Position numbers and translations under genes: made by a program. DNA of 64,000 nucleotides from Saccharothrix sp. S26 (GTDB lineage: Bacteria; Actinomycetota; Actinomycetes; Mycobacteriales; Pseudonocardiaceae): NCBI RefSeq assembly GCF_021390395.1, contig NZ_JAJUWT010000003.1, positions 186,001-250,000 on the forward strand. The letters are read 5' to 3'. Positions 1 through 64,000 of this stretch are shown piece by piece. How positions within the stretch are numbered: the stretch's first letter is position 1; each line of letters starts with the position of its first letter. The notes below the pieces were generated by a model. That model ran no database searches. It was not told the DNA's origin and saw only the letters and a program-made list of their open reading frames with translations.

Positions 1-1
1 G

Positions 2-361
2 GGCGCTTCGGGCTTCCTGCTCAAGGACACCGAACCGGAACAACTGGTGCGGGCCGTGCGCGACCTCGCGGCGGGTGGCGCGGTGCTCGACCCCGGTGTG
101 GCCGCGCGGGTGTTGGCGGCGGTCGCCGACGGTGAACGCGCGGCCGAGCCGGCCCGGCGGTTGCTGGCCTCGCTGTCCGAACGGGAGCGCGAGGTGCTCG
201 TCCTCATCGGACAGGGCATGTCGAACGCCGAGATCGGCGGCACGTTGCACCTGTCCGAGGCGACGGTGAAGGGGTACGTGTCGTCGGTGCTCGGCAAGAT
301 CGGGGCGGTGAACCGGGTGCAGGCGGCGCTGGTCGCGTTCCGGGGTGGGTTGATCGCTTGA
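2..361 (+). CDS. NarL/LuxR-type response regulator, 3' part only
   Basis: The gene enters from the left edge, so its N-terminus and phospho-acceptor Asp are missing. The first visible residues, GASGFLLKD, are the end of a receiver domain and carry its conserved Lys. A linker follows, then a LuxR-type helix-turn-helix (LSEREREVLVLIGQGMSNAE, then the recognition helix around LSEATVKGYVSSVLGKIG). This is the layout of NarL-family regulators that act with a sensor kinase to bind DNA as dimers. The partner kinase would normally lie upstream, outside the window. The gene ends at TGA 359-361, just before a strong hairpin. The family is near certain and the regulon is unknown. Confidence 0.93.
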   Translation, partial: GASGFLLKDTEPEQLVRAVRDLAAGGAVLDPGVAARVLAAVADGERAAEPARRLLASLSEREREVLVLIGQGMSNAEIGGTLHLSEATVKGYVSSVLGKIGAVNRVQAALVAFRGGLIA

Positions 362-367
362 GCCCGG

Positions 368-393
368 GGGCCGGACCGCCACCGGTCCGGCCC
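368..393. terminator. Bidirectional hairpin terminator between convergent genes
   Basis: A perfect 10-bp stem (GGGCCGGACC / GGTCCGGCCC) with a 6-nt loop lies in the 40-nt gap between the response regulator and the convergent serine hydrolase. It has no U-tract, which is usual for high-GC actinobacterial terminators. A terminator role is inferred from position and symmetry. Confidence 0.7.
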
Positions 394-401
394 TGAGGGT
401 T

Positions 402-1553
402 CTAGGCGCACAGGGCGGCGTGGAAGGTGCCGAGCATGCGGTCCACGCCCGTGCCGCCGGTCAGCGCGGTGATGTAGACCGTGGCGGCCCGGCCGGAGTC
501 GTCCCGGCCGCTGACGGTCGCGACACCGCCGCCGCCCAGGTCGCCGCCGTGCGCCCAGGCGTGGCCGCCGCACGGGAGCGGCAACCGGACCACGCCGAGC
601 CCGTAGGCCGCACCGGGGCCCAGCTCCGGCGCCGGGACGAGCGCCTGCATCTCGGCCAGCGCCCGGCGGGGCAGCAGCCGGCCGCCGAGCAGCTCCTGCC
701 AGAACCGGTTGAGGTCCGACGGGGTGGACACCATCGCGCCGGACGCGCCCGCCCACGACGGCTCGAACTCCGTGACGTCGACCAGCGGCCCGGCCGGGTC
801 TGCCTCGTCGACGGCGTAGTTGCGGGCGTGCGGGCCGCGGATGGCCCGCTCGCCGGCCGGCGGCCAGTAGGTGTCGGTCAGGTGCGCGGGGCGGATCGCC
901 AACTCAGTGACGGCCGTGCCGATGTCCTGGTGCGTCAACCGCTCCACCAGCATGCCGGCGACGATGAAGCCCGTGTTGGAGTACCGCCACCCCTGACCCG
1001 GCGCGAAGTCCGGCTCGTGGGACAGGGCCAGGCGGAGCAGGTCCGCCGCCTCGACGGGGCCGGTCAGGTCCAGGTGCTCCACGTAGTCCGGCAGCCCGCT
1101 GGTGTTCTGCAGCAGTTGGCGCACCGTGATGTCACGGCCGTCGATCGCGCTGCCGGCGCCGGTGCCGCGCACCACGCCGGGCAGGTACGCCTCGATCGGC
1201 GCGTCGAGCCGGACCTGGTCGCGGGCGACCAGCCGCAGCACGGCGACCGCGACGAACGTCTTGGTGACGCTGGCGATCCGGAACCGCCCGTCGCCGTCGA
1301 CCATCGGCAGGTCCGTGCCCGCCTCGGCCGTGCCGGACGTGACCGTGACCGACCTGCCGCGCCGGTCGCGGACCTCGGCCAGCGCCCCGGGAACGCGGTC
1401 GGCGCCGACGATCCCGTCGAGACCGGCCCTGACCGCCTCGACATCGGTGATCGGACCGCGCTCGGCGGCGGCCGGCGCGGCCGGCACCAGGACCGACGCT
1501 CCGGCTGTGATCGCCACCACGAAGTGGCGCAGTGCCCTGGGCTTGGTGTGCAT
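402..1553 (-). CDS. Secreted serine hydrolase (class C beta-lactamase / D-Ala-D-Ala carboxypeptidase family)
   Basis: A 383-aa protein with a Sec signal peptide (MHTKPRALRH, hydrophobic core, AXA-type site near residue 30). It carries the serine beta-lactamase-fold motifs: S95-V-T-K98 (SxxK nucleophile), Y191-S-N193 (YxN) and HGG near the C-terminus, in place of KTG. This set is typical of the secreted actinomycete group annotated as D-alanyl-D-alanine carboxypeptidases or esterases, so penicillin hydrolysis should not be assumed. The open frame extends upstream to 1961. The ATG at 1553 is chosen because the signal peptide starts exactly there and the upstream residues are Arg/Gly/Pro-rich antisense of the neighbouring gene. 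The substrate is unknown. Confidence 0.88.
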   Translation of the reverse strand: MHTKPRALRHFVVAITAGASVLVPAAPAAAERGPITDVEAVRAGLDGIVGADRVPGALAEVRDRRGRSVTVTSGTAEAGTDLPMVDGDGRFRIASVTKTFVAVAVLRLVARDQVRLDAPIEAYLPGVVRGTGAGSAIDGRDITVRQLLQNTSGLPDYVEHLDLTGPVEAADLLRLALSHEPDFAPGQGWRYSNTGFIVAGMLVERLTHQDIGTAVTELAIRPAHLTDTYWPPAGERAIRGPHARNYAVDEADPAGPLVDVTEFEPSWAGASGAMVSTPSDLNRFWQELLGGRLLPRRALAEMQALVPAPELGPGAAYGLGVVRLPLPCGGHAWAHGGDLGGGGVATVSGRDDSGRAATVYITALTGGTGVDRMLGTFHAALCA

Positions 1554-1639
1554 GGACCAAGCCTGGTTCCCGGCCCGGTGCGCGCCAATGGTGCGGGCAT
1601 CAGGGTCGGTGGTGGGCTTGAGCCCACCACGGGCGGCCG

Positions 1640-3166
1640 CTAGTTGCCGGAGACGGCTTCCGGGACGACCGGGTGCGGTTCGACCTCGACGCGGTTGCGG
1701 CCGTGGCGCTTCGCCCGGTACAGGGCCATGTCGGCGGCGGCGAACAGCTGGTCCAGTTTGGCCGGACCGGCGGCCACGCCGATGCTCACGGTCGGGCGGC
1801 GGGTGGTGCCCAGCACGACGGTCCAGTCGTGGCCGTCCACGGCGGCCCGGATGCGTTCGGCGACGGTCGGGCCGACCTCCTGGGCGTTGCCGCCCTGGTC
1901 GCCCAGCAGCACCACGAACTCGTCGCCCGCCCAGCGGGCGACCAGGTCGGCGGCGCGGCACTCGCGGCGCAGGAGTTGGGCGATCTCGCGCAGGGTCGCG
2001 TCGCCCGCCGCGTGACCGGCGTCGTCGTTCACCCCCTTGAAGCGGTCCACGTCGACCAGCACCAGCCAGGGGACGCGGCCGCGGGCGGCGGTGGCCTCCA
2101 GCAGGCCGGCGGCGGCGCGCTCCAGGCCCAGGCGGTTGGCCAGGCCCGTGAGCGGGTCGCGGGCGGCGGCTTCCTGGGCGGCCACGGCCAGGCGTTGGGC
2201 TTGGACGGCCACCCGGCGTTGTTCGAGGGCCTGGCCCAGTCCTTCCTGGAGGGTCTCGGTGGCGGTGCGGCCCGCGGCCACCGAGCAGCGCAACGCGGTC
2301 GCCTCGCCCACGTGGTCACCCATCTCGGCGCAGATGTCGGCCAGGTCGAGGGAGAAGCGCAGGAGCAGGGACGGGTCGTTGATCGATTCCGAGGCGGCGA
2401 CCGCGCGGCTGGCCAGGGTGCGGGCCCGGACCAGGTCGCCCTGTTCCCGGCGGACCACGGCGAGCACCCAGCACGCGACGGCGGAGGCCCACTTGTCGCC
2501 CGCCTCCCGGGCTTGGCGCAGCGCCTCCCGGGCGTTCTCCTCGGCCTGGTCGAGCTCGCCGACGCCGGCCAGCGAACGGCTGTAGGCGGCGAGCAGGGCC
2601 CGGCGCATCTGCTCGTCCCGGGCCAGCGACAGGCCCTCCTTGAGGCAGGCGCGCGCTTCCTCGAAGATCGCCGGTGCGTGGTCGGGGTCGGAGGAGATCG
2701 CGCGGAAGTTCAGCGTGCCGCCCAGCCCCTGCAGGCAGTGGCCGAGGACCTCCCGGGCCGACGGCGAGGTCTCCGCCGCGCGGCGGGCGACCTGGACGGA
2801 CAGGCGGAGCATGTCCACCGCGGCACGGCGGTTGCCGATGCCCTCCAGCAGGTAGGCCAGGGCGTGCATGGCCTGGGCGGCGGCAGGGGTGTCGCTGTGC
2901 TCGCCGTCGAGGTCGGTCCAGCCCTCGGCGGCCAGCTCCAGCGCCAGCGGGATGCGGCCCAGCCGCCAGGCCAGCTTCGCCCGGTTGACCAGGACCGCGG
3001 AGCGCTGCCAGCGGTCGGCGCCGGGTGGGACGCGGTTCACCACCTGGTCGAACAGGGTGTTGGCCTCCGCCAGGCGGCCAGCGTTCAGCAACGCCTTGAC
3101 CTCGAGGTCGAGTTGCGGTGCCTGATCCGCTACCGGCCGATCTCGCTGCTCCACTCGTGCTGACAC
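1640..3166 (-). CDS. GGDEF-domain protein (putative diguanylate cyclase) with N-terminal TPR-like region
   Basis: About 508 aa. Residues 1-330 are helical and TPR-like (repeated Leu/Ala-rich pairs such as AYSRSLAGVGELDQAEENAREAL), which suggests a protein-interaction or sensing platform. The C-terminal 170 residues form a GGDEF domain: DPLTGLANR, the metal-binding DVDRFKGVND stretch, GHAAGDATL, the active-site signature AGDEF in the sequence RWAGDEFVVLL, and ADMALYRAKRHGRN. The first Gly of the GGDEF box is Ala, a change found in active enzymes, so c-di-GMP synthesis is plausible but unproven. There is no EAL domain. No membrane segment was seen, so it is probably cytoplasmic. The start is uncertain: GTG 3166 is used, with GTG 3154 as an alternative. 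The open frame runs to 4147 but that extension is antisense to bluB. Confidence 0.87.
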   Translation of the reverse strand: MSARVEQRDRPVADQAPQLDLEVKALLNAGRLAEANTLFDQVVNRVPPGADRWQRSAVLVNRAKLAWRLGRIPLALELAAEGWTDLDGEHSDTPAAAQAMHALAYLLEGIGNRRAAVDMLRLSVQVARRAAETSPSAREVLGHCLQGLGGTLNFRAISSDPDHAPAIFEEARACLKEGLSLARDEQMRRALLAAYSRSLAGVGELDQAEENAREALRQAREAGDKWASAVACWVLAVVRREQGDLVRARTLASRAVAASESINDPSLLLRFSLDLADICAEMGDHVGEATALRCSVAAGRTATETLQEGLGQALEQRRVAVQAQRLAVAAQEAAARDPLTGLANRLGLERAAAGLLEATAARGRVPWLVLVDVDRFKGVNDDAGHAAGDATLREIAQLLRRECRAADLVARWAGDEFVVLLGDQGGNAQEVGPTVAERIRAAVDGHDWTVVLGTTRRPTVSIGVAAGPAKLDQLFAAADMALYRAKRHGRNRVEVEPHPVVPEAVSGN

Positions 3167-3228
3167 TCCATTCCGACTCGGCGAGACGGGTACGCGGGAC
3201 CGCTCGCCGCCGGCACGGCTACCCCAGG

Positions 3229-3861
3229 CTACCGGCCCGAACGCCGGGTGTACCGCTCCTCGTGCAGGACTTCCTCCAGGGGCAGCCGGTGGCGCCAGCC
3301 GTGCCGCTCCAGGTCCGGGGTGTCCGGCAGGCACTCGACGGGCCCGACGCACAGCCAGGCCACCGGGCGCAGGGGCGGCGGCACGTCCAGCAGCCGGCGC
3401 AGCACGTCCTCGCGGTAGAAGCTGACCCAGCCGACGCCCAGGCCCTCCGCGGTCGCGGCCAGCCACAGGTTCTGGATGGCCAGGCAGACGGAGTACAGGC
3501 CGGCGTCGGCGATCGCGTGCCTGCCCAGGACGGCCGGCGAGCCGCGGTCGGGGTCGTAGGTGACGACGATGCCCAAGGTCGACTCCAGGATGCCCTCGAC
3601 CTTGATCCGGGCGAACAGCTCGGCCTGGCGGGCGTCCAGCTCGGAGGCGAACACGCTGCGCTCGGCGTGGACGTGGTCGCGGAACGCGCGGCGGGTGTGC
3701 TCGTCGCGCACGACGATGAAGTCCCACGGCTGGGACAGGCCCACGCTGGGCGCGGCGTGCGCGGCGGAGAGCACCCGGCGCAGCACGTCCGGCGGGATCG
3801 GAGCGCCGGTGAACTCGCCCCTGGTGTCCCGCCGGCGGTGCAGGACGTCGTAGAAGCTCAT
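3229..3861 (-). CDS. bluB: 5,6-dimethylbenzimidazole synthase (BluB), nitroreductase fold
   Basis: A 210-aa protein with the BluB layout: FYDVLHRRRDTRGEF at the N-terminus, AAHAAPSVGLSQPWDFIVVRD (flavin-contacting segment), EGILESTLGIVVTYDPDRG, LGRHAIADAGLYSVCLAIQNLWLAA and EGLGVGWVSF. BluB breaks down reduced FMN with oxygen to give 5,6-dimethylbenzimidazole, the lower ligand of cobalamin. Length and motifs match the family better than general nitroreductases. No other cobalamin genes lie near, so it stands alone here. The ATG at 3861 is the natural start. Confidence 0.88.
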   Translation of the reverse strand: MSFYDVLHRRRDTRGEFTGAPIPPDVLRRVLSAAHAAPSVGLSQPWDFIVVRDEHTRRAFRDHVHAERSVFASELDARQAELFARIKVEGILESTLGIVVTYDPDRGSPAVLGRHAIADAGLYSVCLAIQNLWLAATAEGLGVGWVSFYREDVLRRLLDVPPPLRPVAWLCVGPVECLPDTPDLERHGWRHRLPLEEVLHEERYTRRSGR

Positions 3862-3946
3862 TCGGACGATCGTGCCTCACGCGATCCGGTGAACCTGTCC
3901 CGGTGGGGGGTGGCGTCCGTCTCAACCGGGCGTTGAATGGCCGGTC

Positions 3947-4267
3947 ATGGTCGGAACGGTGCACGGGTCCGCGCTGGGGTTCGCGGGCGGGGTGGTGGTG
4001 ACCGCGCTGGCGGGCGGTTGGCCGGTGTTCGCCCTGCTCCTGCTGGTCGTCGTGGTGGTGGTCGTCTCGTGGTGGACGACCGTGCCCGGCGCGGTGCTCA
4101 CGGCGGTGCAGTGCTGGGGCCTGTACGGCAGCTTCGTGATCGGCCACGAGGGGCAGCTGGTGGCGGACTGGCCCGCGCTGGCGGTGCTGGCGGTCGCGGC
4201 CACCGTGTCGCTCAGCGCTTTCGCGCGCGACCGGTCCTCCTCCATTGTGGATTCCGCCGCGGGTTGA
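3947..4267 (+). CDS. Small multi-span membrane protein, unknown function
   Basis: A 106-aa hydrophobic protein with about three membrane segments (around residues 8-24, 27-47 and 75-92). The run ALLLLVVVVVVVS is striking. I recognise no family. It is transcribed away from bluB and lies 68 nt before the MerR-PP2C gene on the same strand. The region could be read in another frame as an extension of that neighbour, but the hydrophobic pattern exists only in this frame. The ATG at 3947 is the first good start; a weak upstream purine tract makes it tentative. Confidence 0.6.
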   Translation: MVGTVHGSALGFAGGVVVTALAGGWPVFALLLLVVVVVVVSWWTTVPGAVLTAVQCWGLYGSFVIGHEGQLVADWPALAVLAVAATVSLSAFARDRSSSIVDSAAG

Positions 4268-4335
4268 CCTTCACCCTGGGTGAAGCCGCACGGTGGATCC
4301 CGGCCGGGTCGTCCGGCCGAGGGAGGGGTGGGGGC

Positions 4336-5388
4336 GTGGAGCTGCTGACCATCGGGGCGTTCGCCCGGGCCGTCCGGCTGTCGCCGAAGGCGTTGCGGCT
4401 CTACGACGAGCTGGGGTTGCTGACGCCCGCCCGGGTCGACCCGCTGTCGGGGTACCGGCTGTACTCGCCGGACCAGGTGGAGCGGGCCCGGCTGGTGGCG
4501 TGGCTGCGCCGGCTCGGGATGCCGCTGGCCCGCATCCGAGGGGTGTGCGAGCTGGACCCGGCGGACGCCGCGGCCGAGGTGCGCGCCTACTGGGCGCAGG
4601 TCGAGGCCGACACCGCGGCACGCCGGAGCCTCGCCTCCTTCCTCGTGGAACAGCTCTCCGGGGAGGACAACACCATGACCGTGACGCTGAAGTACGCGGT
4701 GAGGACCGATCAAGGGCTCGTCCGCGAGTCGAACCAGGACGTCGGGTACGCGGGCGAGCGGTTGCTGGCCGTGGCCGACGGGTTCGGCGCGCGGGGCGAG
4801 CCGCTCAGCGCGATGGCCATCGACGCGCTCGCCGGGCTGGACACCGCGATCCCGGCGGGCGAGCTGCTCAACACCCTGGCGGACGCCGTGCGGCAGGCGG
4901 GGACGGCGGTGCGGGAGTACCTCACGGCCAACCCCGCCGACGAGTGCAGCGGCACCACGCTGACCGCGATGGTGCTGTCCGGGTCGCGGCTCGGGCTCGT
5001 GCACGTCGGCGACGCCCGGGTCTACCTGGCGCGGGGTGGCCGGCTGTTCCGCATCACGCACGACCACACGGCCGTGCAGTCGTTGATCGCGGAGGGCCGG
5101 CTGACCGAGGAGGAGGCGGTCAGCCACCCGCAGCGGTCGCTGTTGGTCCGCGCGCTGCACGGCAAGGCGGTGGAGCCGGACCTGGCGCTGCACGACGCCC
5201 TGCCGGGCGACCGGTACCTGCTGTGCACCGACGGCCTGCACACCGTGGTGCCGGAGGAGCGGGTGCGGGAGGTGCTGGTGTCGGAGGACGAGCCGGAGGA
5301 GGCGACGCGGCGGTTGGTCGAGCTGGCCAACGCGGGCGGCGGTCCGGACAACGTGGTCTGCGTGGTCGCCGACGTGGTGCCCGCCTAG
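4336..5388 (+). CDS. MerR-family DNA-binding domain fused to a PP2C-type protein phosphatase
   Basis: A 350-aa fusion. Residues 1-75 are a MerR helix-turn-helix (LLTIGAFARAVRLSPKALRLYDELGLL, SGYRLYSPDQVERARL), followed by the usual dimerising helix to about residue 110. Residues 114-350 are a complete PP2C phosphatase: TDQGLVRESNQD, VADGFG, SGTTLTAM, HVGDARVYL, LLCTDGL and GGGPDN. These hold the Asp ligands for the two catalytic Mn/Mg ions. The expected job is Ser/Thr dephosphorylation coupled to DNA binding. The start is GTG 4336 after a GGGAGGGG tract; the open frame continues upstream but loses homology. An internal ribosome site at 4660 may also yield the phosphatase alone. The TAG stop overlaps the stop of the convergent histidine phosphatase in a CCTAGG palindrome. 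Confidence 0.88.
   Translation: MELLTIGAFARAVRLSPKALRLYDELGLLTPARVDPLSGYRLYSPDQVERARLVAWLRRLGMPLARIRGVCELDPADAAAEVRAYWAQVEADTAARRSLASFLVEQLSGEDNTMTVTLKYAVRTDQGLVRESNQDVGYAGERLLAVADGFGARGEPLSAMAIDALAGLDTAIPAGELLNTLADAVRQAGTAVREYLTANPADECSGTTLTAMVLSGSRLGLVHVGDARVYLARGGRLFRITHDHTAVQSLIAEGRLTEEEAVSHPQRSLLVRALHGKAVEPDLALHDALPGDRYLLCTDGLHTVVPEERVREVLVSEDEPEEATRRLVELANAGGGPDNVVCVVADVVPA
4660..4677 (+). promoter_or_regulatory. Internal Shine-Dalgarno and ATG inside the MerR-PP2C gene
   Basis: A strong GGGGAGG (4660-4666) lies 8 nt before an in-frame ATG at 4675, exactly at the MerR/PP2C junction. Translation from here would give a 237-aa stand-alone PP2C phosphatase (4675-5388), close to the usual size of bacterial single-domain PP2C enzymes. 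The sequence fact is clear; actual use of the start is inference. Confidence 0.6.
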
Positions 5389-6038
5389 GCCAACGGCCCC
5401 TGGGTCTCGCCGTCCGGTGACGGCCGCCACTGGTCGAACGGCCGGTCCAGCCGCCACGTCGTGCCGTCGTGGGTGAGCACGCGGTCCTCGCAGGTCTCCA
5501 GGTTCGACAGGGACTCGAACAGCTCGATGCTCCAGCCGAACAGGCGGCGGCACAGCAGGCGGATGGTCAGGCCGTGCGAGACGACCAGCGCGGTCGAGGG
5601 GTGCGCCGGGTCCTGCATCCGGGTCTCCAGGTCGGTCAGGAACGCGGCCAGGCGGTCGTCCACGTCCGCGCCCGACTCGCCGTTGGGCAGCCGGAAGAAG
5701 AAGTGCCCGAACGCGTGCCGCTGGTGCTTGAGCACCTCCTGCTGGACGGGGTCCTGGAGGTTGCCCCAGTCCTGCTCGCGCAACCTCGGCTCGGCGACCG
5801 TGCGCTCGACCTGGTCGCCGAGTTCGAGGTTGCGCAGCGTGGCCCTGGTGCGCACGTACGGGCTGACGTAGACCGCCGCCGGGTCGCCGTCGAGCAGCCG
5901 CTTGACGCGCGGCCCGGCCTCGCGGGCCTGCCGCTCGCCCAGCTCGGTCAAGGGGAGGGCGTGGTCGGGGATCCGGCAGTACGCCAGCTCGTCGACGTTG
6001 CCCAGGCTCTGTCCGTGACGCAGCAGGATGATCCGCAC
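5385..6038 (-). CDS. Histidine phosphatase superfamily protein
   Basis: A 217-aa protein opening with IILLRHGQSLGN, the RHG signature holding the phosphorylated His. It also has YVSPYVRTRAT, REQDWGNLQDP, and LVVSHGLTIRLLCRRLFG with the second catalytic His. This is the phosphoglycerate-mutase-like (PhoE/broad phosphatase) branch. The substrate cannot be named. It is cytoplasmic, with no signal peptide. The ATG at 6038 sits directly before the motif. It converges on the MerR-PP2C gene and the two stop codons overlap (CTA 5385-5387 against TAG 5386-5388). Confidence 0.9.
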   Translation of the reverse strand: MRIILLRHGQSLGNVDELAYCRIPDHALPLTELGERQAREAGPRVKRLLDGDPAAVYVSPYVRTRATLRNLELGDQVERTVAEPRLREQDWGNLQDPVQQEVLKHQRHAFGHFFFRLPNGESGADVDDRLAAFLTDLETRMQDPAHPSTALVVSHGLTIRLLCRRLFGWSIELFESLSNLETCEDRVLTHDGTTWRLDRPFDQWRPSPDGETQGPLA

Positions 6039-6092
6039 CTGTCCATCGTGCCGGTGTTACATTCGCAGGCGAAACCGGACGGAAGGTGTCAC

Positions 6093-6413
6093 ATGATCAA
6101 GTACGTCGCCCTGTACCGGAAGCCCGCCGACGTCGAGGCGTTCGACGAGGCCTACTTCGCGTCCCACCTGCCGCTGGTCGAGCGGACGCCGGGCCTGGTG
6201 CGGGCCGAGGTGGCGAAGGTCTCCCGCGTCTTCGCGCCCGGTTTCCTCGGCGAGCACGAACCGCACATCGTGGCCGAGATGTACTTCGAGTCCGCCGACG
6301 CCATGAAGGACGCCTTCCAATCGCCGCAGTGGCAGGCCGCGGGCGCCAACCTGGCCGAGATCGGCGGCGTCGAGCTGGTGGCGATGTTCGCCGCGGAGGT
6401 CGTCGCCCGATGA
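6093..6413 (+). CDS. EthD-family small dimeric alpha/beta protein
   Basis: A 106-aa protein with the EthD/ferredoxin-like pattern: MIKYVALYRKPADVEAFDEAYF, HLPLVERTPGLVRAEV, ISxVF-type core and AEMYFESADAMKDAFQSPQW. EthD-like proteins are small dimers found in many degradation operons, often with unclear function. GGAAGG at 6081 supports the ATG at 6093. It overlaps the following dehydrogenase by 4 nt (ATGA), so the two are co-translated. A shared role in acyl-CoA breakdown is inferred from this coupling. Confidence 0.85.
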   Translation: MIKYVALYRKPADVEAFDEAYFASHLPLVERTPGLVRAEVAKVSRVFAPGFLGEHEPHIVAEMYFESADAMKDAFQSPQWQAAGANLAEIGGVELVAMFAAEVVAR

Positions 6414-7243
6414 TCTCGGTGGTGATCGGCGGCGGCACGATGGGCGCCGGTGTCGCCCACCTGCTCCTCGCCGGCGGGCACGAGGTGGTGCTGGTGGAAG
6501 CGGGCGCGGACCGGGCGTCGGCCGCGCGGCGGGCGGTGGAGGCGTCGCTGGCCAAGGCAGCCGAGCGCGGCAGGCTCGACGCCGTGCCGCACGAGCTGCT
6601 CGAGCGCCTGACCGTCGTCGAACGGCTGGACGCGCGGGTCGGGCAGGGCGCCGAGCTGGTCGTGGAGGCGGTGCCGGAAGACCTGGAGCTGAAGCGGCGG
6701 GTGCTCGGCGAGGCCGCGTCGGCGTGCCCGAAGGCGGTGCTGGCGTCGAACACGTCGTCGTTGTCGATCTCGGCGCTGGCGCGCGGCCTGCCGGGCGAGC
6801 GGGTGCTGGGGATGCACTTCTTCAACCCCGTGCCCGTGCAGCGGTTGGTCGAGCTCGTGCACCACGACGGGGTGGCCGCCGACGTGGTGGCCCGGGTCCG
6901 CGGCTGGGCCGAGGAGCTGGGCAAGACCGTGATCGAGGTGCGGGACGCGCCGGGGTTCGCCACCTCGCGGCTCGGGGTCGCGGTCGGCATGGAGGCGATC
7001 CGGATGCTGGAAGAGGGCGTCGCGAGCGCCGAGGACATCGACACCGGGATGCGCCTGGGCTACGGGTGGCCGATGGGCCCGCTGCGGTTGACCGACCTCG
7101 TTGGGTTGGACGTGCGGTTGGCCATCGCCGAGCACCTGGCCGCCGAGCTGGGGCCGCGCTTCGAGCCGCCGTCGTTGCTGCGGGAGAAGGTCGCGGCCGG
7201 ACACCTCGGGCGGAAGACGGGCCAGGGGTTCTTCACCTGGTAA
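6410..7243 (+). CDS. 3-hydroxyacyl-CoA (3-hydroxybutyryl-CoA) dehydrogenase
   Basis: A 277-aa NAD-dependent enzyme of the HAD/PaaH/Hbd type. The N-terminus has the Rossmann motif VVIGGGTMGAGVAHLLLAGG, then SNTSSLSISALA and the GMHFFNPVPVQRLVELV signature containing the catalytic His. DAPGFATSRLGVAVGMEAIRMLEEGVASAEDID and GYGWPMGPLRLTDLVGLD belong to the C-terminal dimerisation domain, and the protein ends in GRKTGQGFFTW. It oxidises L-3-hydroxyacyl-CoA to the 3-keto form. The length is normal for stand-alone members. Whether it serves fatty-acid, butyrate or phenylacetate breakdown cannot be decided from the window; no thiolase or hydratase lies near. Confidence 0.92.
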   Translation: MISVVIGGGTMGAGVAHLLLAGGHEVVLVEAGADRASAARRAVEASLAKAAERGRLDAVPHELLERLTVVERLDARVGQGAELVVEAVPEDLELKRRVLGEAASACPKAVLASNTSSLSISALARGLPGERVLGMHFFNPVPVQRLVELVHHDGVAADVVARVRGWAEELGKTVIEVRDAPGFATSRLGVAVGMEAIRMLEEGVASAEDIDTGMRLGYGWPMGPLRLTDLVGLDVRLAIAEHLAAELGPRFEPPSLLREKVAAGHLGRKTGQGFFTW

Positions 7244-7252
7244 GCAGGACTC

Positions 7253-8347
7253 GTGCGCGTTCGCGAGCTGCCCGGGGACGACGTCGAGGAGGTCGACCGG
7301 CTGCGCCGGGCCGGGTTCGGCGTGCCGCCGGCGCGGCCCGGGCGGCGCGGGCTGCTGGCCGAGGTGGGCGGGCGTGCGGCGGGCGTGCTGACGATCACCG
7401 ACTTCCACCAGTTCTGGGGCGGGTCGACCGTGCCCATGGGCGGGATCGGCGGGCCGGCCGTCGAACCCGGGGTGCGCGGTGCCCTGCTGGACGCGGCGCT
7501 GCGGGACCTGCGCGAACGCGGGCAGGCGGTGTCGGCGCTGTTCCCGACCGCGCCGGCGGTCCACCGGTCGCGCGGGTGGGCCGCGGGAGGCGTGCTCGAA
7601 CACCTGGAGCTCCCGCTGGACGGCCTGCCCGCCGGTGACCCGATCCCCTCGCGGCCCGCGGAGCAAGGCGACCTCCCGGCGCTGCACGCCTGCTACGCGG
7701 ACCTGGCGTCCACGGTGAACGGGCTGATCGACCGCAGCGCACCCGCCGTCGACGTGGCGGACGTGCTGGAACTGGACGTGGTGTCGGTGGTGCCCGGCCA
7801 CGACGGCGAGCTGCGCGGGTACCTCACGGCCTCGCGCGACCCCGCGGGGTGGCGGGTGTTCGACCTGGTCGGGCGGGACCGGGCGACCCAGCTCGGGCTG
7901 CTGCGGCAGTTGCGCGACCGGGCCGGCGGGCGGGCTCGCGTGCGGGTGACCGACCCGGCCGTGACCGGGCTGCTGACCGACCAGGCGGTCGAGCACACCG
8001 CGACCACGTGGCTGTTGCGGGTGGTGGACCTGCCGGCGGCCGTGGCGGCACGGGGGTGGCCCGCGGCGCGGTGGCTGAAGCCCGCGGCGGTGGACCTGGA
8101 GGTCGTCGACGAACACGCCCCGTGGCACGCGGGGCGGCAGCGGCTCGTGGTCGAGGACGGTGAGGTGCGCGTGGAAGCCGGTGGCAGCGGGGAGGTGCGG
8201 TTGCACGCGAGGGCGCTGGGGCCGTGGTTCAGCGGGCTGCACGACACCCACGCGCTGCGCCGCGCCGGGCTGCTCGACGGTGCCGGCGCGCTGCTCGATC
8301 GGCTGGTCGGCGCACCTGGCGTCCCGCGTCTGGCCGACTGCTTCTAA
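7253..8347 (+). CDS. Eis-like GNAT N-acetyltransferase
   Basis: A 364-aa protein with the Eis architecture: an N-terminal GNAT domain (STVPMGGIGGPAVEPGVRGALLDAALRDLRERG, then ALFPTAPAVHRSRGW), a second GNAT-like middle domain, and a C-terminal sterol-carrier-like domain. The chain ends in the residue Phe. In Eis the terminal carboxylate of a final Phe acts in catalysis, so the matching end is meaningful. Known Eis enzymes acetylate amines, including aminoglycosides; the native substrate is unclear. It starts at GTG 7253, 9 nt after the dehydrogenase stop, and is probably in the same transcript. The channel gene follows 11 nt later. Confidence 0.83.
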   Translation: MRVRELPGDDVEEVDRLRRAGFGVPPARPGRRGLLAEVGGRAAGVLTITDFHQFWGGSTVPMGGIGGPAVEPGVRGALLDAALRDLRERGQAVSALFPTAPAVHRSRGWAAGGVLEHLELPLDGLPAGDPIPSRPAEQGDLPALHACYADLASTVNGLIDRSAPAVDVADVLELDVVSVVPGHDGELRGYLTASRDPAGWRVFDLVGRDRATQLGLLRQLRDRAGGRARVRVTDPAVTGLLTDQAVEHTATTWLLRVVDLPAAVAARGWPAARWLKPAAVDLEVVDEHAPWHAGRQRLVVEDGEVRVEAGGSGEVRLHARALGPWFSGLHDTHALRRAGLLDGAGALLDRLVGAPGVPRLADCF

Positions 8348-8358
8348 CCTGACCAGCC

Positions 8359-8970
8359 GTGCTGCTCGACGCGCTGGAACTGGTCGGCATCGCCGCGTTC
8401 GCCGCCTCCGGGGCGGTCGCGGCGGTGCGCGCGCGGCTGGACGTGTTCGGGGTCATCGTGCTGGCGCTGACCACCGCGCTCGGCGGCGGGACCATCCGGG
8501 ACGTGCTGCTCGGCGTGCACCCGCCCGTGGCGCTGGTGAGCTGGCCCTACCTGGCCGTCGCCGGTGTCACCGGACTGGTGGTCTTCTGGTTTCACCCGAC
8601 CGTGGCGAAGCTGTGGCGGGCCGTCCTGCTGCTCGACGCGATCGGCCTCGGCCTGTTCGTCACCGCGGGCACCACGACGGCGCTCGCGCTGGGCGCACCG
8701 CCCTACGCGGCGTGCCTGGTCGGGATGACCACGGGCATCGGCGGCGGCGCGCTGCGCGACGTGCTGCTGCGGGAGATCCCGCTGGTCTTGCGCCGGGAGA
8801 TCTACGCGGTGGCGGCCCTGTGCGGCGCGGTCGTGGTGGCGTTCGGCGACTACCTGGGCCTGCCCGCGGTGCCCGTGACGCTGGCCGGGTCGGTGGTCAT
8901 CGTCGGCCTGCGGCTGCTGGCGCTGTGGCGGCGCTGGAACGCCCCGGTGGCCCGCAAACTTGACGGGTAG
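8359..8970 (+). CDS. TRIC-type cation channel (UPF0126) membrane protein
   Basis: A 203-aa protein with about seven membrane helices arranged as an inverted duplication. The hallmark [11 protein letters not shown] is repeated as [11 protein letters not shown] about 85 residues later. These glycine-rich kinked helices line the pore in prokaryotic homologues of trimeric intracellular cation channels. It likely conducts K+ or Na+ across the cytoplasmic membrane. It starts at GTG 8359, 11 nt after the Eis-like gene. The two probably form a transcript ending before the MprA-box-like repeats. Confidence 0.88.
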
Positions 8971-8981
8971 CTCACACCGGC

Positions 8982-9000
8982 TTCTCAGGCGGCTCTCAGG
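8982..9000 (+). promoter_or_regulatory. MprA-box-like direct repeat upstream of mprA
   Basis: Two 8-bp direct repeats, TTCTCAGG (8982-8989) and CTCTCAGG (8993-9000), begin 11 bp (one helical turn) apart and end 22 nt before the mprA start. MprA of mycobacteria is known to bind two loosely conserved 8-bp direct repeats and to autoregulate. A related pair stands before the htrA gene at 19310. Binding itself is inference. Confidence 0.6.
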
Positions 9001-9022
9001 ACCAGGGACAAGACTGACCCAC

Positions 9023-9712
9023 ATGCGCATCCTCGTTGTCGACGACGACCGGGCCGTGCGTGAGTCGCTTCGCCGCTCACTGCAGTTCAACGGCTACCAG
9101 GTCGACCTAGCCGGCGACGGCCAGCAGGCCCTTGAATCCGTCCTCGCCCAGCGCCCCGACGCCATGGTGCTGGACGTGATGATGCCCCGGCTCGACGGGC
9201 TGGAGGTGTGCCGCCGGCTGCGCAGCACCGGCGACGACCTGCCGATCCTCGTGCTCACCGCCCGTGACGCGGTGTCCGACCGGGTGTCCGGGCTGGACGC
9301 GGGCGCCGACGACTACCTGCCCAAGCCGTTCGCGCTGGAGGAGCTGCTGGCCCGGCTGCGCGCGCTGCTGCGGCGGGCCGCGTCCGACGCCGAGGAGCCC
9401 GCCGGCGCGGTGCTGCGCTTCGCCGACCTGGAGCTCGACCCGGGCACCCGGGACGTGCGGCGCGGCGACCGGCCGATCAGCCTCACCCGGACCGAGTTCG
9501 CCCTGCTGGAGCTGTTCCTGGCGCACCCGAAGCAGGTGCTGACCCGCGGCCGGATCCTGGAGGACGTCTGGGGCTACGACTTCCCCACCTCGGGCAACGC
9601 GCTGGAGGTCTACGTCGGCTACCTGCGGCGCAAGACCGAGGCCGAGGGCGAACCCCGGCTGCTGCACACCGTGCGCGGCGTCGGCTACGTGCTGCGGGAG
9701 ACCCCTCCGTGA
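9023..9712 (+). CDS. mprA: OmpR-family response regulator MprA
   Basis: A 229-aa regulator. The receiver domain (residues 1-115) has the acidic pocket VVDDD, the phospho-acceptor D51 in [17 protein letters not shown] and the Lys in [20 protein letters not shown]. The C-terminal winged helix (130-229) has [34 protein letters not shown] and [26 protein letters not shown], close to mycobacterial MprA. Known MprA responds to envelope stress through MprB and controls pepD and stress sigma factors. ATG 9023 is preferred over upstream GTGs because it starts the receiver domain. It overlaps mprB by 4 nt. Confidence 0.9.
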
Positions 9713-11085
9713 TCGGTGCCGCCAACGGGCGGCTCCAGCGGGTGTCGCTGCGGGCCAGGGTGACCCTGCTGGCCGCGTTCTGCGTGGCCGGGGCCGTCGC
9801 CGTCGTGTCGCTGGGCGCGTACATGACGGTGAGCCAGAACCTGCACGACCAGATGGACGCCAACCTGAGGCAGCGCGCCGAGGCCGCGGTGAACGCGCCC
9901 AAGGTCAACAACGACGTCACCGAGATCCCCGGCGCGTTCCTCGCGGCGGGCGACATCCGGATCGGCGTGCTGGACGTCAGCGGCCGGATCCTGTACCCGA
10001 AGGGCACGGTCGCGCCGCCGACGCAGCCCGCCGACCTCGACGTGGCGCGCGGCACCCGGCTGGAGAACATCTGGACCGACCTGCGCACCGACTTCCGGGT
10101 GATCGCGGTGCCGTACGGCGACGGCCAGGCCATGGTGATCGCGCAGTCCACCAAGCCGCTCAACGTCACGCTGGGCAAGCTGTCCGTGGTGCTGTTCGTG
10201 ATCAGCGGCATGGGCGTGCTGGTCGCGGCGGCGGCGGGCACGGCCGTGGCGCGGACCGGGCTGCGGCCCGTGCAGCGGTTGACCGAGGCCACCGAACGGG
10301 TCGCGCTGACCGGCGACCTGCGGCCGATCCCGGTGTCCGGTGACGACGAGCTGGCGTTGTTGTCGCAGCGGTTCAACGCGATGCTGGGCGCGGTCGCGGA
10401 GTCGCAGGAGCGGCAGCGGCGGCTGGTCGCCGACGCCGGGCACGAGCTGCGCACGCCGTTGACGTCGATGCGGACGAACCTGGAGCTGCTGCTGGCCTCG
10501 GAGCGGCCGGACGCGCCGACGCTGTCCGACGAGGACAAGGCGGAGATCCACGCCGACGTGCGGGCCCAGCTGGACGAGCTGACCACGTTGATCGGCGACC
10601 TGGTGGAGTTGGCCCGCGAGGACGCGCCGCAGGTCGTGCACGAGCCGGTGGACCTGGTCGAGGTGGTCGAACGCGCCCTGGACCGGGCGAAGCGGCGGGC
10701 GTCCGACGTCGAGTTCCGGGTCGAGCTGCAACCGTGGTCGCTCCTGGGCGACTCCAGCGCGCTGGAACGGGCCGTGCTCAACCTGCTGGACAACGCGGTC
10801 AAGTTCAGCCCGGCGGGTGGCGTGGTGCGGCTCTCGGTGAAGCAGCTGGGCGACGGCAGCGCGGTCGTCGAGGTGGCCGACTCGGGCCCCGGCATCGCCG
10901 ACGCCGACCTGCCGCACGTCTTCGAACGCTTCTACCGCTCCTCCGAAGCGCGCACGCTGCCCGGCTCGGGCCTGGGCCTGGCGATCGTCAAGCAGGTGGC
11001 CGAGCGCCACGGCGGCATGGCCTACGTGGGCCGGGCACCCGAGGGCGGCGCGCTGTTCGCCCTGCGCCTCCCCGGCCGCCCGTGA
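9709..11085 (+). CDS. mprB: Envelope-stress sensor histidine kinase MprB
   Basis: A 458-aa membrane kinase. It has TM1 around residues 15-38, an extracytoplasmic sensor region of about 115 aa, TM2 around 157-181, a HAMP linker ([18 protein letters not shown]), and a HisKA domain with phospho-acceptor H245 in [13 protein letters not shown]. The ATPase domain has the N box [11 protein letters not shown]1 DSGPGIAD, F box HVFERFYRS and G2 [12 protein letters not shown]. It phosphorylates MprA. It starts at GTG 9709 overlapping the mprA stop. In mycobacteria pepD/htrA follows directly, whereas here 8.3 kb of other genes intervene before htrA at 19351. Its TGA stop touches the repeat region that begins at 11084. 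Confidence 0.9.
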
Positions 11086-11221
11086 GTCCTACGTCCAGCG
11101 CGCGAGAGTCCTACGTTCACGACCCCTGAGTTCAACACTCACGACTAACGGCGTACGGCCTGAGCGTTGAACTCGAGGGTTCCGAACGTAGGACTCTCGC
11201 GTTCTGAACGTAGGACTCTCG
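11084..11221. repeat. Nested inverted/direct repeat element between convergent genes
   Basis: A 16-bp motif, CGAGAGTCCTACGTTC (11103-11118), is matched by two perfect inverted copies at 11184-11199 and 11206-11221, spaced 22 bp apart. A partial copy (GAGTCCTACGTC) starts at 11084, overlapping the mprB stop codon. Inside lies a second pair, GAGTTCAAC (about 11128-11136) and GTTGAACTC (11166-11174). The whole could fold into one long nested hairpin on either strand. It fills the gap between mprB and the convergent secreted-protein gene. Likely roles are bidirectional terminator or a mobile intergenic repeat; only the repeats themselves are certain. Confidence 0.8.
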
Positions 11222-11223
11222 GG

Positions 11224-12015
11224 TCAGGAGAGGGTGGCGAAGACCATCGGGCGGGTCGAGGCCGGCTTGTACTGGGTGGTCACGTTCTCGTTCGGGCCCC
11301 ACCAGTGGCCGGTGGGCACGTCGTCGGACCCGGTGCTGATGAAGATCCAGCCCCGGCCGAGGCCGGTGTACTCGGTGCTGCCCACCCGGCGCGTGTCCGG
11401 GAACAGGTGGACCGGTGACCCGGACCACGAGCTGGGCACGCCGTGCGGCTCCTTGGTGCTGTCGATCACCGGCACGGCGTACTCGCGGGTCGCGGTGTTG
11501 CCGTCGCGGTCGTACAGCTGCGGCGTGCCCGCGACGACCATCATGTGCCCGGTCGCGTCACCGGTGCCGCCCGCGGAGTCGGTGTACTTCATCGCGATGA
11601 CGTCGCCCTGCACCAGGGCGGGCACCGCGGTCTTGGTGGTGAAGTGGTCCGCGCCCGCCGACAACCCGTCGTAGTACTGCGCCGAGGTGGGGCTGGTGCT
11701 GCCGAACTCGGCGGTCAGGTAGCTGTCGGTGGCCCACGCGAACGTGTGCCTGAGGGACAGGGTGACCAGCGGCGCGCACTTGGACTTGCTCTCGTACGTG
11801 GTGGGGCTGCCCGGCGTGCCCCACACGGCGGTCGAAGCCCCGTCCGAGTAGTAGTTGTAGGTGGCCTGCCCGGGCCAGGCCAGGGAGTTCAGCTCGTCGG
11901 CGAGCTCGGCCACCTCGGCGTAGAGGGTGGCCGAACTCGCCTGCGCGGGCGGTGCGACCGCGAGGGCGGCGACCACCGCGGCGGAGCAGGCGACCAGGGC
12001 GCGACGGATGGGCAT
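11224..12015 (-). CDS. Secreted protein with a possible papain-like (NlpC/P60-type) fold
   Basis: A 263-aa protein with a clear Sec signal peptide (MPIRRALVACSAAVVAALAV, cleavage near APPAQA-SS). A Cys in SKCAPLVTL is followed about 85 residues later by GDATGHMMVVAG with a His and then VPVIDST with an Asp. This Cys...His...Asp order, with the segment VPALVQGDVIAMKY, resembles secreted NlpC/P60 or CHAP-like hydrolases. The resemblance is weak and no family was firmly recognised, so the catalytic triad is a proposal. It is transcribed toward the repeat element and is the last gene on its strand before mprB. Its role is unknown. Confidence 0.75.
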   Translation of the reverse strand: MPIRRALVACSAAVVAALAVAPPAQASSATLYAEVAELADELNSLAWPGQATYNYYSDGASTAVWGTPGSPTTYESKSKCAPLVTLSLRHTFAWATDSYLTAEFGSTSPTSAQYYDGLSAGADHFTTKTAVPALVQGDVIAMKYTDSAGGTGDATGHMMVVAGTPQLYDRDGNTATREYAVPVIDSTKEPHGVPSSWSGSPVHLFPDTRRVGSTEYTGLGRGWIFISTGSDDVPTGHWWGPNENVTTQYKPASTRPMVFATLS

Positions 12016-12099
12016 CAGGTGTCCTCTCGACGACTTCTGCCCATACGGATCACCATCGCGCGCCGCTGATACAGCACCGCCGTATGACCGGCGTCACGC

Positions 12100-12963
12100 C
12101 TAACCTTTCGTGGACCCCAGGGTCAGGCCGCCGATGAACTGGCGTTGCAGGACGAAGAACACGACCAGGGTGGGCAGGGCGACGAGCAGCGAGCCGGCGG
12201 CGACGAGGTTGTTGTCCACGAAGAAGGTGCCCTTGAGGTTCTGCAGGGCCGACGTGATCGGCATCTTCTCGCCCGTCTGGATCAGCACCAGGGCCCACAG
12301 GAAGTCGTTGTAGATCCAGGTGAACTCCAGGGTCGCCAACGCGGCCAGGGCGGGACGGCACAGCGGCAGGATGACCTGCCAGTACTGGCGGAACACGCCC
12401 GCGCCGTCCACCCGGGCGGCCTCGCCGAGCTCGCGCGGGATCGTCTTCATGTAGTTGCTCAGCACGAACACGCAGAACCCGGACTGGAACGCCACGTGGA
12501 TCAGCACCAGCCCGAGCTGCGAGTCCAGCAGCATCCCGCTGTCGCTCAACCACGACGGCAGCGGCGTGAGCAGGTACAGCCGCCACAACGGCGTCACGAT
12601 CACCTGCTGCGGCAGCAGGTTGCCCGCCGTGAACAGCATGAGCAGCGCCACGTTGAACCGGAAGCCGAACCGGGACACCCCGTAGGCCACCATCGAGCTG
12701 AGCAGCAGCACCAGCACCAGCGCGGGCACCGTCACGATCAACGTGTTCAGGTAGTAGTGCGGCAGGTCCGCCTGGGTCCACGCGGTGGTGAAGTTGTCCA
12801 GCGTCAGGCTCTCGGCCACCGAGAAGTACCCGTTGCGCGCGGTGTCGTCGTACGTGCGCAGCGACGCGTACAACGCCCACAGCAGCGGCGCGAGGGTCGC
12901 CAGGCACGTCAGGACCAGGAACGCGTGCAGGGCGACGCGCGCCGGTCGGAACGCGAGCGTCAC
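12100..12963 (-). CDS. Carbohydrate ABC transporter permease (MalG type)
   Basis: A 287-aa inner-membrane permease with about six helices and the EAA motif NYMKTIPRELGEAARVDGAGVFRQYWQVILPLCRPA, which docks the ATPase. The typical CUT1 C-terminus reads DNNLVAAGSLLVALPTLVVFFVLQRQFIGGLTLGSTKG. It pairs with the MalF-type permease upstream to form the channel of a sugar importer. The GTG start at 12963 overlaps the upstream stop by 4 nt. No ATPase gene lies in this operon, so a shared MsiK-like ATPase is expected elsewhere in the genome. The substrate is inferred to be a galactoside from the adjacent GH42 and galT genes. Confidence 0.92.
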   Translation of the reverse strand: MTLAFRPARVALHAFLVLTCLATLAPLLWALYASLRTYDDTARNGYFSVAESLTLDNFTTAWTQADLPHYYLNTLIVTVPALVLVLLLSSMVAYGVSRFGFRFNVALLMLFTAGNLLPQQVIVTPLWRLYLLTPLPSWLSDSGMLLDSQLGLVLIHVAFQSGFCVFVLSNYMKTIPRELGEAARVDGAGVFRQYWQVILPLCRPALAALATLEFTWIYNDFLWALVLIQTGEKMPITSALQNLKGTFFVDNNLVAAGSLLVALPTLVVFFVLQRQFIGGLTLGSTKG

Positions 12964-13928
12964 GTCCGTTCCTCCTCGCGGAACACCTGGAACAGGTAGG
13001 TGATGATGAACCCGAGCGAGATCAGCAGCAGGACCACGGCCAGCGCCGAGCCCCACCCGATCCGGCTCGACTCGCCGATGATGTTGTCGGTCACGAGCAC
13101 GGACAGCAGCTCCAGCCCGTTGCGCCCCTTGTTGATCACGTACACGATGTCGAACGCCCGCAGGCCCTCGATCACGGTGACCACGAGCACCACCACGTTG
13201 ACCGGCTTGAGCACGGGGAACGTGACGCGGAAGAACGTCTGCCAGGCGTTGGCCCCGTCCAGCGCGGCGGCCTCCTTCAACGCCGGGTCCACCGACTTCA
13301 GCCCGGCCAGGTACAGCAGCATCACGTACCCGGTGTGTCGCCACCCGGCCGCGACCAGCACCGCGTACAGGTTGATGTCCGGATCGCCCAGCCAGTTCAC
13401 CGGGTCCGTCGACGCGGTGCCGAGCACGTTGTTCAGCAGCCCCTGCTCGGGCTGGTAGATCAACTGCCAGATGAACCCCACCAACGCCAGCGACACCACC
13501 ATCGGCAGGTACAGCGCGCTCTGGTAGATCCGCCCGAACCGCAGTTGGCGGTCCAGCAGCACGGCGAGCAGCAGCCCGGCGACGGTCGGGACCACGAGCA
13601 GGAACAGCAGCCAGATCAGGTTGTGCTGGACGGCGGGCCAGAACCGCGGGTAGCGGGTGAAGATGTCGACGTAGTTCTGGAAGCCGACCCAGTCGATGTC
13701 GGCGAAGCCGCCGATGCCGTCCCACGAGCTGAACGACAGCCCGACCGAGCCGAGCGCGGGCACCCACACCAGCGCGAGGTGCAGCAGCGACGGGACGCCG
13801 AGCATGAGGCCGAGCACGAGCTTGTCGCGCGGGGCCAGCGCGGTGGCGCGGCGACGCCTGCCGCGCCGGGACGTCGGGGAGGGGGCCGACGCCCCGGCGG
13901 GCTTCGCGGGAGAGTCCAAGGCGGTCAC
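12960..13928 (-). CDS. Carbohydrate ABC transporter permease (MalF type)
   Basis: A 322-aa permease. The N-terminal ~35 residues are cytoplasmic and basic/Pro-rich, then about six helices follow, with the EAA loop LKSVDPALKEAAALDGANAWQTFFRVTFPVLKPV. It is the partner of the MalG-type protein in a CUT1 sugar importer. It starts 4 nt after the stop of the substrate-binding lipoprotein gene, so the three genes (binding protein, MalF, MalG) are one transcript read leftward. Confidence 0.92.
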   Translation of the reverse strand: MTALDSPAKPAGASAPSPTSRRGRRRRATALAPRDKLVLGLMLGVPSLLHLALVWVPALGSVGLSFSSWDGIGGFADIDWVGFQNYVDIFTRYPRFWPAVQHNLIWLLFLLVVPTVAGLLLAVLLDRQLRFGRIYQSALYLPMVVSLALVGFIWQLIYQPEQGLLNNVLGTASTDPVNWLGDPDINLYAVLVAAGWRHTGYVMLLYLAGLKSVDPALKEAAALDGANAWQTFFRVTFPVLKPVNVVVLVVTVIEGLRAFDIVYVINKGRNGLELLSVLVTDNIIGESSRIGWGSALAVVLLLISLGFIITYLFQVFREEERT

Positions 13929-13932
13929 GCCG

Positions 13933-15231
13933 TCACTCCGAGAAGATCGTCTTCGCCTGGTCGGCCATGCCCTTGAGGATCGAGTCGAGGTCGTCGGGGT
14001 TCTGGATGAACGCGTTGAGCCCGTTGGTCGCCGCGTCGCTGGCGAAGCGGGGGTCGGTGTCGCGGTCGAGGAACTGGGTGATGTGCGCCGCGTCCTTGAT
14101 GACCTGCGCCGACTTCTTCTGCAACGGGGTGTAGCCGGACGTGTCGGCCTTGTTCGAGGTGGGGATCTGGCTCGGGTCGGCCTTGAGGTAGGCCAGTTGC
14201 GCGGCGGGCGTGGACAGGTACTCCAGCAGCTTGCGCGCGCCTTCGGGGTTGGCGGGCTTGCGGGACATCATGAACCCGTCGATCGGCGCTTCCACGGTGT
14301 CCTGGCCGTGCTCGGGGTTGATCTCCGGGTACGGGAAGAAGTCGAGGTCGTCCAGGTCGGGGCCCTTGAACTGCTGCGCGACGAACGAGCCGAGCAGGTA
14401 CATGCCCGCCTTGCCCTGCTGCAACGCCTGCGCGGCCTCCTGCCAGTCGCGGCCCAGCGCGTTCTCCTGGTGCAACGGCAGCAGCCGCTTCCAGGTGTCG
14501 AACACCTCCCGCACCTTCGGCCCCTGCCAGTCCTCCTTGCCGGCCATGAGGTCGACGTGGAACTGGTAGCCGTTGAGGCGGAAGTTGAGCTGGTCGAACG
14601 TGCCCATGCCGGGCCAGCCCTGCTTCTGCGCGAACGCGATCGGCACGAGGCCGTCGGCCCGCATCTTGGTGGCCAGCGCGACGAGCTCGTCCAGCGTCTT
14701 CGGCTGCTCGTAGCCGCGTTGCTGCCACACGCTCTTGCGGTAGAACACGCCCCACGGGTACTGCACGAACGGGATCAGGTACTGCTTGCCGTCCGAGGCG
14801 GTGGACGCCTCCTTCAGCGCGGGCTCGTAGCCGCCGGAGACCTTCGACCACACCTCGCTCAGGTCACCGGTCAGGCCCTTCTCGGCGAAGAACCGCATCC
14901 GGTAGCCCGCGAACCACGACAGCACGTCGTCCGGCTTGCCCTGGAGGTAGTTGTTGATCTGCTCCTGGTACTGCTCGTGCTGCTTGGTGTTGATCGCGAC
15001 CTTGAGGCCCGACTCGCCCTCGAACGCCTTGAGCACCGCGGTGATCGCGTCCTTCGGCACCTGGTCGGACTGGTTGTTGCCGAACGACACCGCGTCGGTG
15101 GCGGCTCCTCCGCCGTCCGAGCCGCACGCGGCCAGGCCCGGCACGGCGGCGACGCCCGCGCCCGCGACGATGGCCTTCAGCAGGGCGCGACGGCCCAGCA
15201 GGGGGTGGGTGCCGGCGGAGAACCTCGTCAT
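13933..15231 (-). CDS. Sugar ABC transporter substrate-binding lipoprotein
   Basis: A 432-aa solute-binding protein of the extracellular family 1 type. The N-terminus has twin Arg (GRRALLKA) and a lipobox, LAAC, with C36 as the lipidated residue, so it is anchored outside the membrane. The body shows the expected hinge and cleft features (KDAITAVLKAFEGESGLKVAI, PFVQYPWGVFYRKSVW, QQGKAGMYLLGSFVAQQFKG, EAPIDGFMMSRKPANPEGARKLLEYLSTPAAQ). ATG 15231 with GGAGCG just upstream is chosen over the longer frame. It is divergent from the GH42 gene, sharing a 156-nt control region. The ligand is probably a galactose-containing oligosaccharide, inferred from context. Confidence 0.92.
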   Translation of the reverse strand: MTRFSAGTHPLLGRRALLKAIVAGAGVAAVPGLAACGSDGGGAATDAVSFGNNQSDQVPKDAITAVLKAFEGESGLKVAINTKQHEQYQEQINNYLQGKPDDVLSWFAGYRMRFFAEKGLTGDLSEVWSKVSGGYEPALKEASTASDGKQYLIPFVQYPWGVFYRKSVWQQRGYEQPKTLDELVALATKMRADGLVPIAFAQKQGWPGMGTFDQLNFRLNGYQFHVDLMAGKEDWQGPKVREVFDTWKRLLPLHQENALGRDWQEAAQALQQGKAGMYLLGSFVAQQFKGPDLDDLDFFPYPEINPEHGQDTVEAPIDGFMMSRKPANPEGARKLLEYLSTPAAQLAYLKADPSQIPTSNKADTSGYTPLQKKSAQVIKDAAHITQFLDRDTDPRFASDAATNGLNAFIQNPDDLDSILKGMADQAKTIFSE

Positions 15232-15276
15232 CGTCGCTCCTACGGGTGACACTCGGCGAAGCCAAGTGAACAAAGA

Positions 15277-15356
15277 GTCAACAGAAGGACTCACAATGTG
15301 GTGTGGAGCACACCGATTGTCAAGCTATCCGACGGTTGTTGTTGGACTGTGTTGAC
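15277..15356. promoter_or_regulatory. Divergent control region with inverted GTCAACA / TGTTGAC half-sites
   Basis: The 156-nt gap between the divergent binding-protein and GH42 genes holds GTCAACA (15277-15283) and its exact inverse TGTTGAC (15350-15356). It is visibly richer in A+T than its surroundings. It is the natural place for both promoters and for operators of the DeoR-family regulator encoded at 17387. Half-site assignment is by eye. Confidence 0.4.
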
Positions 15357-15387
15357 GTTTTCGGAGCAAGTCGACCACTCTTGTGTC

Positions 15388-17385
15388 ATGACGACTTGGC
15401 CCACCCGTGTGCGCGGCCTCGCCTGGGGCGCGGATTACAACCCCGAGCAGTGGCCGGAGGACGTCTGGAGCGAGGACGTCGAGCTGATGCGCCGGGCCGG
15501 GGTCAACCTGGTGAGCGTCGCGATCTTCTCCTGGGCGCTGCTGGAAGTGGAAGAGGGTCGCTACGAGTTCGGCTGGTTGGACCGCGTGCTCGACCGTTTG
15601 CACGAGGGCGGCATCTGGGTCGACCTCGCCACCGCGACCGCCGCACCGCCGCCGTGGCTCACCACCGCCTACCCCGAGGTGCTGCCCGAGACCGCCGACG
15701 GGGTCAGGCTCTCGCACGGCTCGCGCCAGTCGTACTGCCCGAGCTCGCCGGTCTACCGCGCCAAGGCCGTGGCGCTGGCCCGCGCGCTGGCCGAGCGGTA
15801 CCGCGAGCACCCGGCGCTGGCCGCCTGGCACGTCAACAACGAGTACGGCTGCCACGTCTCCCGCTGCTACTGCGACCGGTGCGCGGTGGCGTTCCGGGCC
15901 TGGCTGCGCGCCCGCCACGGCACGCTGGACGCGCTGAACGACGCTTGGGGCACGGCGTTCTGGAGCCAGCACTACACCTCGTGGGAGCAGATCCTGCCGC
16001 CGCGGGCCACGCCCACCTCGCACAACCCGGGCCAGTTGCTCGACTTCGACCGGTTCTCCTCCGACGCCCTGCTCGAGCTGTTCAAGGCCGAGCGGGACGT
16101 GCTGCGGGAGCTCACCCCGGACGTGCCGGTGACCACGAACTTCATGGCCGCCGGGTTCTCCGGGCTGGACTACTGGAAGTGGGCCGCCGAGGTCGACTTC
16201 GTCTCCAACGACCATTACACCCGCGGCGAGGACGACGAGCGGCACATCGACCTGGCCTACTCCGCCGACCTGGTGCGCGGCCTCGCCGGCGGGCGGCCGT
16301 GGCTGCTGATGGAGCACTCCACGTCGGCGGTGAACTGGCAGCCGCGCAACATCGCCAAGCTGCCCGGCGAGCTGCGCCGCAACTCCTACGCGCACCTGGC
16401 CCGCGGCGCGGACGGCACGCTGTTCTTCCAGTGGCGGCAGTCGCGGGCGGGCTCGGAGCGCTACCACTCGGCGATGGTCCCGCACGCGGGCCCCGACACG
16501 AAGGTCTACCGCGAGGTGGAGCAGGTCGGGGCCGAGTACGGGCGGCTCGCCGAGCTCGTCGGCTCCACCGTGGCCGCCGAGGTCGCCGTCGTCTTCGACT
16601 GGGAGTCGTGGTGGGCGCTGTCCCAGCCCAACCACCCGACCGGCGACTTCGCCTACCCCGCGCACGTCTTCGCGCACTACCGGGCGCTGTGGCGGGCGGG
16701 CGTGACGGTCGACTTCGTGCCGCCGGGCGCGGACCTGTCCCGCTACCGGCTGGTCGTCGTGCCCGCGCTGTACGCGGTGGACGACGCCACGCCGTACGAG
16801 GAGTACGTCGCGGGTGGCGGCCACCTGCTGGTCACGTACCTGTCCGGCGTCACGGACACGCGCGGCCACGTGCACCTGGGCGGCTACCCCGGCGCGTTCC
16901 GCGAGCTGCTGGGCGTGCGCACCGAGGAGTTCCACCCGTTGCGGGCGGACCAGGTCGTGGCGCTGGACGACGGCTCGACGGCCGCCGTGTGGACCGAGCA
17001 CCTGCACGCCGACGGCGCGAAGGTGCTCGCCTCCTACACCGACGGCCCGCTGCCCGGGGTGCCCGCCGTGACGCGCAACGAGCGCGGTGACGGCGTCGCC
17101 TGGTACGTGGCGTGCGGCCTGGTCGGCGACGGGCTGGCCCGGCTGCTGCGCACGGCGGTGGAGCAGGCCGGCGTGCCCCTGGGGCCGGGCGGTGACGTCG
17201 AGGTGGTGCGTCGGCGCGGTGAGGTGGCGGGTTCGGCCGTATCCTGGCTGGTCGCGGTCAACCACGGCAGCCGCGACGCGAAGCTGCCCGTCACGGGGGT
17301 CGAGCTGCTGTCCGGCGCACGCGTGCCCGGCGGCGTGGTCGTGCCCGCCGGCGGCGTGGTCGTGATCCGGGAAGAAGAGGTGTGA
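15388..17385 (+). CDS. GH42 family beta-galactosidase
   Basis: A 665-aa intracellular glycoside hydrolase with the GH42 opening GADYNPEQWPEDVW. The acid/base is E152 in WHVNNEYG and the nucleophile is E309 in LLMEHSTSAVNW. The GH42 zinc-cluster cysteines are present: C117 and the C160, C162, C165 group (SRCYCDRC). The trimerisation domain and C-terminal beta domain are complete. No signal peptide was seen, so it should cleave imported galactosides in the cytoplasm. ATG 15388 is used; the frame is open 90 nt further up but without family sequence. It is followed by the DeoR regulator after 1 nt, then galT, giving an operon for galactoside use. Confidence 0.94.
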   Translation: MTTWPTRVRGLAWGADYNPEQWPEDVWSEDVELMRRAGVNLVSVAIFSWALLEVEEGRYEFGWLDRVLDRLHEGGIWVDLATATAAPPPWLTTAYPEVLPETADGVRLSHGSRQSYCPSSPVYRAKAVALARALAERYREHPALAAWHVNNEYGCHVSRCYCDRCAVAFRAWLRARHGTLDALNDAWGTAFWSQHYTSWEQILPPRATPTSHNPGQLLDFDRFSSDALLELFKAERDVLRELTPDVPVTTNFMAAGFSGLDYWKWAAEVDFVSNDHYTRGEDDERHIDLAYSADLVRGLAGGRPWLLMEHSTSAVNWQPRNIAKLPGELRRNSYAHLARGADGTLFFQWRQSRAGSERYHSAMVPHAGPDTKVYREVEQVGAEYGRLAELVGSTVAAEVAVVFDWESWWALSQPNHPTGDFAYPAHVFAHYRALWRAGVTVDFVPPGADLSRYRLVVVPALYAVDDATPYEEYVAGGGHLLVTYLSGVTDTRGHVHLGGYPGAFRELLGVRTEEFHPLRADQVVALDDGSTAAVWTEHLHADGAKVLASYTDGPLPGVPAVTRNERGDGVAWYVACGLVGDGLARLLRTAVEQAGVPLGPGGDVEVVRRRGEVAGSAVSWLVAVNHGSRDAKLPVTGVELLSGARVPGGVVVPAGGVVVIREEEV

Positions 17386-17386
17386 C

Positions 17387-18184
17387 GTGCTGGCACGCCA
17401 GCGACAAGCGGTGATCCTGGAAGAGGTCCGGCGCACCGGGGCGGTGCGGGTGAGCGACCTGGTCGTCCGGCTGGGCGTCTCGGACATGACGGTGCGCCGC
17501 GACCTGGACGTGCTGGCCGCCCGCGGCCTGGTGGAGAAGGTCTACGGCGGCGCCACGTCCGTGGTCGGCCGCAGCACCGACGAGCCGGGTTTCGAGGCCA
17601 AGTCGGTGCGCCAGCTGCCGGAGAAGGAGGCCATCGCCGCGTTCGCCGCGGGCCTGGTGCGCCCCGGCACGGCCATCGGCCTGTCCGCGGGCACCACCAC
17701 GTGGACGTTGGCCCGGTTCCTGGACGACATCCCGGACCTGACCGTGGTGACCAACTCGATCCGGGTCGCCGACGTGCTCCAGCAGAGCGGGCGCACCGAC
17801 CGCACGGTGGTGCTCACCGGCGGCGTGCGCACCCCGTCGGACGCGCTGGTCGGGCCGGTGGCCGTGCAGGCGCTGCGGTCGCTGCACCTGGACGTGGTGT
17901 TCCTGGGCGTGCACGGCATGGCCGAGCGCTCCGGCTTCACCACGCCCAACCTGAACGAGAGCGAGACCGACCGGGCGCTGGTCGACGCGGCCGGCCGGGT
18001 GGTCGTGGTCGCCGACCACACCAAGTGGGGCACGGTCGGCATCTCCACCATCGCCGCGCTGGACGAGGCGGACGTGGTGGTGACCGACGAGGGACTGGCC
18101 GAGCCCGCCCGGGCGGTGCTCGGCGAGCAGGTGGGCGAACTGGTCCTGGCGCACGTGCCGGGACGCGGAGAGGAACTGGCGTGA
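17387..18184 (+). CDS. DeoR/GlpR-family transcriptional regulator
   Basis: A 265-aa repressor-type protein. The N-terminal DeoR helix-turn-helix reads RQAVILEEVRRTGAVRVSDL and LGVSDMTVRRDLDVLAARGLVEKVYGGA. The C-terminal sugar-phosphate isomerase-like sensor domain has GTAIGLSAGTTTWTLARFL, VVTNSIRVADVL, LTGGVR and VVVVADHTKWGTVG. Family members usually respond to phosphorylated sugars, so galactose 1-phosphate or a relative is a reasonable inducer here. It begins at GTG 17387 just after the GH42 stop and overlaps galT by 4 nt. It probably controls this operon and the divergent importer. Confidence 0.93.
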   Translation: MLARQRQAVILEEVRRTGAVRVSDLVVRLGVSDMTVRRDLDVLAARGLVEKVYGGATSVVGRSTDEPGFEAKSVRQLPEKEAIAAFAAGLVRPGTAIGLSAGTTTWTLARFLDDIPDLTVVTNSIRVADVLQQSGRTDRTVVLTGGVRTPSDALVGPVAVQALRSLHLDVVFLGVHGMAERSGFTTPNLNESETDRALVDAAGRVVVVADHTKWGTVGISTIAALDEADVVVTDEGLAEPARAVLGEQVGELVLAHVPGRGEELA

Positions 18185-19260
18185 GGCGCACGGCGGGGAA
18201 ACTTGCCGATGGTCGGGAGATCATCTACTTCGACGACACACCGGGCGCGCCGCCGCGCGACGCGGTCGACACCCGCGACCTGCCGCGCACGCAGCCGCTG
18301 TCGGAGGTGCGGCGCGACCCGCTGACCGGCGAGTGGGTGGCGATGGCAGCGCACCGGCAGACCCGCACCTACAAGCCGCCGGCCGACCTGTGCCCGCTGT
18401 GCCCGTCCACGCCCGGCAAGCCGACCGAGGTCCCCGAGTCGAGCTACGACGTGGTGGTGTTCGAGAACCGGTTCCCGTCGTTCGCGCAGGGCGTGCCGCC
18501 GTTGCCGTCCACTGTGGACGGGATGCCGATGGTGCCGCGCGCGGCCGGGCTGGGCCGGTGCGAGGTCATGTGCTTCACCTCCGACCACGACACGTCGTTC
18601 GGGTCGCTGCCGGTGTCGCGGGTGCGCACGGTGGTGGACGCGTGGGCCGACCGCACCGCGGCGTTGAACGCGACGCCGGGCGTGGAGCAGGTGTTCCCGT
18701 TCGAGAACCGGGGCGAAGAGATCGGCGTGACGCTGTCGCACCCGCACGGCCAGATCTACGGCTACCCCTTCGTGACCCCGAAGACGGAACGGATGCTCGC
18801 CGTCGCGGCGGACTACCAGGCGTCACACGGTCGTCCACTGATGGGTGACATCCTGGCGGCCGAACGTGCGGCCGGCACCCGAGTCATCGCGGAGGGCGAG
18901 CACTGGACGGCGTTCGTGCCCGCCGCGGCCCGCTGGCCGGTCGAGGTGCACCTGGTCCCGCACCGGCAGGTGCCCGACCTGCCCGCCCTGACCGACGCCG
19001 AGCGCGACGACTTCGCGGCCCTCTACCTGACCGTGCTGCACCGCCTGGACGCCCTCTACGACCGGCCCCTGCCCTACATCGCGGCGTGGCACCAGGCGCC
19101 CGTGCGCACCGGCCGTGACCTGGCGTGGCTGCACCTGGAGGTGTTCTCCGTGCTGCGGACCGCGGACAAGCTCAAGTACCTGGCCGGGTCGGAGTCGGGC
19201 ATGGGCGTCTGGGTGAACGACGCGACGCCGGAGCAGATCGCCGAGCGGCTGCGGGCCTGA
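18181..19260 (+). CDS. galT: Galactose-1-phosphate uridylyltransferase
   Basis: A 359-aa enzyme of the Leloir pathway that swaps UMP between UDP-glucose and galactose 1-phosphate. The HPHGQIYGYP motif holds the uridylylated H189, and zinc ligands are offered by CPLCPS near residue 70. VVVFENRFPSF and EVMCFTSDHDTSF are also typical. GGAGAGG lies 7 nt before the GTG at 18181, which overlaps the deoR stop. No galK or galE is in the window; galU at 32777 makes UDP-glucose. It is the last gene of the galactoside operon. Confidence 0.94.
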   Translation: MRRTAGKLADGREIIYFDDTPGAPPRDAVDTRDLPRTQPLSEVRRDPLTGEWVAMAAHRQTRTYKPPADLCPLCPSTPGKPTEVPESSYDVVVFENRFPSFAQGVPPLPSTVDGMPMVPRAAGLGRCEVMCFTSDHDTSFGSLPVSRVRTVVDAWADRTAALNATPGVEQVFPFENRGEEIGVTLSHPHGQIYGYPFVTPKTERMLAVAADYQASHGRPLMGDILAAERAAGTRVIAEGEHWTAFVPAAARWPVEVHLVPHRQVPDLPALTDAERDDFAALYLTVLHRLDALYDRPLPYIAAWHQAPVRTGRDLAWLHLEVFSVLRTADKLKYLAGSESGMGVWVNDATPEQIAERLRA

Positions 19261-19309
19261 GGGGCCGGGGCCGACACTTCGGGCGGACTCACAAGTGATG
19301 CCCAGATTC

Positions 19310-19328
19310 GTTTAAGGCTGCTCTCAGG
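19310..19328 (+). promoter_or_regulatory. MprA-box-like direct repeat upstream of htrA
   Basis: GTTTAAGG (19310-19317) and CTCTCAGG (19321-19328) start 11 bp apart and end 22 nt before the htrA ATG. The second half-site is identical to one before mprA (8993-9000), and both the spacing and the distance to the start codon are the same as there. This suggests that MprA controls this protease, as it does pepD in mycobacteria. Confidence 0.55.
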
Positions 19329-19350
19329 CGGGCACCGCACAGTGGTGGAC

Positions 19351-21216
19351 ATGACCGAAGACGAGCAGCCGAAGCAGCCTCCGCAGTCGCAGCCGCCTCA
19401 GCCGCAGAGCCCGTGGGCGCGTGGGAGCGCCGCCGGGCTGGGTCATGACGACGTCGGCCACCGGCAGCAGGGTGCCGGCCGGTCGGGCGCCGACGACACC
19501 GGCGGCGTGCAGGGCGACGCCGGTGCGTCGGGGGCGGGGTCGGCGGGTGTTCCGCGGGGGAACACCGGCCACCCGGCCGACCTCTACCCGGACAGCGTGA
19601 CGACCACCGCTGCCGGCTCGAACCTCGTCCCGCCGGCCGCCGCCGGCTCTGTGCCCGGGTCGCCGGAAGCGCTGGGGCGCTCCGGTCGCCCGGATGACTT
19701 CGGCTCCGCGTCGGCCCCTCAGGCCGCCGCCGGGTCCGTGCCCGGGTCGTCGGACGCGCAGGGGCGCTCCGGCCACCCGGACGACTTCGGCTCGCCGGCC
19801 GCCTCGCAGGGTGCCGCCGGTCAGTCGGGAACCGGTCAGGCCGGTGCCGTGCAGGGCGGCGCCGGCCCGATCGGAGCAGGTGTGGCCGGTGCTGTGCAGG
19901 GCGGCGCCGGCCAGACCGGGACCGGTGGTTCCGGCGTCGTGCAGGGCGGCGTCGGAACCCCCGGGTCCGGGCCGGGGGCCTGGCAGGGAGGCTTCCACCG
20001 CCCGGAGCACACCGGTCCGTACGGCGCCGCGCAGACCGCCGCCGCGGACCACGCCGGCTCGCCGACCCACTCCCCTTCGGGGTCGGCGCAGCCCGGCGTC
20101 CCCTACTACGCCCCGCCCGGCTCGGTCGCCGCGCCGCCCCGCCCGCCCAAGGGCCGGGGCAAGGTCGTCGCGGGCGTGGCCGCGCTCGTGCTCGCCGTCG
20201 GTGGCGTCGCGGGCGGTGTCGGCGGGTACGTCGGCTTCCAGGCCGCCGAGGAGGCGCGGCCGGTCACCAACGCCCTCGACCAGGCCCCGCCCGCCCAGCA
20301 GAGCGCCGACGCGCCGGCGGGCTCGATCGAGCAGGTGGCCCAGAAGGTGCTGCCGACCGTGGTCCAGGTGCAGGTCAGCGGCGGGGCCGGGTCCGGCTTC
20401 ACGCTCAGCTCCGACGGCCTGGTGCTGACCAACAACCACGTGGTCGAGAGCGCCGCCGCCGGCGGGCCCATCCAGGTCCAGCTCCAGGACGGCCGCTCGT
20501 TCGACGCGAAGATCGTCGGCCGCGACCCCACGTCCGACCTGGCCGTGCTGAAGATGGAGGACGTCTCCGGCCTGCCCGTCGCCGAGCTGGGCAACTCCGG
20601 CGACCTGCGGATCGGCCAGCAGGTCGTGGCCGTCGGCTCGCCGTTCGACCTCAACGGCACGGTCACGTCCGGCATCGTCAGCTCCCTCAACCGCCCGGTG
20701 CGCGCCGGCGGCCAGCAGGGCGGCGAGGACACCGTGCTCAACGCCATCCAGACCGACGCCGCGATCAACCCCGGCAACTCGGGCGGCCCGCTGGTCAACA
20801 TGCGCGGCCAGGTCGTCGGCATCAACTCGGCCATCTACAGCCCGAACTCCGGCCAGGCATCCCAGGGCGGCTCGGTCGGCATCGGCTTCGCCATCCCGAT
20901 CGACCAGGCCCGCCGCACGGCCAAGGAGCTGTCGGAGACCGGCAAGGCGAACCAGACCGTGCTGGGCGTCCAGGTCACCAACGCGCCCCAGGGCGGCGCG
21001 CTGATCCGCAACGTCACCGGCGGCGGCGCGGCCGAGGCCGCGGGCGTCAAGGTCGGCGACGTGATCACCAAGTTCGGCGACCGGCCCATCGACACCTCCG
21101 ACGCCCTGGTGGCCGCCGTCCGCTCCCGCGCGCCGGGCGACAAGGTGCGGCTCACCATCGGCGAGGACCGCACGGTCGAGGTGACGCTCGGCAGCCAGCC
21201 CGTCGAGGTCCGCTAG
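19351..21216 (+). CDS. Membrane-anchored HtrA/DegP-like serine protease (PepD type)
   Basis: A 621-aa protein. Residues 1-270 are a cytoplasmic, Gly/Ala/Pro/Gln-rich low-complexity stretch with imperfect repeats (AAGSVPGS, GAVQGGAG). One membrane helix follows at about 272-295. The trypsin-like domain has H363 (NNHVVES), D396 (PTSDLAVLK) and S477 (NPGNSGGPL), and ends in a PDZ domain (VLGVQVTNAPQGGALIRNVTGGGAAEAAGVKVGDVITKFGDRP). It degrades or refolds damaged proteins outside the membrane. ATG 19351 is used; GTG 19342 is possible. It corresponds to mycobacterial pepD beside mprAB. The disordered N-terminal arm is much longer than usual. Confidence 0.9.
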   Translation: MTEDEQPKQPPQSQPPQPQSPWARGSAAGLGHDDVGHRQQGAGRSGADDTGGVQGDAGASGAGSAGVPRGNTGHPADLYPDSVTTTAAGSNLVPPAAAGSVPGSPEALGRSGRPDDFGSASAPQAAAGSVPGSSDAQGRSGHPDDFGSPAASQGAAGQSGTGQAGAVQGGAGPIGAGVAGAVQGGAGQTGTGGSGVVQGGVGTPGSGPGAWQGGFHRPEHTGPYGAAQTAAADHAGSPTHSPSGSAQPGVPYYAPPGSVAAPPRPPKGRGKVVAGVAALVLAVGGVAGGVGGYVGFQAAEEARPVTNALDQAPPAQQSADAPAGSIEQVAQKVLPTVVQVQVSGGAGSGFTLSSDGLVLTNNHVVESAAAGGPIQVQLQDGRSFDAKIVGRDPTSDLAVLKMEDVSGLPVAELGNSGDLRIGQQVVAVGSPFDLNGTVTSGIVSSLNRPVRAGGQQGGEDTVLNAIQTDAAINPGNSGGPLVNMRGQVVGINSAIYSPNSGQASQGGSVGIGFAIPIDQARRTAKELSETGKANQTVLGVQVTNAPQGGALIRNVTGGGAAEAAGVKVGDVITKFGDRPIDTSDALVAAVRSRAPGDKVRLTIGEDRTVEVTLGSQPVEVR

Positions 21217-21256
21217 CCCCACGAACCCCGGCTCTCGTGCCCCGAGCCGGTGACCA

Positions 21257-21300
21257 GGCCGCGGGCCGACAGGGATCCCCTCACCTGTCGGCCCGCGGCC
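21257..21300. terminator. Perfect 16-bp hairpin between convergent htrA and membrane-protein genes
   Basis: GGCCGCGGGCCGACAG (21257-21272) and its exact inverse (21285-21300) enclose a 12-nt loop. It sits just past the htrA stop and overlaps the 3' end of the leftward membrane-protein gene, whose stop codon lies in the loop. It should terminate transcription from both sides. Confidence 0.8.
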
Positions 21301-21676
21301 TCTCGCGCACGACCGCGGTGGTCACCAGGACCGCCGCCCAGACCACGCCGACCGCCACGAGCAAGCCGACCGGGTAGTCGCGGTCGAGCAGGCCCGGGTT
21401 GCGCGAGCCCGCGAACGGCCGCCACAGCAGCGGCACGGCCAACAGCACGAGCACGCCGGTGAACGTGCCCCCGACCAGCACCGCCGCCCGCCACCGCGGC
21501 GGCACCCACCGGGCGACCAGCAGGCCCACCCCGGCGAACAGGGGTGCGAGCAGCACGTCGTGCACGACCGGGCCCGCCACGAACCACAACGCCAGGTCCA
21601 CGTCCACCAGCGGCAGCACGAGGACCGCGCCCCACAGACCCATCACCACACCCACCGCGCCGATCACCCACCTCAC
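21281..21676 (-). CDS. Small four-helix membrane protein, last gene of molybdoenzyme operon
   Basis: A 131-aa protein with about four hydrophobic helices (WVIGAVGVVMGLWGAVLVLPLV, VHDVLLAPLFAGVGLLVARWV, AAVLVGGTFTGVLVLLAVPLL, YPVGLLVAVGVVWAAVLVTTAVV). No family was recognised. Its GTG start at 21676 overlaps the molybdoenzyme stop by 4 nt, so it is translationally coupled to it. A role as membrane partner or quinol/heme-associated subunit of the molybdoenzyme is only a guess from this coupling. Confidence 0.75.
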   Translation of the reverse strand: MRWVIGAVGVVMGLWGAVLVLPLVDVDLALWFVAGPVVHDVLLAPLFAGVGLLVARWVPPRWRAAVLVGGTFTGVLVLLAVPLLWRPFAGSRNPGLLDRDYPVGLLVAVGVVWAAVLVTTAVVRERPRADR

Positions 21677-22719
21677 CGGACGACCTCCAGCCGGGTGACC
21701 CACTTGGTCTGCGTCACGCCCGGTCGGCTCGGTGCGATCAGCCGGCACGGGTAGCCGTGGTCCAGCGGCAGGGTCTCACCGTTCACGCGCAGCGCCAGCA
21801 GGGTCGACGGGTCGCGGGCGTGCGCGGCGGGCAGCGTGCTCGCCCGGTAGAGCCCGTCGCGTTCCAGCGACTCGACCCGGACGTCACCGGGTTCGACGCC
21901 GGCCAGCGCGAGCAGGTCGCGCACGGGCACGCCGGTCCACCGCGCCGACGCGCTCCAGCCCTCGACGCACGCGATCGGCAGCTCGGCCGTGGTCTGGGGC
22001 AGCGCTTCGAGCTCCCGGCGGGAGAACCGGCGTGCGCCGACGGTCAGCCGCCAGTCGTCGTCCACCGCGGACACCCGCGCCGACGCGGCCGTGCGGTTGA
22101 CCGGGAGTTCGACCGACCGCGCGCCGAGCACCGACACCGCCCGCAGCCACGGCACCGTGCCGCCCGCCGTGGCCAGCACGGCGACCGCCGCCGCACCGCC
22201 CGTGGTGAGCAGGAAGCCACGTCGGCTGAGCGTGCCCCGGCGGACCTGTTCGGCGGGCGTGCGCATGAGCGGCAGCTTCACCGCGATGTGCACGAGCAGC
22301 GAGCCGACCGCGATCCACGCCACGGCGTGGTGCGCGGGCGGGAAGAAGAACCGCCACGGGTAGTTCTGCGCGGCGTTGAACAGGCCGGTGACCAGCTCGA
22401 AGAACGACGCGCCGAGCAGCACGAAGATCGAGCCGCGTTCCAGCGCGTGCGGCAGCGACCTCACCACCGGCCGTTCGAACAGCTTCGGGTGGACCGTCCA
22501 CAGCTTCGCCAGCAGCAGCGGGATCGCGGCGACGCCCGCCGTGACGTGCACGCCCTGCGTGACGCGGTAGAGGCCGACCGGGCGGGTGGGCCAGGCGAAC
22601 CAGCCGGGCGGGTGCTGGAGGAGGTGGCTGAGCAGCCCGGTGACGAAGCACAGGCCGAACGCCACGCCCGACCACAGCCCGATGCGGGTCGCGGTGTGCG
22701 GGCTGGACGCGCGCTTCAC
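21673..22719 (-). CDS. Membrane-anchored sulfite-oxidase-like molybdopterin oxidoreductase
   Basis: A 348-aa fusion. Residues 1-150 contain four helices with several His residues (H32, H36, H58, H130, H131, H144), resembling a cytochrome b-type membrane module. Then comes an internal twin-arginine-like segment, SRRGFLL (R166-R167), with a fifth hydrophobic stretch. Residues 195-348 are a sulfite-oxidase/MsrP-type Mo-cofactor domain, with C251 in LPIACVEGWSASARWTGVPVRDLL as the molybdenum-ligand candidate and LDHGYPCRLIAPSRPGVTQTKWV. It looks like a single-chain version of an MsrQ-plus-MsrP system. The substrate is unknown. Overlapping starts and stops link it to both neighbours. Confidence 0.87.
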   Translation of the reverse strand: MKRASSPHTATRIGLWSGVAFGLCFVTGLLSHLLQHPPGWFAWPTRPVGLYRVTQGVHVTAGVAAIPLLLAKLWTVHPKLFERPVVRSLPHALERGSIFVLLGASFFELVTGLFNAAQNYPWRFFFPPAHHAVAWIAVGSLLVHIAVKLPLMRTPAEQVRRGTLSRRGFLLTTGGAAAVAVLATAGGTVPWLRAVSVLGARSVELPVNRTAASARVSAVDDDWRLTVGARRFSRRELEALPQTTAELPIACVEGWSASARWTGVPVRDLLALAGVEPGDVRVESLERDGLYRASTLPAAHARDPSTLLALRVNGETLPLDHGYPCRLIAPSRPGVTQTKWVTRLEVVR

Positions 22720-23318
22720 GACCGCACCAGCTCGGCGAACCAGCGCCCGTCGCGCTCGACCACCCACCGCGGGACCAGCCCGGCCCGCGCGGCGGTCGGC
22801 GTCACGGCCCGCGCGTCGACCCGGGCCCAGTCGAACCACGCGCCACCGGCGACCCGGGCGCGTTCCCGGCGGACCCCGCAGCCGGGCGGCTCGACCTCGA
22901 CCAGCACGCTGCCGCGCCGGCGCAGCAGGGCGCGGGCCCGGCGCAACAACGCGACCGGGTCGCCGCCGATGCCGATGTTGCCGTCGGCGAGCAGCACGTG
23001 CGCCCACCGGCCGGCTCCCGGCAGCCGGCCGAGCACGTCGCGGTGCAGGGCGGGCCCGCCCCTGGTCCGGGTGAGGGCGACGGCCAGCGGCGAGTGGTCC
23101 ACGCCCAGCGCCACCACCCCGCGCCGGACCAGGGCCGCGACCAGCCGCCCCGGCCCGCAGCCGAGGTCGACGGTCGGCCCGTGGCAGGCGTCGAGCAGGA
23201 CGCGGTCGGCGGCGTCGGCGTCGGCGTGCCACCGCTCGACCGGCAGCGGCACGTGCTCGCCGCCGGTCAGCTCCAGCCGGCACTGCGCGCCACCGAGGCC
23301 GACGTCGAACGCGGTCAC
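22716..23318 (-). CDS. Class I SAM-dependent methyltransferase
   Basis: A 200-aa protein with motif I VDLGCGPGRLVAALVRRGVVALGVDHSPLAV and a following GNIGIGGDPVALLRRARALLRRRGSVLVEVEPPG segment, a normal Rossmann methyltransferase core. The front part lacks a large substrate domain (H-x-D-A-D-A-A-D-R-V lead-in). The substrate cannot be predicted. It is third in a chain of five minus-strand genes joined by 4-nt overlaps (GTG at 23318, TGA at 22716), between the DUF2064 transferase and the molybdoenzyme. Confidence 0.87.
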   Translation of the reverse strand: MTAFDVGLGGAQCRLELTGGEHVPLPVERWHADADAADRVLLDACHGPTVDLGCGPGRLVAALVRRGVVALGVDHSPLAVALTRTRGGPALHRDVLGRLPGAGRWAHVLLADGNIGIGGDPVALLRRARALLRRRGSVLVEVEPPGCGVRRERARVAGGAWFDWARVDARAVTPTAARAGLVPRWVVERDGRWFAELVRS

Positions 23319-23971
23319 CGCAGCGCCCCGAGGTGCGCGAGGGCGGCGGCGAACCGCGTGCCCGGCGCGGAGGCGGCCACCTCGCGGGCCGTGGCCATGT
23401 CGTCCACATCGGACAGCACGGGCAGCAGGCCGGTGTCGCGGTCGCCCAACGCCAGCAGCGTCGACGCGCCCGTGTCGGACCGGGACATCGGCACCGCGCG
23501 CAGGTTCGCCGCCGCACCGGGGTCGTTGAGCCCGAGCGCCCACCACCCGCCGTCGGCCGCCGGGCCCAGCACCGCGTCGTGCGCGGCGAGCCGGTCGACG
23601 GACTCGGCCAGCAGCGCGGGCGTGAGCTGGGGCGTGTCCATGCCGATCTGGAACACCGGCAGGCCGTGCGCGCGGTGGGTGTCGGCGTGCGCGTTGGCCA
23701 GCCGGTCGGCGAACGACCCGCCCCGCTGCGCCAGCACGGTGCAGTGCCGCAGCGCCGCGCGGATCGCGGCCGACCGGCGCGCGTCGCCGAGCGACCCGGT
23801 CAACGCCACCACCGGCCGGGCGCGGGGCGTGCCGAGCACCGCGTCGAGCGTGTCCAGCAGCGCGGCGGCGGCGACCTCGGCCGCCTCCTCCGGCGTCGCG
23901 GGTGGGCACAGGCGGGTCTTCGCCAGGCCCGGCACCGGTGCCTTGGCCACCACCAGCAGGCTCGCGATCAT
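23315..23971 (-). CDS. DUF2064 / TIGR04282-type nucleotidyl- or glycosyltransferase-like protein
   Basis: A 218-aa protein opening with LLVVAKAPVPGLAKTRLCPPATPEEAA, the signature of the DUF2064 family. Later come FADRLANAHAD, GMDTPQLTPALLAESVDRLAAHDAVLGPAADGGWWALGL and DIDT-like metal-site sequence. The fold is GT-A, close to CofC-type nucleotidyltransferases. Some family members are annotated in arsenosugar or selenium-linked clusters, but no radical-SAM partner is present here. The ATG at 23971 overlaps the GT2 stop. A role in making an activated sugar or phospho-compound with the GT2 enzyme is inferred. Confidence 0.85.
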   Translation of the reverse strand: MIASLLVVAKAPVPGLAKTRLCPPATPEEAAEVAAAALLDTLDAVLGTPRARPVVALTGSLGDARRSAAIRAALRHCTVLAQRGGSFADRLANAHADTHRAHGLPVFQIGMDTPQLTPALLAESVDRLAAHDAVLGPAADGGWWALGLNDPGAAANLRAVPMSRSDTGASTLLALGDRDTGLLPVLSDVDDMATAREVAASAPGTRFAAALAHLGALR

Positions 23972-24654
23972 CGGCGCACGCCCGGCTGTGCCACACCCCG
24001 CTGGGCGACCGCCGCCATGTCCCGCACCGCCCGCGCGGTCCCGCGCACCGAACCGGACACCTTCGACTTCGTGCCCGCCGCCCGCGGCCCGTACCGCACG
24101 TCCCGCTCGACCACCCGCCACCCGGCCGCCGCCGCGCGCAGCAGCAGTTCCAACGGGTAGCCGAACGCCCGGTCCCGCACGTCCAGGTCCAGCAGGTCCT
24201 GCCGCCGGAACGCCCGCACCGGCGCGATGTCCCGCACCGGCAGCCCCTTGCGCCGCAACAACGACGCCAGCACCGCGTTCCCGGCCCGCGCGTGCCACGG
24301 CCAACTGCCCGCCTCCGGCACCCGCCGCCCCACGGCCAGCTCCGCGCCCGACAGCAGCGCGACCAGGTCCGGCAGCTCGCGCGGGTCCAGCGAACCGTCC
24401 GCGTCGAGCACGCACACCACCTCGGAGCGCGCGCGCTCGATGCCCGTGTGCACGGCCGCCCCGTAACCGGGCCTGGGCTCGTGCACCACTTCCGCACCGA
24501 ACGAGCGGGCGATGTCCGGCGAGCCGTCACGCGATCCGTTGTCCACCACCAGCGGCCGGTAGCCGGCGGGCATGGCCCGCAGCACGCCCGGCAACGCCGC
24601 CGCCTCGTCCAGGCAGGGGAGCACCACGTCTATGTCGTCCACGTCCCTCAGCAT
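23968..24654 (-). CDS. Glycosyltransferase family 2 (polyprenyl-phosphate sugar transferase-like)
   Basis: A 228-aa GT-A enzyme: VVLPCLDEAAALPGVLRAMP, LVVDNGSRDGSPDIARSFGAEVVHEPRPGYGAAVHTG, and the metal-binding CVLDADGSLDPRELPDLV. GRRVPEAGSWPWHARAGNAVLASLLRR is typical of dolichyl/polyprenyl-phosphate mannose or glucose synthases. No C-terminal membrane helices were seen. It is the first gene of the five-gene minus-strand operon. Its ATG lies within an inverted repeat shared with the divergent GT-C-like gene, which would be the natural user of a lipid-linked sugar made here. Confidence 0.9.
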   Translation of the reverse strand: MLRDVDDIDVVLPCLDEAAALPGVLRAMPAGYRPLVVDNGSRDGSPDIARSFGAEVVHEPRPGYGAAVHTGIERARSEVVCVLDADGSLDPRELPDLVALLSGAELAVGRRVPEAGSWPWHARAGNAVLASLLRRKGLPVRDIAPVRAFRRQDLLDLDVRDRAFGYPLELLLRAAAAGWRVVERDVRYGPRAAGTKSKVSGSVRGTARAVRDMAAVAQRGVAQPGVRR

Positions 24655-24732
24655 GATTCGAGGTGGACGGACGGAAAGCCTTGTGCCGCTTACCGAATCA
24701 TGACGGGTGCGCCGGTTCTTACGGACCGCTGA
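24652..24732. promoter_or_regulatory. Divergent promoter region: 9-bp inverted repeat and a 10-codon leader ORF
   Basis: CATGATTCG (24652-24660) and its exact inverse CGAATCATG (24694-24702) flank the divergent promoter region. The left arm contains the start codon of the GT2 gene. In the right arm an ATG at 24700 opens a 10-codon frame (MTGAPVLTDR, stop TGA 24730-24732) ahead of the GT-C-like gene. The repeat could be an operator for the response regulator at 26017; the leader may be chance. Confidence 0.4.
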
Positions 24733-24783
24733 CGGATGCCGCCGCGACCGCGTGACGGGCCCCGCCGGCCCTACGGTGGGCGT

Positions 24784-26007
24784 GTGCTCCGTGTCCTGGC
24801 CGCCGTGGCCCTGGTCGCCGCGGCCGTCGTGGTCGGCGCGCTGCTGCCCGACGACCGGGTCCACGCCCCCGCCCCGCCGTTGTTCGCGCACTGGCTGCCG
24901 CACGTCGGCATCGGCACGCCGATGGCGGTCCTGGTGGCGTTGTCGGCGGTCGTGTGGGGTCCGGGCCTGGCCGGGCGGCTGTCCTGGCGGGTGGCGCTGG
25001 GCGCGGGTTACGCGACCGCCGTGGCGTGGACCTTCTCGCTGGCCCTGGTGGACGGCTGGGAACGCGGTTTCGCGGGCCGGCTGACCACCGAGCACGAGTA
25101 CCTGCACGAAGTGCCGGGCGTGACGGACGTCGGCGCGATGCTGCGCGGGTTCTCCTCCCGCATCCTCGACTACCAGCCCGACTCGTGGACCACGCACGTC
25201 TCCGCGCACCCGCCGGGCGCGTTCCTGGTGTTCATCGGGCTGGACCGGGTCGGCCTGGCCGGCGGCGCGTGGGCCTCGGCGTTCGTGGTGCTGGTCGGCG
25301 CGTTGACCGCGGTCGCGGTGCCGGTGACGGTGCGCGCGCACGTGTCCGAGGAGCACGCGCGGGCCGTGCTGCCGTTCGTGGCGCTGTTCCCCGGCGCGGT
25401 GTGGATGGGCGTGTCGGGCGACGGGCTGTTCGCGGGCGTGGCGGCCTGCGGGATCGCGCTGCTGGCCACTCGACATGGGCTCGCGGGCGGCGTGGTGCTC
25501 GGCTTCGCCGTGTTCCTGTCGTACGGGCTGGTGCTGATCGGAGTGCTCGCCTTGGTCGTGCTGTTGTTCCACCCTTCGGGGCGCGACTGGCGGCGGATCG
25601 GTGTGGCCGTGCTGGGCGCGTCGGCCGTGGTGGCGGTGTTCGCGGTGCTGGGCTTCTGGTGGTTGGACGGCTACCACCTGGTCGTCGAGCGGTACTACCA
25701 GGGCATCGCCACGCCCCGCGCCTACGGTTACTGGGTGTGGGCCGACCTGGCCGCCGCCGTGTTCGCCTGCGGTCTCGCGCCGTTCGCGGCCCGGTGGCGC
25801 GGGGGTGCGGTCACACTGGCGGCAGCGGCGGCGGTGGCGATCCTGGCCGCCGACCTGTCCGGGTTGAGCAAGGCCGAGGTGGAACGGATCTGGCTGCCGT
25901 TCACCGTGTGGCTGGTCGTGCTCGTGCCGGACCGGCGGCGGACGTGGCTGGCGGCGCAAGCGGTGACCGCGCTCGCGGTCAACCACCTCCTGTTGACCAA
26001 CTGGTGA
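24784..26007 (+). CDS. Polytopic membrane protein, GT-C (GT39-like) glycosyltransferase candidate
   Basis: About 407 aa with ten or more membrane helices. After helix 3 an exterior loop holds RLTTEHEYLHEVPGVTDVGAM and THVSAHPPGAFLVFIGLDRVG. The HPPG-type loop is typical of GT-C enzymes that move sugars from polyprenyl phosphate onto acceptors outside the cell. Overall similarity to Pmt is weak, so this assignment is moderate. GTG 24784 is used; ATG 24736 would add 16 residues. It is divergent from the GT2 operon and is followed after 9 nt by a two-component system, with which it probably forms one transcript. Confidence 0.75.
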   Translation: MLRVLAAVALVAAAVVVGALLPDDRVHAPAPPLFAHWLPHVGIGTPMAVLVALSAVVWGPGLAGRLSWRVALGAGYATAVAWTFSLALVDGWERGFAGRLTTEHEYLHEVPGVTDVGAMLRGFSSRILDYQPDSWTTHVSAHPPGAFLVFIGLDRVGLAGGAWASAFVVLVGALTAVAVPVTVRAHVSEEHARAVLPFVALFPGAVWMGVSGDGLFAGVAACGIALLATRHGLAGGVVLGFAVFLSYGLVLIGVLALVVLLFHPSGRDWRRIGVAVLGASAVVAVFAVLGFWWLDGYHLVVERYYQGIATPRAYGYWVWADLAAAVFACGLAPFAARWRGGAVTLAAAAAVAILAADLSGLSKAEVERIWLPFTVWLVVLVPDRRRTWLAAQAVTALAVNHLLLTNW

Positions 26008-26016
26008 GGCGCGGAC

Positions 26017-26712
26017 ATGGGTGAGACGACCGGGCGGGTCCTCGTCGTGGACGACGACGTGACCGTGCGCGACGTGGTGCGCCGGTACCTGGAACTGGCC
26101 GGGTACGAGGTGGACCTCGTGGGCGACGGCGAGAGCGCGTTGCGGCGGTTCGCCGAGCACGAACCCGACCTGGTGGTGCTGGACCTGATGCTGCCGGGCG
26201 TGGACGGGCTGGAGGTGTGCCGGCGGCTGCGGGTGCGCAGCGCCGTGCCGGTGGTGATGCTGACCGCGTTGGGCGAGGAGGAGGACCGGATCGCCGGGCT
26301 CCAGCTCGGCGCGGACGACTACGTCACCAAGCCGTTCAGCCCGCGTGAGCTGGCGTTGCGGGTGACGTCGGTGCTGCGCCGGTCGCGGGTGGCGGCGGCG
26401 CGGTCGTCGTCGGTGCTGACCGACGGCGGGCTGCGGGTGGACGTGGGGGCGCGGTCGGCGTGGCTGGACGGGCGGGAGCTGTCGCTGACCACGCGCGAGT
26501 TCGACCTGCTGGTGTTCTTCCTGACCAACCCGGGCACCGCGTTCAGCCGCACCGAGCTGCTGTCGCGGGTGTGGGGCTGGGAGTTCGGCGACCAGTCCAC
26601 CGTGACCGTCCACGTGCGACGGTTGCGGGAGAAGGTGGAGCCCGACCCGGCGCGGCCGGTGCGGATCGCCACCGTGTGGGGTGTCGGCTACCGGTACGAC
26701 GGCGGTGCGTGA
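26017..26712 (+). CDS. OmpR/PhoB-family response regulator
   Basis: A 231-aa regulator. The receiver domain has [11 protein letters not shown]56 in [13 protein letters not shown], the Thr in [11 protein letters not shown] and the Lys in [20 protein letters not shown]. The winged-helix domain has [36 protein letters not shown] and [35 protein letters not shown]. Its stop overlaps the start of the kinase gene (TGATG). It likely senses and controls the flanking glycosyltransferase/molybdoenzyme module. Confidence 0.92.
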
Positions 26713-27731
26713 TGCTGGTCGAGATCTACCACATCCTGCCCTACGCGGTGCTGTTCTCGCTGCCGCTGGCGCTGCTCGGGGCGGTGGTGCTGCGGCGGCT
26801 GTCCTCCGGGTCGCTGGCCAGGGCGCTGACCGTGCTGGCGATCGTGCCGGTGGTGGCGACCATCGGCGGCGTGCTCGCGGTGAGCGGGTTCATGTTCACC
26901 CCGATCCTCACCACGACCGTGCTGGTGTGCCTGCTGGTGGCGCTGGTGACGGTGCCGACGGCGGTGCTGCTGGGGCGGGCGCTGGCGCGGCGCAGCGTGT
27001 GGGAGAGCGAGGCGCGGGCCCGCGAACGGGCCGCCGAGGCGTCCCGGCGCGAGCTGGTGGCGTGGATCAGCCACGACCTGCGCACGCCGCTGGCCGGGAT
27101 CCGGGCGATGGCCGAGGCGCTGGCGGACGGCGTGGTGTCGCGGCGCGACGAGGTCGCCGAGTACGCGGGGCGGATCTCCACCGAGGCGGAGGCGCTGTCG
27201 GGGATGGTGGACGACCTGTTCGAGCTGTCCCGCATCACGGCGGGCGCGCTGCGGCTGACGTTGTCGGAGGTGCCGCTGGCGGACGTGGTCAGCGAGGTGG
27301 TGGCGGCGGAGAGCCCGGTGGCCTCGCGCAAGGGCGTGCGGCTGCGGGCGGACGCGGCGACGTGGCCGGTGGTGCTGGGCAGCGACCCGGAGCTGGCCCG
27401 GGTGGTGCGCAACCTGCTGTCCAACGCGATCCGCCACACCCCGCCGGACGGCACGGTCGCCGTGCGGGTGGACGTGGACGGCTCGTCGGCGTTGCTGCGC
27501 GTGGACGACGGGTGCGGCGGCATCCCGGAAGCCGACCTGCCCAGGGTGTTCGACGTGGCGTTCCGCGGCGCGCCGCACCGCCAACCCGTCGGCGGCGGGC
27601 TGGGCCTGGCGATCGCGCGCGGCCTGGTGGAGGCGCACCAGGGCACGATCGACGCCCGCAACCACGGGCGCGGCTGCCGGTTCGAGGTGCGGCTGCCGCT
27701 CAGCGCAGCGGGTCCGTTGCGAACTGCTTGA
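26712..27731 (+). CDS. Membrane sensor histidine kinase
   Basis: A 339-aa kinase with three short membrane helices at about residues 9-29, 38-59 and 64-88 and almost no extracytoplasmic domain, so it probably senses the membrane itself or an interacting protein. The HisKA has H121 ([22 protein letters not shown]). The ATPase domain has [13 protein letters not shown] (N box), [20 protein letters not shown] and [18 protein letters not shown]. It starts at ATG 26712 and is co-translated with the regulator. Its last 32 nt overlap the 3' end of the convergent epimerase gene. Confidence 0.9.
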
Positions 27732-28719
27732 CCCCGGTCGCGAAGGGCGTCGCGGCGCGGAAGCCGAGCAGGTCGCGGGCCAGGGCGGGGTCGGCGACGA
27801 CGTGCCGGACGTCCGCCGGCCGCGCGCCGCCGACGACCCGGGGCTGGGGGCCGCCGCACGCCCGCGCCAGGTGGGTGGCCAGCTCGCCGACGGTGTGCGG
27901 CTCGCCCGAGCAGATGTTGAGCGCGGTGAACGTGCCGGGCGCGGCCGGTCGTGCCAGGGCCAGCACGTTGGCCCGCGCGACGTCCGTGACGTGCACGAAG
28001 TCGCGGCGCTGGTGGCCGTCTTCGAGGACGGTGGGCGCTTCGCCGCGTTCGAGCGCGCTGCGGAACAGGCTCGCCACGCCCGCGTACGGGGTGTTCTTCG
28101 GCATCCTCGGGCCGTACACGTTGTGGTAGCGCAGCGCCCACACCGCGCCGCCCGTCTGGCGGGCCCAGGCGGCCGCGTAGTGCTCCTGGGCGAGCTTGCT
28201 CGCGGCGTAGGTGCTGCGGGGGTCCAGCGGGGCGTCCTCGGGGACCGGGCGCGGTTCCAGGGGGCTGCCGCAGTGCGGGCACAGCGGTTCGTAGCGGCCC
28301 TGGTCGAGGTCGGCCCGGCGGCGTGGCTCGGCCCGGACGACGCCGTGCTCGGCGCACTCGTAGCGGCCCTCGCCGTAGACCACCATCGAGGACGCCATGA
28401 CCAGGTGCTTGACGCCCCGCTCGTGCATGGCGGCGAGCAGCACGGCGGTGCCGAGGTCGTTGGTGCGGGCGTAGAGGGGCGCGTCGGACGGGTCGAGGCC
28501 GTGGCCGACCACGGCGGCCTGGTGGCAGACGACTTCCACTCCTTCGAGGAGCTTCTTCACCGTGTCGAGGTCCGTGACGTCGGTCGCGCCCGGTGGGCGG
28601 TCGCGGTGGGCCTGGGGGAGGTAGGCGTCGAGCACCACGACGTCGTGGCCTTGGTCGGTCAGTTGGTCGGCGACGTGTGAGCCGATGAACCCGGCACCGC
28701 CGGTGAGGAGAACGCGCAC
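27700..28719 (-). CDS. NAD-dependent epimerase/dehydratase with zinc-ribbon insert
   Basis: A 339-aa extended SDR. It has [15 protein letters not shown] (NAD binding), [12 protein letters not shown], the active-site S110-S111 region [11 protein letters not shown], and Y171-AAS-K175. An unusual insert between them carries C122, H125, C147 and C150 (ECAEHG ... LCPHCG), a likely metal-binding ribbon. The rest is typical of UDP-sugar 4-epimerases ([46 protein letters not shown]). The GTG at 28719 begins the Rossmann motif. Its product, probably a nucleotide sugar, would feed the nearby transferases. It converges on the kinase gene with a 32-nt overlap. Confidence 0.87.
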
Positions 28720-28814
28720 GTCACCGACGTTAGGGGCGGGTCGGCGGGATCGGGCGGGGCGACAGCGTGACGTCACGGAACCGTCAGATCCTCCGATTGG
28801 CTACGGTGACGCTC

Positions 28815-29315
28815 ATGGAACGCAACGCGCAGCGACTGGGACGTGCCCTTGTCGTGATCGTGGACGACCGGGTGGCGCACGGTGAGCACGACGACAGCAC
28901 AGGACCGCTGGTCACCGAGTTGCTGGAGGAAGCAGGGTTCATCGTCGACGGCACGGTCGCGGTGGAGGGCGAGGTCGTGGGCATCCGCGCCGCTCTGAAC
29001 ACCGCGGTGATCGGTGGTGTCGACCTGGTCGTCACCGTGGGCGGCACCGGCGTGTCGCCGCGCGACGTCACACCGGACGCGACCCAAGGCGTCCTCGACC
29101 GGCCGATCAGCGGCATCGCCGAGGCGCTCCGGGCTTCGGGGCTGGCGGCCGGTGCGGTCGACGCGGGCATCTCGCGGGGGTTGGTCGGGGTGTCCGGCAG
29201 CACCCTCGTGGTGAACCTGGCCGGGTCGCGGTCGGCGGTGCGCGACGGCATGGCGACGTTGTCGGCACTGGTCCCGTACGTGATCGAGCAGCTCTCGGGA
29301 CTGGACGAGGCATGA
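28815..29315 (+). CDS. moaB2: MoaB/Mog-family molybdenum cofactor protein
   Basis: A 166-aa MoCF-fold protein: GRALVVIVDDRVAHGEHDDSTGPLVTELLEEAGF, and the hallmark LVVTVGGTGVSPRDVTPDAT, then AGISRGLVGVSGSTLVVNLAGS. This family adenylylates or binds molybdopterin. In mycobacteria the homologue moaB2 lies beside pepD and mscL, as it does here in order. The open frame starts at 28767 but ATG 28815 matches the family N-terminus. It overlaps the next small gene by 4 nt. The molybdoenzyme at 21673 is a possible customer. Confidence 0.88.
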   Translation: MERNAQRLGRALVVIVDDRVAHGEHDDSTGPLVTELLEEAGFIVDGTVAVEGEVVGIRAALNTAVIGGVDLVVTVGGTGVSPRDVTPDATQGVLDRPISGIAEALRASGLAAGAVDAGISRGLVGVSGSTLVVNLAGSRSAVRDGMATLSALVPYVIEQLSGLDEA

Positions 29316-29500
29316 CCGAACCGGCTGACGACGCCGCCGCTCCCGCCTCCGCCTCGGCCGCGGAGGAGGCGGCGCGGCGTCGTCGGCTGGCGGAGGTGTT
29401 CGGCGACGTGCTGCCGGAGTCCTCGTCGGACGACCCGCGCCCGACCGGCCGCGACGACCGGTGGTACGAGGAGAACCGCCCACCGCACCACGGCGGCTGA
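29312..29500 (+). CDS. Small conserved acidic protein of unknown function
   Basis: A 62-aa protein, coupled to moaB2 by an ATGA overlap. The N-terminal half is Ala/Glu/Arg-rich helix (AAEEAARRRRLAEVFGDVLPESSSDD), and it ends in DRWYEENRPPHHGG. I recall similar small proteins downstream of moaB-type genes in actinomycetes, but the function is unknown. The C-terminal W-Y-x-x-N-R-P-P-H-H motif is the notable feature. Confidence 0.72.
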   Translation: MTEPADDAAAPASASAAEEAARRRRLAEVFGDVLPESSSDDPRPTGRDDRWYEENRPPHHGG

Positions 29501-29513
29501 CCGCGGGCGTCGT

Positions 29514-29529
29514 GCCCGGGTGACCGGGC
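29514..29529. terminator. Short hairpin between convergent small gene and mscL
   Basis: GCCCGG / CCGGGC around a GTGA loop lies in the 74-nt gap between the moaB2 operon and mscL. It is a modest stem; terminator function is inferred from the convergent setting. Confidence 0.4.
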
Positions 29530-29574
29530 TCTGCCGACCAGGCCCGGCCACCTCCGCCGTCCGTTGGCCGCGGG

Positions 29575-29976
29575 TCAGTCCTGGCGCTGGCGCTGCTGTG
29601 CGGCGAGCAGGTCGCGGATCTCCTTGAGCAGCTCGACGTCGGTGGGCTCGGCGGGACCGGGCTCCTGGCCGCGCTTGCGGCGCTCCTTCAGCTTGTTCAT
29701 CGGCAGCACGAAGATGAAGTAGACGATCGCGGCCACGATCAGGAAGTTGATCACCGCCGTGATGATCGCGCCGAAGTCCACGACGGTCTTGTCGCTGCTG
29801 CCGAGCTGCACGGCCAGGCCGTTGACGTTGTTGCCGCCGAACAACGCGATGATCGGGTTGATCAGGTTCGTGGTGAACGCGGTGACGATGGCCGTGAACG
29901 CCGCACCGATCACGACCGCCACCGCGAGATCGATCACGTTGCCGCGCATGAGGAAGTCCTTGAAGCCCTTGATCAC
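29575..29976 (-). CDS. mscL: Large-conductance mechanosensitive channel MscL
   Basis: A 133-aa channel: IKGFKDFLMRGNVIDLAVAVVIGAAFTAIVTAFTTNLI (amphipathic N-helix and pore TM1), TM2 AIITAVINFLIVAAIVYFIFVLPMN, and a charged C-terminal helix bundle (KLKERRKRG ... DVELLKEIRDLLAAQ). It forms a pentamer that opens under membrane tension during osmotic downshock. GGAGG lies 8 nt before the GTG at 29976; the open frame upstream runs through the octamer repeats and is spurious. The long region upstream holds a 15-bp hairpin and the repeat array. Confidence 0.95.
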   Translation of the reverse strand: MIKGFKDFLMRGNVIDLAVAVVIGAAFTAIVTAFTTNLINPIIALFGGNNVNGLAVQLGSSDKTVVDFGAIITAVINFLIVAAIVYFIFVLPMNKLKERRKRGQEPGPAEPTDVELLKEIRDLLAAQQRQRQD

Positions 29977-30005
29977 GTCCGGCTCCTCCGTTCGGGGGTA
30001 TTTAG

Positions 30006-30042
30006 GTGGGGGCGGAGCGGAGGGTAACCGCTCCGCGCCCAC
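30006..30042. promoter_or_regulatory. 15-bp hairpin upstream of mscL
   Basis: A stem of 15 bp with one mismatch (arms 30006-30020 and 30028-30042, core CGGAGCGG / CCGCTCCG) and loop AGGGTAA begins 30 nt before the mscL start. It may end transcripts coming from the right or act in the mscL leader. The stretch 30043-30394 shows no gene or other structure that I can support. Confidence 0.5.
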
Positions 30043-30394
30043 CCGGTGACGCTCCGGGTACGTGTGTCGCGCCCACCACCCAGCCCAACCCCTCCGCCGG
30101 CCCCCGAAAACCCGCAAATCCCTGCCACCTGGCAGCGGGCCCTCATCCGCCCGCTGGTGCTGTGCGGTCTGTGATGACCTGGCAGGGCCGCATCGGCTGT
30201 GCGGGGTCCGGCTCGCAGCGGCTCCCCATCCGGGGTCCAAGGCCGGCCTCTGCGGGTTGCCGCTTGCGGTTGGCGGCTGCCGGGGCCCTGGACCTGCGAC
30301 GAGCTGACCGCAGGGCTTGCGGACCGGCAGGGCCGCGGGTGCGAGGGCTGGAGGTTGCTGGATCGCCGGTGGGGCCGCAGAGCGGCAGGCTCCA

Positions 30395-31042
30395 CACCGC
30401 CGGACCGCCGCACCGCCGCACCGCCGGACCGCCGGACCGCCGGACCGCCGGACCGCCGGACCGCCGGACCGCCGGACCGCCGGACCGCCGGACCGCCGGA
30501 CCGCCGCACCGCCGCACCGCCGCACCGCCGCACCGCCGCACTGCCGGACTGCCGGACTGCCGGACTGCCGGACTGCCGGACCGCCGGACCGCCGGACCGC
30601 CGGACCGCCGGACCGCCGGACTGCCGCACCGCCGGACCGCCGGACTGCCGGACCGCCGCATTGCCGGACCGCCGGACCGCCGGACCGCCGAACTGTCGGA
30701 CCGTCGCATTGCCGCGCTGCCGCATTGCCGGGCCGCCGGGCTGCCGCATTGCCGCATTGCCGGGCTGCCGGACCGCCGGACTACCGGACCGCCGGGTTGC
30801 CGCATTGCCGCATTGCCGGGTCGCCGGGTCGCCGGACTGCCGGGTCGCCGCATTGCCGGACCGCCGGGCTGCCGGGCTGCCGGGCTGCCGCATTGCCGCA
30901 TTGCCGCATTGCCGGACTGCCGGATCGCCGGACTGCCGGGTCGCCGCATTGCCGGATCGCCGGACCGCCGGGCTGCCGCATTGCCGGACCGCCGGACTAC
31001 CGGACTGCCGCATTGCCGGACTGCCGCACCGCCGGGTTGCCG
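30395..31042. repeat. Array of 81 in-phase degenerate 8-bp tandem repeats
   Basis: 648 nt consist of 81 contiguous octamers, with the phase holding at every point checked along the array and no indel found. The consensus is [C/G][A/G][C/T][C/T]GCCG. Common units are GACCGCCG, CACCGCCG, GACTGCCG, CATTGCCG, GGCTGCCG and GGTCGCCG. The left half is mostly GACCGCCG runs; the right half is more mixed. GCCG is nearly constant, with rare GTCG or ACCG. After 31042 the pattern shifts phase and decays. Because 8 is not a multiple of 3, several frames on both strands stay open and give spurious Arg/Pro- or Gly/Ser-rich proteins. It lies in a 1.2-kb gap between mscL and the SAF-domain gene. Confidence 0.95.
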
Positions 31043-31184
31043 GGTGGGCGGTTGCCGGACTGCCGGGCGGGCGGGTCGCGGGGTTGACGGGTCGAGGTCG
31101 GTTGGCTGCTGAACGGCGGTTGTGGGTCGGGTGTCCGGTGGGGGTGCGCGGGGTGCAGGGCGGCAGGCGGCCGGGGGGTGAGGG

Positions 31185-31694
31185 TCAGCGCAGGATCACG
31201 GCCACCGGGCCGGCCAGGGTTTCGGCGGCCAGGCGGTGGGCGGCGGCACGGTCGGTGGAGAGGACGACCACCTCGCTGGCACGCACGGCCGTCACCGAGG
31301 CGTCCGCGGCCAGCACGGTCGACTCCGCGCCCACGACGTCCACCCGGCTGCCCGGTCGCAGCAGCCCGACCACGCCGGCGTCCGACAGGCGCACGGCCAC
31401 CGAGGCGACAGCCGGGTCCACCGGCCCCAGGCGGGCGTCGGTCAGCGGTTCGCCGGAACGGGCCGCGCTCACCAACACCCGGCCTAACGCGTCACGCTGC
31501 GACACCGCCCCGGCTGGGGACAACGACGGCGGCACGGGCACGACGCGGACGTCGGCCGCACCCAGTGGCACGCCGGGGGCCAGGTCGTGCGCGGCCACCA
31601 CGAGGTCGACCGTCGGGTCGGCCGGCAGCACGGCCACACCCACGGCGACCAGCGCCAACAGGCCCGCGAGGATCCTTCTGAGGTGGAGGAGCAC
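31185..31694 (-). CDS. SAF-domain protein (CpaB/RcpC-like)
   Basis: A 169-aa protein with an N-terminal membrane anchor (ILAGLLALVAVGVAVLP) followed by a SAF domain: VVAAHDLAPGVPLGAADVRVVPVPPS and ALGRVLVSAARSGEPLTDARLG. The second half, RLSDAGVVGLLRPGSRVDVVGAE, matches the CpaB/RcpC core of Flp-pilus assembly proteins. Stand-alone copies are common in actinomycetes without a full tad cluster, as here, so a pilus role is not assured. It starts at GTG 31694. A pair of DnaA-box matches lies 53-80 nt upstream. Confidence 0.82.
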   Translation of the reverse strand: MLLHLRRILAGLLALVAVGVAVLPADPTVDLVVAAHDLAPGVPLGAADVRVVPVPPSLSPAGAVSQRDALGRVLVSAARSGEPLTDARLGPVDPAVASVAVRLSDAGVVGLLRPGSRVDVVGAESTVLAADASVTAVRASEVVVLSTDRAAAHRLAAETLAGPVAVILR

Positions 31695-31746
31695 GGGTCC
31701 GACGCTAGGGACGGCGGTCGCGTCGGGCCAGCGGGAACCCCCGAGC

Positions 31747-31774
31747 TGTGGACAACTCGGGGGCCTGTGGACAA
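31747..31774 (-). promoter_or_regulatory. Two perfect DnaA-box matches 19 bp apart
   Basis: TGTGGACAA (inverse TTGTCCACA, the actinobacterial DnaA consensus) occurs at 31747-31755 and 31766-31774, in the 87-nt gap between the FmdB-like gene and the SAF gene. A third exact copy lies at 32298-32306 inside fthC. All three have the same orientation. DnaA binding is inferred. Confidence 0.5.
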
Positions 31775-31781
31775 CTTCCGA

Positions 31782-32072
31782 TCAGGACGCGGCGGCGGCC
31801 GGTGCGCTGGAGGTCGAGGACGACGTGCTCGACTCCGACTTGGACGTCGAAGACGCCGGAGCAGTCGAAGAAGAAGCGGTCGAAGAGGACGACGACGAGC
31901 GGCTGTCGGTCCGGTAGAACCCGCTGCCCTTGAACACGACACCGACCGCGCCGTACAGCTTGCGCAGCTTGCCGGAGCACTGCGGGCACTCGGTCAACGC
32001 GGAGTCCGAGAAGGACTGCACCGCTTCGAACCGGTGGTCGCACTCGGTGCAGGCGTACTGGTAGGTCGGCAC
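31782..32072 (-). CDS. FmdB-family zinc-ribbon protein with Ser-rich tail
   Basis: A 96-aa protein. The first 40 residues are the FmdB zinc ribbon (PTYQYACTECDHRFEAVQSFSD, LTECPQCSGKLRKLYG) with two CxxC pairs. GVVFKGSGFYRTD follows, then a long Ser/Thr/Ala tail. The mycobacterial counterpart at the same map place, Rv0991c, has been linked to the Hsp70 system; that link is recalled, not shown here. GGAGGG lies 7 nt before the GTG at 32072. It is downstream of fthC on the same strand. Confidence 0.87.
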   Translation of the reverse strand: MPTYQYACTECDHRFEAVQSFSDSALTECPQCSGKLRKLYGAVGVVFKGSGFYRTDSRSSSSSSTASSSTAPASSTSKSESSTSSSTSSAPAAAAS

Positions 32073-32171
32073 TGGGCCCTCCACGAGTCCTGGTTGGCAC
32101 TCCTCCGTCACGAGTGCCAACACCGATGATGCGTCAACCCCCACGGGTGGCGCAAACATCACAGGTCAACG

Positions 32172-32738
32172 TCACAACAACGGCAGTCGCACCAAGCCCC
32201 GACCGGGCGTCAGCACCGCGTCCACCCGCACGTCGTGCGGTTCCGACGGCAACGACGGCACGAACTCCTCGTCCCGCACAAGAGCCACCACCGGACCTGT
32301 GGACAACCTCAACGCCCGGTCGTAGTACCCGCCGCCCTTGCCCAACCGCACCCCGGAGTGGTCCACCGCCAACGCCGGCACCAGCACCAACGCGGCCGAC
32401 CCCACCGCCTCCGCACCCAGCAGCGGCCCCACCGGCTCCCGCAGCCCGAACGCGCCCGCGCGCAACCGCCCGTCGTACCGGGCCCAGTCCAGCCCGTCCC
32501 CGACCACCACCGGCAGCAACACCCGCAGCCCGTGCGACCGCAGCGCCTCCACCATCGTCAACGACCCCGGCTCCACCGCCGAAGCCACGTAAGCGCACAC
32601 CGCCTCACCAGGTGAAACGTCGAAAGCAGCAACGGCGGACAGCACTTCGGCCGCCATCGGGGGCATCACCGCGTTGCGCCGCCCGGCCCGCAGCCGTGTG
32701 CGCAGCGTCGCCTTCCGATCACGTTCACCCGACGTCAT
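32172..32738 (-). CDS. 5-formyltetrahydrofolate cyclo-ligase
   Basis: A 188-aa enzyme that converts 5-formyl-THF to methenyl-THF using ATP. Motifs: KATLRTRLRAGRRN at the N-terminus, AYVASAVEPGSLTMVEALRSHGLRVLLPVV, and the signature LVPALAVDHSGVRLGKGGGYYDRAL, with the family-specific G-x-G-K-G-G-G-Y-Y-D. The length is normal. It is divergent from galU, as in mycobacteria. The ATG at 32738 leaves a 38-nt gap to galU in which both promoters must lie or overlap. Confidence 0.92.
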   Translation of the reverse strand: MTSGERDRKATLRTRLRAGRRNAVMPPMAAEVLSAVAAFDVSPGEAVCAYVASAVEPGSLTMVEALRSHGLRVLLPVVVGDGLDWARYDGRLRAGAFGLREPVGPLLGAEAVGSAALVLVPALAVDHSGVRLGKGGGYYDRALRLSTGPVVALVRDEEFVPSLPSEPHDVRVDAVLTPGRGLVRLPLL

Positions 32739-32776
32739 GGCAGGTCACCCTAAGCGCGCCGTTACGCTCGCAGCCC

Positions 32777-33658
32777 ATGAGCGCCTTCCAGACAGCAATC
32801 GTGCCGGCGGCAGGCCTGGGCACGCGCTTCCTCCCCACCACCAAAGCGGTGCCCAAGGAGTTGCTGCCGGTCGTCGACACCCCTGGCATCGAACTCGTCG
32901 CCACCGAGGCCGCCGAGGCGGGCGCGACGAAGCTCGTGATCGTGACCTCGCCCGGCAAGGACGCGGTCGCGGAGTACTTCCGCCCCCAGCCCGAGCTGGA
33001 GGCGACGCTCGAGGAGCGCGGCAAGGCCGACCTGCTGGCCAAGGTCCGCCGCGCGCCGAACCTGCTCACCGTCGAGACCGCCATCCAGGACAAGGCGCTG
33101 GGCCTGGGCCACGCGGTCGCCTGCGCCGAGGGCAACCTGACCGGCGCGGACGACGCCGTCGCCGTCCTGCTGCCCGACGACCTCGTGCTGCCCACGGGCG
33201 TGCTGTCGAAGATGGCCGCGGTCCGCGAGAAGCTCGGCGGCAGCGTGCTGTGCGCGTTCGACATCCCCAAGGAGCAGATCTCCGCCTACGGCGTCTTCGA
33301 CGTCAAGGACACCGGCGACGACGACGTCAAGCAGGTCGTCGGCATGGTCGAGAAGCCCAAGCCCGAGGACGCGCCGTCCACGTTCGCCGCGGCCGGCCGC
33401 TACCTGCTCGACCGGTCGATCTTCGACGCCCTCAAGCGCATCACGCCGGGCGCGGGCGGCGAGCTCCAGCTCACCGACGCCATCGCGCTGCTGATCAACG
33501 AGGGCCACCCGGTGCACGTCGTCGTCCACCGGGGTGGGCGACACGACCTGGGCAATCCGGGAGGATTCCTCAAAGCTGCGGTTGACTTCGCACTCGAGCA
33601 CCCCGACTACGGGCCCGAGCTGGGGGAGTGGTTGCGGGCACGCCTCGCCGGCTCCTGA
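32777..33658 (+). CDS. galU: UTP-glucose-1-phosphate uridylyltransferase
   Basis: A 293-aa nucleotidyltransferase: TAIVPAAGLGTRFLPTTKAVPKELLPVVDTPGIE (nucleotide-binding loop), VAVLLPDDLVL (metal-site DD), SAYGVFDV, MVEKPKPEDAPS, GRYLLDRSIFDAL, and HRGGRHDLGNPGGFLKAAVDFAL. It makes UDP-glucose for the envelope and for the GalT reaction. ATG 32777 is the family start. It is followed after 15 nt by the moeA/glp gene, in the same order as in mycobacteria (galU-moeA1-rimJ). Confidence 0.95.
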   Translation: MSAFQTAIVPAAGLGTRFLPTTKAVPKELLPVVDTPGIELVATEAAEAGATKLVIVTSPGKDAVAEYFRPQPELEATLEERGKADLLAKVRRAPNLLTVETAIQDKALGLGHAVACAEGNLTGADDAVAVLLPDDLVLPTGVLSKMAAVREKLGGSVLCAFDIPKEQISAYGVFDVKDTGDDDVKQVVGMVEKPKPEDAPSTFAAAGRYLLDRSIFDALKRITPGAGGELQLTDAIALLINEGHPVHVVVHRGGRHDLGNPGGFLKAAVDFALEHPDYGPELGEWLRARLAGS

Positions 33659-33673
33659 AACGAAGGTCAACTC

Positions 33674-34912
33674 ATGAGGTCAGTGGACGAGCAGCTCGCC
33701 AGGGTGGTGGCCGCCGCCGTGCGGCCCGCCCCAGTGCGGGTGGCGATCTCCGAATCGCAGGGCCTGCTCTGCGCGGAGGAGGTCGTCGCCGAGCGCGCGT
33801 TGCCGGGTTTCGACCAGGCGGCCGTCGACGGCTACGCGGTGCGCAGCGTCGACGTGCAGGCCGCCAACGAGGATCCGGTGACGCTCCCGGTGGTCGGCGA
33901 GATCCCGGCGGGGTCGCGCCAACCCAGACGGCTGCAACCCGGCCAGGCGGTCCGGGTCGCGACCGGCGCGCCGCTGCCGACCCTGGCCGACGCGGTCGTG
34001 CCCAGCGCCTACACCGACCGCGGTGACGACGACGGGCACGCGGCGAAGGTGACCGTGCACCGCTCGGTGCCGTCCGCGGCGTTCGTGCGGCGCACCGGCG
34101 AGGACGTGCAGACCGGTGACGTCGCGGTGCGCCGCGGCGCGTCCATCGGCGCCGCCCAGGTCGGCCTGCTCGCCGCCGTCGGCCGCAACAAGGTGCTGGT
34201 CCACCCCCGGCCGCGGGTGTCGGTGATCTCGATCGGCGAGGAGCTGGTCGACGTCGACCGCACCCCCGGCCAGGGGCAGGTCTACGACGTCAACTCCTAC
34301 GCGCTGGCCGCCGCCGCGCGGGACGCGGGCGCGGAGGTCAGCCGGGTCGGCATCCAGTCGCCGGACCCGCGCCGGCTGCGCGAGGTCGTCGAGGGCCGGT
34401 TGCTGCTGTCGGAGATCGTGGTCGTGGCGGGCGGCGTCGGTGGCGTCGTCGGCGACGAGGTGCGCGCGGCCCTGGCCGACCTCGGCGACCTGGACGTGAC
34501 CCGGGTGGCCATGCACCCCGGCTCGGTGCAGGGCTTCGGCCGGCTCGGGCCGGACGCGGTGCCGACGTTCCTGCTGCCCGCGAACCCGATGAGCGCCCTG
34601 GTCGTCTTCGAGGTGCTGGTGCGACCGCTGATCCGGGCCGCGCTGGGCAAGCGCAACCCGTACCGGCGGGCGGTCAGCGCGCGGCTGCTGTCGCCGCTGA
34701 CCTCGACCAAGGGCCGGCGCGGCTACCTGCGCGGCCAGCTGCTGCGCGACGCGGACAACGGCGAGTACCTGGTGCAGCCGCTGGGTACCTCCGGGTCGCA
34801 CCTGCTGGCGTCGTTGGCCGAGGCGAACTGCCTGATCATGGTCGACGAGGACGTGACGGACGTGGCGGTCGGCGAAGAGGTGACGGTCAGCTTCCTGGCC
34901 CAACGAGGATGA
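33674..34912 (+). CDS. glp: MoeA/gephyrin-like protein (Glp)
   Basis: A 412-aa protein with the full MoeA domain set: DQAAVDGYAVR, RVATGAPLPTLADAVVPSA, TGEDVQTGDVAVRRG, and a MoCF domain (RVSVISIGEELVDVDRTPGQGQVYDVNSYALAAAARDAGAEV, VVVAGGVGGVVGDEVRAAL). Its GGVGG segment differs from the usual GGTS of active molybdenum insertases, fitting the divergent MoeA1 branch. In corynebacteria this branch (Glp) binds FtsZ and works with the membrane protein GlpR in cell division; that is recalled. The glpR/sepX homologue lies two genes downstream. Molybdopterin chemistry cannot be ruled out. Confidence 0.87.
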   Translation: MRSVDEQLARVVAAAVRPAPVRVAISESQGLLCAEEVVAERALPGFDQAAVDGYAVRSVDVQAANEDPVTLPVVGEIPAGSRQPRRLQPGQAVRVATGAPLPTLADAVVPSAYTDRGDDDGHAAKVTVHRSVPSAAFVRRTGEDVQTGDVAVRRGASIGAAQVGLLAAVGRNKVLVHPRPRVSVISIGEELVDVDRTPGQGQVYDVNSYALAAAARDAGAEVSRVGIQSPDPRRLREVVEGRLLLSEIVVVAGGVGGVVGDEVRAALADLGDLDVTRVAMHPGSVQGFGRLGPDAVPTFLLPANPMSALVVFEVLVRPLIRAALGKRNPYRRAVSARLLSPLTSTKGRRGYLRGQLLRDADNGEYLVQPLGTSGSHLLASLAEANCLIMVDEDVTDVAVGEEVTVSFLAQRG

Positions 34913-34945
34913 GCGCAGGCGGGGGAACGAGCGCGGTGGGTACGG

Positions 34946-35602
34946 ATGAGTTTCGCGGGTGACGGTGGTCGGCACCCCGGCTGGCCCGCGCGGCTCGGAC
35001 CGCTGAGGGTGCCGGCCGGCCTGGTCGCGCTGCGCCCGCCGAAGCTGTTCGACGCCTCGGCGTGGTCGCGGGCCCGGCTGCGCGACCGGGCTTACCTGGA
35101 GGACTGGGAACCCACCGCCACCGAGGGCTGGCGCGAGCGCAACGCACCCTTGGCGTGGCCGCCGCAGTGGTCGTCGCTGAAGTCGCTGGCCCGGCGCGGC
35201 CAGGCACTGCCGTTCGTGATCACCGTGGACGGCGAGCTGGCCGGGCAGATCACCGTGGGCAACATCGTGCGCGGGTCGTTGCGCTCGGCGTGGGTCGGCT
35301 ACTGGGTGGCGGCCGACCGGGCGCGCGGCGGCGTGGCCACGGCGGCGCTGGCGCTCGTGGTCGACCACTGCTTCGGCGCGGGCGGCCTGCACCGGCTGGA
35401 GGCGACCGTGCGGCCGGAGAACCGGGCCAGCCTGCGGGTGCTCGCCAAGGCCGGGTTCCGCGAGGAGGGCCTGTTCCTGCGGTACCTCGACGTGGCCGGG
35501 CAGTGGCGCGACCACCTGTGCTTCGCGATGACCGCCGAAGAGACCTCGCCGGAGGGCCTGGTGCGCCGATTGGTCGCACAGGGATACGCCCGAACCGCCT
35601 GA
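34946..35602 (+). CDS. rimJ: RimJ/RimL-family GNAT N-acetyltransferase
   Basis: A 218-aa acetyltransferase: LGPLRVPAGLVALRPPKLFDASAWSRAR, then LPFVITVDGELAGQITVGNIVRGSLRSAWVGYWVAADRARGGVATAALALVVDHCFGAGGLHRLEATVRPENRASLRVLAKAGFREEG in pieces, the complete GNAT A-B motifs with the CoA-binding R-x-x-G-V-A. RimJ-type enzymes acetylate protein N-termini; the precise target is unknown. It sits between glp and glpR, the conserved position of mycobacterial rimJ. ATG 34946 lies 33 nt after the glp stop. Confidence 0.9.
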   Translation: MSFAGDGGRHPGWPARLGPLRVPAGLVALRPPKLFDASAWSRARLRDRAYLEDWEPTATEGWRERNAPLAWPPQWSSLKSLARRGQALPFVITVDGELAGQITVGNIVRGSLRSAWVGYWVAADRARGGVATAALALVVDHCFGAGGLHRLEATVRPENRASLRVLAKAGFREEGLFLRYLDVAGQWRDHLCFAMTAEETSPEGLVRRLVAQGYARTA

Positions 35603-35763
35603 CTCACGGGCCGACTGGCTTAATCGGATCACCCGAAAGTGGGTGATACACCACACTTTAGTACGTACGCCAGTCGGCGTGCCTCCGACACAGGTGTGAC
35701 TGTTGTGACTAGCGTGGCAAGCGCACCACCGAGCGCGCCGCGGGGTAGGGGGAGGTGACGGGG

Positions 35764-36447
35764 ATGCCGAGCTCGCTGATCGTCGTGGGTCTGGTCGTGG
35801 CCTGGTTGGTCGTCCTCGTGCCGATGGTCGCGCGCAAGCGCGCCGACGCGTCGCGCGGCAGCATGGAGGAGGAGTACGACGCCATGCCCGACATCGACGC
35901 GGACTTCGAGGAGTACGACGACTACGACGAGCCGGAGCTGGACTACGTCGAGCACCGGCCGTTCCGCCCGGGCCGGGGCGGCTACGACCCGGAGACCGCC
36001 GCGATCGTGGCCCAGGCGAAGTACGCCTTCCGCCGCCGCGTCGTCGGCACGCTGCTGCTCCTGGCCCTCGTCACGGGCGTGGTCGCGGGCGTGCTCTACC
36101 CGGTGGTCTGGTGGGGCCACGCGGCCGTGGACGTGGCGCTCGTCTCCTACCTCGGCTACCTGCGCCGGCAGGTGCGGATCGAGGAGGAGATCCGCGCGCG
36201 CCGCCACGCCAGGCTCGCCCAGTCCCGCCGCCGCCCCTCCGCGCGGCCGGACACCCGCGCGCACGCGCCCGAGCCCTCGGCGGACGCCGAGCAGCCCCGT
36301 GACCAGCCGGGCCTGCCCCCGCAACCCCGGTTCCAGCACCAGCCGCGCCCCGGCACGGTCGTCGTGGACCCGGACGACGAGGACCCGCTGTTCGTCGAGC
36401 TGGACGGCCCCGAAGCCCTCCCGTACCGGCGGGCGTCGGGCGAGTAG
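35764..36447 (+). CDS. sepX: Divisome membrane protein GlpR/SepX homologue
   Basis: A 227-aa protein. The N-terminal helix SSLIVVGLVVAWLVVLVPMVARKR is followed by a very acidic cytoplasmic segment (EEYDAMPDIDADFEEYDDYDE). RPGRGGYDPETAAIVAQAKYAFRRRVV then leads to a second and third helix (TLLLLALVTGVVAGVLYPVVWW, AAVDVALVSYLGYLRRQVRIEEEIRARR). A disordered Pro/Arg tail and a DEDPLFVELD end follow. This layout matches the SepX (Streptomyces) / GlpR (Corynebacterium) family, recalled as the receptor of Glp at the division site. A perfect GGGGGAGG lies 8 nt before ATG 35764, which settles the start. It is followed by a strong hairpin. Confidence 0.82.
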   Translation: MPSSLIVVGLVVAWLVVLVPMVARKRADASRGSMEEEYDAMPDIDADFEEYDDYDEPELDYVEHRPFRPGRGGYDPETAAIVAQAKYAFRRRVVGTLLLLALVTGVVAGVLYPVVWWGHAAVDVALVSYLGYLRRQVRIEEEIRARRHARLAQSRRRPSARPDTRAHAPEPSADAEQPRDQPGLPPQPRFQHQPRPGTVVVDPDDEDPLFVELDGPEALPYRRASGE

Positions 36448-36448
36448 A

Positions 36449-36471
36449 GGGGGGTGGCAAAACCACCCCCC
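36449..36471 (+). terminator. Hairpin terminator after sepX/glpR
   Basis: A perfect 9-bp stem GGGGGGTGG / CCACCCCCC with a CAAAA loop starts 2 nt after the sepX stop and separates it from the tRNA-Ala promoter region (TATGCT at 36481). Confidence 0.75.
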
Positions 36472-36509
36472 GACTACTGATATGCTTCCCCCGCACGACA
36501 ACAGAACAC

Positions 36510-36582
36510 GGGGCTGTAGCGCAGTTGGTAGCGCGACTCGTTCGCATCGAGTAGGTCAGGGGTTCGATTCCCCTCAGCTCCA
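36510..36582 (+). tRNA. tRNA-Ala(CGC)
   Basis: A 73-nt cloverleaf without encoded CCA. The acceptor stem GGGGCTG pairs with CAGCTCC and contains the G3:U70 pair that marks tRNA-Ala. The D arm is GTAGCGCAGTTGGTAGCGC. The anticodon loop is TTCGCAT with anticodon CGC, reading GCG. The T loop is GGTTCGATTCC. It lies between the sepX terminator and its own strong hairpin. I looked for a copied 3' end that would mark integration and saw none. Confidence 0.96.
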
Positions 36583-36590
36583 CTCGTCGA

Positions 36591-36632
36591 GAGGCGAGGT
36601 GTGTCGACGGAAAGCGTCGACCGCCTCGCCTC
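36591..36632 (+). terminator. tRNA-Ala terminator hairpin
   Basis: Two stacked stems, GAGGCGAGG / CCTCGCCTC and GTCGAC / GTCGAC, begin 8 nt after the tRNA and are followed within a few nt by CATTTT. This is a classic rho-independent arrangement. Confidence 0.85.
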
Positions 36633-36790
36633 GTCGCATTTTCCGGGGGTGCAACCCCCGGGCCCCGCCCGGAGGGCTTCGCCCCCGGACCCCCGGTGGC
36701 CGCGGGTCGCGTTTGGGCGGTGGCGTTGTCGTGAGCAGGCGAACGGCCCCCAGCCGGGTGGGTGAGGGCCGTTCGTGCGGGGATGTCCTG

Positions 36791-37702
36791 TTACGGCAGG
36801 GACTCGCAGGCGATCCGGTCGTTGTCGCTGTCGAGCTGGGCCACGTCCCCGTAGTACGGGTAGTAGAGGTCGAACCACGCCTGCGCCTCGCGCTGGGTGG
36901 CGAAGTCCGAGCAGTCCACGCTGTTGCCCGGGTTGGACGGTGCCCGCACCTCGGGTGCCGGGCTGCCCGCGGCGACCCATTCCTGATAGGTGACGGCCCG
37001 GTGGAACGCGGGGCCTTCGTAGTAGATGGTCGGCGCGGTGCCGAACTTGTAGAAGCGGTCGTTCGTGACGCGCCGCACGACCTGCGGCGTCGGGAACGCC
37101 TGGGCGCTCCACTCGCCGTAGCCGATCGAGTAGCCCTGGCCGCCCGCCAGGTTGGTCATCCGGATGATGTTCGGGGCCCAGGACAGCTTCTGGAAGCCCT
37201 CGTTGGCACGTCGCTCGAAGGACTGGAAGTTCGAGGCGGCCCACTCCTCGTAGGTGAGCTTGTGCCGCACCCCGTCCGGGCCCTCGACGAAGAGCTCGTT
37301 GGCCGTGGCCCACTGGTAGTAGTAGCTGCCCGCGATCCAGCCCGCGTTGCGCGGGGCGGGGCTGCCGGCCGCCTGCCACTGGGCCTCGGTGAGCCGGTCC
37401 CAGTCCCAGGTCGACGTCGGGTCACCCCAGAACGTGACGGCGTAGATGGTGGGCGACCACGCGTACTTCACGTAGTCCGTCGGCGAGGCCGCCGGCTGCG
37501 GGAAACCGGCGGCCGCCCACTCGTCGTAGCTGATGGCGCGGGCGTTGCCGCCGTCCACGCGCCACACCGCCGGGTCGAAGGGCTGCTTGTAGTACCCATC
37601 GGCCACCGCGGCCCCCGCCGGTAACGCCACCGCGACGGCCAACCCCATCCCGACCGCCGCACCGACCAGCGCCGCCGCCACCCGGGTGATCCTGTTCTTC
37701 AC
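36791..37702 (-). CDS. Secreted repeat protein with C-terminal Excalibur calcium-binding domain
   Basis: A 303-aa protein. It has a Sec signal peptide ([23 protein letters not shown] site near LPAGAA). Five repeats of about 45 residues follow, each ending in a Y-x-E-W-x-A-A-G-x-P-x-P-like segment ([60 protein letters not shown]). The final 42 residues form an Excalibur domain: [16 protein letters not shown] and the Ca-binding [15 protein letters not shown] 37702 with GGAAGG upstream fits the signal peptide better than TTG 37726. Function is unknown; a surface or wall-associated binding role is likely. Confidence 0.87.
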
Positions 37703-37894
37703 CAAGACTCGCCTTCCGTCCACCAAGAACTCGGTTGTGCGGTGGGACTTTCGGCAACGGGCGTCAGTCGTTACGCATCGGCGCCGATGCGGCCTGTGTT
37801 TAGCTCGATCGCACTAACGCGACACGGTGAATTCGAGGATCGCTCGTAGTCGACCAGTGGTGGGCGAGTTCAAGGACGAGCGCCTGGGCAACAC

Positions 37895-37936
37895 CGCGGG
37901 AGGCGGGGGAGTCGCTCGACTCCGCCGCCTCCCGCG
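37895..37936 (-). terminator. 20-bp near-perfect palindrome after the LamG-RHS-immunity operon
   Basis: Arms 37895-37914 and 37917-37936 pair over 20 positions with one mismatch and a 2-nt centre. It lies 22 nt past the stop of the immunity-candidate gene and would end this leftward operon. The remaining gap to 37702 shows no gene. Confidence 0.75.
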
Positions 37937-37957
37937 AGCCACGGTACGGGTGTCCGA

Positions 37958-38389
37958 CTACTCGCCGAGAGCGCTCTTCAGCCGCTCTTCGACGTCGCGG
38001 TCGAGAACTCCCGACCCGACCACTTCCGCTCCTATCGACTTGACCGACCCGCCGGCGAACTCCGGCCTGCCGGCCATCTCGGCTATCCACTTGGCCGCGA
38101 GGTTCTTCCAGTAAGCGCGGCTGGACTTCCAGGCCGAACCCGCGGTGAGTTCGAGGAGCTCGGCCGGCGTGGAGATGTCGGTGCCGCCGAGTGACTCCCA
38201 CGCCTCGGTGAACTTCTCCAAGCACTCGGCCAGGCCCTGCTCGAGGAAGGGCCACATGGGCACGAAGCCCGAGCCTCGCAACGAGGCGCGTCCTTCCTGC
38301 TCGACGCCCACGCCGAGTTCACCGCTCGGCAGCACGCCGATCCAGGCGCCGTCACTCCGGTAGACCACAGGACTCCACTGCACCGCCAT
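37958..38389 (-). CDS. Putative immunity protein for the RHS toxin
   Basis: A 143-aa acidic, soluble protein with no signal peptide (AVQWSPVVYRSDGAWIGVLPSG, PFLEQGLAECLEKFTEAWESLG, SSRAYWKNLAAKWIAEMAG, DRDVEERLKSALGE). No family was recognised. Its ATG at 38389 shares a base with the TGA of the RHS gene (TGATG), and a GTG one codon earlier is an alternative. Position directly after the toxin-encoding 3' end is the classic place for a cognate immunity gene, and that is the basis of the call. It would neutralise the C-terminal toxin in the producing cell. Confidence 0.65.
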   Translation of the reverse strand: MAVQWSPVVYRSDGAWIGVLPSGELGVGVEQEGRASLRGSGFVPMWPFLEQGLAECLEKFTEAWESLGGTDISTPAELLELTAGSAWKSSRAYWKNLAAKWIAEMAGRPEFAGGSVKSIGAEVVGSGVLDRDVEERLKSALGE

Positions 38390-41300
38390 CACCCCCAGGG
38401 CCGGTAGTCGTATTCCACGCCGAAATCATCCAGGAACTGCTGGAACTGTCGCCGGTGGGCGTCGTTCCAGCGATGGCCGTAGTGGCCGCTGTTCTCCGTG
38501 AAGACCAGTCGACCACCATCCCTGAAGATCGTGCCGCCCAGCACCGAGCCCTCATCCGCCGCGATGGACCGCGCCAACTTCTCGTGCGGGCTGCCGGGAA
38601 GGCGGAGATCCGAGGAGTCACCGGTGACGAACCTCCCGGTCCCCGGCTCGAACACGTACTCGATCTCGGGTGCGGAAGGTTCGAAGCCCTTCAGGGCGTC
38701 TGCCGAGTCGGACCCCGGATCGAGTCGGATCAGCCCGCATTCAGGCCCGTTGTTGTGTACCAGCACCGGGGTCTCGCCGGCCAGGACGAAGAACGTGTGC
38801 ACGCCCTCGACGGAGAGGTTGTGAGTGCGCATCGTCGTGACGTACGGACGCGCGGACAGGACGGTGGCTCGGTTGTCCGGACCGGCGTCGAGGACGTCAC
38901 GCGCACGCAGGTCGTCCGCCTCGGTCCACCGGTGCAGCGACGCCTCGTAGAACGAGTGGTGGGCCGTGGCCGTGATGGTCCGCGGGCCGTTCGGCGTGGC
39001 GACGGTCAGGTCGACGTACTGCTTGTCCGCGTCGGTCACGTGGACCGCGGTGACCTTGTGCGCCTCGGTCTCGCCGGTCTCCGGGTTGGCGTTGAGGACG
39101 ACGTCGCCCACCCTGACGTCCTCGATGGCCTTGGTGGTGCCGTCGGCCATCAGGACGTGCGTGTCACCGCTGAAGCTGTTGCGGCAACTCGCCATCTTCA
39201 CGAATTTCTGGATCGACCGCGCCAGCTTGCCGGTGCTGCCCCTGCCACCCGCGTCCAGACCACCGGTCTCACCGAGGAAGACGATCCACGGCCACTGCAT
39301 CTCCTGGTAGTCGTCGATCGAGCAGTCGTCACTGTCCACGCAGTACGACAGCAGCGCGCCGTAGGTGTTCTCGACGTTCTCCTCGGTGCCGAGCGGGTGG
39401 ATGTTGGGACCGCCGTAGTGCGCCGCGACCTTCGGCAGGATCGCCGCGGCCTCCGCCGCGGTCCACGGGGTCGGGACGCCGTTCAGCGTCGTTCCGCCCG
39501 TCTCGGAGTCGTAGCCGCCGTACCAGCCGTCGCCGTAGTCCGTGATCGGCGGGTAGTACGCGCCGGCCGGGACGTCGCCGCCGCCGTTCGGGACCGGGTC
39601 GCGGCTGTAGCCCCTGCCGTTGGCGGGCTTCTTGCCGCCGCCGCAGTCACCGTCCGGGCACATCCAGGTGGCCAGGCCGGTCGGGTCGCTCAACGTCACC
39701 GGCGTATGGTCGGCGTAGGCGTAACCGTTCCACTGCTGCGGGTTGCCGACGTCCATGATCGGGTCGACGGACAGGAACCGGCCCAGGTCGGTGTCGTACT
39801 GGCGGGCTCCGATGTGGACCAGGCCGGTCGCCTCGTCGTTCGTGCCGCCGACGAAACCGCGCTCGCCCGGGAACAGCACGGCCGGGCCGCGGGCGCCGCC
39901 GAACGGCAACTGGCGGCGCTTGGTGGCCGTCATCGTGCCCACGTCGACCGACACCTGCGAGGTGCCCTGGTGGTCGGAGCCGAGCCAGGTCAGCTTGGTC
40001 TTGCCCTCGCGCATCGCGACGGTGCGGCCCGCGTGGGTGTAGTACCTGGTCACGGCGGGCGTGGGTGCGCCGACCGCCAGTTCCACCTCCTGGTTGCCGA
40101 GGTAGAGCGTGGTGGACACGGCGTCCTTGCGCAGCAGCCGGGTGCCGTCGACGCCGTAGATGAACGTCACGCCCCCGGACGCCTCGACCAGCTTGCCCTC
40201 GGCGTCCCAGCCCAACTCCTGCACGCCCTCCGGCGTGGTCCGCGTGGTCGTGTTGCCGGTCGGGTCGTAGCCGAACTCCTCGATCCGCTTCCCGGCCGGA
40301 CCCTCCTGGGTCACCGAACGCACGGTGTGCGCCTGCGGCGTGCCGGGCAACGGGTACTTGTAGGTGCGGGTGGTGTTGCCGCTCGCCTTGTGGTCGACCT
40401 CCGTGAGGCGGTTGCCCGCCTTGTCGTAGTCGAACGACTGCCAGTACGGCGCGGGCCCGGACAGGCCGGTGGCCGTGGGCCGCGGGCCGCAGCCGACACC
40501 GCCCGCCGGCGTCCACGCGTCGGACAGCCGCCGCAGGTGGTCGTAGGTGAAGCACTGCAGGTCGACCGGCTGGTCACGGGTGGCGTCCTGGACCGACCGG
40601 ACGTTGCCCGCGTCGTCGAACCCGTAGGTGACGTCCGCCTGCATCGGCGCGGGCGTCTCGGCGTCCACGATGTAGCGGTTGAGGCGCCGGGTGTCGGCCT
40701 CGTAGTAGTACGACAGCCAGGTGCGCTTGCCGCCGTCGCCGAGGTGGATCCGCTCCAGTTCGCCGAGCCGGGTGAACGACGTCTGCGTGGCGATCCGGGT
40801 GGTCGACCCGTCGATGCCGCCGTTGGTGGTCGTGGGCCGCCCGAGGTCGTCGTACACGTGCAGCACGGTCTCGGCGGGCACGACGCCTGCCGCGGGGAAC
40901 GTCTCGCCCGCGATCGTGCCGTCCTGGTTGTAGGTGTAGTGCGAGGTGTACGTGTTGCGCAGCAGGCCCTCGGCCTCCGGGATGACCACCGACGTGCTGG
41001 TCGGCCGGTACCGCGAGTCGTAGCCGTCGATCCGCTGCGTGTAGGCCGCGCCGTTGACGTAACGGGTGGCGGACGCGAGCCTGCCCTTGCCGCCACCGGC
41101 GGTGTCGTAGGAGTACTTGTGCAGCAGGGTGCCCGTCGGGCCGCCTTCGCGGACCTCGGTGCGCCTGCCGACCTTGTCGTAGCCGTTCCACGTGGTCCGG
41201 CCGCGCGCGTCGGTCGTCGTCTCCAGGAGTCCGCGCGCGTTGTAGACCGTGGTGGTGACGCCGCGGTCGACGTCCTCGGACCTGGTCAGGTGACCGCGCA

Positions 41301-44300
41301 CGTCATAGGTCCACCGCCAGGTGTTGCCCGCCGGGTCCGTGGCGGACGCGAGGCTGCCGGTCGGCCAGTACGCGTAGGTCGTCGTGTCGAACGTCCCGGC
41401 GGGCGTGGGGCCGTGGTACTGGAGCAACTGGGTGGTGTGGCCGCGGGCGTCGGAGACGGTCGTGGTGGCGGTGCCCCCGGCCGGCGGGGTGACGTGCACC
41501 CGGTCGCCGTCGTACGCGGTGGTCGCCTCCCACTTCTTCTGCTCGCCGGCGTAGAACACCTGCTTCACCGGGCGGCTCGCGCCGTCGAACCGGGTCCACG
41601 TCACGCTCGGCACCGCGTTGTCCGCGGCCGTCCACAGCGTGGTGTCCACGGGCGCGGCGTTGTAGTACGGCTGGGTGGTCCGGTACTGGCGGCCGTGCGA
41701 GTCGTACCGCGTCTCGGCGAGCAGCCGGCCGCCGTGGGTCGGGGTCTGGACCTGGCGGACCCGGTAGAGGCCGTCGTAGAGGGTGGTGGCGGTGGTGTAG
41801 TTGCCGTTCGGGCCGACCTTGGTCTCGCTGACCGCGGAGGGCGCGTCGTTGCGGACCAGGTAGGCGTACTTGGCGCTGCCGGACGGGTTGGTGGTCTTGC
41901 GCCGGTTGGGCAGCCACACCTCGGTGTTGCGGCCCAGTGCGTCGAACGCGACCTCGGTGACGCGCAGGTTGGCGTCCACCGTCCGGGTCGGCGTGCCCCA
42001 CGCCGGCTCGACCGTCAGGGTCGTCGTGTGGCCGAGCGCGTCGGTGGTGACGGTCTTCGTGAGCGGGCCGTCGTCGGCCGGGGTGTAGGCGAGCTTCGAC
42101 TCGTTGCCCGCCGCGTCGGTGATGGTCAGCGGGCGGCCGAACTTGTCGTAGGTCGCCGAGCCGTCGACGCCGTAGCCGGGGGCGGACTGGGGGCGGTCGC
42201 GCAACGACTTCTTGGACGTCAGGTCGCCCTTCGTGGGCGCCACGCCGAAGTCCTGGCCGTCGTAGGCGAACACCTCGTCGGCCAATGCGTGCGCCGGGAA
42301 CGTCGGCGGCGTACCGCAGGCGACCGCCACGGCCTCCTGCCGGGACGGGAAGTTCACCAGCCACTTCGCCGTGTTGCGGGCGTAGGTGGTGGTGACGCAC
42401 TTGTCGTCCGCGGCGGTCGTCGTGTCACCGAGGTCGTTCACGGTGAGCACGAGGCCGAGCTCGTCGTAGGTCGACTCGGTCCTCGTCGTCCGCCACCCAC
42501 CGGCCTTCAACGCCGTGTAGGACTCCGACGATCCGTTGTGGACGAAGTACGCCTTGTACTCGCCGCGGGTCGCGGTGGGGCCCTGCCACGACGGGGTGTC
42601 GATGGTCCGGCTGACCACCTCGTCGGTGTCGCCGAGGTAGGTCGTCGACTCGTACCGGACGCCTTGCAGCCAGTCGTGGTCGGTGTGCGTGCCGCCCGCC
42701 GAGTCGGTGAACGTGCCGCCCATGCCCCGGTAGAACCGCTCCTCGGCCAACGTGATCGGGCCGCTGGTGTCGGTCGGCAACCCCGTGCGCACCTCGACCC
42801 GCGCGTAGCCGCGGTACTCGTCCCAGGTCTTGCGGTCCGCCGGGGTGAACTCGGACTGGCTGAAGTGCCAGGCCGCGCCGTCCAGGTAGTCGTAGGACAC
42901 CTTCTGCACGGCGTTCGCGCCGAACCGGTCCGACGTGGTCACCGACGCCACCACGTACTTGTGGAAGTAGTCCGTGCGCTCGGCGAAGTCCTTCTTCGTC
43001 CACGTCACCGGGAAGCACCGCTTCGTGTTGGACTCGGCACTCGCCGGCATCGACCCCGCGGCGCAGTCCGGGTCCGCGTAGGCGATCGACGTGATGCCGC
43101 CCGCCTCGGAGACGATCGCGGTCAGCCGGAACCGCAGCAGCGGACCGGCGTCGTTCGGCTGCTCCACCCGGTTGGCCTTGCGGGTGCCCTCGAACGTCAC
43201 CGCGGGCAACGCGACGTCGGTCGCGCCGACGTGCCCGGTGTGCGTGATGCTCTTGAGCCACAACGTGGCCTTCTCACCGCTACCGGGGTCGGGGAACTCG
43301 TGCCCGAGCGTCCACGAGTCGACGTCGTCGAACGCCGTGCCCCGCCACACCTTGGTGACGATCCGGTTCAGCCTCTTGGTCGACCAGAACGTGGGCGAGT
43401 GCAGGTCGGGGCACGTCGAGGCGGCGCACCGGTCGGCCAACGACGTGTCCGGCCAGTTCTCCGGCTTCTCCAGCACGCAGTCGCTGCCCGGCACGCACCG
43501 GTCCGCGAGCTCGAAGTCCACCCGGGCGGACGCCTGCACCGCCACCTCGTCGCGCAGGCCGTACGTGACGGACTTCAACGTGCCGGCGCGCACGTACGAC
43601 ACGGCGGCGTCCTCGGCGTTGAGCCCGTAGGAGTTCGTCTCGGTCTCGTAGTCGTACAGGATGACGTTGCCGCGGGCGTCGACCGACTTGTCGAGGTTCC
43701 AGCGCCACGCCTGCACGCACCACGACGTGGCGAACGTCGTGCCGTTGCACTGCTCGTGCTCGTCGTCGCCGAACACCGGCACGGTCCACGTCGAGTTCGA
43801 CTCCTTGCGGGAGCCGAAGTAGTGGGTGGTGCCGTCGACGGTCGTGATCGTCCAGTGCTCGCCGTTGTCGTCGCCGTTGTCGACACCGGTGCCCAGGCTG
43901 ATCCGGGCGCCGTTGTCCGACTTCTGCCGCCACGCGCCGTCGGCCTCGTTGCGCACCAGCATCCCGCCGCCGCCGGGGTAGGTGGCGGTGGCGTTGTCGC
44001 TGCGCCAGCACAGGTCGCCGGTGTTGGTGGGCGCGGCCGTGCCCTCGGTGTCGTCGGTGCACCCGCCGTAGGTGCGCTCGACGTACCCGGCGCCGAGCTC
44101 CCAGCCCTCACCGACCCACGACGACTGGTTGTTCGTCGCGCTGGTCCGGCCGTCCACCGCGGACGACCGGTACGACAGCCCGAGCGACGGCTGGAACCCG
44201 CCCGGCGACGGCGGCACGCGCAGCGGGTAGGACCAGGTGAAGTCGCCGGTCTGCCGGGCCACGTCCCAGGTGGCCGACGGAGACAGCGGCGTCGCCTTGA

Positions 44301-44553
44301 ACGAACCGCCGCCGTCGGGCGCCGCGGTGGAAGCCGACTGGTTGCCGCGCAGCGCTCGGGACGTGCTCTCCCCGACGGGCGTCGAGCCCCAGGACGGGCT
44401 GGTCACGGGCACGGACGGGATGTCGGGCAGGGGGACCGAGGGCCCCGCCTGCGCTTGGGCCGGTGTCGGGGCGACCGCGGTCACCAGGGACAACCCCAGG
44501 GCGACCGCGAGCGCTCTCGCGAGCGTGCGGAAGGTACGTCTGTCGGACCGCAT
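38389..44553 (-). CDS. Secreted RHS/YD-repeat polymorphic toxin with Hint domain
   Basis: A 2054-aa protein. It has a Sec signal peptide (residues 1-35, APTPAQA), a secreted N-terminal beta region (SYRSSAVDGRTSATNNQSSWVGEGWE), and many YD repeats (YDKFGRPLTITDAAGNE, YDVRGHLTRSEDV, YDKAGNRLTEVDH). The RHS core end, LGRFLSVDPIMDVGNPQQWNGYAY, starts at residue 1590. A Hint self-cleavage domain spans 1790-1936 (C1790 RNSFSGDTHVLMADGT, TATAHHSFY, ending VLVHNNG). The last 118 residues (GSPHEKLARSIAADEGSVLGGTIF, ENSGHYGHRWNDAHRRQF) form the toxin module, family unresolved. The RHS shell should hold the toxin and Hint should release it. ATG 44553 follows GGAGAGG. It is co-transcribed with the LamG giant and the immunity candidate. 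Confidence 0.9.
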   Translation of the reverse strand: MRSDRRTFRTLARALAVALGLSLVTAVAPTPAQAQAGPSVPLPDIPSVPVTSPSWGSTPVGESTSRALRGNQSASTAAPDGGGSFKATPLSPSATWDVARQTGDFTWSYPLRVPPSPGGFQPSLGLSYRSSAVDGRTSATNNQSSWVGEGWELGAGYVERTYGGCTDDTEGTAAPTNTGDLCWRSDNATATYPGGGGMLVRNEADGAWRQKSDNGARISLGTGVDNGDDNGEHWTITTVDGTTHYFGSRKESNSTWTVPVFGDDEHEQCNGTTFATSWCVQAWRWNLDKSVDARGNVILYDYETETNSYGLNAEDAAVSYVRAGTLKSVTYGLRDEVAVQASARVDFELADRCVPGSDCVLEKPENWPDTSLADRCAASTCPDLHSPTFWSTKRLNRIVTKVWRGTAFDDVDSWTLGHEFPDPGSGEKATLWLKSITHTGHVGATDVALPAVTFEGTRKANRVEQPNDAGPLLRFRLTAIVSEAGGITSIAYADPDCAAGSMPASAESNTKRCFPVTWTKKDFAERTDYFHKYVVASVTTSDRFGANAVQKVSYDYLDGAAWHFSQSEFTPADRKTWDEYRGYARVEVRTGLPTDTSGPITLAEERFYRGMGGTFTDSAGGTHTDHDWLQGVRYESTTYLGDTDEVVSRTIDTPSWQGPTATRGEYKAYFVHNGSSESYTALKAGGWRTTRTESTYDELGLVLTVNDLGDTTTAADDKCVTTTYARNTAKWLVNFPSRQEAVAVACGTPPTFPAHALADEVFAYDGQDFGVAPTKGDLTSKKSLRDRPQSAPGYGVDGSATYDKFGRPLTITDAAGNESKLAYTPADDGPLTKTVTTDALGHTTTLTVEPAWGTPTRTVDANLRVTEVAFDALGRNTEVWLPNRRKTTNPSGSAKYAYLVRNDAPSAVSETKVGPNGNYTTATTLYDGLYRVRQVQTPTHGGRLLAETRYDSHGRQYRTTQPYYNAAPVDTTLWTAADNAVPSVTWTRFDGASRPVKQVFYAGEQKKWEATTAYDGDRVHVTPPAGGTATTTVSDARGHTTQLLQYHGPTPAGTFDTTTYAYWPTGSLASATDPAGNTWRWTYDVRGHLTRSEDVDRGVTTTVYNARGLLETTTDARGRTTWNGYDKVGRRTEVREGGPTGTLLHKYSYDTAGGGKGRLASATRYVNGAAYTQRIDGYDSRYRPTSTSVVIPEAEGLLRNTYTSHYTYNQDGTIAGETFPAAGVVPAETVLHVYDDLGRPTTTNGGIDGSTTRIATQTSFTRLGELERIHLGDGGKRTWLSYYYEADTRRLNRYIVDAETPAPMQADVTYGFDDAGNVRSVQDATRDQPVDLQCFTYDHLRRLSDAWTPAGGVGCGPRPTATGLSGPAPYWQSFDYDKAGNRLTEVDHKASGNTTRTYKYPLPGTPQAHTVRSVTQEGPAGKRIEEFGYDPTGNTTTRTTPEGVQELGWDAEGKLVEASGGVTFIYGVDGTRLLRKDAVSTTLYLGNQEVELAVGAPTPAVTRYYTHAGRTVAMREGKTKLTWLGSDHQGTSQVSVDVGTMTATKRRQLPFGGARGPAVLFPGERGFVGGTNDEATGLVHIGARQYDTDLGRFLSVDPIMDVGNPQQWNGYAYADHTPVTLSDPTGLATWMCPDGDCGGGKKPANGRGYSRDPVPNGGGDVPAGAYYPPITDYGDGWYGGYDSETGGTTLNGVPTPWTAAEAAAILPKVAAHYGGPNIHPLGTEENVENTYGALLSYCVDSDDCSIDDYQEMQWPWIVFLGETGGLDAGGRGSTGKLARSIQKFVKMASCRNSFSGDTHVLMADGTTKAIEDVRVGDVVLNANPETGETEAHKVTAVHVTDADKQYVDLTVATPNGPRTITATAHHSFYEASLHRWTEADDLRARDVLDAGPDNRATVLSARPYVTTMRTHNLSVEGVHTFFVLAGETPVLVHNNGPECGLIRLDPGSDSADALKGFEPSAPEIEYVFEPGTGRFVTGDSSDLRLPGSPHEKLARSIAADEGSVLGGTIFRDGGRLVFTENSGHYGHRWNDAHRRQFQQFLDDFGVEYDYRPWG

Positions 44554-44585
44554 TACCTCTCCAAAGGTGAGCGGGAGCAGGGACG

Positions 44586-47500
44586 TCACGCGGCGAACTG
44601 CGGGGCCGTGGTCGGCACGGACTTGTCGGTGTAGCCGAGCAGGCCGTCCACCGTCAGGCCCTCGCAGTCGGCCTGCGCCGATACGAAGGACTCCCCGTTG
44701 ATCCGGCACCGGTACAGCGCCTTGCCCGAACCGTCGGCGGGCGCCGCGGTCCAGATCCGGCCGAGGCTGCTGACCACGCGCTTGCCCTCGCAGTTCGGGT
44801 CGGTCGACACGAACTGGTCGGAGCCGTCGTAGCAGCTCATCAACGGCTGGTTGCCGGGCTTGGCGACCAGTGACAGGAACCCGTGGACGCCCTCCGTGCG
44901 GTAGCCGGGCGGAGTTCCCTCCACCGTGGCCATGTGGTCACCGGTGTCGTCGTTCAGGCTGCGCACCAGCGGGGCGTAGGCCAGCGTGTAGCCGAGCAGC
45001 CCTTCGGCGGTCATGCCCTCGCAGTCCGAGCGGCGGGACTCGAAGTGGTCCACCCCGGTGAAGCACCGGTAGACCGGGATGGTCGGCAGGTTCGTCGGCT
45101 GCTTGCTGTAGACGACTCCCGCCACACCGAGCTTGGCCTGGGCCTCGCAGTCGGACATCACGGACGTGAACGAGTTGGTGCCGTAGCGGCACGCGTACAA
45201 CGTCCGGGTGTTCGGGTGCGAGGGGTCGACCACCATCCCGAGGGCGCCCTCCACGTGGTACCCGGCGGGCAGGGGTCCGGTGGTGCTGCCCGTGGCGTGG
45301 TCGCCCGCGCCGTCGAGCAGTCGGGCGAGCTGGCCCGGAGCGGGAGTGGCGTGGCTCGCCCGCCGGGCGATGGAGGCGTCGGTGCCGATGCCGTTCTCGA
45401 CCCGCACCTCGTCGAGGTCTCCGGGGAAGAAGTCCGCAGGACTGTCCGCGACCTTGCCGCCACCGATGGTGAGGCTGCCGAGCGAACCCCACAGCAGCAC
45501 GTGCTCGCGGACACCCGCGAGCTTGCCGTCCACGTACAGCTTCAGCACGCCCGCCGGGCGGTCGTAGACGCCGGTGAGGAGCTGCCACTGGTCGAACTTG
45601 ACCGGCTCCGCCGACAGCGCCCACACGGGAGGGGCCTGGTCGTCGTCCTGGGTCGGCGCGCCGAACGCCCACCGGTCGGACTCCGGTCGGTACTGCAGGG
45701 CGAAGGCGCTCATCCGGTCCCCGCTCTGCGCGAGCGCGGTGCCCACCTTGCCCTTGCCGCGCAACCGCACCCACGTCGACACGGTGAAGCTGTTGCGCAT
45801 GTCGATGCCGTGCAGCGCGGTCTGGGCGTGGCTGCGGCCATCCAGCCGCAGCGCCTTGCCGTTGGGGCCGTCGACGAACGACGTGGTGCCGATGGCCGTG
45901 GTCTGGTTCGCCCGCCACGAGTAGTCGCGCACCGTGCTGTCGTCGAAGCGCCACTGCCCGGACAGGGTGGTGCCCGGCAGCCCCTGCACGAGCCGCACCT
46001 CGCCGTCGCTCAGGGCCTTGTCGAACACCCGCAGGTCGTCCACACCCCGTGGGAAGAACCTCGCCTTGCCGCCGTTCACCTTGCCCCGGCCGATGGACAG
46101 CACACCCTCGCTCGGCAGCACGGTGACGCCCGTCACGGTTCCCGACGGCACGCCGTTGACGTGCAACCTGAGCCGACCCAGTTGCTTGTCGTAGGTCATC
46201 GACAGGTGCGTCCAGGCGTGCCAGGCGGCCTTCTCCGTGGACCGCACGACATGCGCGGCGGAGTCGTCGGAGTCGGTCTTCGGCAGCATGGCCGCCCAGC
46301 GGTCGCTCGCGGCTTCGTACATCAGGGAGAAGGCGCCGACCCGGTTCGCGTCCTGGCCGACGACGACCCGATCACCGTTGTTGCCCGCGGTCAGGTACAC
46401 CCACGCGCTGACGGTGAAGCTGTCCGTGGTGGTCAGCACCTTGCCGCTGGTCTCCGCGTAACCGGTCGTGCCGTCGAACCAGGCGCCGGGGCCGTCGCGG
46501 CCGCCGATCCAGCCCGCGCCGTTCTTCAGGGTGGCGGTCCGCCCGCCGACGCTGTCGGCGGCCGTGGTGCCGGTGTTCTCGTTGAACTTCCAGTGCCCGG
46601 TCGGGGTGGGCAGGGTCGGGGTCGGGTTTTCCTGCGGGTAGGACTTGTGCAGCGTCGACACGCGGTCGTCGGTCAGCGGGCCCGTGTAGAGGCGCACCTC
46701 GTCCACGCTGCCCACCCAGTGCTGGGCGGGGGTGCCGCCGGCCTTGCCGCGGCCGATGACGAGCGGGCCCGTGGCGGGCCACGGCGTGTTCAGCGTGCCG
46801 TCACCGATGCGGATGCCGTTGACGTAGATCCAGATCTTCTTGTGCTTGGCGTCGTACACGCCGGTCAGGTGCACCCAGGTGTCGATCTCGCTGGCGTCGG
46901 TGGTGACGGCCGCCTTGGTGACGACGGCGTCGACCGCGTCGCTCTCCGGCATCTCGAAGAACCACTTGCCCGCGCGGTGCTGGTCGTCGTTGATCAGGTG
47001 ACCGAGGCGGAACTTGCTGGTGTTCTGCCCGTCCACGCTGAGCGCGACCCACTCGCAGGACTGGACGTCCTCGGTGAACTCGCACGTCCGCCCCGGCGGC
47101 AGGTAGACCCACGCCGACACGGTGAAGCTCTCGTCGGTGCGCAGGTCGACGCCCTGGGTGGCGGCCGCGCCCGCGCCGTCGAACGCGAGCGCGTTGCCCA
47201 GCCGGCCGGGCGCGTGCGTCGCGCCGCCGGTCAGCGCCGCCGACCGGACCCCGACCGAGTCCGCCGCCGACGTGCCGCTCGGCTCGTCCAGCTGCCACTC
47301 GTGCACCAGCGCCAGGTCACGGCCCGCGAGCTGGCGGACCTCGTCCACGAACAAGGGCCGGCTGTAGACCGACACGTCGTCGATCGCGCCGCTGAAGTGC
47401 TGGATCCCGGCCGTGCCCGCACGGGTGCGCCCGATCCGCAGGCCGCCCACCGCCGCGTCCGGGCTCCACGCGCCGGTGTGCTGCGCGGACCCGGCGGCCA

Positions 47501-50500
47501 CGCCGTTGACGTACAGCGACATCCGGCCGGTCGACTGGTCGTAGCCCGCCGCCAGGTGCGTCCACACGCCGACCTGCACCGGCCCGCCGTACGCGTGGTC
47601 ACGTGCCGCGGCGGCGTCGTCGCGGCCCGCCATGGTGAACGCCCACCGGCCGTCGTCGGTGGTGCGCAGGTCGAACGCCCCGGTGGCCCGGCCTTCCAGC
47701 GACACCACCGACATGGCGCTGCCGACCCGGTCCACCTTCGCCCACGCGGTGACGGAGAAGCTGCGCGCGGTGTCGATCGTCTGCGGCGCGCTGACGTGAC
47801 CGGCGCCGGAGAGCCGGACCGCCTGGTCGGTCGGGTCGGGCAGGCTGCTCTGGCCCGGCGTCCACGTCACGTCGCCGTTCAGCGCGCCGTTGCGGGCGGG
47901 CAGGGACGCGTCGTCGGCGTTGGCGTCGAGCTTCCAGGTGCCCGCCGTGACGCCGTCCTGGGCGACGATGCCCTGGATCTCCTCCGGCGCGAGCACCCGG
48001 CTGTAGGCGCGCCAGTCGTCCACGAAGCCGGTGAGGTGGTTCCCGCCGTACGACCGGCCGAACACCAGGTCGCCGGTGGCGTCCCACGGCGCCCCGACAC
48101 CGACCGCGTTGCCGTCCCCGACCCCGTCGACGAACAGCTGGGCCGTGCGCGTCGAGGCGTCGAACGCGGCGGTCAGGTGCGTCCAGTTCGCGCCGGCGGC
48201 GCGGCCGGAGGTGGCGAGCGCGTTCCACGCCGTCGAACCGTCCGACGGGCGGACGCCGAAGTGCCACTTGCCGTCCCGCAGGAACACCTCGAACCCGCTG
48301 GAGGCCGTGCCGTCCTGGGACACCACGGTGTAGGTCGTGCCGGCGGCCGGGGCCGCGGGCACCTTGACCCAGCCGGCCACGGTGAAGTCGCGGTCGGTGC
48401 GCAGCACCGGGCCGTCGCTGCGGGCCTCGCCCGCTCCCTTGAACTGGAGCGCGGCGGGCTTGTCGCCGGTCCTCAACGCCGTGTCGACGGTGGTGGTGGA
48501 CGCGCCGGGCGACGGCACGACCTCCGCGCCGCCGGACACCTCGTTCGCCGAGGGGTCCCGCTCGTCGAACCGCCAGTGGCCCAGCTGCACGTTGTCCGCG
48601 CGGACGCCGGCCTTGACCTCGGCGTCGCTCAACGCGCGGTCGTGGACCTCGACCTCGTCCACCGCGCCGCGCCACGAGTTGCCGATCACGCCGGACGCCA
48701 TGCCGCGCCCGACCCGCAGCGGCCCGTTCGCGTGCCACGCGGTGCTCCGGGTCGCCGAACCCGCCAACTCGCCGTTGACGTGCAGCTTCACCTTCCCGGC
48801 GGCGGCGTCGTACACGCCGGTGAGGTGGGTCCACACACCCACCGCGGCGTCCTCGGTGGAGCGGACGAACGTGTACCCCGCGGGCGGTGAGGCGTCACCG
48901 GTCGGCATCACGAACACCCAGCGCTTGCTGCCCGGCTCGTACTGCAGGCAGAAACCGCAGATCACCGCGCCGTCCTGGCTGATCGCGGTCTGGGTCGCCT
49001 GGCCGTTGTCCAGGCGCACCCAGGCCGACACCGAGAAGCTCGCGTCCGTGCGCACCGCGTTGGGCGCGGTCACGGTGTCGTCGACGCCGTCGAAGCCCAG
49101 CGCCGAGCCCAGCGCGCCCGGCACGTAGGTCGGCCCGCCCTGCGCGGTGCCGTCACGCCAGCCGAGGAACGCCGAGTCCTTGGTGTCGCCGTCGAACGTG
49201 TACTGCGCCAGCGGCCCGGAGCCGCCGCGCACGTAGAAGTGGTACTGCTTGGCCGGGCCGGCGTTGCCCGCGCGGTCCACGCTGCGCACGTGCAGCGTCT
49301 GCGGGCCGTCGCCGGGCGGGGTCAGGGGCAGCGACGCCTTGCCGCCCACGCCCAGCCGGTCCGGGTAGGCCGTCAGCGGGGTGGCGTCGTCCCAGCCGTA
49401 GGCGAAGTGGTCGACGTCGTCGTCCTTCGCGGTGAAGGTGAACGTGCCGGCCACGGTCTCGCCGCCGTGCCAGCGGTTGTCCTCCGGGTAGAGCGGGCTG
49501 ACCACCTCCGGCTGGTTCGCCGGTCGGACGGTGTCGACCTTGAACGACGGGCCGCTGACCCAGTCGGGCGACTGCCAGTTGCCGTCGTTGGCCTTGACCT
49601 TCCAGGTCACGGTCTGGCCGTGCTTGCCGGTCAGGTCGAGCGTCGAGGTGAACGGCGCGCCGGAGTTGTTGGCCGCGCCGCTGTACGGCGACGTCGTGCC
49701 GTCGCGCGTGACCTCCCACATCGGGAAGAGCGTGCTGTCGTCGGGGTCGCTGAGCCGTGCGCTCAGCTTGACCTCCGGGCCGGACAGGTAGGTGACGCCC
49801 GCGCACCAGTGGCACGGCGTCATGTCGTGGTCGGTGCCCACCTCGTAGGCGTTGTTCGGCTGGTGGTTGTAGTTCACCTGGAGCTTGGTGTGGTCCGGGT
49901 GGTACTTGCGCCAGGCGTTGTCGAGGCCCTCGTCGGCGGCGGTGAGGAAGAACGTCGACACCCCACCGGCGTTGGTGCCGCCCAGCGCCTTGTCGAACCC
50001 GACCTCCTGGAAGCCGGTGCAGGTGCTGTAGACCGACGGCACCGAGACGTTCTGCAGGTGGCCGCCCGCCGGCTGGTTGTACCAGTTCGTGTCGGAGTAG
50101 ATCGTCCCCGCGTCGTACAGGGCCTGCGTCTCGGACGTGCCGCACGCGGTCGGGCCGTAGACGGCCGAGGTGATGAACTTCGAGCTCAGCACCTGCCGGC
50201 CGGCCAGGAAGCCGGTGTCGAACTGGAAGTAGCTGCGCACCACCAGGCCCTGGCCGTACGCCTTGCCGGCACGGGCGGTGGTGATGCCGTTGAGCCACCA
50301 CGCGGTCTCCGCCTGGGAGTTCGCGCCGTTCCAGTGCGTGCCGCGGCGCATCGCGTCCGTGCCGTCGTCGTAGACCGACGTCCAGCTCTGCTTGTCCGGC
50401 GTGTGCCAGGACGGGTCGATGACGAGCGGGAACACCGCGTCCGGGTCCGCCAGCGCGGCCGCGTCGGGCACCAGCGTGAGCGAGTCCTCGGTGATCTCGA

Positions 50501-51287
50501 CGCCGACGGGGGAGCGGCCCGCCGACGGGCTGTCGGTCTCGCGCTTCGCCGAGTCCCACATCCACGAGCTCGCGGCCTCGAAGATCGTCCCGCCCGCCGG
50601 GTCGGTGGCCGTGAGCCTGCCGTCGTCATGGGCCTTGAGCAGGAGGTCCTTCGTGTGCAGGTCGAACCGGATGCGTCGCAGCGCGGGGTTCTCGGCCGCC
50701 TGCGGCGTCTTCACCACGATGTGCTGCGCGTAGCCGGTGACCGTGGTGGTGATCTTCAGGTCGACGTCGGGCAGCACGTCGGCGTAGGTCGCCGTGGCCC
50801 CGTCGAGGCGCGGCTCGGGCAGCGCGCCCGGCCACGTGAGGGTGTACTCGTGGCCGTCACGCGCCATCCGGACCAGCGGCGCGTCCGTCCCGCCGCGGGA
50901 CAGGGCCAGCTCCGGCACGGCGCCCTTGGGCGTCACGCCGTCGTCCGAGGGCTCCAACGTGGGGTCGGGCGCCACCCACCGGTCACCCTTGCGCACCCGC
51001 TGCGGGGTGACGTGCAGGTCGGCGGTGAACGTGCCGTCCGGCTGGGCGAACACGGTCCGCTTCTCGGTGCGCTGGTCGAGCGCCTCGACCGGCCTCCCCT
51101 GGCGCTGGGCGGCGGTCATGGCCAGGGCCGAGGTCGCCGCCTCGGCCAGGGCGGGCGGTGGCCCGGCCGGGGTGGGCGGCCGGTCGGCCGTGACGAGGAC
51201 GGAGGCGCCGAGCGCCGCCGCGAGGACGAGGACGGTGGATCTTCCGCGCAGGCCGAAGCCCCGCGCCGCGGTGCGGCGGGTAGACAC
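44586..51287 (-). CDS. Giant secreted LamG-repeat protein preceding the RHS toxin
   Basis: A 2233-aa exported protein. The N-terminus has a signal or anchor segment (GRSTVLVLAAALGASVLV), then a beta-rich region (YTLTWPGALPEPRLDGATATYADVLPDVDLKITTT). Six LamG/concanavalin-like domains follow, recognisable from starts such as QYTFDGDTKDSA, HWRFDERDPSAN, TWKLDANADDAS, EWQLDEPSGTSAADS, HWKFNENTGTTAADS and QWRFDDSTVRD. The C-terminus has four short Cys repeats of the form YRC-x-F-x-S-x-DCEG-x-LGY. LamG domains bind glycans or surface proteins, so it may anchor or deliver the RHS protein encoded 32 nt downstream. GAGGGG precedes GTG 51287. The pairing LamG-RHS recurs in actinomycetes (recalled). 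Confidence 0.88.
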   Translation of the reverse strand: MSTRRTAARGFGLRGRSTVLVLAAALGASVLVTADRPPTPAGPPPALAEAATSALAMTAAQRQGRPVEALDQRTEKRTVFAQPDGTFTADLHVTPQRVRKGDRWVAPDPTLEPSDDGVTPKGAVPELALSRGGTDAPLVRMARDGHEYTLTWPGALPEPRLDGATATYADVLPDVDLKITTTVTGYAQHIVVKTPQAAENPALRRIRFDLHTKDLLLKAHDDGRLTATDPAGGTIFEAASSWMWDSAKRETDSPSAGRSPVGVEITEDSLTLVPDAAALADPDAVFPLVIDPSWHTPDKQSWTSVYDDGTDAMRRGTHWNGANSQAETAWWLNGITTARAGKAYGQGLVVRSYFQFDTGFLAGRQVLSSKFITSAVYGPTACGTSETQALYDAGTIYSDTNWYNQPAGGHLQNVSVPSVYSTCTGFQEVGFDKALGGTNAGGVSTFFLTAADEGLDNAWRKYHPDHTKLQVNYNHQPNNAYEVGTDHDMTPCHWCAGVTYLSGPEVKLSARLSDPDDSTLFPMWEVTRDGTTSPYSGAANNSGAPFTSTLDLTGKHGQTVTWKVKANDGNWQSPDWVSGPSFKVDTVRPANQPEVVSPLYPEDNRWHGGETVAGTFTFTAKDDDVDHFAYGWDDATPLTAYPDRLGVGGKASLPLTPPGDGPQTLHVRSVDRAGNAGPAKQYHFYVRGGSGPLAQYTFDGDTKDSAFLGWRDGTAQGGPTYVPGALGSALGFDGVDDTVTAPNAVRTDASFSVSAWVRLDNGQATQTAISQDGAVICGFCLQYEPGSKRWVFVMPTGDASPPAGYTFVRSTEDAAVGVWTHLTGVYDAAAGKVKLHVNGELAGSATRSTAWHANGPLRVGRGMASGVIGNSWRGAVDEVEVHDRALSDAEVKAGVRADNVQLGHWRFDERDPSANEVSGGAEVVPSPGASTTTVDTALRTGDKPAALQFKGAGEARSDGPVLRTDRDFTVAGWVKVPAAPAAGTTYTVVSQDGTASSGFEVFLRDGKWHFGVRPSDGSTAWNALATSGRAAGANWTHLTAAFDASTRTAQLFVDGVGDGNAVGVGAPWDATGDLVFGRSYGGNHLTGFVDDWRAYSRVLAPEEIQGIVAQDGVTAGTWKLDANADDASLPARNGALNGDVTWTPGQSSLPDPTDQAVRLSGAGHVSAPQTIDTARSFSVTAWAKVDRVGSAMSVVSLEGRATGAFDLRTTDDGRWAFTMAGRDDAAAARDHAYGGPVQVGVWTHLAAGYDQSTGRMSLYVNGVAAGSAQHTGAWSPDAAVGGLRIGRTRAGTAGIQHFSGAIDDVSVYSRPLFVDEVRQLAGRDLALVHEWQLDEPSGTSAADSVGVRSAALTGGATHAPGRLGNALAFDGAGAAATQGVDLRTDESFTVSAWVYLPPGRTCEFTEDVQSCEWVALSVDGQNTSKFRLGHLINDDQHRAGKWFFEMPESDAVDAVVTKAAVTTDASEIDTWVHLTGVYDAKHKKIWIYVNGIRIGDGTLNTPWPATGPLVIGRGKAGGTPAQHWVGSVDEVRLYTGPLTDDRVSTLHKSYPQENPTPTLPTPTGHWKFNENTGTTAADSVGGRTATLKNGAGWIGGRDGPGAWFDGTTGYAETSGKVLTTTDSFTVSAWVYLTAGNNGDRVVVGQDANRVGAFSLMYEAASDRWAAMLPKTDSDDSAAHVVRSTEKAAWHAWTHLSMTYDKQLGRLRLHVNGVPSGTVTGVTVLPSEGVLSIGRGKVNGGKARFFPRGVDDLRVFDKALSDGEVRLVQGLPGTTLSGQWRFDDSTVRDYSWRANQTTAIGTTSFVDGPNGKALRLDGRSHAQTALHGIDMRNSFTVSTWVRLRGKGKVGTALAQSGDRMSAFALQYRPESDRWAFGAPTQDDDQAPPVWALSAEPVKFDQWQLLTGVYDRPAGVLKLYVDGKLAGVREHVLLWGSLGSLTIGGGKVADSPADFFPGDLDEVRVENGIGTDASIARRASHATPAPGQLARLLDGAGDHATGSTTGPLPAGYHVEGALGMVVDPSHPNTRTLYACRYGTNSFTSVMSDCEAQAKLGVAGVVYSKQPTNLPTIPVYRCFTGVDHFESRRSDCEGMTAEGLLGYTLAYAPLVRSLNDDTGDHMATVEGTPPGYRTEGVHGFLSLVAKPGNQPLMSCYDGSDQFVSTDPNCEGKRVVSSLGRIWTAAPADGSGKALYRCRINGESFVSAQADCEGLTVDGLLGYTDKSVPTTAPQFAA

Positions 51288-51511
51288 GACGAGCCCCCTC
51301 AGATTCGGCGCTCGCCCCCCGACGACGTGCGAACCGCAGATGTGCGGGTGCAGCATGCACGGCTCAGGTGGATCTCAGGAAGGTCCAAGAGAGTGACGTG
51401 AGCGACCCTCGGTTTTTATTGTCGTAGGGCTCCTGACCGGCTAAGTCGTGCGTGAAGGGCCTGTCCCGCCCGCCGGCCGACCGGAGTCGATCACTCACTA
51501 CCATCCGGCGG

Positions 51512-54478
51512 GTGCGCTTCGTGGCCGATCTCCACATCCACTCCAAGTACTCCCGGGCGTGCAGCCGCGACTGCGACCTCGAACACCTGACCTGGTGGGC
51601 CCGGCGCAAGGGGATCTCCCTCGTCGGCACCGGCGACTTCACCCACCCCGCCTGGTACGACCACCTGACCGAGACCCTGGTCGAGTCCTCGCCCGGCCTG
51701 TTCCGGCTGCGCGACGACCTCGACCGCGACGTCGACCGCACGCTGCCGCCGTCGCTCGCCTCCGCGCCCGTGCGGTTCATGCTCTCCGTGGAGATCTCCA
51801 CCATCTACAAGCGCGGCGACCGCACCCGCAAGGTCCACCACCTCGTCTACATGCCCGACCTGCCCTCGGCCGCGCGGTTCAACGCCCGACTGGCCAAGAT
51901 CGGCAACCTCGGCTCGGACGGGCGGCCGATCCTCGGGCTCGACTCGCGCGACCTGCTGGAGATCACGCTGGAGTGCGGCGGCTACCTCGTGCCCGCGCAC
52001 GTGTGGACGCCGTGGTTCGCGGTGCTCGGGTCGAAGTCCGGGTTCGACGCCATCGAGGACTGCTACGCCGACCTGGCGCACCACGTCTTCGCGGTCGAGA
52101 CCGGGCTGTCGTCGGACCCGGAGATGAACTGGCGCGTGTCGGGGCTGGACAAGTACCGGCTGGTCAGCAACTCCGACGCGCACTCGCCGCCCGCGCTGGG
52201 CCGTGAGGCGACCGTGTTCGACACGGAACTGGACTACTACTCGGTGCGGGCGGCGCTGGAGACCGGCGACGGTTTCGCCGGATCACTGGAGTTCTTCCCG
52301 GAGGAGGGCAAGTACCACGTCGACGGGCACCGCAAGTGCGGTGTGCGGATGGAGCCCGAGGAAACGGTGGCGCACAAGGGGATCTGCCCCGAGTGCGGCA
52401 AGCCGTTGACGGTCGGGGTGCTCAGCCGGGTGGAGGAGCTGGCCGACCGGCCGCACGGGTCGCGGCCCGCCGGCGCGGCCGGGTTCACCAGCCTGGTGCC
52501 GCTGCCCGAGGTGGTGAGCGAGATCGTCGGCACCGGGCCGAAGAGCAAGAAGGTGCTGGGGGAGATCGACAAGCTGACGGCCGCGTTGGGGCCGGAACTG
52601 GTGATCCTGCAGGATGTCCCGGTCGACGACATCGCCGTGCACTCGCCGTTGCTGGCCGAGGCCGTGACGCGGCTGCGGCGCGGTGAAGTGGTGCGAGAGG
52701 CGGGGTACGACGGCGAGTACGGCGTGATCCGCGTGTTCGAGCCGGGTGAGCTGGAGCGTCGGCGGTCGGCGTTGGCGTTGTTCGACTACGCCGGTCCGGC
52801 TCCGTCCACTATGGCGCGTGCGCGGCCCGTGCCCGCTCCCGTCGTGGCTGACGAGGTGCCCGCTCCGGTGGTCGTCGGTTCGGGTCTGCTGGACGGTTTG
52901 GACCCGGAGCAGCGGGCGGCGGCCGAGGTGGACGGCGGACCGCTGCTGATCATCGCCGGGCCGGGCACGGGGAAGACGCGGACGTTGACCCACCGGATCG
53001 CGGACCTGGTGACGGCGCGGGGTGTGCCGCCGTAGCAGTGCCTGGCGATCACGTTCACCCGGCGTGCGGCGGAGGAACTGGCCGAACGGCTCGCCGCCCT
53101 CGCGCCCGTCGGCGGGGTGACCGTCGCGACGTTCCACTCGCTCGGGGTGCTGATCCTGCGCGAGCACGGCGGGGCGTTCGGGTTGTCGCCGTCGTTCGGG
53201 GTGGCGGACCCGGAGCGGCAGTTGGCCGTGGCGTCGTCCGTGGTGGCCGACGAGAAGGAGGCGCGGGCGCTGATCGCGGCCGGGGACGACCGGTACAAGA
53301 AGGCGTTGCGGGACCAGGACCTGGTGGACTTCGACGACCTGGTCACGTTGCCGCTGTCGCTGCTGGAGGGGTCGCCGTCACTGGTCGACGCCTACCGCGC
53401 GCGGTGGCGGTGGGTGTCGGTGGACGAGTACCAGGACGTGGACGAGCGGCAGTACCGGCTGCTGCGGCTGCTCGTGCCGCCGGACGGCAACCTGACCGCG
53501 ATCGGCGACCCGGACCAGGCGATCTACCGGTTCCGCGGTGCCGACGTCGGGTTCTTCCTGCGGTTCCGGGAGGACTTCCCCGGGGCGCGGACCGTGCGGC
53601 TGACCAGGAACTACCGGTCGTCGGCCGCGGTGGTGACGGGTGCGTTGGAGGTGATCGCGCCGTCGTCCCTCGTGCCGGGGCGGGAACTGCGGCCGATGGC
53701 GGACCACGGCGACGCGCCCATCGGCGTGCACCACGCGTCGTCGGAGGCGGCCGAGGCGGCGTTCGTGGCGCGGACCATCGAGCAGGTGCTGGGCGGTGCG
53801 TCGTTCCACGCGTTCGACAGCGGTCGGGTGGTGGGCGACGGCACGCAGGGCCTGGGCTTCTCCGACTTCGCCGTGCTGTACCGGACGGATCGGCAGTCGC
53901 GGGCGCTGGTGGAGGCGTTGACCCAGTCCGGGCTGCCGTTCCAGAAGCGCTCGCACGACCGGTTGGCCGACCGTCCCGGGGTGGCGCGGATCGCGCACGA
54001 GGTCAAGTACGCGGCCGGGGCGACGGTGCTGGAGCGGGTGCGTGCCGTGGCGGGCGACGACCACACGGCCTACGAACTGCTCAAGCCCTTGGCCGCGTCG
54101 TGCGGCTCGGACTTCGAACGCTTCCACACCGCTCTCGCGGTGGGCGTGGAGGTCGACACGTGGGATCCACGGGCCGACCGGATCTCGCTGCTGACGCTGC
54201 ACGCGTCGAAGGGCCTGGAGTTCCCGGTGGTGTTCATCGTCGGGTGCTCGGACGGCGTGCTGCCGCTGCGGTGGCCGGGTGACGACGACCCGGCGGCGGT
54301 GGACGAGGAACGCCGCCTGCTGTTCGTCGGGATGACGAGAGCCCAACGGCACCTGTACTTGAGCCATCCGACCGGCCGCCCCCGATCCCCGTTCCTGGCG
54401 GCGTTGAAGTCCTACGAGCAACTGGGCGACCCCCAACCCCGCCGCAAGCGCAAGGGCACCCAACTGAGCCTGCTGTGA
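51512..54478 (+). pseudogene. EndoQ-like (PHP) nuclease fused to UvrD/Rep helicase, split by an in-frame TAG
   Basis: One reading frame of 988 sense codons is interrupted by TAG at 53033-53035. Residues 1-~400 resemble endonuclease Q, which cuts beside deaminated bases: VADLHIHSKYSRA, GTGDFTHPAWYD, SVEISTIYKRGDRTRKVHHLVYMP, AHVWTPWFAVLGSKSGF, ETGLSSDPEMNWR and SNSDAHSPPALGREA, plus a ribbon (HRKCGVRMEPEE, CPECGK). A UvrD helicase then starts with Walker A GPGTGKT (residues 483-489). The stop falls after GVPP, just before QCLAITFTRRAAEEL (motif Ia). Downstream, the frame keeps VSVDEYQDVDERQ, GDPDQAIYRFRG, LTRNYRSS and TLHASKGLEFPVVF. A single GAG-to-TAG (or CAG) change or a sequencing error would explain it. 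The start is GTG 51512. Confidence 0.85.
53033..53035 (+). other. In-frame TAG separating the two halves of the EndoQ-UvrD gene
   Basis: The context reads GTG CCG CCG TAG CAG TGC CTG GCG. Upstream and downstream codons stay in the same frame with unbroken helicase homology, so it is a point nonsense change rather than a frameshift. The next in-frame start (GTG 53117) lies beyond helicase motif Ia, so restart would not give a full helicase. Confidence 0.9.
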
Positions 54479-54589
54479 CCCCACCCGAAACCGCAGCTAA
54501 CGGCCCTCCGGCTGCCACGATCGGGTGATCATCGCCCAACTTTGTACGGAAACACCGTTACCGCCCCTCGGTTAAATCGAGGCCGCCCC

Positions 54590-55330
54590 GAACCACCCAC
54601 CCACCACCCACAAGCCACCCCGCCCGCCGACCTGCCGCCCGCCGACCTGCCGCCCGCTGCCTGCCCGCTCGCCGACCACCCACCCGCCGACCCACCACCC
54701 GCCGACCTGCCGACCACCGACCACCCACCGACCACCCACCGACCGCCCACCACCGCCCGCCGACCACCGACCGCCCGCCAACCACCCGCCGCTGACTGCC
54801 CACCCTCCGACCCGCGGCCGCCGCCCGCTCATCCGCCACCCGTCAATCCGCCCACCGCTGCCTGCCCGCTCGCCGGGTCTCTGCCCGCCTGCCGCACCCT
54901 CGCCCGCCCGACCGACCACCTGCCTGCGACCCGCCCCGCGCCTGCCCGCCGCCTGTCTGCCGCGCGCCGGCGCGTGCCCCGCCTGTCCGCGCACTTGCCC
55001 GGCCGCCGACCTGTCCGCCGCGCCCTGCCCCCACGTGCCTGCCGCGCACCCGCCGAGCCTTCGACCGCCTGCCAGCCGCGCCGAACGCCAGTCGCGCCGA
55101 ACGCCAGCGCGCGGTCAGCCGGTCGCGCCCGCACGCCGATCGTCCGCCGATCGCTAGTCCGCCGCGCCCTCGCCTGCCGCGTTCCCGCCTGCCGCGCGGC
55201 CAGGTCGTCGCGCGCCCGCCCCGTCAGCCGATCGGCCCGCGTAACGCCACCCCCGCGCAACGTCAGCGCGCCCGCGCGCCCGGCTATGACCACGCGGGAA
55301 GCAAGCGTTTGCGCGGGCGCGAATTGGACT
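54590..55330. repeat. C-rich low-complexity region without supported gene
   Basis: The 968-nt gap between the split helicase and the protease gene is dominated by irregular runs of CCGCCCGCC, GACCACC and CTGCC on the plus strand (for example CCGACCTGCCGCCCG near 54630 and ACCACCGACC-like units near 54710-54780). Codon pattern is lost, and the Pro/Ala-rich and Gly/Arg-rich frames on both strands look spurious. A small hairpin (CCTCG GTTAAAT CGAGG, 54566-54582) precedes it. Confidence 0.7.
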
Positions 55331-55338
55331 AGACCATA
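55323..55338 (+). promoter_or_regulatory. DasR-responsive-element-like palindrome upstream of the protease gene
   Basis: ATTGGACTAGACCATA matches the recalled dre consensus ACTGGTCTAGACCACT at 12 of 16 positions, including the core CTAGACCA. It lies 109 nt before the ATG of a protease with a chitin-binding-type module. DasR controls chitin and GlcNAc use, so the target fits. The match was made by eye. Confidence 0.5.
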
Positions 55339-55446
55339 ACGTGGAGTTATGACTGGACTGGCATATCCGCTGCGCGTTTTCGCCGGTTAGCGTCGGGCTC
55401 AACGGCCCCGCATCCCGTGTCACCACCCCTGCAAGGAGACAAGCGG

Positions 55447-56760
55447 ATGACTCGACGTAGCGTCGCCGCGGTCGCCGTGGCGGTCCTCAGCGCTGCCGGT
55501 TTGGCAGCCGCGCTGGCCACCACGGCTGCCGCCGGTCCACCACCGCCACCACTGGCCCTCGACGACGGCATGGTCGCCGCCATGGCGCGCGACCTCCACC
55601 TGACCCCCGACCAGGCCCGCGCCCGCATCCAACGGGAAACCGTCGCGGCCCGCACCGAGGGCACGCTCAAGTCCCGCCTCGGTCCCGCCTTCGCCGGCGC
55701 CTGGCTGAACGACGCCTCGGAACTCGTCGTCGGCGTCACGGCCGCCTCCCAGATCCAGGCCGTCGAAGCGGCGGGCGCGCGGCCGAAGGTGGTGCAGCGC
55801 TCGCTCGCCCAGCTCGACTCCCTCAAGGTCAAGCTCGACCGCAACGCCCGCAACGCGCCGAAGACCGTCCCCGGCTGGTACGTCGACACGCCCACCAACA
55901 CGGTGGTCGTCCTGGCCCGCGACGTCACCGCCGCGAAGGCGTTCGCGCACGCCAGCGGCCTGGCCGACGCCGACGTCCGGATCGAAACGTCCACCGAGGA
56001 CCCGCGCCCGCTGATCGACGTGATCGGCGGCAACGCCTACTACATCGGCAGCGGCTCGCGGTGCTCGGTCGGGTTCGCGGTCAACGGCGGGTTCGTCACC
56101 GCCGGGCACTGCGGCACCACCGGCGCGAGCACGACCCAGCCCAGCGGCACGTTCGCCGGCTCCAGCTTCCCCGGCAACGACTACGCCTGGGTCCGCACGG
56201 CCGCCGGCAACACCGGCCGACCCCTGGTCAACCGCTACCCCGGCACGGTCCCGGTGGCGGGTTCCACCGAGGCTCCCGTGGGCGCTTCGATCTGCCGCTC
56301 CGGCTCCACCACGGGCTGGCGCTGCGGCACCATCCAGCAGAAGAACGCCTCCGTGACCTACCCCGAAGGCACGATCACGGGCCTGACCCGCACGAACGCC
56401 TGCGCCGAACCCGGCGACTCCGGTGGTTCGTGGCTGGCCGGTGACCAGGCGCAGGGCGTCACCTCCGGTGGCTCCGGGAACTGCACGTCCGGCGGGACGA
56501 CCTACTTCCAGCCGGTCAACGAGATCCTCCAGGTCTACGGCCTCCAGTTGATCGTCAGTGGCGGCGGTCCCACCAGCACCACCTCGCCGACCACGACGAC
56601 CACCACGAACCCGGGCCAGACCACCTGGCAGCCAGGCGTCGCGTACGCGATCGGCTCCCTCGTGACGTACGACGGCGTCGGGTACAGGTGCTTGCAGGGG
56701 CACACGTCCCAACCAGGCTGGGATCCGCCGACGGTGCCGGCCCTGTGGGAGCGCGTGTGA
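55447..56760 (+). CDS. Secreted alpha-lytic-type serine protease with C-terminal CBM5/12 chitin-binding module
   Basis: A 437-aa preproenzyme. It has a Sec signal peptide (residues 1-29) and a pro-region of about 160 residues needed for folding (DDGMVAAMARDLHLTPDQARARI). The mature domain starts near residue 190 (IDVIGGNAYYIGSGSRCSVGF) with H221 (TAGHC), D245 (GNDYAWV) and S325 (PGDSGGS), the S1E/streptogrisin class. A Thr/Ser/Pro linker follows, then a CBM5/12-type module (WQPGVAYAIGSLVTYDGVGYRCLQGHTSQPGWDP in pieces). AAGGAG lies 8 nt before ATG 55447. Likely job: digest proteins bound to chitin in fungal or insect debris. A DasR-like box upstream supports that. Confidence 0.94.
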   Translation: MTRRSVAAVAVAVLSAAGLAAALATTAAAGPPPPPLALDDGMVAAMARDLHLTPDQARARIQRETVAARTEGTLKSRLGPAFAGAWLNDASELVVGVTAASQIQAVEAAGARPKVVQRSLAQLDSLKVKLDRNARNAPKTVPGWYVDTPTNTVVVLARDVTAAKAFAHASGLADADVRIETSTEDPRPLIDVIGGNAYYIGSGSRCSVGFAVNGGFVTAGHCGTTGASTTQPSGTFAGSSFPGNDYAWVRTAAGNTGRPLVNRYPGTVPVAGSTEAPVGASICRSGSTTGWRCGTIQQKNASVTYPEGTITGLTRTNACAEPGDSGGSWLAGDQAQGVTSGGSGNCTSGGTTYFQPVNEILQVYGLQLIVSGGGPTSTTSPTTTTTTNPGQTTWQPGVAYAIGSLVTYDGVGYRCLQGHTSQPGWDPPTVPALWERV

Positions 56761-56782
56761 GCTAGCGGCAAGCGCACGCGCC

Positions 56783-56817
56783 GGGGTCCGGCTCGCACAC
56801 GCGGCGAGCCGGGCCCC
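56783..56817 (+). terminator. Hairpin terminator after the protease gene
   Basis: A 13-bp stem (56783-56795 with 56805-56817, core GGGTCCGGCTCG / CGAGCCGGGCCC, one G-U pair) begins 22 nt after the protease stop. The following 197 nt up to the kinase gene show no other feature. Confidence 0.75.
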
Positions 56818-57014
56818 ATCTGCGCGCCGAGCCACCGCCGTCGACCCGCGCGACCAGGCGGGACGACCACCCGGAGCGAGACGCCGTGACGGCGGTGCGC
56901 GCCCGGCCACGTACCGCGTCACGCGGGCCGATCCGCGTCAGGTCGCCCGCACGGCACTGGAGGTGTGGCCCGCACCCGTACCCTGAGAGGCGACGAGAAG
57001 GGGTGGTGCGGGTC

Positions 57015-58937
57015 GTGGAGCTGGCCGAGTCGCTGCTGGCGTGGCTGCACGGCTGGACCGGTGTGCCCCTCTGCCCCGGCGACTGGGCCTGGACGGTGAC
57101 CGCGTTCGGCGCGCTGATCGGCGTGCTGCCGACGATCGCCGCCCTGCTGTCGATCACCGTGCGCCGCGTCGTCGGCAACTCCTACGGCCCGTTCACCGGT
57201 GGGATCTTCGCCGTGCTCGGCGTGGTCAGCACGCTGGTCCTGCCGTGGATGGCGTTCTCGGCCACCTACAAGCTGCTGCGCACCCGCGCGCTGGCGGGCA
57301 CGGAGACGCTGGACGAGTCGCCGTGCATGGCGTTCAGCCAGTACGACTACCTGATCGGCCGGGACGGGTTCGTGGCCGCGATCACCGGCGGGTCGGTGGT
57401 GGACGTGATCGCGGCCGGCGGCACGGCGCTGCTCGCGCTGCTGTGCCTGCTGTTCGTGATGCTCCAGGCGGGCTCGGCGTTCCGGCTCGGCCCGAGCTGG
57501 CCGCGCCGGGTGTTCTGGCCGCCGTTCCTGGTCCTGCTGCTGTCGACGTCGGCGCTGCCGGTGACGCTGGTGGGCCACCTGCTGCTCGGTTTCTTCCCGA
57601 TCGCCTTGTTGGGCTCCCTGGTGGTGCGGGTTTTCGGGTTGACTACCGCCATGCTGAACCGCCCCGGTCGCGATCGCGGGAACCCGAGCCCGCAACCCGC
57701 GGTGTCGAGAACGCCACCACCGCAGCCCCAGCAGCCGCCCCGCGGCCAGCCGGCCCGCAGCCAGCCGCCGCAGAGCCAGCCGGTGCCGAGCCAGCCGGTG
57801 CAGAAACCTCCGCCCTACCAGGTGGAGAAGCCGCCGCCCTACCAGCCGGCGAAGATCCCGCCGTACCAGCCGGTGCCGCCCTACCGGCCGACCCCGCCGC
57901 AGCGGCACTACCCGCCGACGCGGGTCGCCGACGTGCCCATGGTGCCGGTGGAGCCGCCGAAGCCGACGCGGGTGGAGCAGCCCGCGCAACTGGCCGACAC
58001 GCCGGGCCCGCTGCCGTTCGGCCCGGGCAGCACGAGCAGCGCACCGACGCCCACGCCCGACTCCGGCAAGGTGTGGAACCCGGCCGGCGGCCGGTTCCGG
58101 CGGATCCGCCAGCTCGGCCGCGGCGGGTTCGGCACGGTGTGGCTGGCCGTGGACGAGCAGTTGGCCCGCACGGTCGCGGTGAAGCTCGCGCACGCGCCCG
58201 ACAACGACACCGAGCAACGCATGTTGCGTGAAGCGCGCGCTCTGGCCGCCGTGCGGCACCCGAACTGCGTGCGCGTGTTCGACATCGTGCAGGACCCGGA
58301 CGGCCTGGCCATCGTCATGGAGTACATCGACGGCCAGCCGCTGTCGGACGTGGTGCTCAACAACGGCCTGCTCGCCGACACCCTCGCCGCCCGGCTCTGG
58401 GTGAACATGGCCGACGCGCTGGCCGCCGCGCACGAGCAGGGCGTGCTGCACCGGGACGTGAAGCCGTCCAACGTCATCGTGGACAGCCACGGCACCGCGC
58501 ACCTGATCGACTTCGGCATCGCCCGGTCGAAGGGCGACAGCACGCTCACCGCCACCGGGATGATGGTCGGCACGCCCGACTTCCTCGCCCCGGAGACCGC
58601 CCGGGGCGAGGCGGCGAGCCCCGCGTCGGACGCCTGGCAGCTGGCCGCGACGGTCAGCTACGCGCTCACCGGCCACCCGCCGCGCGGCTCGCGGGAGAAC
58701 CCGATCTCGTCGTTGATGGCCGCCGCGCAGGGCGAGCCGTGCGTGAAGCTGCCCCAGCACAGCGCCCACACCCGGCTGCTGACCAGCGCCCTGGACGCCG
58801 ACCCGGCCAAGCGGCCGTCGTTGGGCGCGATCCGGACCGAGCTGAGCACGTGGCTGTCGCAGGCCGGGTTGAGCAAGGAAGGCCCGGTCACGAGGTTGAT
58901 CGACCGGCCGGAGCCGCCGACCCGGCCCGCGCGCTGA
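57015..58937 (+). CDS. Membrane-anchored Ser/Thr protein kinase with N-terminal membrane domain
   Basis: About 640 aa. Residues 1-215 hold about four helices (TAFGALIGVLPTIAALLSITV, GGIFAVLGVVSTLVLPWMAF, SVVDVIAAGGTALLALLCLLF, WPPFLVLLLSTSALPVTLVG onward). A 130-residue Pro/Gln linker follows (QKPPPYQVEKPPPYQPAKIPPYQP). The C-terminal kinase has LGRGGFGTVWLAVD (from L367), K390 (VAVKLAHA), D481 (HRDVKPSNV), DFGIA and GTPDFLAPE. The order is reversed from PknB types, whose kinase comes first. There is no PASTA domain. GTG 57015 is preferred for spacing from AGAAGGGG; GTG 57006 is possible. Substrates are unknown; the PP2C at 4675 is a candidate opponent only by type. Confidence 0.87.
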   Translation: MELAESLLAWLHGWTGVPLCPGDWAWTVTAFGALIGVLPTIAALLSITVRRVVGNSYGPFTGGIFAVLGVVSTLVLPWMAFSATYKLLRTRALAGTETLDESPCMAFSQYDYLIGRDGFVAAITGGSVVDVIAAGGTALLALLCLLFVMLQAGSAFRLGPSWPRRVFWPPFLVLLLSTSALPVTLVGHLLLGFFPIALLGSLVVRVFGLTTAMLNRPGRDRGNPSPQPAVSRTPPPQPQQPPRGQPARSQPPQSQPVPSQPVQKPPPYQVEKPPPYQPAKIPPYQPVPPYRPTPPQRHYPPTRVADVPMVPVEPPKPTRVEQPAQLADTPGPLPFGPGSTSSAPTPTPDSGKVWNPAGGRFRRIRQLGRGGFGTVWLAVDEQLARTVAVKLAHAPDNDTEQRMLREARALAAVRHPNCVRVFDIVQDPDGLAIVMEYIDGQPLSDVVLNNGLLADTLAARLWVNMADALAAAHEQGVLHRDVKPSNVIVDSHGTAHLIDFGIARSKGDSTLTATGMMVGTPDFLAPETARGEAASPASDAWQLAATVSYALTGHPPRGSRENPISSLMAAAQGEPCVKLPQHSAHTRLLTSALDADPAKRPSLGAIRTELSTWLSQAGLSKEGPVTRLIDRPEPPTRPAR

Positions 58938-59118
58938 CCCGTGCCCGGAGCAGGCCGCTGACCAGGGCCGCGTCCCCGACCACCGGCGGCACGGCCGGCA
59001 GCACGCCGGAGAACGCGAGCACCAGCGCGAGCGCGGCCGTGCGGCCGCGGAGGAGCTTGACGGCGGCGGCCAGCCCCGCCGCCGTCACCGCCGCCAGCGC
59101 GGTCGACGCGACGCGCAT
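58888..59118 (-). CDS. Possible small membrane protein
   Basis: A 76-aa frame with two hydrophobic stretches (STALAAVTAAGLAAAV, TAALALVLAFSGVLPAVPPVV) and a basic tail. Its 3' end overlaps the kinase gene by 50 nt. Just upstream, another frame reads MRLTAMYVGAVLFL before losing sense, so this may be a frameshifted remnant of a slightly longer membrane protein that began near 59191. No family was recognised and the ribosome site is weak. Treat as tentative. Confidence 0.35.
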   Translation of the reverse strand: MRVASTALAAVTAAGLAAAVKLLRGRTAALALVLAFSGVLPAVPPVVGDAALVSGLLRARVSARAGSAAPAGRSTS

Positions 59119-59187
59119 CAGGGTGTCCAGCTCGACGTGCAGGTGCAGCGAGGAACAGCACCGCGCCCACGTACATCGCGGTGAGCC

Positions 59188-59580
59188 TCAAGCCATCAAC
59201 GGGAGCTTGCGGGTCAGCCGGGTGACCTCGGCCCGCGGGCCGTAGAGGGCGACCGCGACGAACTCCGGGTCCTCGGCGTGCGCGAGCGCTTCGAGGTACT
59301 CCGGGTACGCGCGCGAGCGGCGGGCGACCTCGGTGAACCCGATCTTCAGCACGCCGTCCGCCCGGTGCAGGGCCTTGAGGTGCTCGGCCGGCGCGGTCAG
59401 CACCGGCACCGGGTGGGTGTTGAGGCCGAGGTGGACGGTCCCGTCGGCGTCCTTGGCGTCCTCGCCGAGCAGGTCGGGCAAGCGGGCGCCGAGGCTGAGG
59501 CCGAGCACGACGGCGGCGTTCGCGGCGAGGTTGGCCGGCAGGTCGTCACGCAGGATCAGGGCGAGTTTGGTGGGCAGCAC
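59188..59580 (-). CDS. DUF2000-family protein
   Basis: A 130-aa protein: VLPTKLALILRDDLPANLAANAAVVLGLSLGARLPDLLG, TAPAEHLKALHRADGVLKIGFTEVARRSRAYPEYLEALA and EFVAVALYGPRAEVTRLTRKLPLMA. The pattern fits the DUF2000 family of small alpha/beta proteins of unknown function. GTG 59580 begins the family sequence; the frame is open further but antisense to the regulator. It is divergent from an AsnC/Lrp regulator across 103 nt, a setting that suggests the regulator controls it. Confidence 0.78.
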   Translation of the reverse strand: MLPTKLALILRDDLPANLAANAAVVLGLSLGARLPDLLGEDAKDADGTVHLGLNTHPVPVLTAPAEHLKALHRADGVLKIGFTEVARRSRAYPEYLEALAHAEDPEFVAVALYGPRAEVTRLTRKLPLMA

Positions 59581-59683
59581 GTCCGGTCCATTCGTTCGGT
59601 GGATTGCCACCAGACTCGCCGAACCGGATGACGATATCCAGACCTGCCGAACTTCGTTCGCCGAGCTCTGCCATGATCTGGAC

Positions 59684-60142
59684 GTGGACGAACTTGATTC
59701 GGCGATCATCGCGAATCTCCAGGCGGATGCGCGGCTGACCAACCGGGAGCTGGCCAGGCGGCTGGGCATCGCCCCGTCGACCTGCCTGGAACGCGTGCGC
59801 GCCCTGCGCGAGCGCGGCGTGATCAAGGGCTACCACGCGGACGTGGACCTGGGCGCGCTCAACCGCGGTGTCCAGGCCTTCGTCGCCGCGCGCCTGCGCC
59901 CGATGAGCCGCGCCGTGATCGACGACTTCAAGGCGGCGATCGGCGCGCTGCCCGAGGTGACCGCGATGTACGTGGTGGCGGGCGACGACGACTTCCTCAT
60001 CCACCTCGCCGTGCCCGACCTGGAGCACCTGCACGCGTTCCTGATCGACCGCCTGAGCGAGCGCCGCGAGGTCATCAGCTTCCGCAGCTCGGTGATCTAC
60101 GAGGGCATCCGCAACCCCGTGCTCACCGAGCTGCCCCGCTGA
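59684..60142 (+). CDS. Lrp/AsnC-family transcriptional regulator
   Basis: A 152-aa protein: the N-terminal helix-turn-helix LDSAIIANLQADARLTNRELARRLGIAPSTCLERVRALRERGVIKGYHADVDL and the C-terminal RAM domain (AFVAARLRPMSRAVIDDF, EVTAMYVVAGDDDFLIHLAVPDLEHLHAFLIDRLS, SSVIYEGIRNPVLTELPR). These regulators bind amino acids in the RAM domain and form octamers. GTG 59684 is used. Repeats of TTCGTTCG near 59590 and 59654 in the shared upstream region may be operator parts. It converges with pmt, 4 nt between stops. Confidence 0.9.
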   Translation: MDELDSAIIANLQADARLTNRELARRLGIAPSTCLERVRALRERGVIKGYHADVDLGALNRGVQAFVAARLRPMSRAVIDDFKAAIGALPEVTAMYVVAGDDDFLIHLAVPDLEHLHAFLIDRLSERREVISFRSSVIYEGIRNPVLTELPR

Positions 60143-60146
60143 CCGG

Positions 60147-61718
60147 TCAGTTCCAGGACGGGAGCCACTTCTGGGCGTCCCAGATCTCCGGGGTGATCGG
60201 TATGCCGTTGAGGATCGGCCACAGCCACACGAAGTTGGCCACGACCAGGCCCACGTACAGCGCCACGGCGAGCAGGCCGGTGCCCCGGCGCTCCTTGCCG
60301 TCGGTCCGCTTGCCCAGCACCTCGCCCAGGGCCAGCGCGATGCCCAGCACCAGGAACGGTGCCATCGGCATCGCGTAGAAGTAGTACATCTGCCGGTCGA
60401 CGTTGATGAACCAGGGCAGGAAGCCCGCGCCGTAGCCGACCAGCACCGCCGCGTACCGCCAGTCCAGCTTGGCGATGGCCTGCCACATCGACCAGGCCAG
60501 CATCGGGAACGCCAGCCACCACATCGCGGGCGTGCCGATCAGCATGATCGCGCCCACGCAGCTCGGCCCGCCGCAGCCCTGCACCGAGCCCTCGAAGTAG
60601 TACAGCATCGGCCGCAGGCCCATCGGCCACGTCCACGGCTTCGACTCCCACGGGTGCCGGTTCGTCTCCGACGTCACCAGCTTGGTGTGGAACTCCAGCA
60701 CGTTGCCGCTGTAGTACCACAGCGCCCGCAGCGGGGCCGGGATCCAGCCCTCCTCGGGGATCTTGGTGCCCGCGATGTGCCGGTCGATGGCCGTCTCGGA
60801 CGCGAACCACGCCCACCACGTCGCCAGGTACGCCGCCAGCGGGATCACCAGCAGCGCGAACAGCGACGGCAGCAGGTCCTTGGCGAACGACCCCAGCCAC
60901 GGCCGCTCCACGCCCGCCGCGCGCCGGGCCAGCGCGCTCCACACCACCGACAGCACGCCGAAGAACGCGATGTACCACACGCCGGACCACTTCACGCCGC
61001 ACGCGAGGCCCATCGCGATCCCGGCCGCGAACCGCCACCAGCGGAAACCCAGCCACGGGCCGAACGGCGAGTTGGTCACCCAGCCTTCGCGCGTCGCCTC
61101 GGCCAGCCGCGACCGCACCTGGTCGCGGTCCACCACCAGGCACGCGAACGCCACCACCACGAAGAACGTCAGGAACGCGTCCAGCATCCCCATCCGCGAC
61201 TGCACGTGGCTCAGCCCGTCGGCGATCAGCAGCACGCCCGCGATCGCGCCGATCAGGTCCGACCGGGTCATCCGCCGCGCGATCCGCACCACCAGCAGGA
61301 TCGTCAACGTGCCCACGGCCGCCGAGGCGAACCGCCAGCCCACGCCGTCGTAGCCGAACAGCCACTCGCCGATCGCGATGAGCTGCTTGCCCAGCGGCGG
61401 GTGGACGATCAGCTCGTAGCCGGGGTTGTCCTCGTACCCGCCGTTGCGCAGCACCTGCGCGCCCTGCGGCACGTAGTGCTTCTCGTCGAAGATCGGGGTG
61501 CCCTTGTCGGTCGGGAACCCGAGGTTCCAGAACCGCACCACGCCGCCGATCAGCGCCACGGTCAACGTGACGAGCCAGCCCCGCAGGGCGTCGCTCATCG
61601 GGCCGGGTTCGAGCAGGCGTGCCCGCTGTTCGCGGTCGTTGCCCGGTGGCGGGCTCGTCGGCGGGACTTCGCCGGCGTCGACCACATCGTCTGCGGACTG
61701 CGGTGCGATCAGGCTCAC
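60147..61718 (-). CDS. pmt: Polyprenyl-phosphate-mannose protein mannosyltransferase (GT39)
   Basis: A 523-aa GT-C membrane enzyme with about 11 helices. The first exterior loop has TDKGTPIFDEKHYVPQGAQVLRNGG with the catalytic D-E pair, followed by HPPLGKQLIAIGEWLFG. SHVQSRMGMLDAFLTFF and GVKWSGVWYIAFF are also typical of the actinobacterial Pmt corresponding to Rv1002c. It transfers mannose from polyprenyl phosphate to Ser/Thr of proteins crossing the membrane. GTG 61718 faces rsmI, divergent by 24 nt, the same pairing as in mycobacteria. HtrA, the protease and the RHS proteins are possible glycoprotein clients. Confidence 0.93.
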   Translation of the reverse strand: MSLIAPQSADDVVDAGEVPPTSPPPGNDREQRARLLEPGPMSDALRGWLVTLTVALIGGVVRFWNLGFPTDKGTPIFDEKHYVPQGAQVLRNGGYEDNPGYELIVHPPLGKQLIAIGEWLFGYDGVGWRFASAAVGTLTILLVVRIARRMTRSDLIGAIAGVLLIADGLSHVQSRMGMLDAFLTFFVVVAFACLVVDRDQVRSRLAEATREGWVTNSPFGPWLGFRWWRFAAGIAMGLACGVKWSGVWYIAFFGVLSVVWSALARRAAGVERPWLGSFAKDLLPSLFALLVIPLAAYLATWWAWFASETAIDRHIAGTKIPEEGWIPAPLRALWYYSGNVLEFHTKLVTSETNRHPWESKPWTWPMGLRPMLYYFEGSVQGCGGPSCVGAIMLIGTPAMWWLAFPMLAWSMWQAIAKLDWRYAAVLVGYGAGFLPWFINVDRQMYYFYAMPMAPFLVLGIALALGEVLGKRTDGKERRGTGLLAVALYVGLVVANFVWLWPILNGIPITPEIWDAQKWLPSWN

Positions 61719-61742
61719 GGGCCCGATCGTAGGGTGAGAGGC

Positions 61743-62588
61743 GTGAGACCTGTATCTGGATCAGGCCGTTTGGTGCTGGCGGCTACTCCGCTCGGCGACG
61801 TCCGGGACGCTTCACCGCGCCTGGTGGAGGCGCTGGGCGCGGCCGACGTGATCGCGGCCGAGGACACCAGACGGCTCCGCTCGCTGGCTTCGGCGTTGGA
61901 CGTGACCCCTTCGGGGCGGGTGGTCAGCTTCTACGACCAGGTCGAGGCGGCCCGCCTGCCCGGCCTGCTGGAGGCCCTGCGGGAGGGGCGGACGGTGCTG
62001 CTGGTGACCGACGCCGGCATGCCCAGCGTGTCCGACCCGGGCTACCGCCTCGTGGCCGCGTGCGTGACCGAGGACATCCGCGTCACGTGCCTGCCGGGCC
62101 CGTCCGCGGTGACGACCGCGCTGGCCGTGTCGGGCCTGCCGTCGGACCGCTTCTGCTTCGACGGCTTCCCACCCCGCAAGCAGGGCGAACGCCTGCGGTG
62201 GTTCGCCGCGCTGCTGGACGAGCCGCGCACGTGCGTCTTCTTCGAATCACCCCATCGGCTGGCGGACACCCTCGCCGACGCCGCGCAGGTCCTGGGCCCG
62301 GACCGGCGTGCCGCCGTGTGCCGTGAGCTGACCAAGACCTACGAGGAGGTCAGGCGGGGCGGCCTGGGGGAGCTGGCCGAGTGGGCCGCCGAGGGCGTGC
62401 GCGGCGAGATCACCGTCGTGCTGGCCCCTGCCGAGGCCCGCGAGGCCCCGCCGATGGAGGCGCTGGTCGCCGAGGTGCGCCAACGCGTGGCCGCCGGCGA
62501 ACGGACCAAGACGGCGGCGGCCGAGGTCGCCGAGGCGGCGGGGGTGAGCAAGAAGGCCCTGTATGACGCCGTGATCAGCAAGGGCTGA
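61743..62588 (+). CDS. rsmI: 16S rRNA (cytidine-2'-O)-methyltransferase RsmI
   Basis: A 281-aa enzyme: GRLVLAATPLGDVRDASPRLVEALGAADVIAAEDTRRLRSL, VSFYDQVEAARLPGLLEAL, LLVTDAGMPSVSDPGYRLV, CLPGPSAVTTALAVSGLPSDRFCFDGFPPRKQGER, FFESPHRLADTLAD and CRELTKTYEEVRRG. These are the tetrapyrrole-methylase-fold signatures of RsmI, which 2'-O-methylates C1402 of 16S rRNA. The C-terminal HTH-like tail (TKTAAAEVAEAAGVSKKALYDAVI) is normal. GTG 61743 is the start. It is conserved beside pmt and metG. Confidence 0.95.
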   Translation: MRPVSGSGRLVLAATPLGDVRDASPRLVEALGAADVIAAEDTRRLRSLASALDVTPSGRVVSFYDQVEAARLPGLLEALREGRTVLLVTDAGMPSVSDPGYRLVAACVTEDIRVTCLPGPSAVTTALAVSGLPSDRFCFDGFPPRKQGERLRWFAALLDEPRTCVFFESPHRLADTLADAAQVLGPDRRAAVCRELTKTYEEVRRGGLGELAEWAAEGVRGEITVVLAPAEAREAPPMEALVAEVRQRVAAGERTKTAAAEVAEAAGVSKKALYDAVISKG

Positions 62589-62733
62589 CCTGGTCGGGCG
62601 GCACCTCCGCGGTGAAGTCCAGCCAGGGGTCGCGGTCGAGGTCGCCGGACACCGCCTCGCGGGCGGCGCGGACGTTCGCCTCGAACACGTCGTCGAACGC
62701 CTCGTCGACCTCGGACCGGGGAAGACCCGCCGG
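62575..62733 (-). pseudogene. Orphan acidic coding remnant between rsmI and metG
   Basis: A 52-codon minus-strand frame reads SEVDEAFDDVFEANVRAA, REAVSGDLDRDPWLDF and TAEVPPDQVSPC before its stop at 62575. The composition looks like real protein, but the frame is closed upstream by TGA (62734-62736) with no usable start other than a GTG at the FEANVR segment. It overlaps the last codons of rsmI. It is probably the tail of a lost gene; no family was recognised. Confidence 0.35.
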
Positions 62734-62740
62734 TCACCCG

Positions 62741-62787
62741 CTCCGGGATGCCCGCCGTTCGGCTCCCTCGACCAGCCCATCCCGGAG
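62741..62787. promoter_or_regulatory. 10-bp inverted repeat upstream of metG
   Basis: CTCCGGGATG (62741-62750) and CATCCCGGAG (62778-62787) are exact inverses with a 27-nt loop, ending 34 nt before the metG ATG. It could be a terminator for the rsmI transcript or a leader structure of metG. No T-box features were seen. Confidence 0.45.
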
Positions 62788-62821
62788 GAACCCGCTGGGT
62801 GCACGTCCGTAGGCTAAGCCC

Positions 62822-64000
62822 ATGAGTGCCTCCGTGCTGACCGCGGTGGCGTGGCCCTACGCCAACGGTCCCCGCCACATCGGTCACGTCTCCGGTTTCG
62901 GTGTCCCCTCCGACGTGTTCTCCCGCTACATGCGCATGTCGGGCAACCGGGTGCTGATGGTCTCCGGCTCGGACGAGCACGGCACGCCCATCTCGGTGCA
63001 GGCGGAGAAGGAGGGGCTGTCCACCCGCGAGCTGGTGGACAAGTACCACCGCGTGATCGCGAACGACCTGCACGGCCTGGGCCTGTCCTACGACCTGTTC
63101 ACCCGCACGACCACCGGCAACCACTACAAGGTGGTGCAGGAGCTGTTCCTCGCCCTCTGGCGCAACGGCTACGTCATCCCCAAGACCGAGATGGGCGCGA
63201 TCAGCCCCTCCACCGGCCGCACCCTGCCCGACCGCTACATCGAGGGCACGTGCCCGATCTGCGGCTACGACGGCGCGCGCGGCGACCAGTGCGACAACTG
63301 CGGCAACCAGCTCGACCCCGTCGACCTGAAGAACCCGCGCAGCCGGATCAACGGCGAGACGCCGAAGTTCGTCGAGACCGAGCACCTGTTCCTCGACCTG
63401 CCGCAGTTCATCGACGCCCTCGGCGGCTGGTTGCAGACCCGCACCGAGTGGCGGCCGAACGTGCTCAAGTTCAGCCAGAACCTCATCGACGACCTGCGCC
63501 CGCGGGCCATCACCCGCGACCTGGACTGGGGCATCCCGATCCCGCTCGACGGCTGGCGCGAGCAGCCGATGAAGCGCTTCTACGTGTGGTTCGACGCGGT
63601 GATCGGCTACCTCAGCGCGTCCGTGGAGTGGGCCCGCCGCAGCGGGGACGACGACGCCTGGAAGGAGTTCTGGACCGGCGACGCCCAGGGCTACTACTTC
63701 ATGGGCAAGGACAACATCGTCTTCCATTCGCTGATCTGGCCCTCCCTGCTGCTCGGCCAGAACGGCCAGGGCGCGAAGGGCGGGCAGCCGGGCGCGTTCG
63801 GCACGCTGAACCTGCCCACCGAGGTGGTCAGCTCCGAGTTCCTGACCATGAGCGGCTCGAAGTTCTCCACCTCCCGCGGCACGGTCATCTACGTCACCGA
63901 CTTCCTCAAGGAGTTCGGGCCCGACGCGCTGCGCTACTTCATCTCCGTGGCCGGCCCGGAGAACCAGGACACCGACTTCACCTGGGAGGAGTTCGTCCGC
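62822..64000 (+). CDS. metG: Methionyl-tRNA synthetase, 5' part only
   Basis: 393 codons are present and the gene runs off the right edge. The class I signature H19-I-G-H22 lies in [14 protein letters not shown], and [17 protein letters not shown] follows. The connective peptide has a zinc knuckle C144, C147, C157, C160 (CPICG, CDNCG). KFSTS (K347 onward) in [12 protein letters not shown] takes the place of [16 protein letters not shown] and [20 protein letters not shown] are also characteristic. It charges initiator and elongator tRNA-Met. The ATG at 62822 is the family start. In mycobacteria the homologue (metS, Rv1007c) lies in the same neighbourhood. Confidence 0.96.

Follow-up and report, generated by a model that had tools for sequence, protein, structure and literature searches.

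In the window (the whole stretch of 64,000 nucleotides from Saccharothrix sp. S26 analyzed here), a gap between two genes holds a long run of octamers whose units differ as if they spelled out a code. Is this array a functional DNA element, or a repeat that grew by duplication and then decayed? By far the most probable answer, from a comparison of one genome per species, is an effectively neutral, lineage-specific 8-bp minisatellite of the VNTR type.

Structure and Borders of the Array

The preliminary description reported 81 phased octamers at 30395–31042 with an almost fixed GCCG, which was confirmed. Fourteen unit types are present: GACCGCCG is the commonest (26 units), followed by CATTGCCG (14), GACTGCCG (11) and CACCGCCG (9), and ten other types make up the remaining units. 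Over the 81 units, position 1 is G in 55, C in 25 and A in one; position 2 is A (67) or G (14), position 3 is C (59) or T (22), and position 4 is C (43) or T (38). At position 5, G is found in 79 units and A in two; at position 6, C in 79 and T in two; positions 7 and 8 read CG in all 81. The variation of positions 1–4 had been called a binary-like code. These positions do vary, but the term is loose: the combinations are used unequally, with CATT in 14 units, CATC and GATT in none.

The units stand head-to-tail at a constant period, as in minisatellites. TRF assigned the array a score of 580 (period 8, 80 copies, 0% indels), the second-highest tandem-repeat score in the 400 kb examined of the 459-kb contig, after a 264-bp repeat with a score of 998. 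The array had also been described as free of indels. This holds inside 30395–31042, because the border drawn there stops before the first indel; it does not hold for the decayed tail. Profile decoding spans 30392–31094, and a 1-base deletion near 31052 is the single indel in the whole decoded region. The 14 unit types need at least 13 substitutions, and in bacteria substitutions outnumber indels about tenfold, so that one or two indels are expected where one is seen.

A homogeneous left half and a mixed right half were noticed at the outset, and the difference is measurable. Units 1–37 have an entropy of 1.65 bits, and identical units are neighbors 22 times (shuffle mean 13.7, p = 0.0008); ten identical units stand in a row (units 5–14). 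In units 38–81, the entropy is 3.17 bits, and identical neighbors occur seven times (shuffle mean 5.6, p = 0.31). The array matches itself in blastn at 83% with an offset of ~96–103. A higher-order repeat near 12 units was considered and rejected, the lag tests being nonsignificant (p = 0.58 and 0.47). Neither strand contains a G-quadruplex motif, defined as four GGG runs.

Table 1. Features of the array, its gap and the bordering genes (positions in the window).
Feature	Position	Strand	Evidence
mscL, large-conductance mechanosensitive channel, start as called	29575–29976	-	Pfam MscL, 1.2e-39 (domain match given at 29575–29979)
Leader just upstream of mscL, best-conserved part of the gap	29977–30081		DNA matches in relatives
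Probable C-terminal remnant of an ECF-type sigma factor gene	30044–30070	-	9/9 residues equal to residues 302–310 of the G001 protein
Poorly conserved spacer	30082–30394		Longer weak alignments to G022 and G002 only
Homogeneous left part of the array, units 1–37, 5 unit types	30395–30690	+	
Mixed right part of the array, units 38–81, 13 unit types	30691–31042	+	
Decayed tail of the array, 1-base deletion near 31052	31043–31094	+	Profile decoding; lower-threshold TRF, 7.9 poorer copies at 31031–31092
SAF-domain (RcpC/CpaB-like) gene across the gap	31185–31694	-	Pfam SAF, 4.8e-9; RcpC, 5e-5, below its cut-off

The Gap and Its Origin

The gap between mscL and the SAF-domain gene is 1208 bp long and contains zero called genes (codon-usage caller trained on the contig of the window); the array fills about half of it. 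Both bordering genes are on the minus strand, which places the array between codirectional genes. Matches to mscL were found in 55 of the 60 genomes searched. Among the first 45 of 80 loci, galU, 5-FTHF cyclo-ligase, the zinc-ribbon gene and mscL have homologues in every one, and the SAF gene has one in 43. Within this set, SAF and mscL are 3 to ~80 bp apart in Lentzea, Umezawaea and most Amycolatopsis, as counted between the ends of the tblastn matches, not of the genes. CRISPR arrays consist of repeats of ~23–47 bp with unique spacers and are accompanied by cas genes; here, the 8-bp units have no spacers, and no cas family match was obtained among the six neighboring genes scanned. At gathering thresholds, Rfam identified nothing in the window but a tRNA at 36510–36582. 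A scan for sigma-70-type promoters gave no match, a scan that is uninformative at such a GC content.

Seven relatives (G001, G003, G005, G010, G013, G015 and G017) have two genes in this gap, one for a sigma factor and one for a glyoxalase-family protein; only the second is present in G023. Pfam was run on the gene pair of G001 only, where the sigma protein shows the domains Sigma70_r2, Sigma70_r4_2 and SnoaL_2. The last codons of such a sigma gene seem to survive, close to where they would be expected, in the window (9/9 residues, E = 0.07) and in G022 (11/12, E = 0.007), matches that are weak when taken alone; the window's is read as a remnant because it sits inside an 88% DNA match to G001. 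Searched with the G001 sigma factor, the S26 genome gives a best match of 53% identity on another contig, so the gene seems more likely to have been lost than moved. The gap would then probably be the scar of a gene loss, at a place where two genes once stood.

The Same Gap in Related Genomes

The orthologous gap was compared in 24 relatives of the genus Saccharothrix; all genome sets contained one genome per species. Its length ranges from 76 to 2448 bp, and it holds repeats of other units (e.g., 17, 27, 29 and 58 bp), extra genes or neither. Not one four-unit match to SRYYGCCG was found in the gap among these 24 genomes. Random decay with indels in every relative, named at the outset as a refuting outcome, presupposes an array of these units at this place; the only such decay seen, with its indel, is at the right edge of the array in the window. 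The content turns over quickly and is not conserved in place, as is the rule for minisatellites.

Conservation of the gap is mainly found in the first 90–100 bp beside mscL, well short of the array. The 415-bp left flank is matched at E ≤ 0.001 by 17 of the 25 genus genomes, S26 included, and the matches fall within bases 1–102, apart from that of S26 itself and one second match in G008. The leader is ~76–88% identical over 70–103 bases in 12 relatives, with shorter or no matches in the others. Two alignments starting at mscL reach farther: 67% over 291 bases in G022, the most similar relative at this place, and 62% over 268 bases in G002. The right flank is partially matched in G022, too (76% over 63). 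Its gap therefore has related flanks, and the array is absent.

G006 and G008 also have octamer arrays in their mscL gaps, built of different letters around a GCCG or ACCG core, and 3.4 copies of another octamer are present in the G004 gap. The G006 and G008 arrays may share descent with the one in the window or may be repeated births; both are possible. In comparison, the period is 8 in one of 121 tandem repeats of other gaps.

Tandem repeats are common between genes of these organisms. In the 24 relatives, they cover 8.9% of the bases of other gaps and 13.0% of the mscL gap, a figure that counts the extra genes in. On the contig of the window, they make up 10.8% of gap bases (array included) and 1.3% of the bases in coding sequence. 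Their share is 2.0% in divergent, promoter-bearing gaps, 9.5% in codirectional (array included) and 15.7% in convergent ones. This is read here as a sign that repeats are tolerated where no promoter is close by; SRYYGCCG arrays lean further toward convergent gaps than this reading accounts for.

Similar Arrays in the Family

A search for SRYYGCCG arrays in related genomes, which had been proposed as a check, found six-unit arrays in 30 of 390 family genomes (S26 included), against 10 of 390 for the backward control. With units that read the same backwards excluded (G002 and G155 off both sides), the counts are 28 vs. 8 (p = 0.0006); when the control hits of G049 and G359 are also dropped, they are 28 vs. 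6 (p = 0.0001). In the S26 genome, even the three-unit pattern occurs at one place, the array of the window.

In total, 38 distinct loci were considered: 30 six-unit (one locus per genome) and 8 four-unit ones, six duplicates being dropped; G071, G083 and G084 lie outside the family. All loci but one (37/38) are outside called genes, the exception being L199/L214; a flank is uncalled in L205, L207, L219, L009 and L231. The 32 loci with both flanks called comprise 20 convergent, 9 codirectional (the window's included) and 3 divergent ones. For general repeats, ~30% convergent would be expected (p = 0.00014), a value derived by arithmetic from the repeat-base shares of gaps in Saccharothrix only, with our own gene caller. 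The excess persists when orthologous pairs are counted once (17/29, p = 0.0013) and in the six-unit search alone (15/25, p = 0.0018). The control arrays, opened in 8 of the 10 control-match genomes, are convergent in three cases, codirectional in three and divergent in two; those of G049 and G359 coincide with forward loci, which leaves too few for a comparison.

At some places, arrays recur in more than one species. One shared site has CATC x20 in one genome and CATC x5 plus CACC x1 in the other; at another, two species have CACC x11 and x32, and a third has GGTT x7 adjacent to the same gene. A further pair, GGTT x24 vs. GGTC x8, is joined by one shared flanking gene only: L193 (G012) carries 24 copies of GGTTGCCG at 9909–10100, and L195 (G004) eight copies of GGTCGCCG at 9875–9938. 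Both adjoin an Imm1-family immunity gene whose products are 98.6% identical, their other flanking genes being unmatched. This suggests that the unit may have been replaced at a kept site, as judged from the one gene shared. A general neighbor gene of the arrays was not found among the 69 flanking proteins. Their matches form the orthologous groups G012/G004 (one gene), G189/G201/G224 and G214/G219 (two genes), besides two weak ones of 24–33% identity.

Weighing the Explanations

A protein-binding array, a nucleoid anchor, or a replication or recombination site had been suggested as possible roles. If the repeat were functional, as a binding site for a protein, a roadblock or terminator of transcription, or a nucleoid anchor, it would offer GCCG for contact, the other four bases being a free linker, in line with a kept core beside four variable positions. 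The 30 family genomes with like arrays, mostly convergent where both flanks were called, the three sites with arrays in more than one species, differing in units or copy numbers, and the other octamers of G006 and G008 point the same way. However, S26 has a single such site, an exact six-unit array is missing from 360 of the 390 family genomes, and the orthologous gap of G022 lacks it. An array of the same motif kept at this site was not seen in the 24 same-genus genomes, and the gap content varies between species. No terminator-like site was detected at 29500–31800; the plus strand folds less stably than 20 shuffles (z = 5.56), and the minus strand like shuffles (z = -0.61). General tandem repeats favor convergent gaps as well, though more weakly. 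A functional array is consequently judged improbable, and the roles first suggested are not supported by these sequence comparisons. A broader version also earns little credence: GCCG-RRYY octamers could be a recurrent class in Pseudonocardiaceae that seeds arrays preferentially between convergent genes and acts there as a two-way roadblock to transcription, with units being replaced while arrays persist, and the window's array would then be displaced or decaying. Palindromic REP/BIME-type elements were likewise rejected: these occur as dispersed copies with stable hairpins, and the array is a single locus with no added fold stability on either strand.

The remaining explanations are less likely still. 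In favor of a coding repeat with a TAGPPDRR-like peptide, either strand has open frames that run across the array, but stop-free units alone predict them, 8 is not a multiple of 3, the codon-usage caller finds zero genes there, and Pfam gave no match in the one frame scanned, the long plus-strand frame 30199–31917; such a repeat is barely conceivable. An assembly artefact, with the repeat collapsed, expanded or chimeric, would be in keeping with a draft of 54 contigs and with ten identical units in a row, hard for short reads. The right half is anchored by its many distinct variants, though, and one-contig genomes also hold octamer arrays (e.g., G012, 24 identical units), which makes an artefact quite unlikely, even if the copy number of the left part may be wrong in the assembly. 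The variants had also been tentatively attributed to methylation-driven C-to-T change. C4pG5 indeed reads TG in 36 and TA in two of the 81 units (CG in 43). C7pG8, on the contrary, is an intact CpG in 81/81 units, including 54 CCGG sites, and position 3 varies between C and T without a following G; this attribution is not upheld, and such a code is hardly credible.

For the neutral minisatellite, growth would have proceeded by repeated duplication of whole units, through slipped-strand synthesis or unequal recombination, and substitutions would then have diversified the units. Phase is kept though the units differ, as first observed, because duplication would copy whole units. The proposed expansion from the left fits: the left part has probably expanded recently, and the right end would be old and decaying, with units broken by the indel remaining at its edge. 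The scattered, unclustered CATT units of the right half are not explained by whole-unit duplication alone; they may stem from exchange between units that lie far apart in the array. Four observations count against this minisatellite: the recurrence of SRYYGCCG arrays over the backward control; the GCCG/ACCG octamers in the gap of G006 and G008 and another octamer in that of G004, unpredicted by independent neutral birth; the convergent excess of arrays; and a right half with neither clustering of identical units nor a significant lag, unlike simple local duplication.

Comparison with Known Repeats

The array is new in its letters and place, and its kind is already known: an ordinary minisatellite. 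Among the literature matches listed, no paper deals with it. Like bacterial VNTR and minisatellite loci, it consists of short head-to-tail units outside genes, has homogeneous and decayed zones and lies in a gap whose content differs between species, although 81 many-variant units seem, in our judgement, long for an octamer. The mycobacterial MPTR and PGRS repeats are also GC-rich, short, actinobacterial and GCCG/CGGC-like in letters. They lie inside PE/PPE coding sequences, whereas no coding signal was found in the array.

Tandem octanucleotides are described in Geobacter metallireducens: four octamers per site (consensus GTTGCTYN, 48-sequence alignment), predicted as regulator sites (PMC2700814), compared with one site of ~81 units in the window. 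Borg tandem repeats evolve fast, are said to arise independently and are in some cases intergenic; their units are described as perfect, without SNPs, and A-enriched (PMC9879509), in contrast to the GC-rich, many-variant units described here.

Other Repeats in the Window

Short arrays of a 22-bp repeat family with the core CCTACGTTC, in forward and inverted orientation, lie at 11079–11145 and 11179–11221, and others elsewhere on the contig. In 400 kb of the contig, 19 + 22 copies of the core were counted, 41/41 outside called genes; the word read backwards occurs zero times on either strand. Eight of its 12 loci are convergent (convergent gene pairs overall there, 66/377). The core was not found in the 20 kb around mscL of the 24 relatives. 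The 18-mer TCCTACGTTCAGAACGCG is present in 9 of 25 genus genomes, with 81 copies in S26. The family appears to be a dispersed hairpin element located at the ends of genes. Moreover, a GC-rich ~15/45-bp tandem repeat of the CCGCCCGCCGACC type lies at 54619–54791 (best TRF score 164), and adjoining repeats of 87-bp and 45-bp units at 19629–19955 (scores 265 and 154).

Implications

The lesson of the array is mostly one of caution: a striking "code" in a gap is explained by the growth of whole-unit repeats and their decay. The array is a possible marker for strain typing. Should arrays favor convergent genes for a functional reason, this would hint at an unrecognized way of ending transcription in high-GC actinomycetes.
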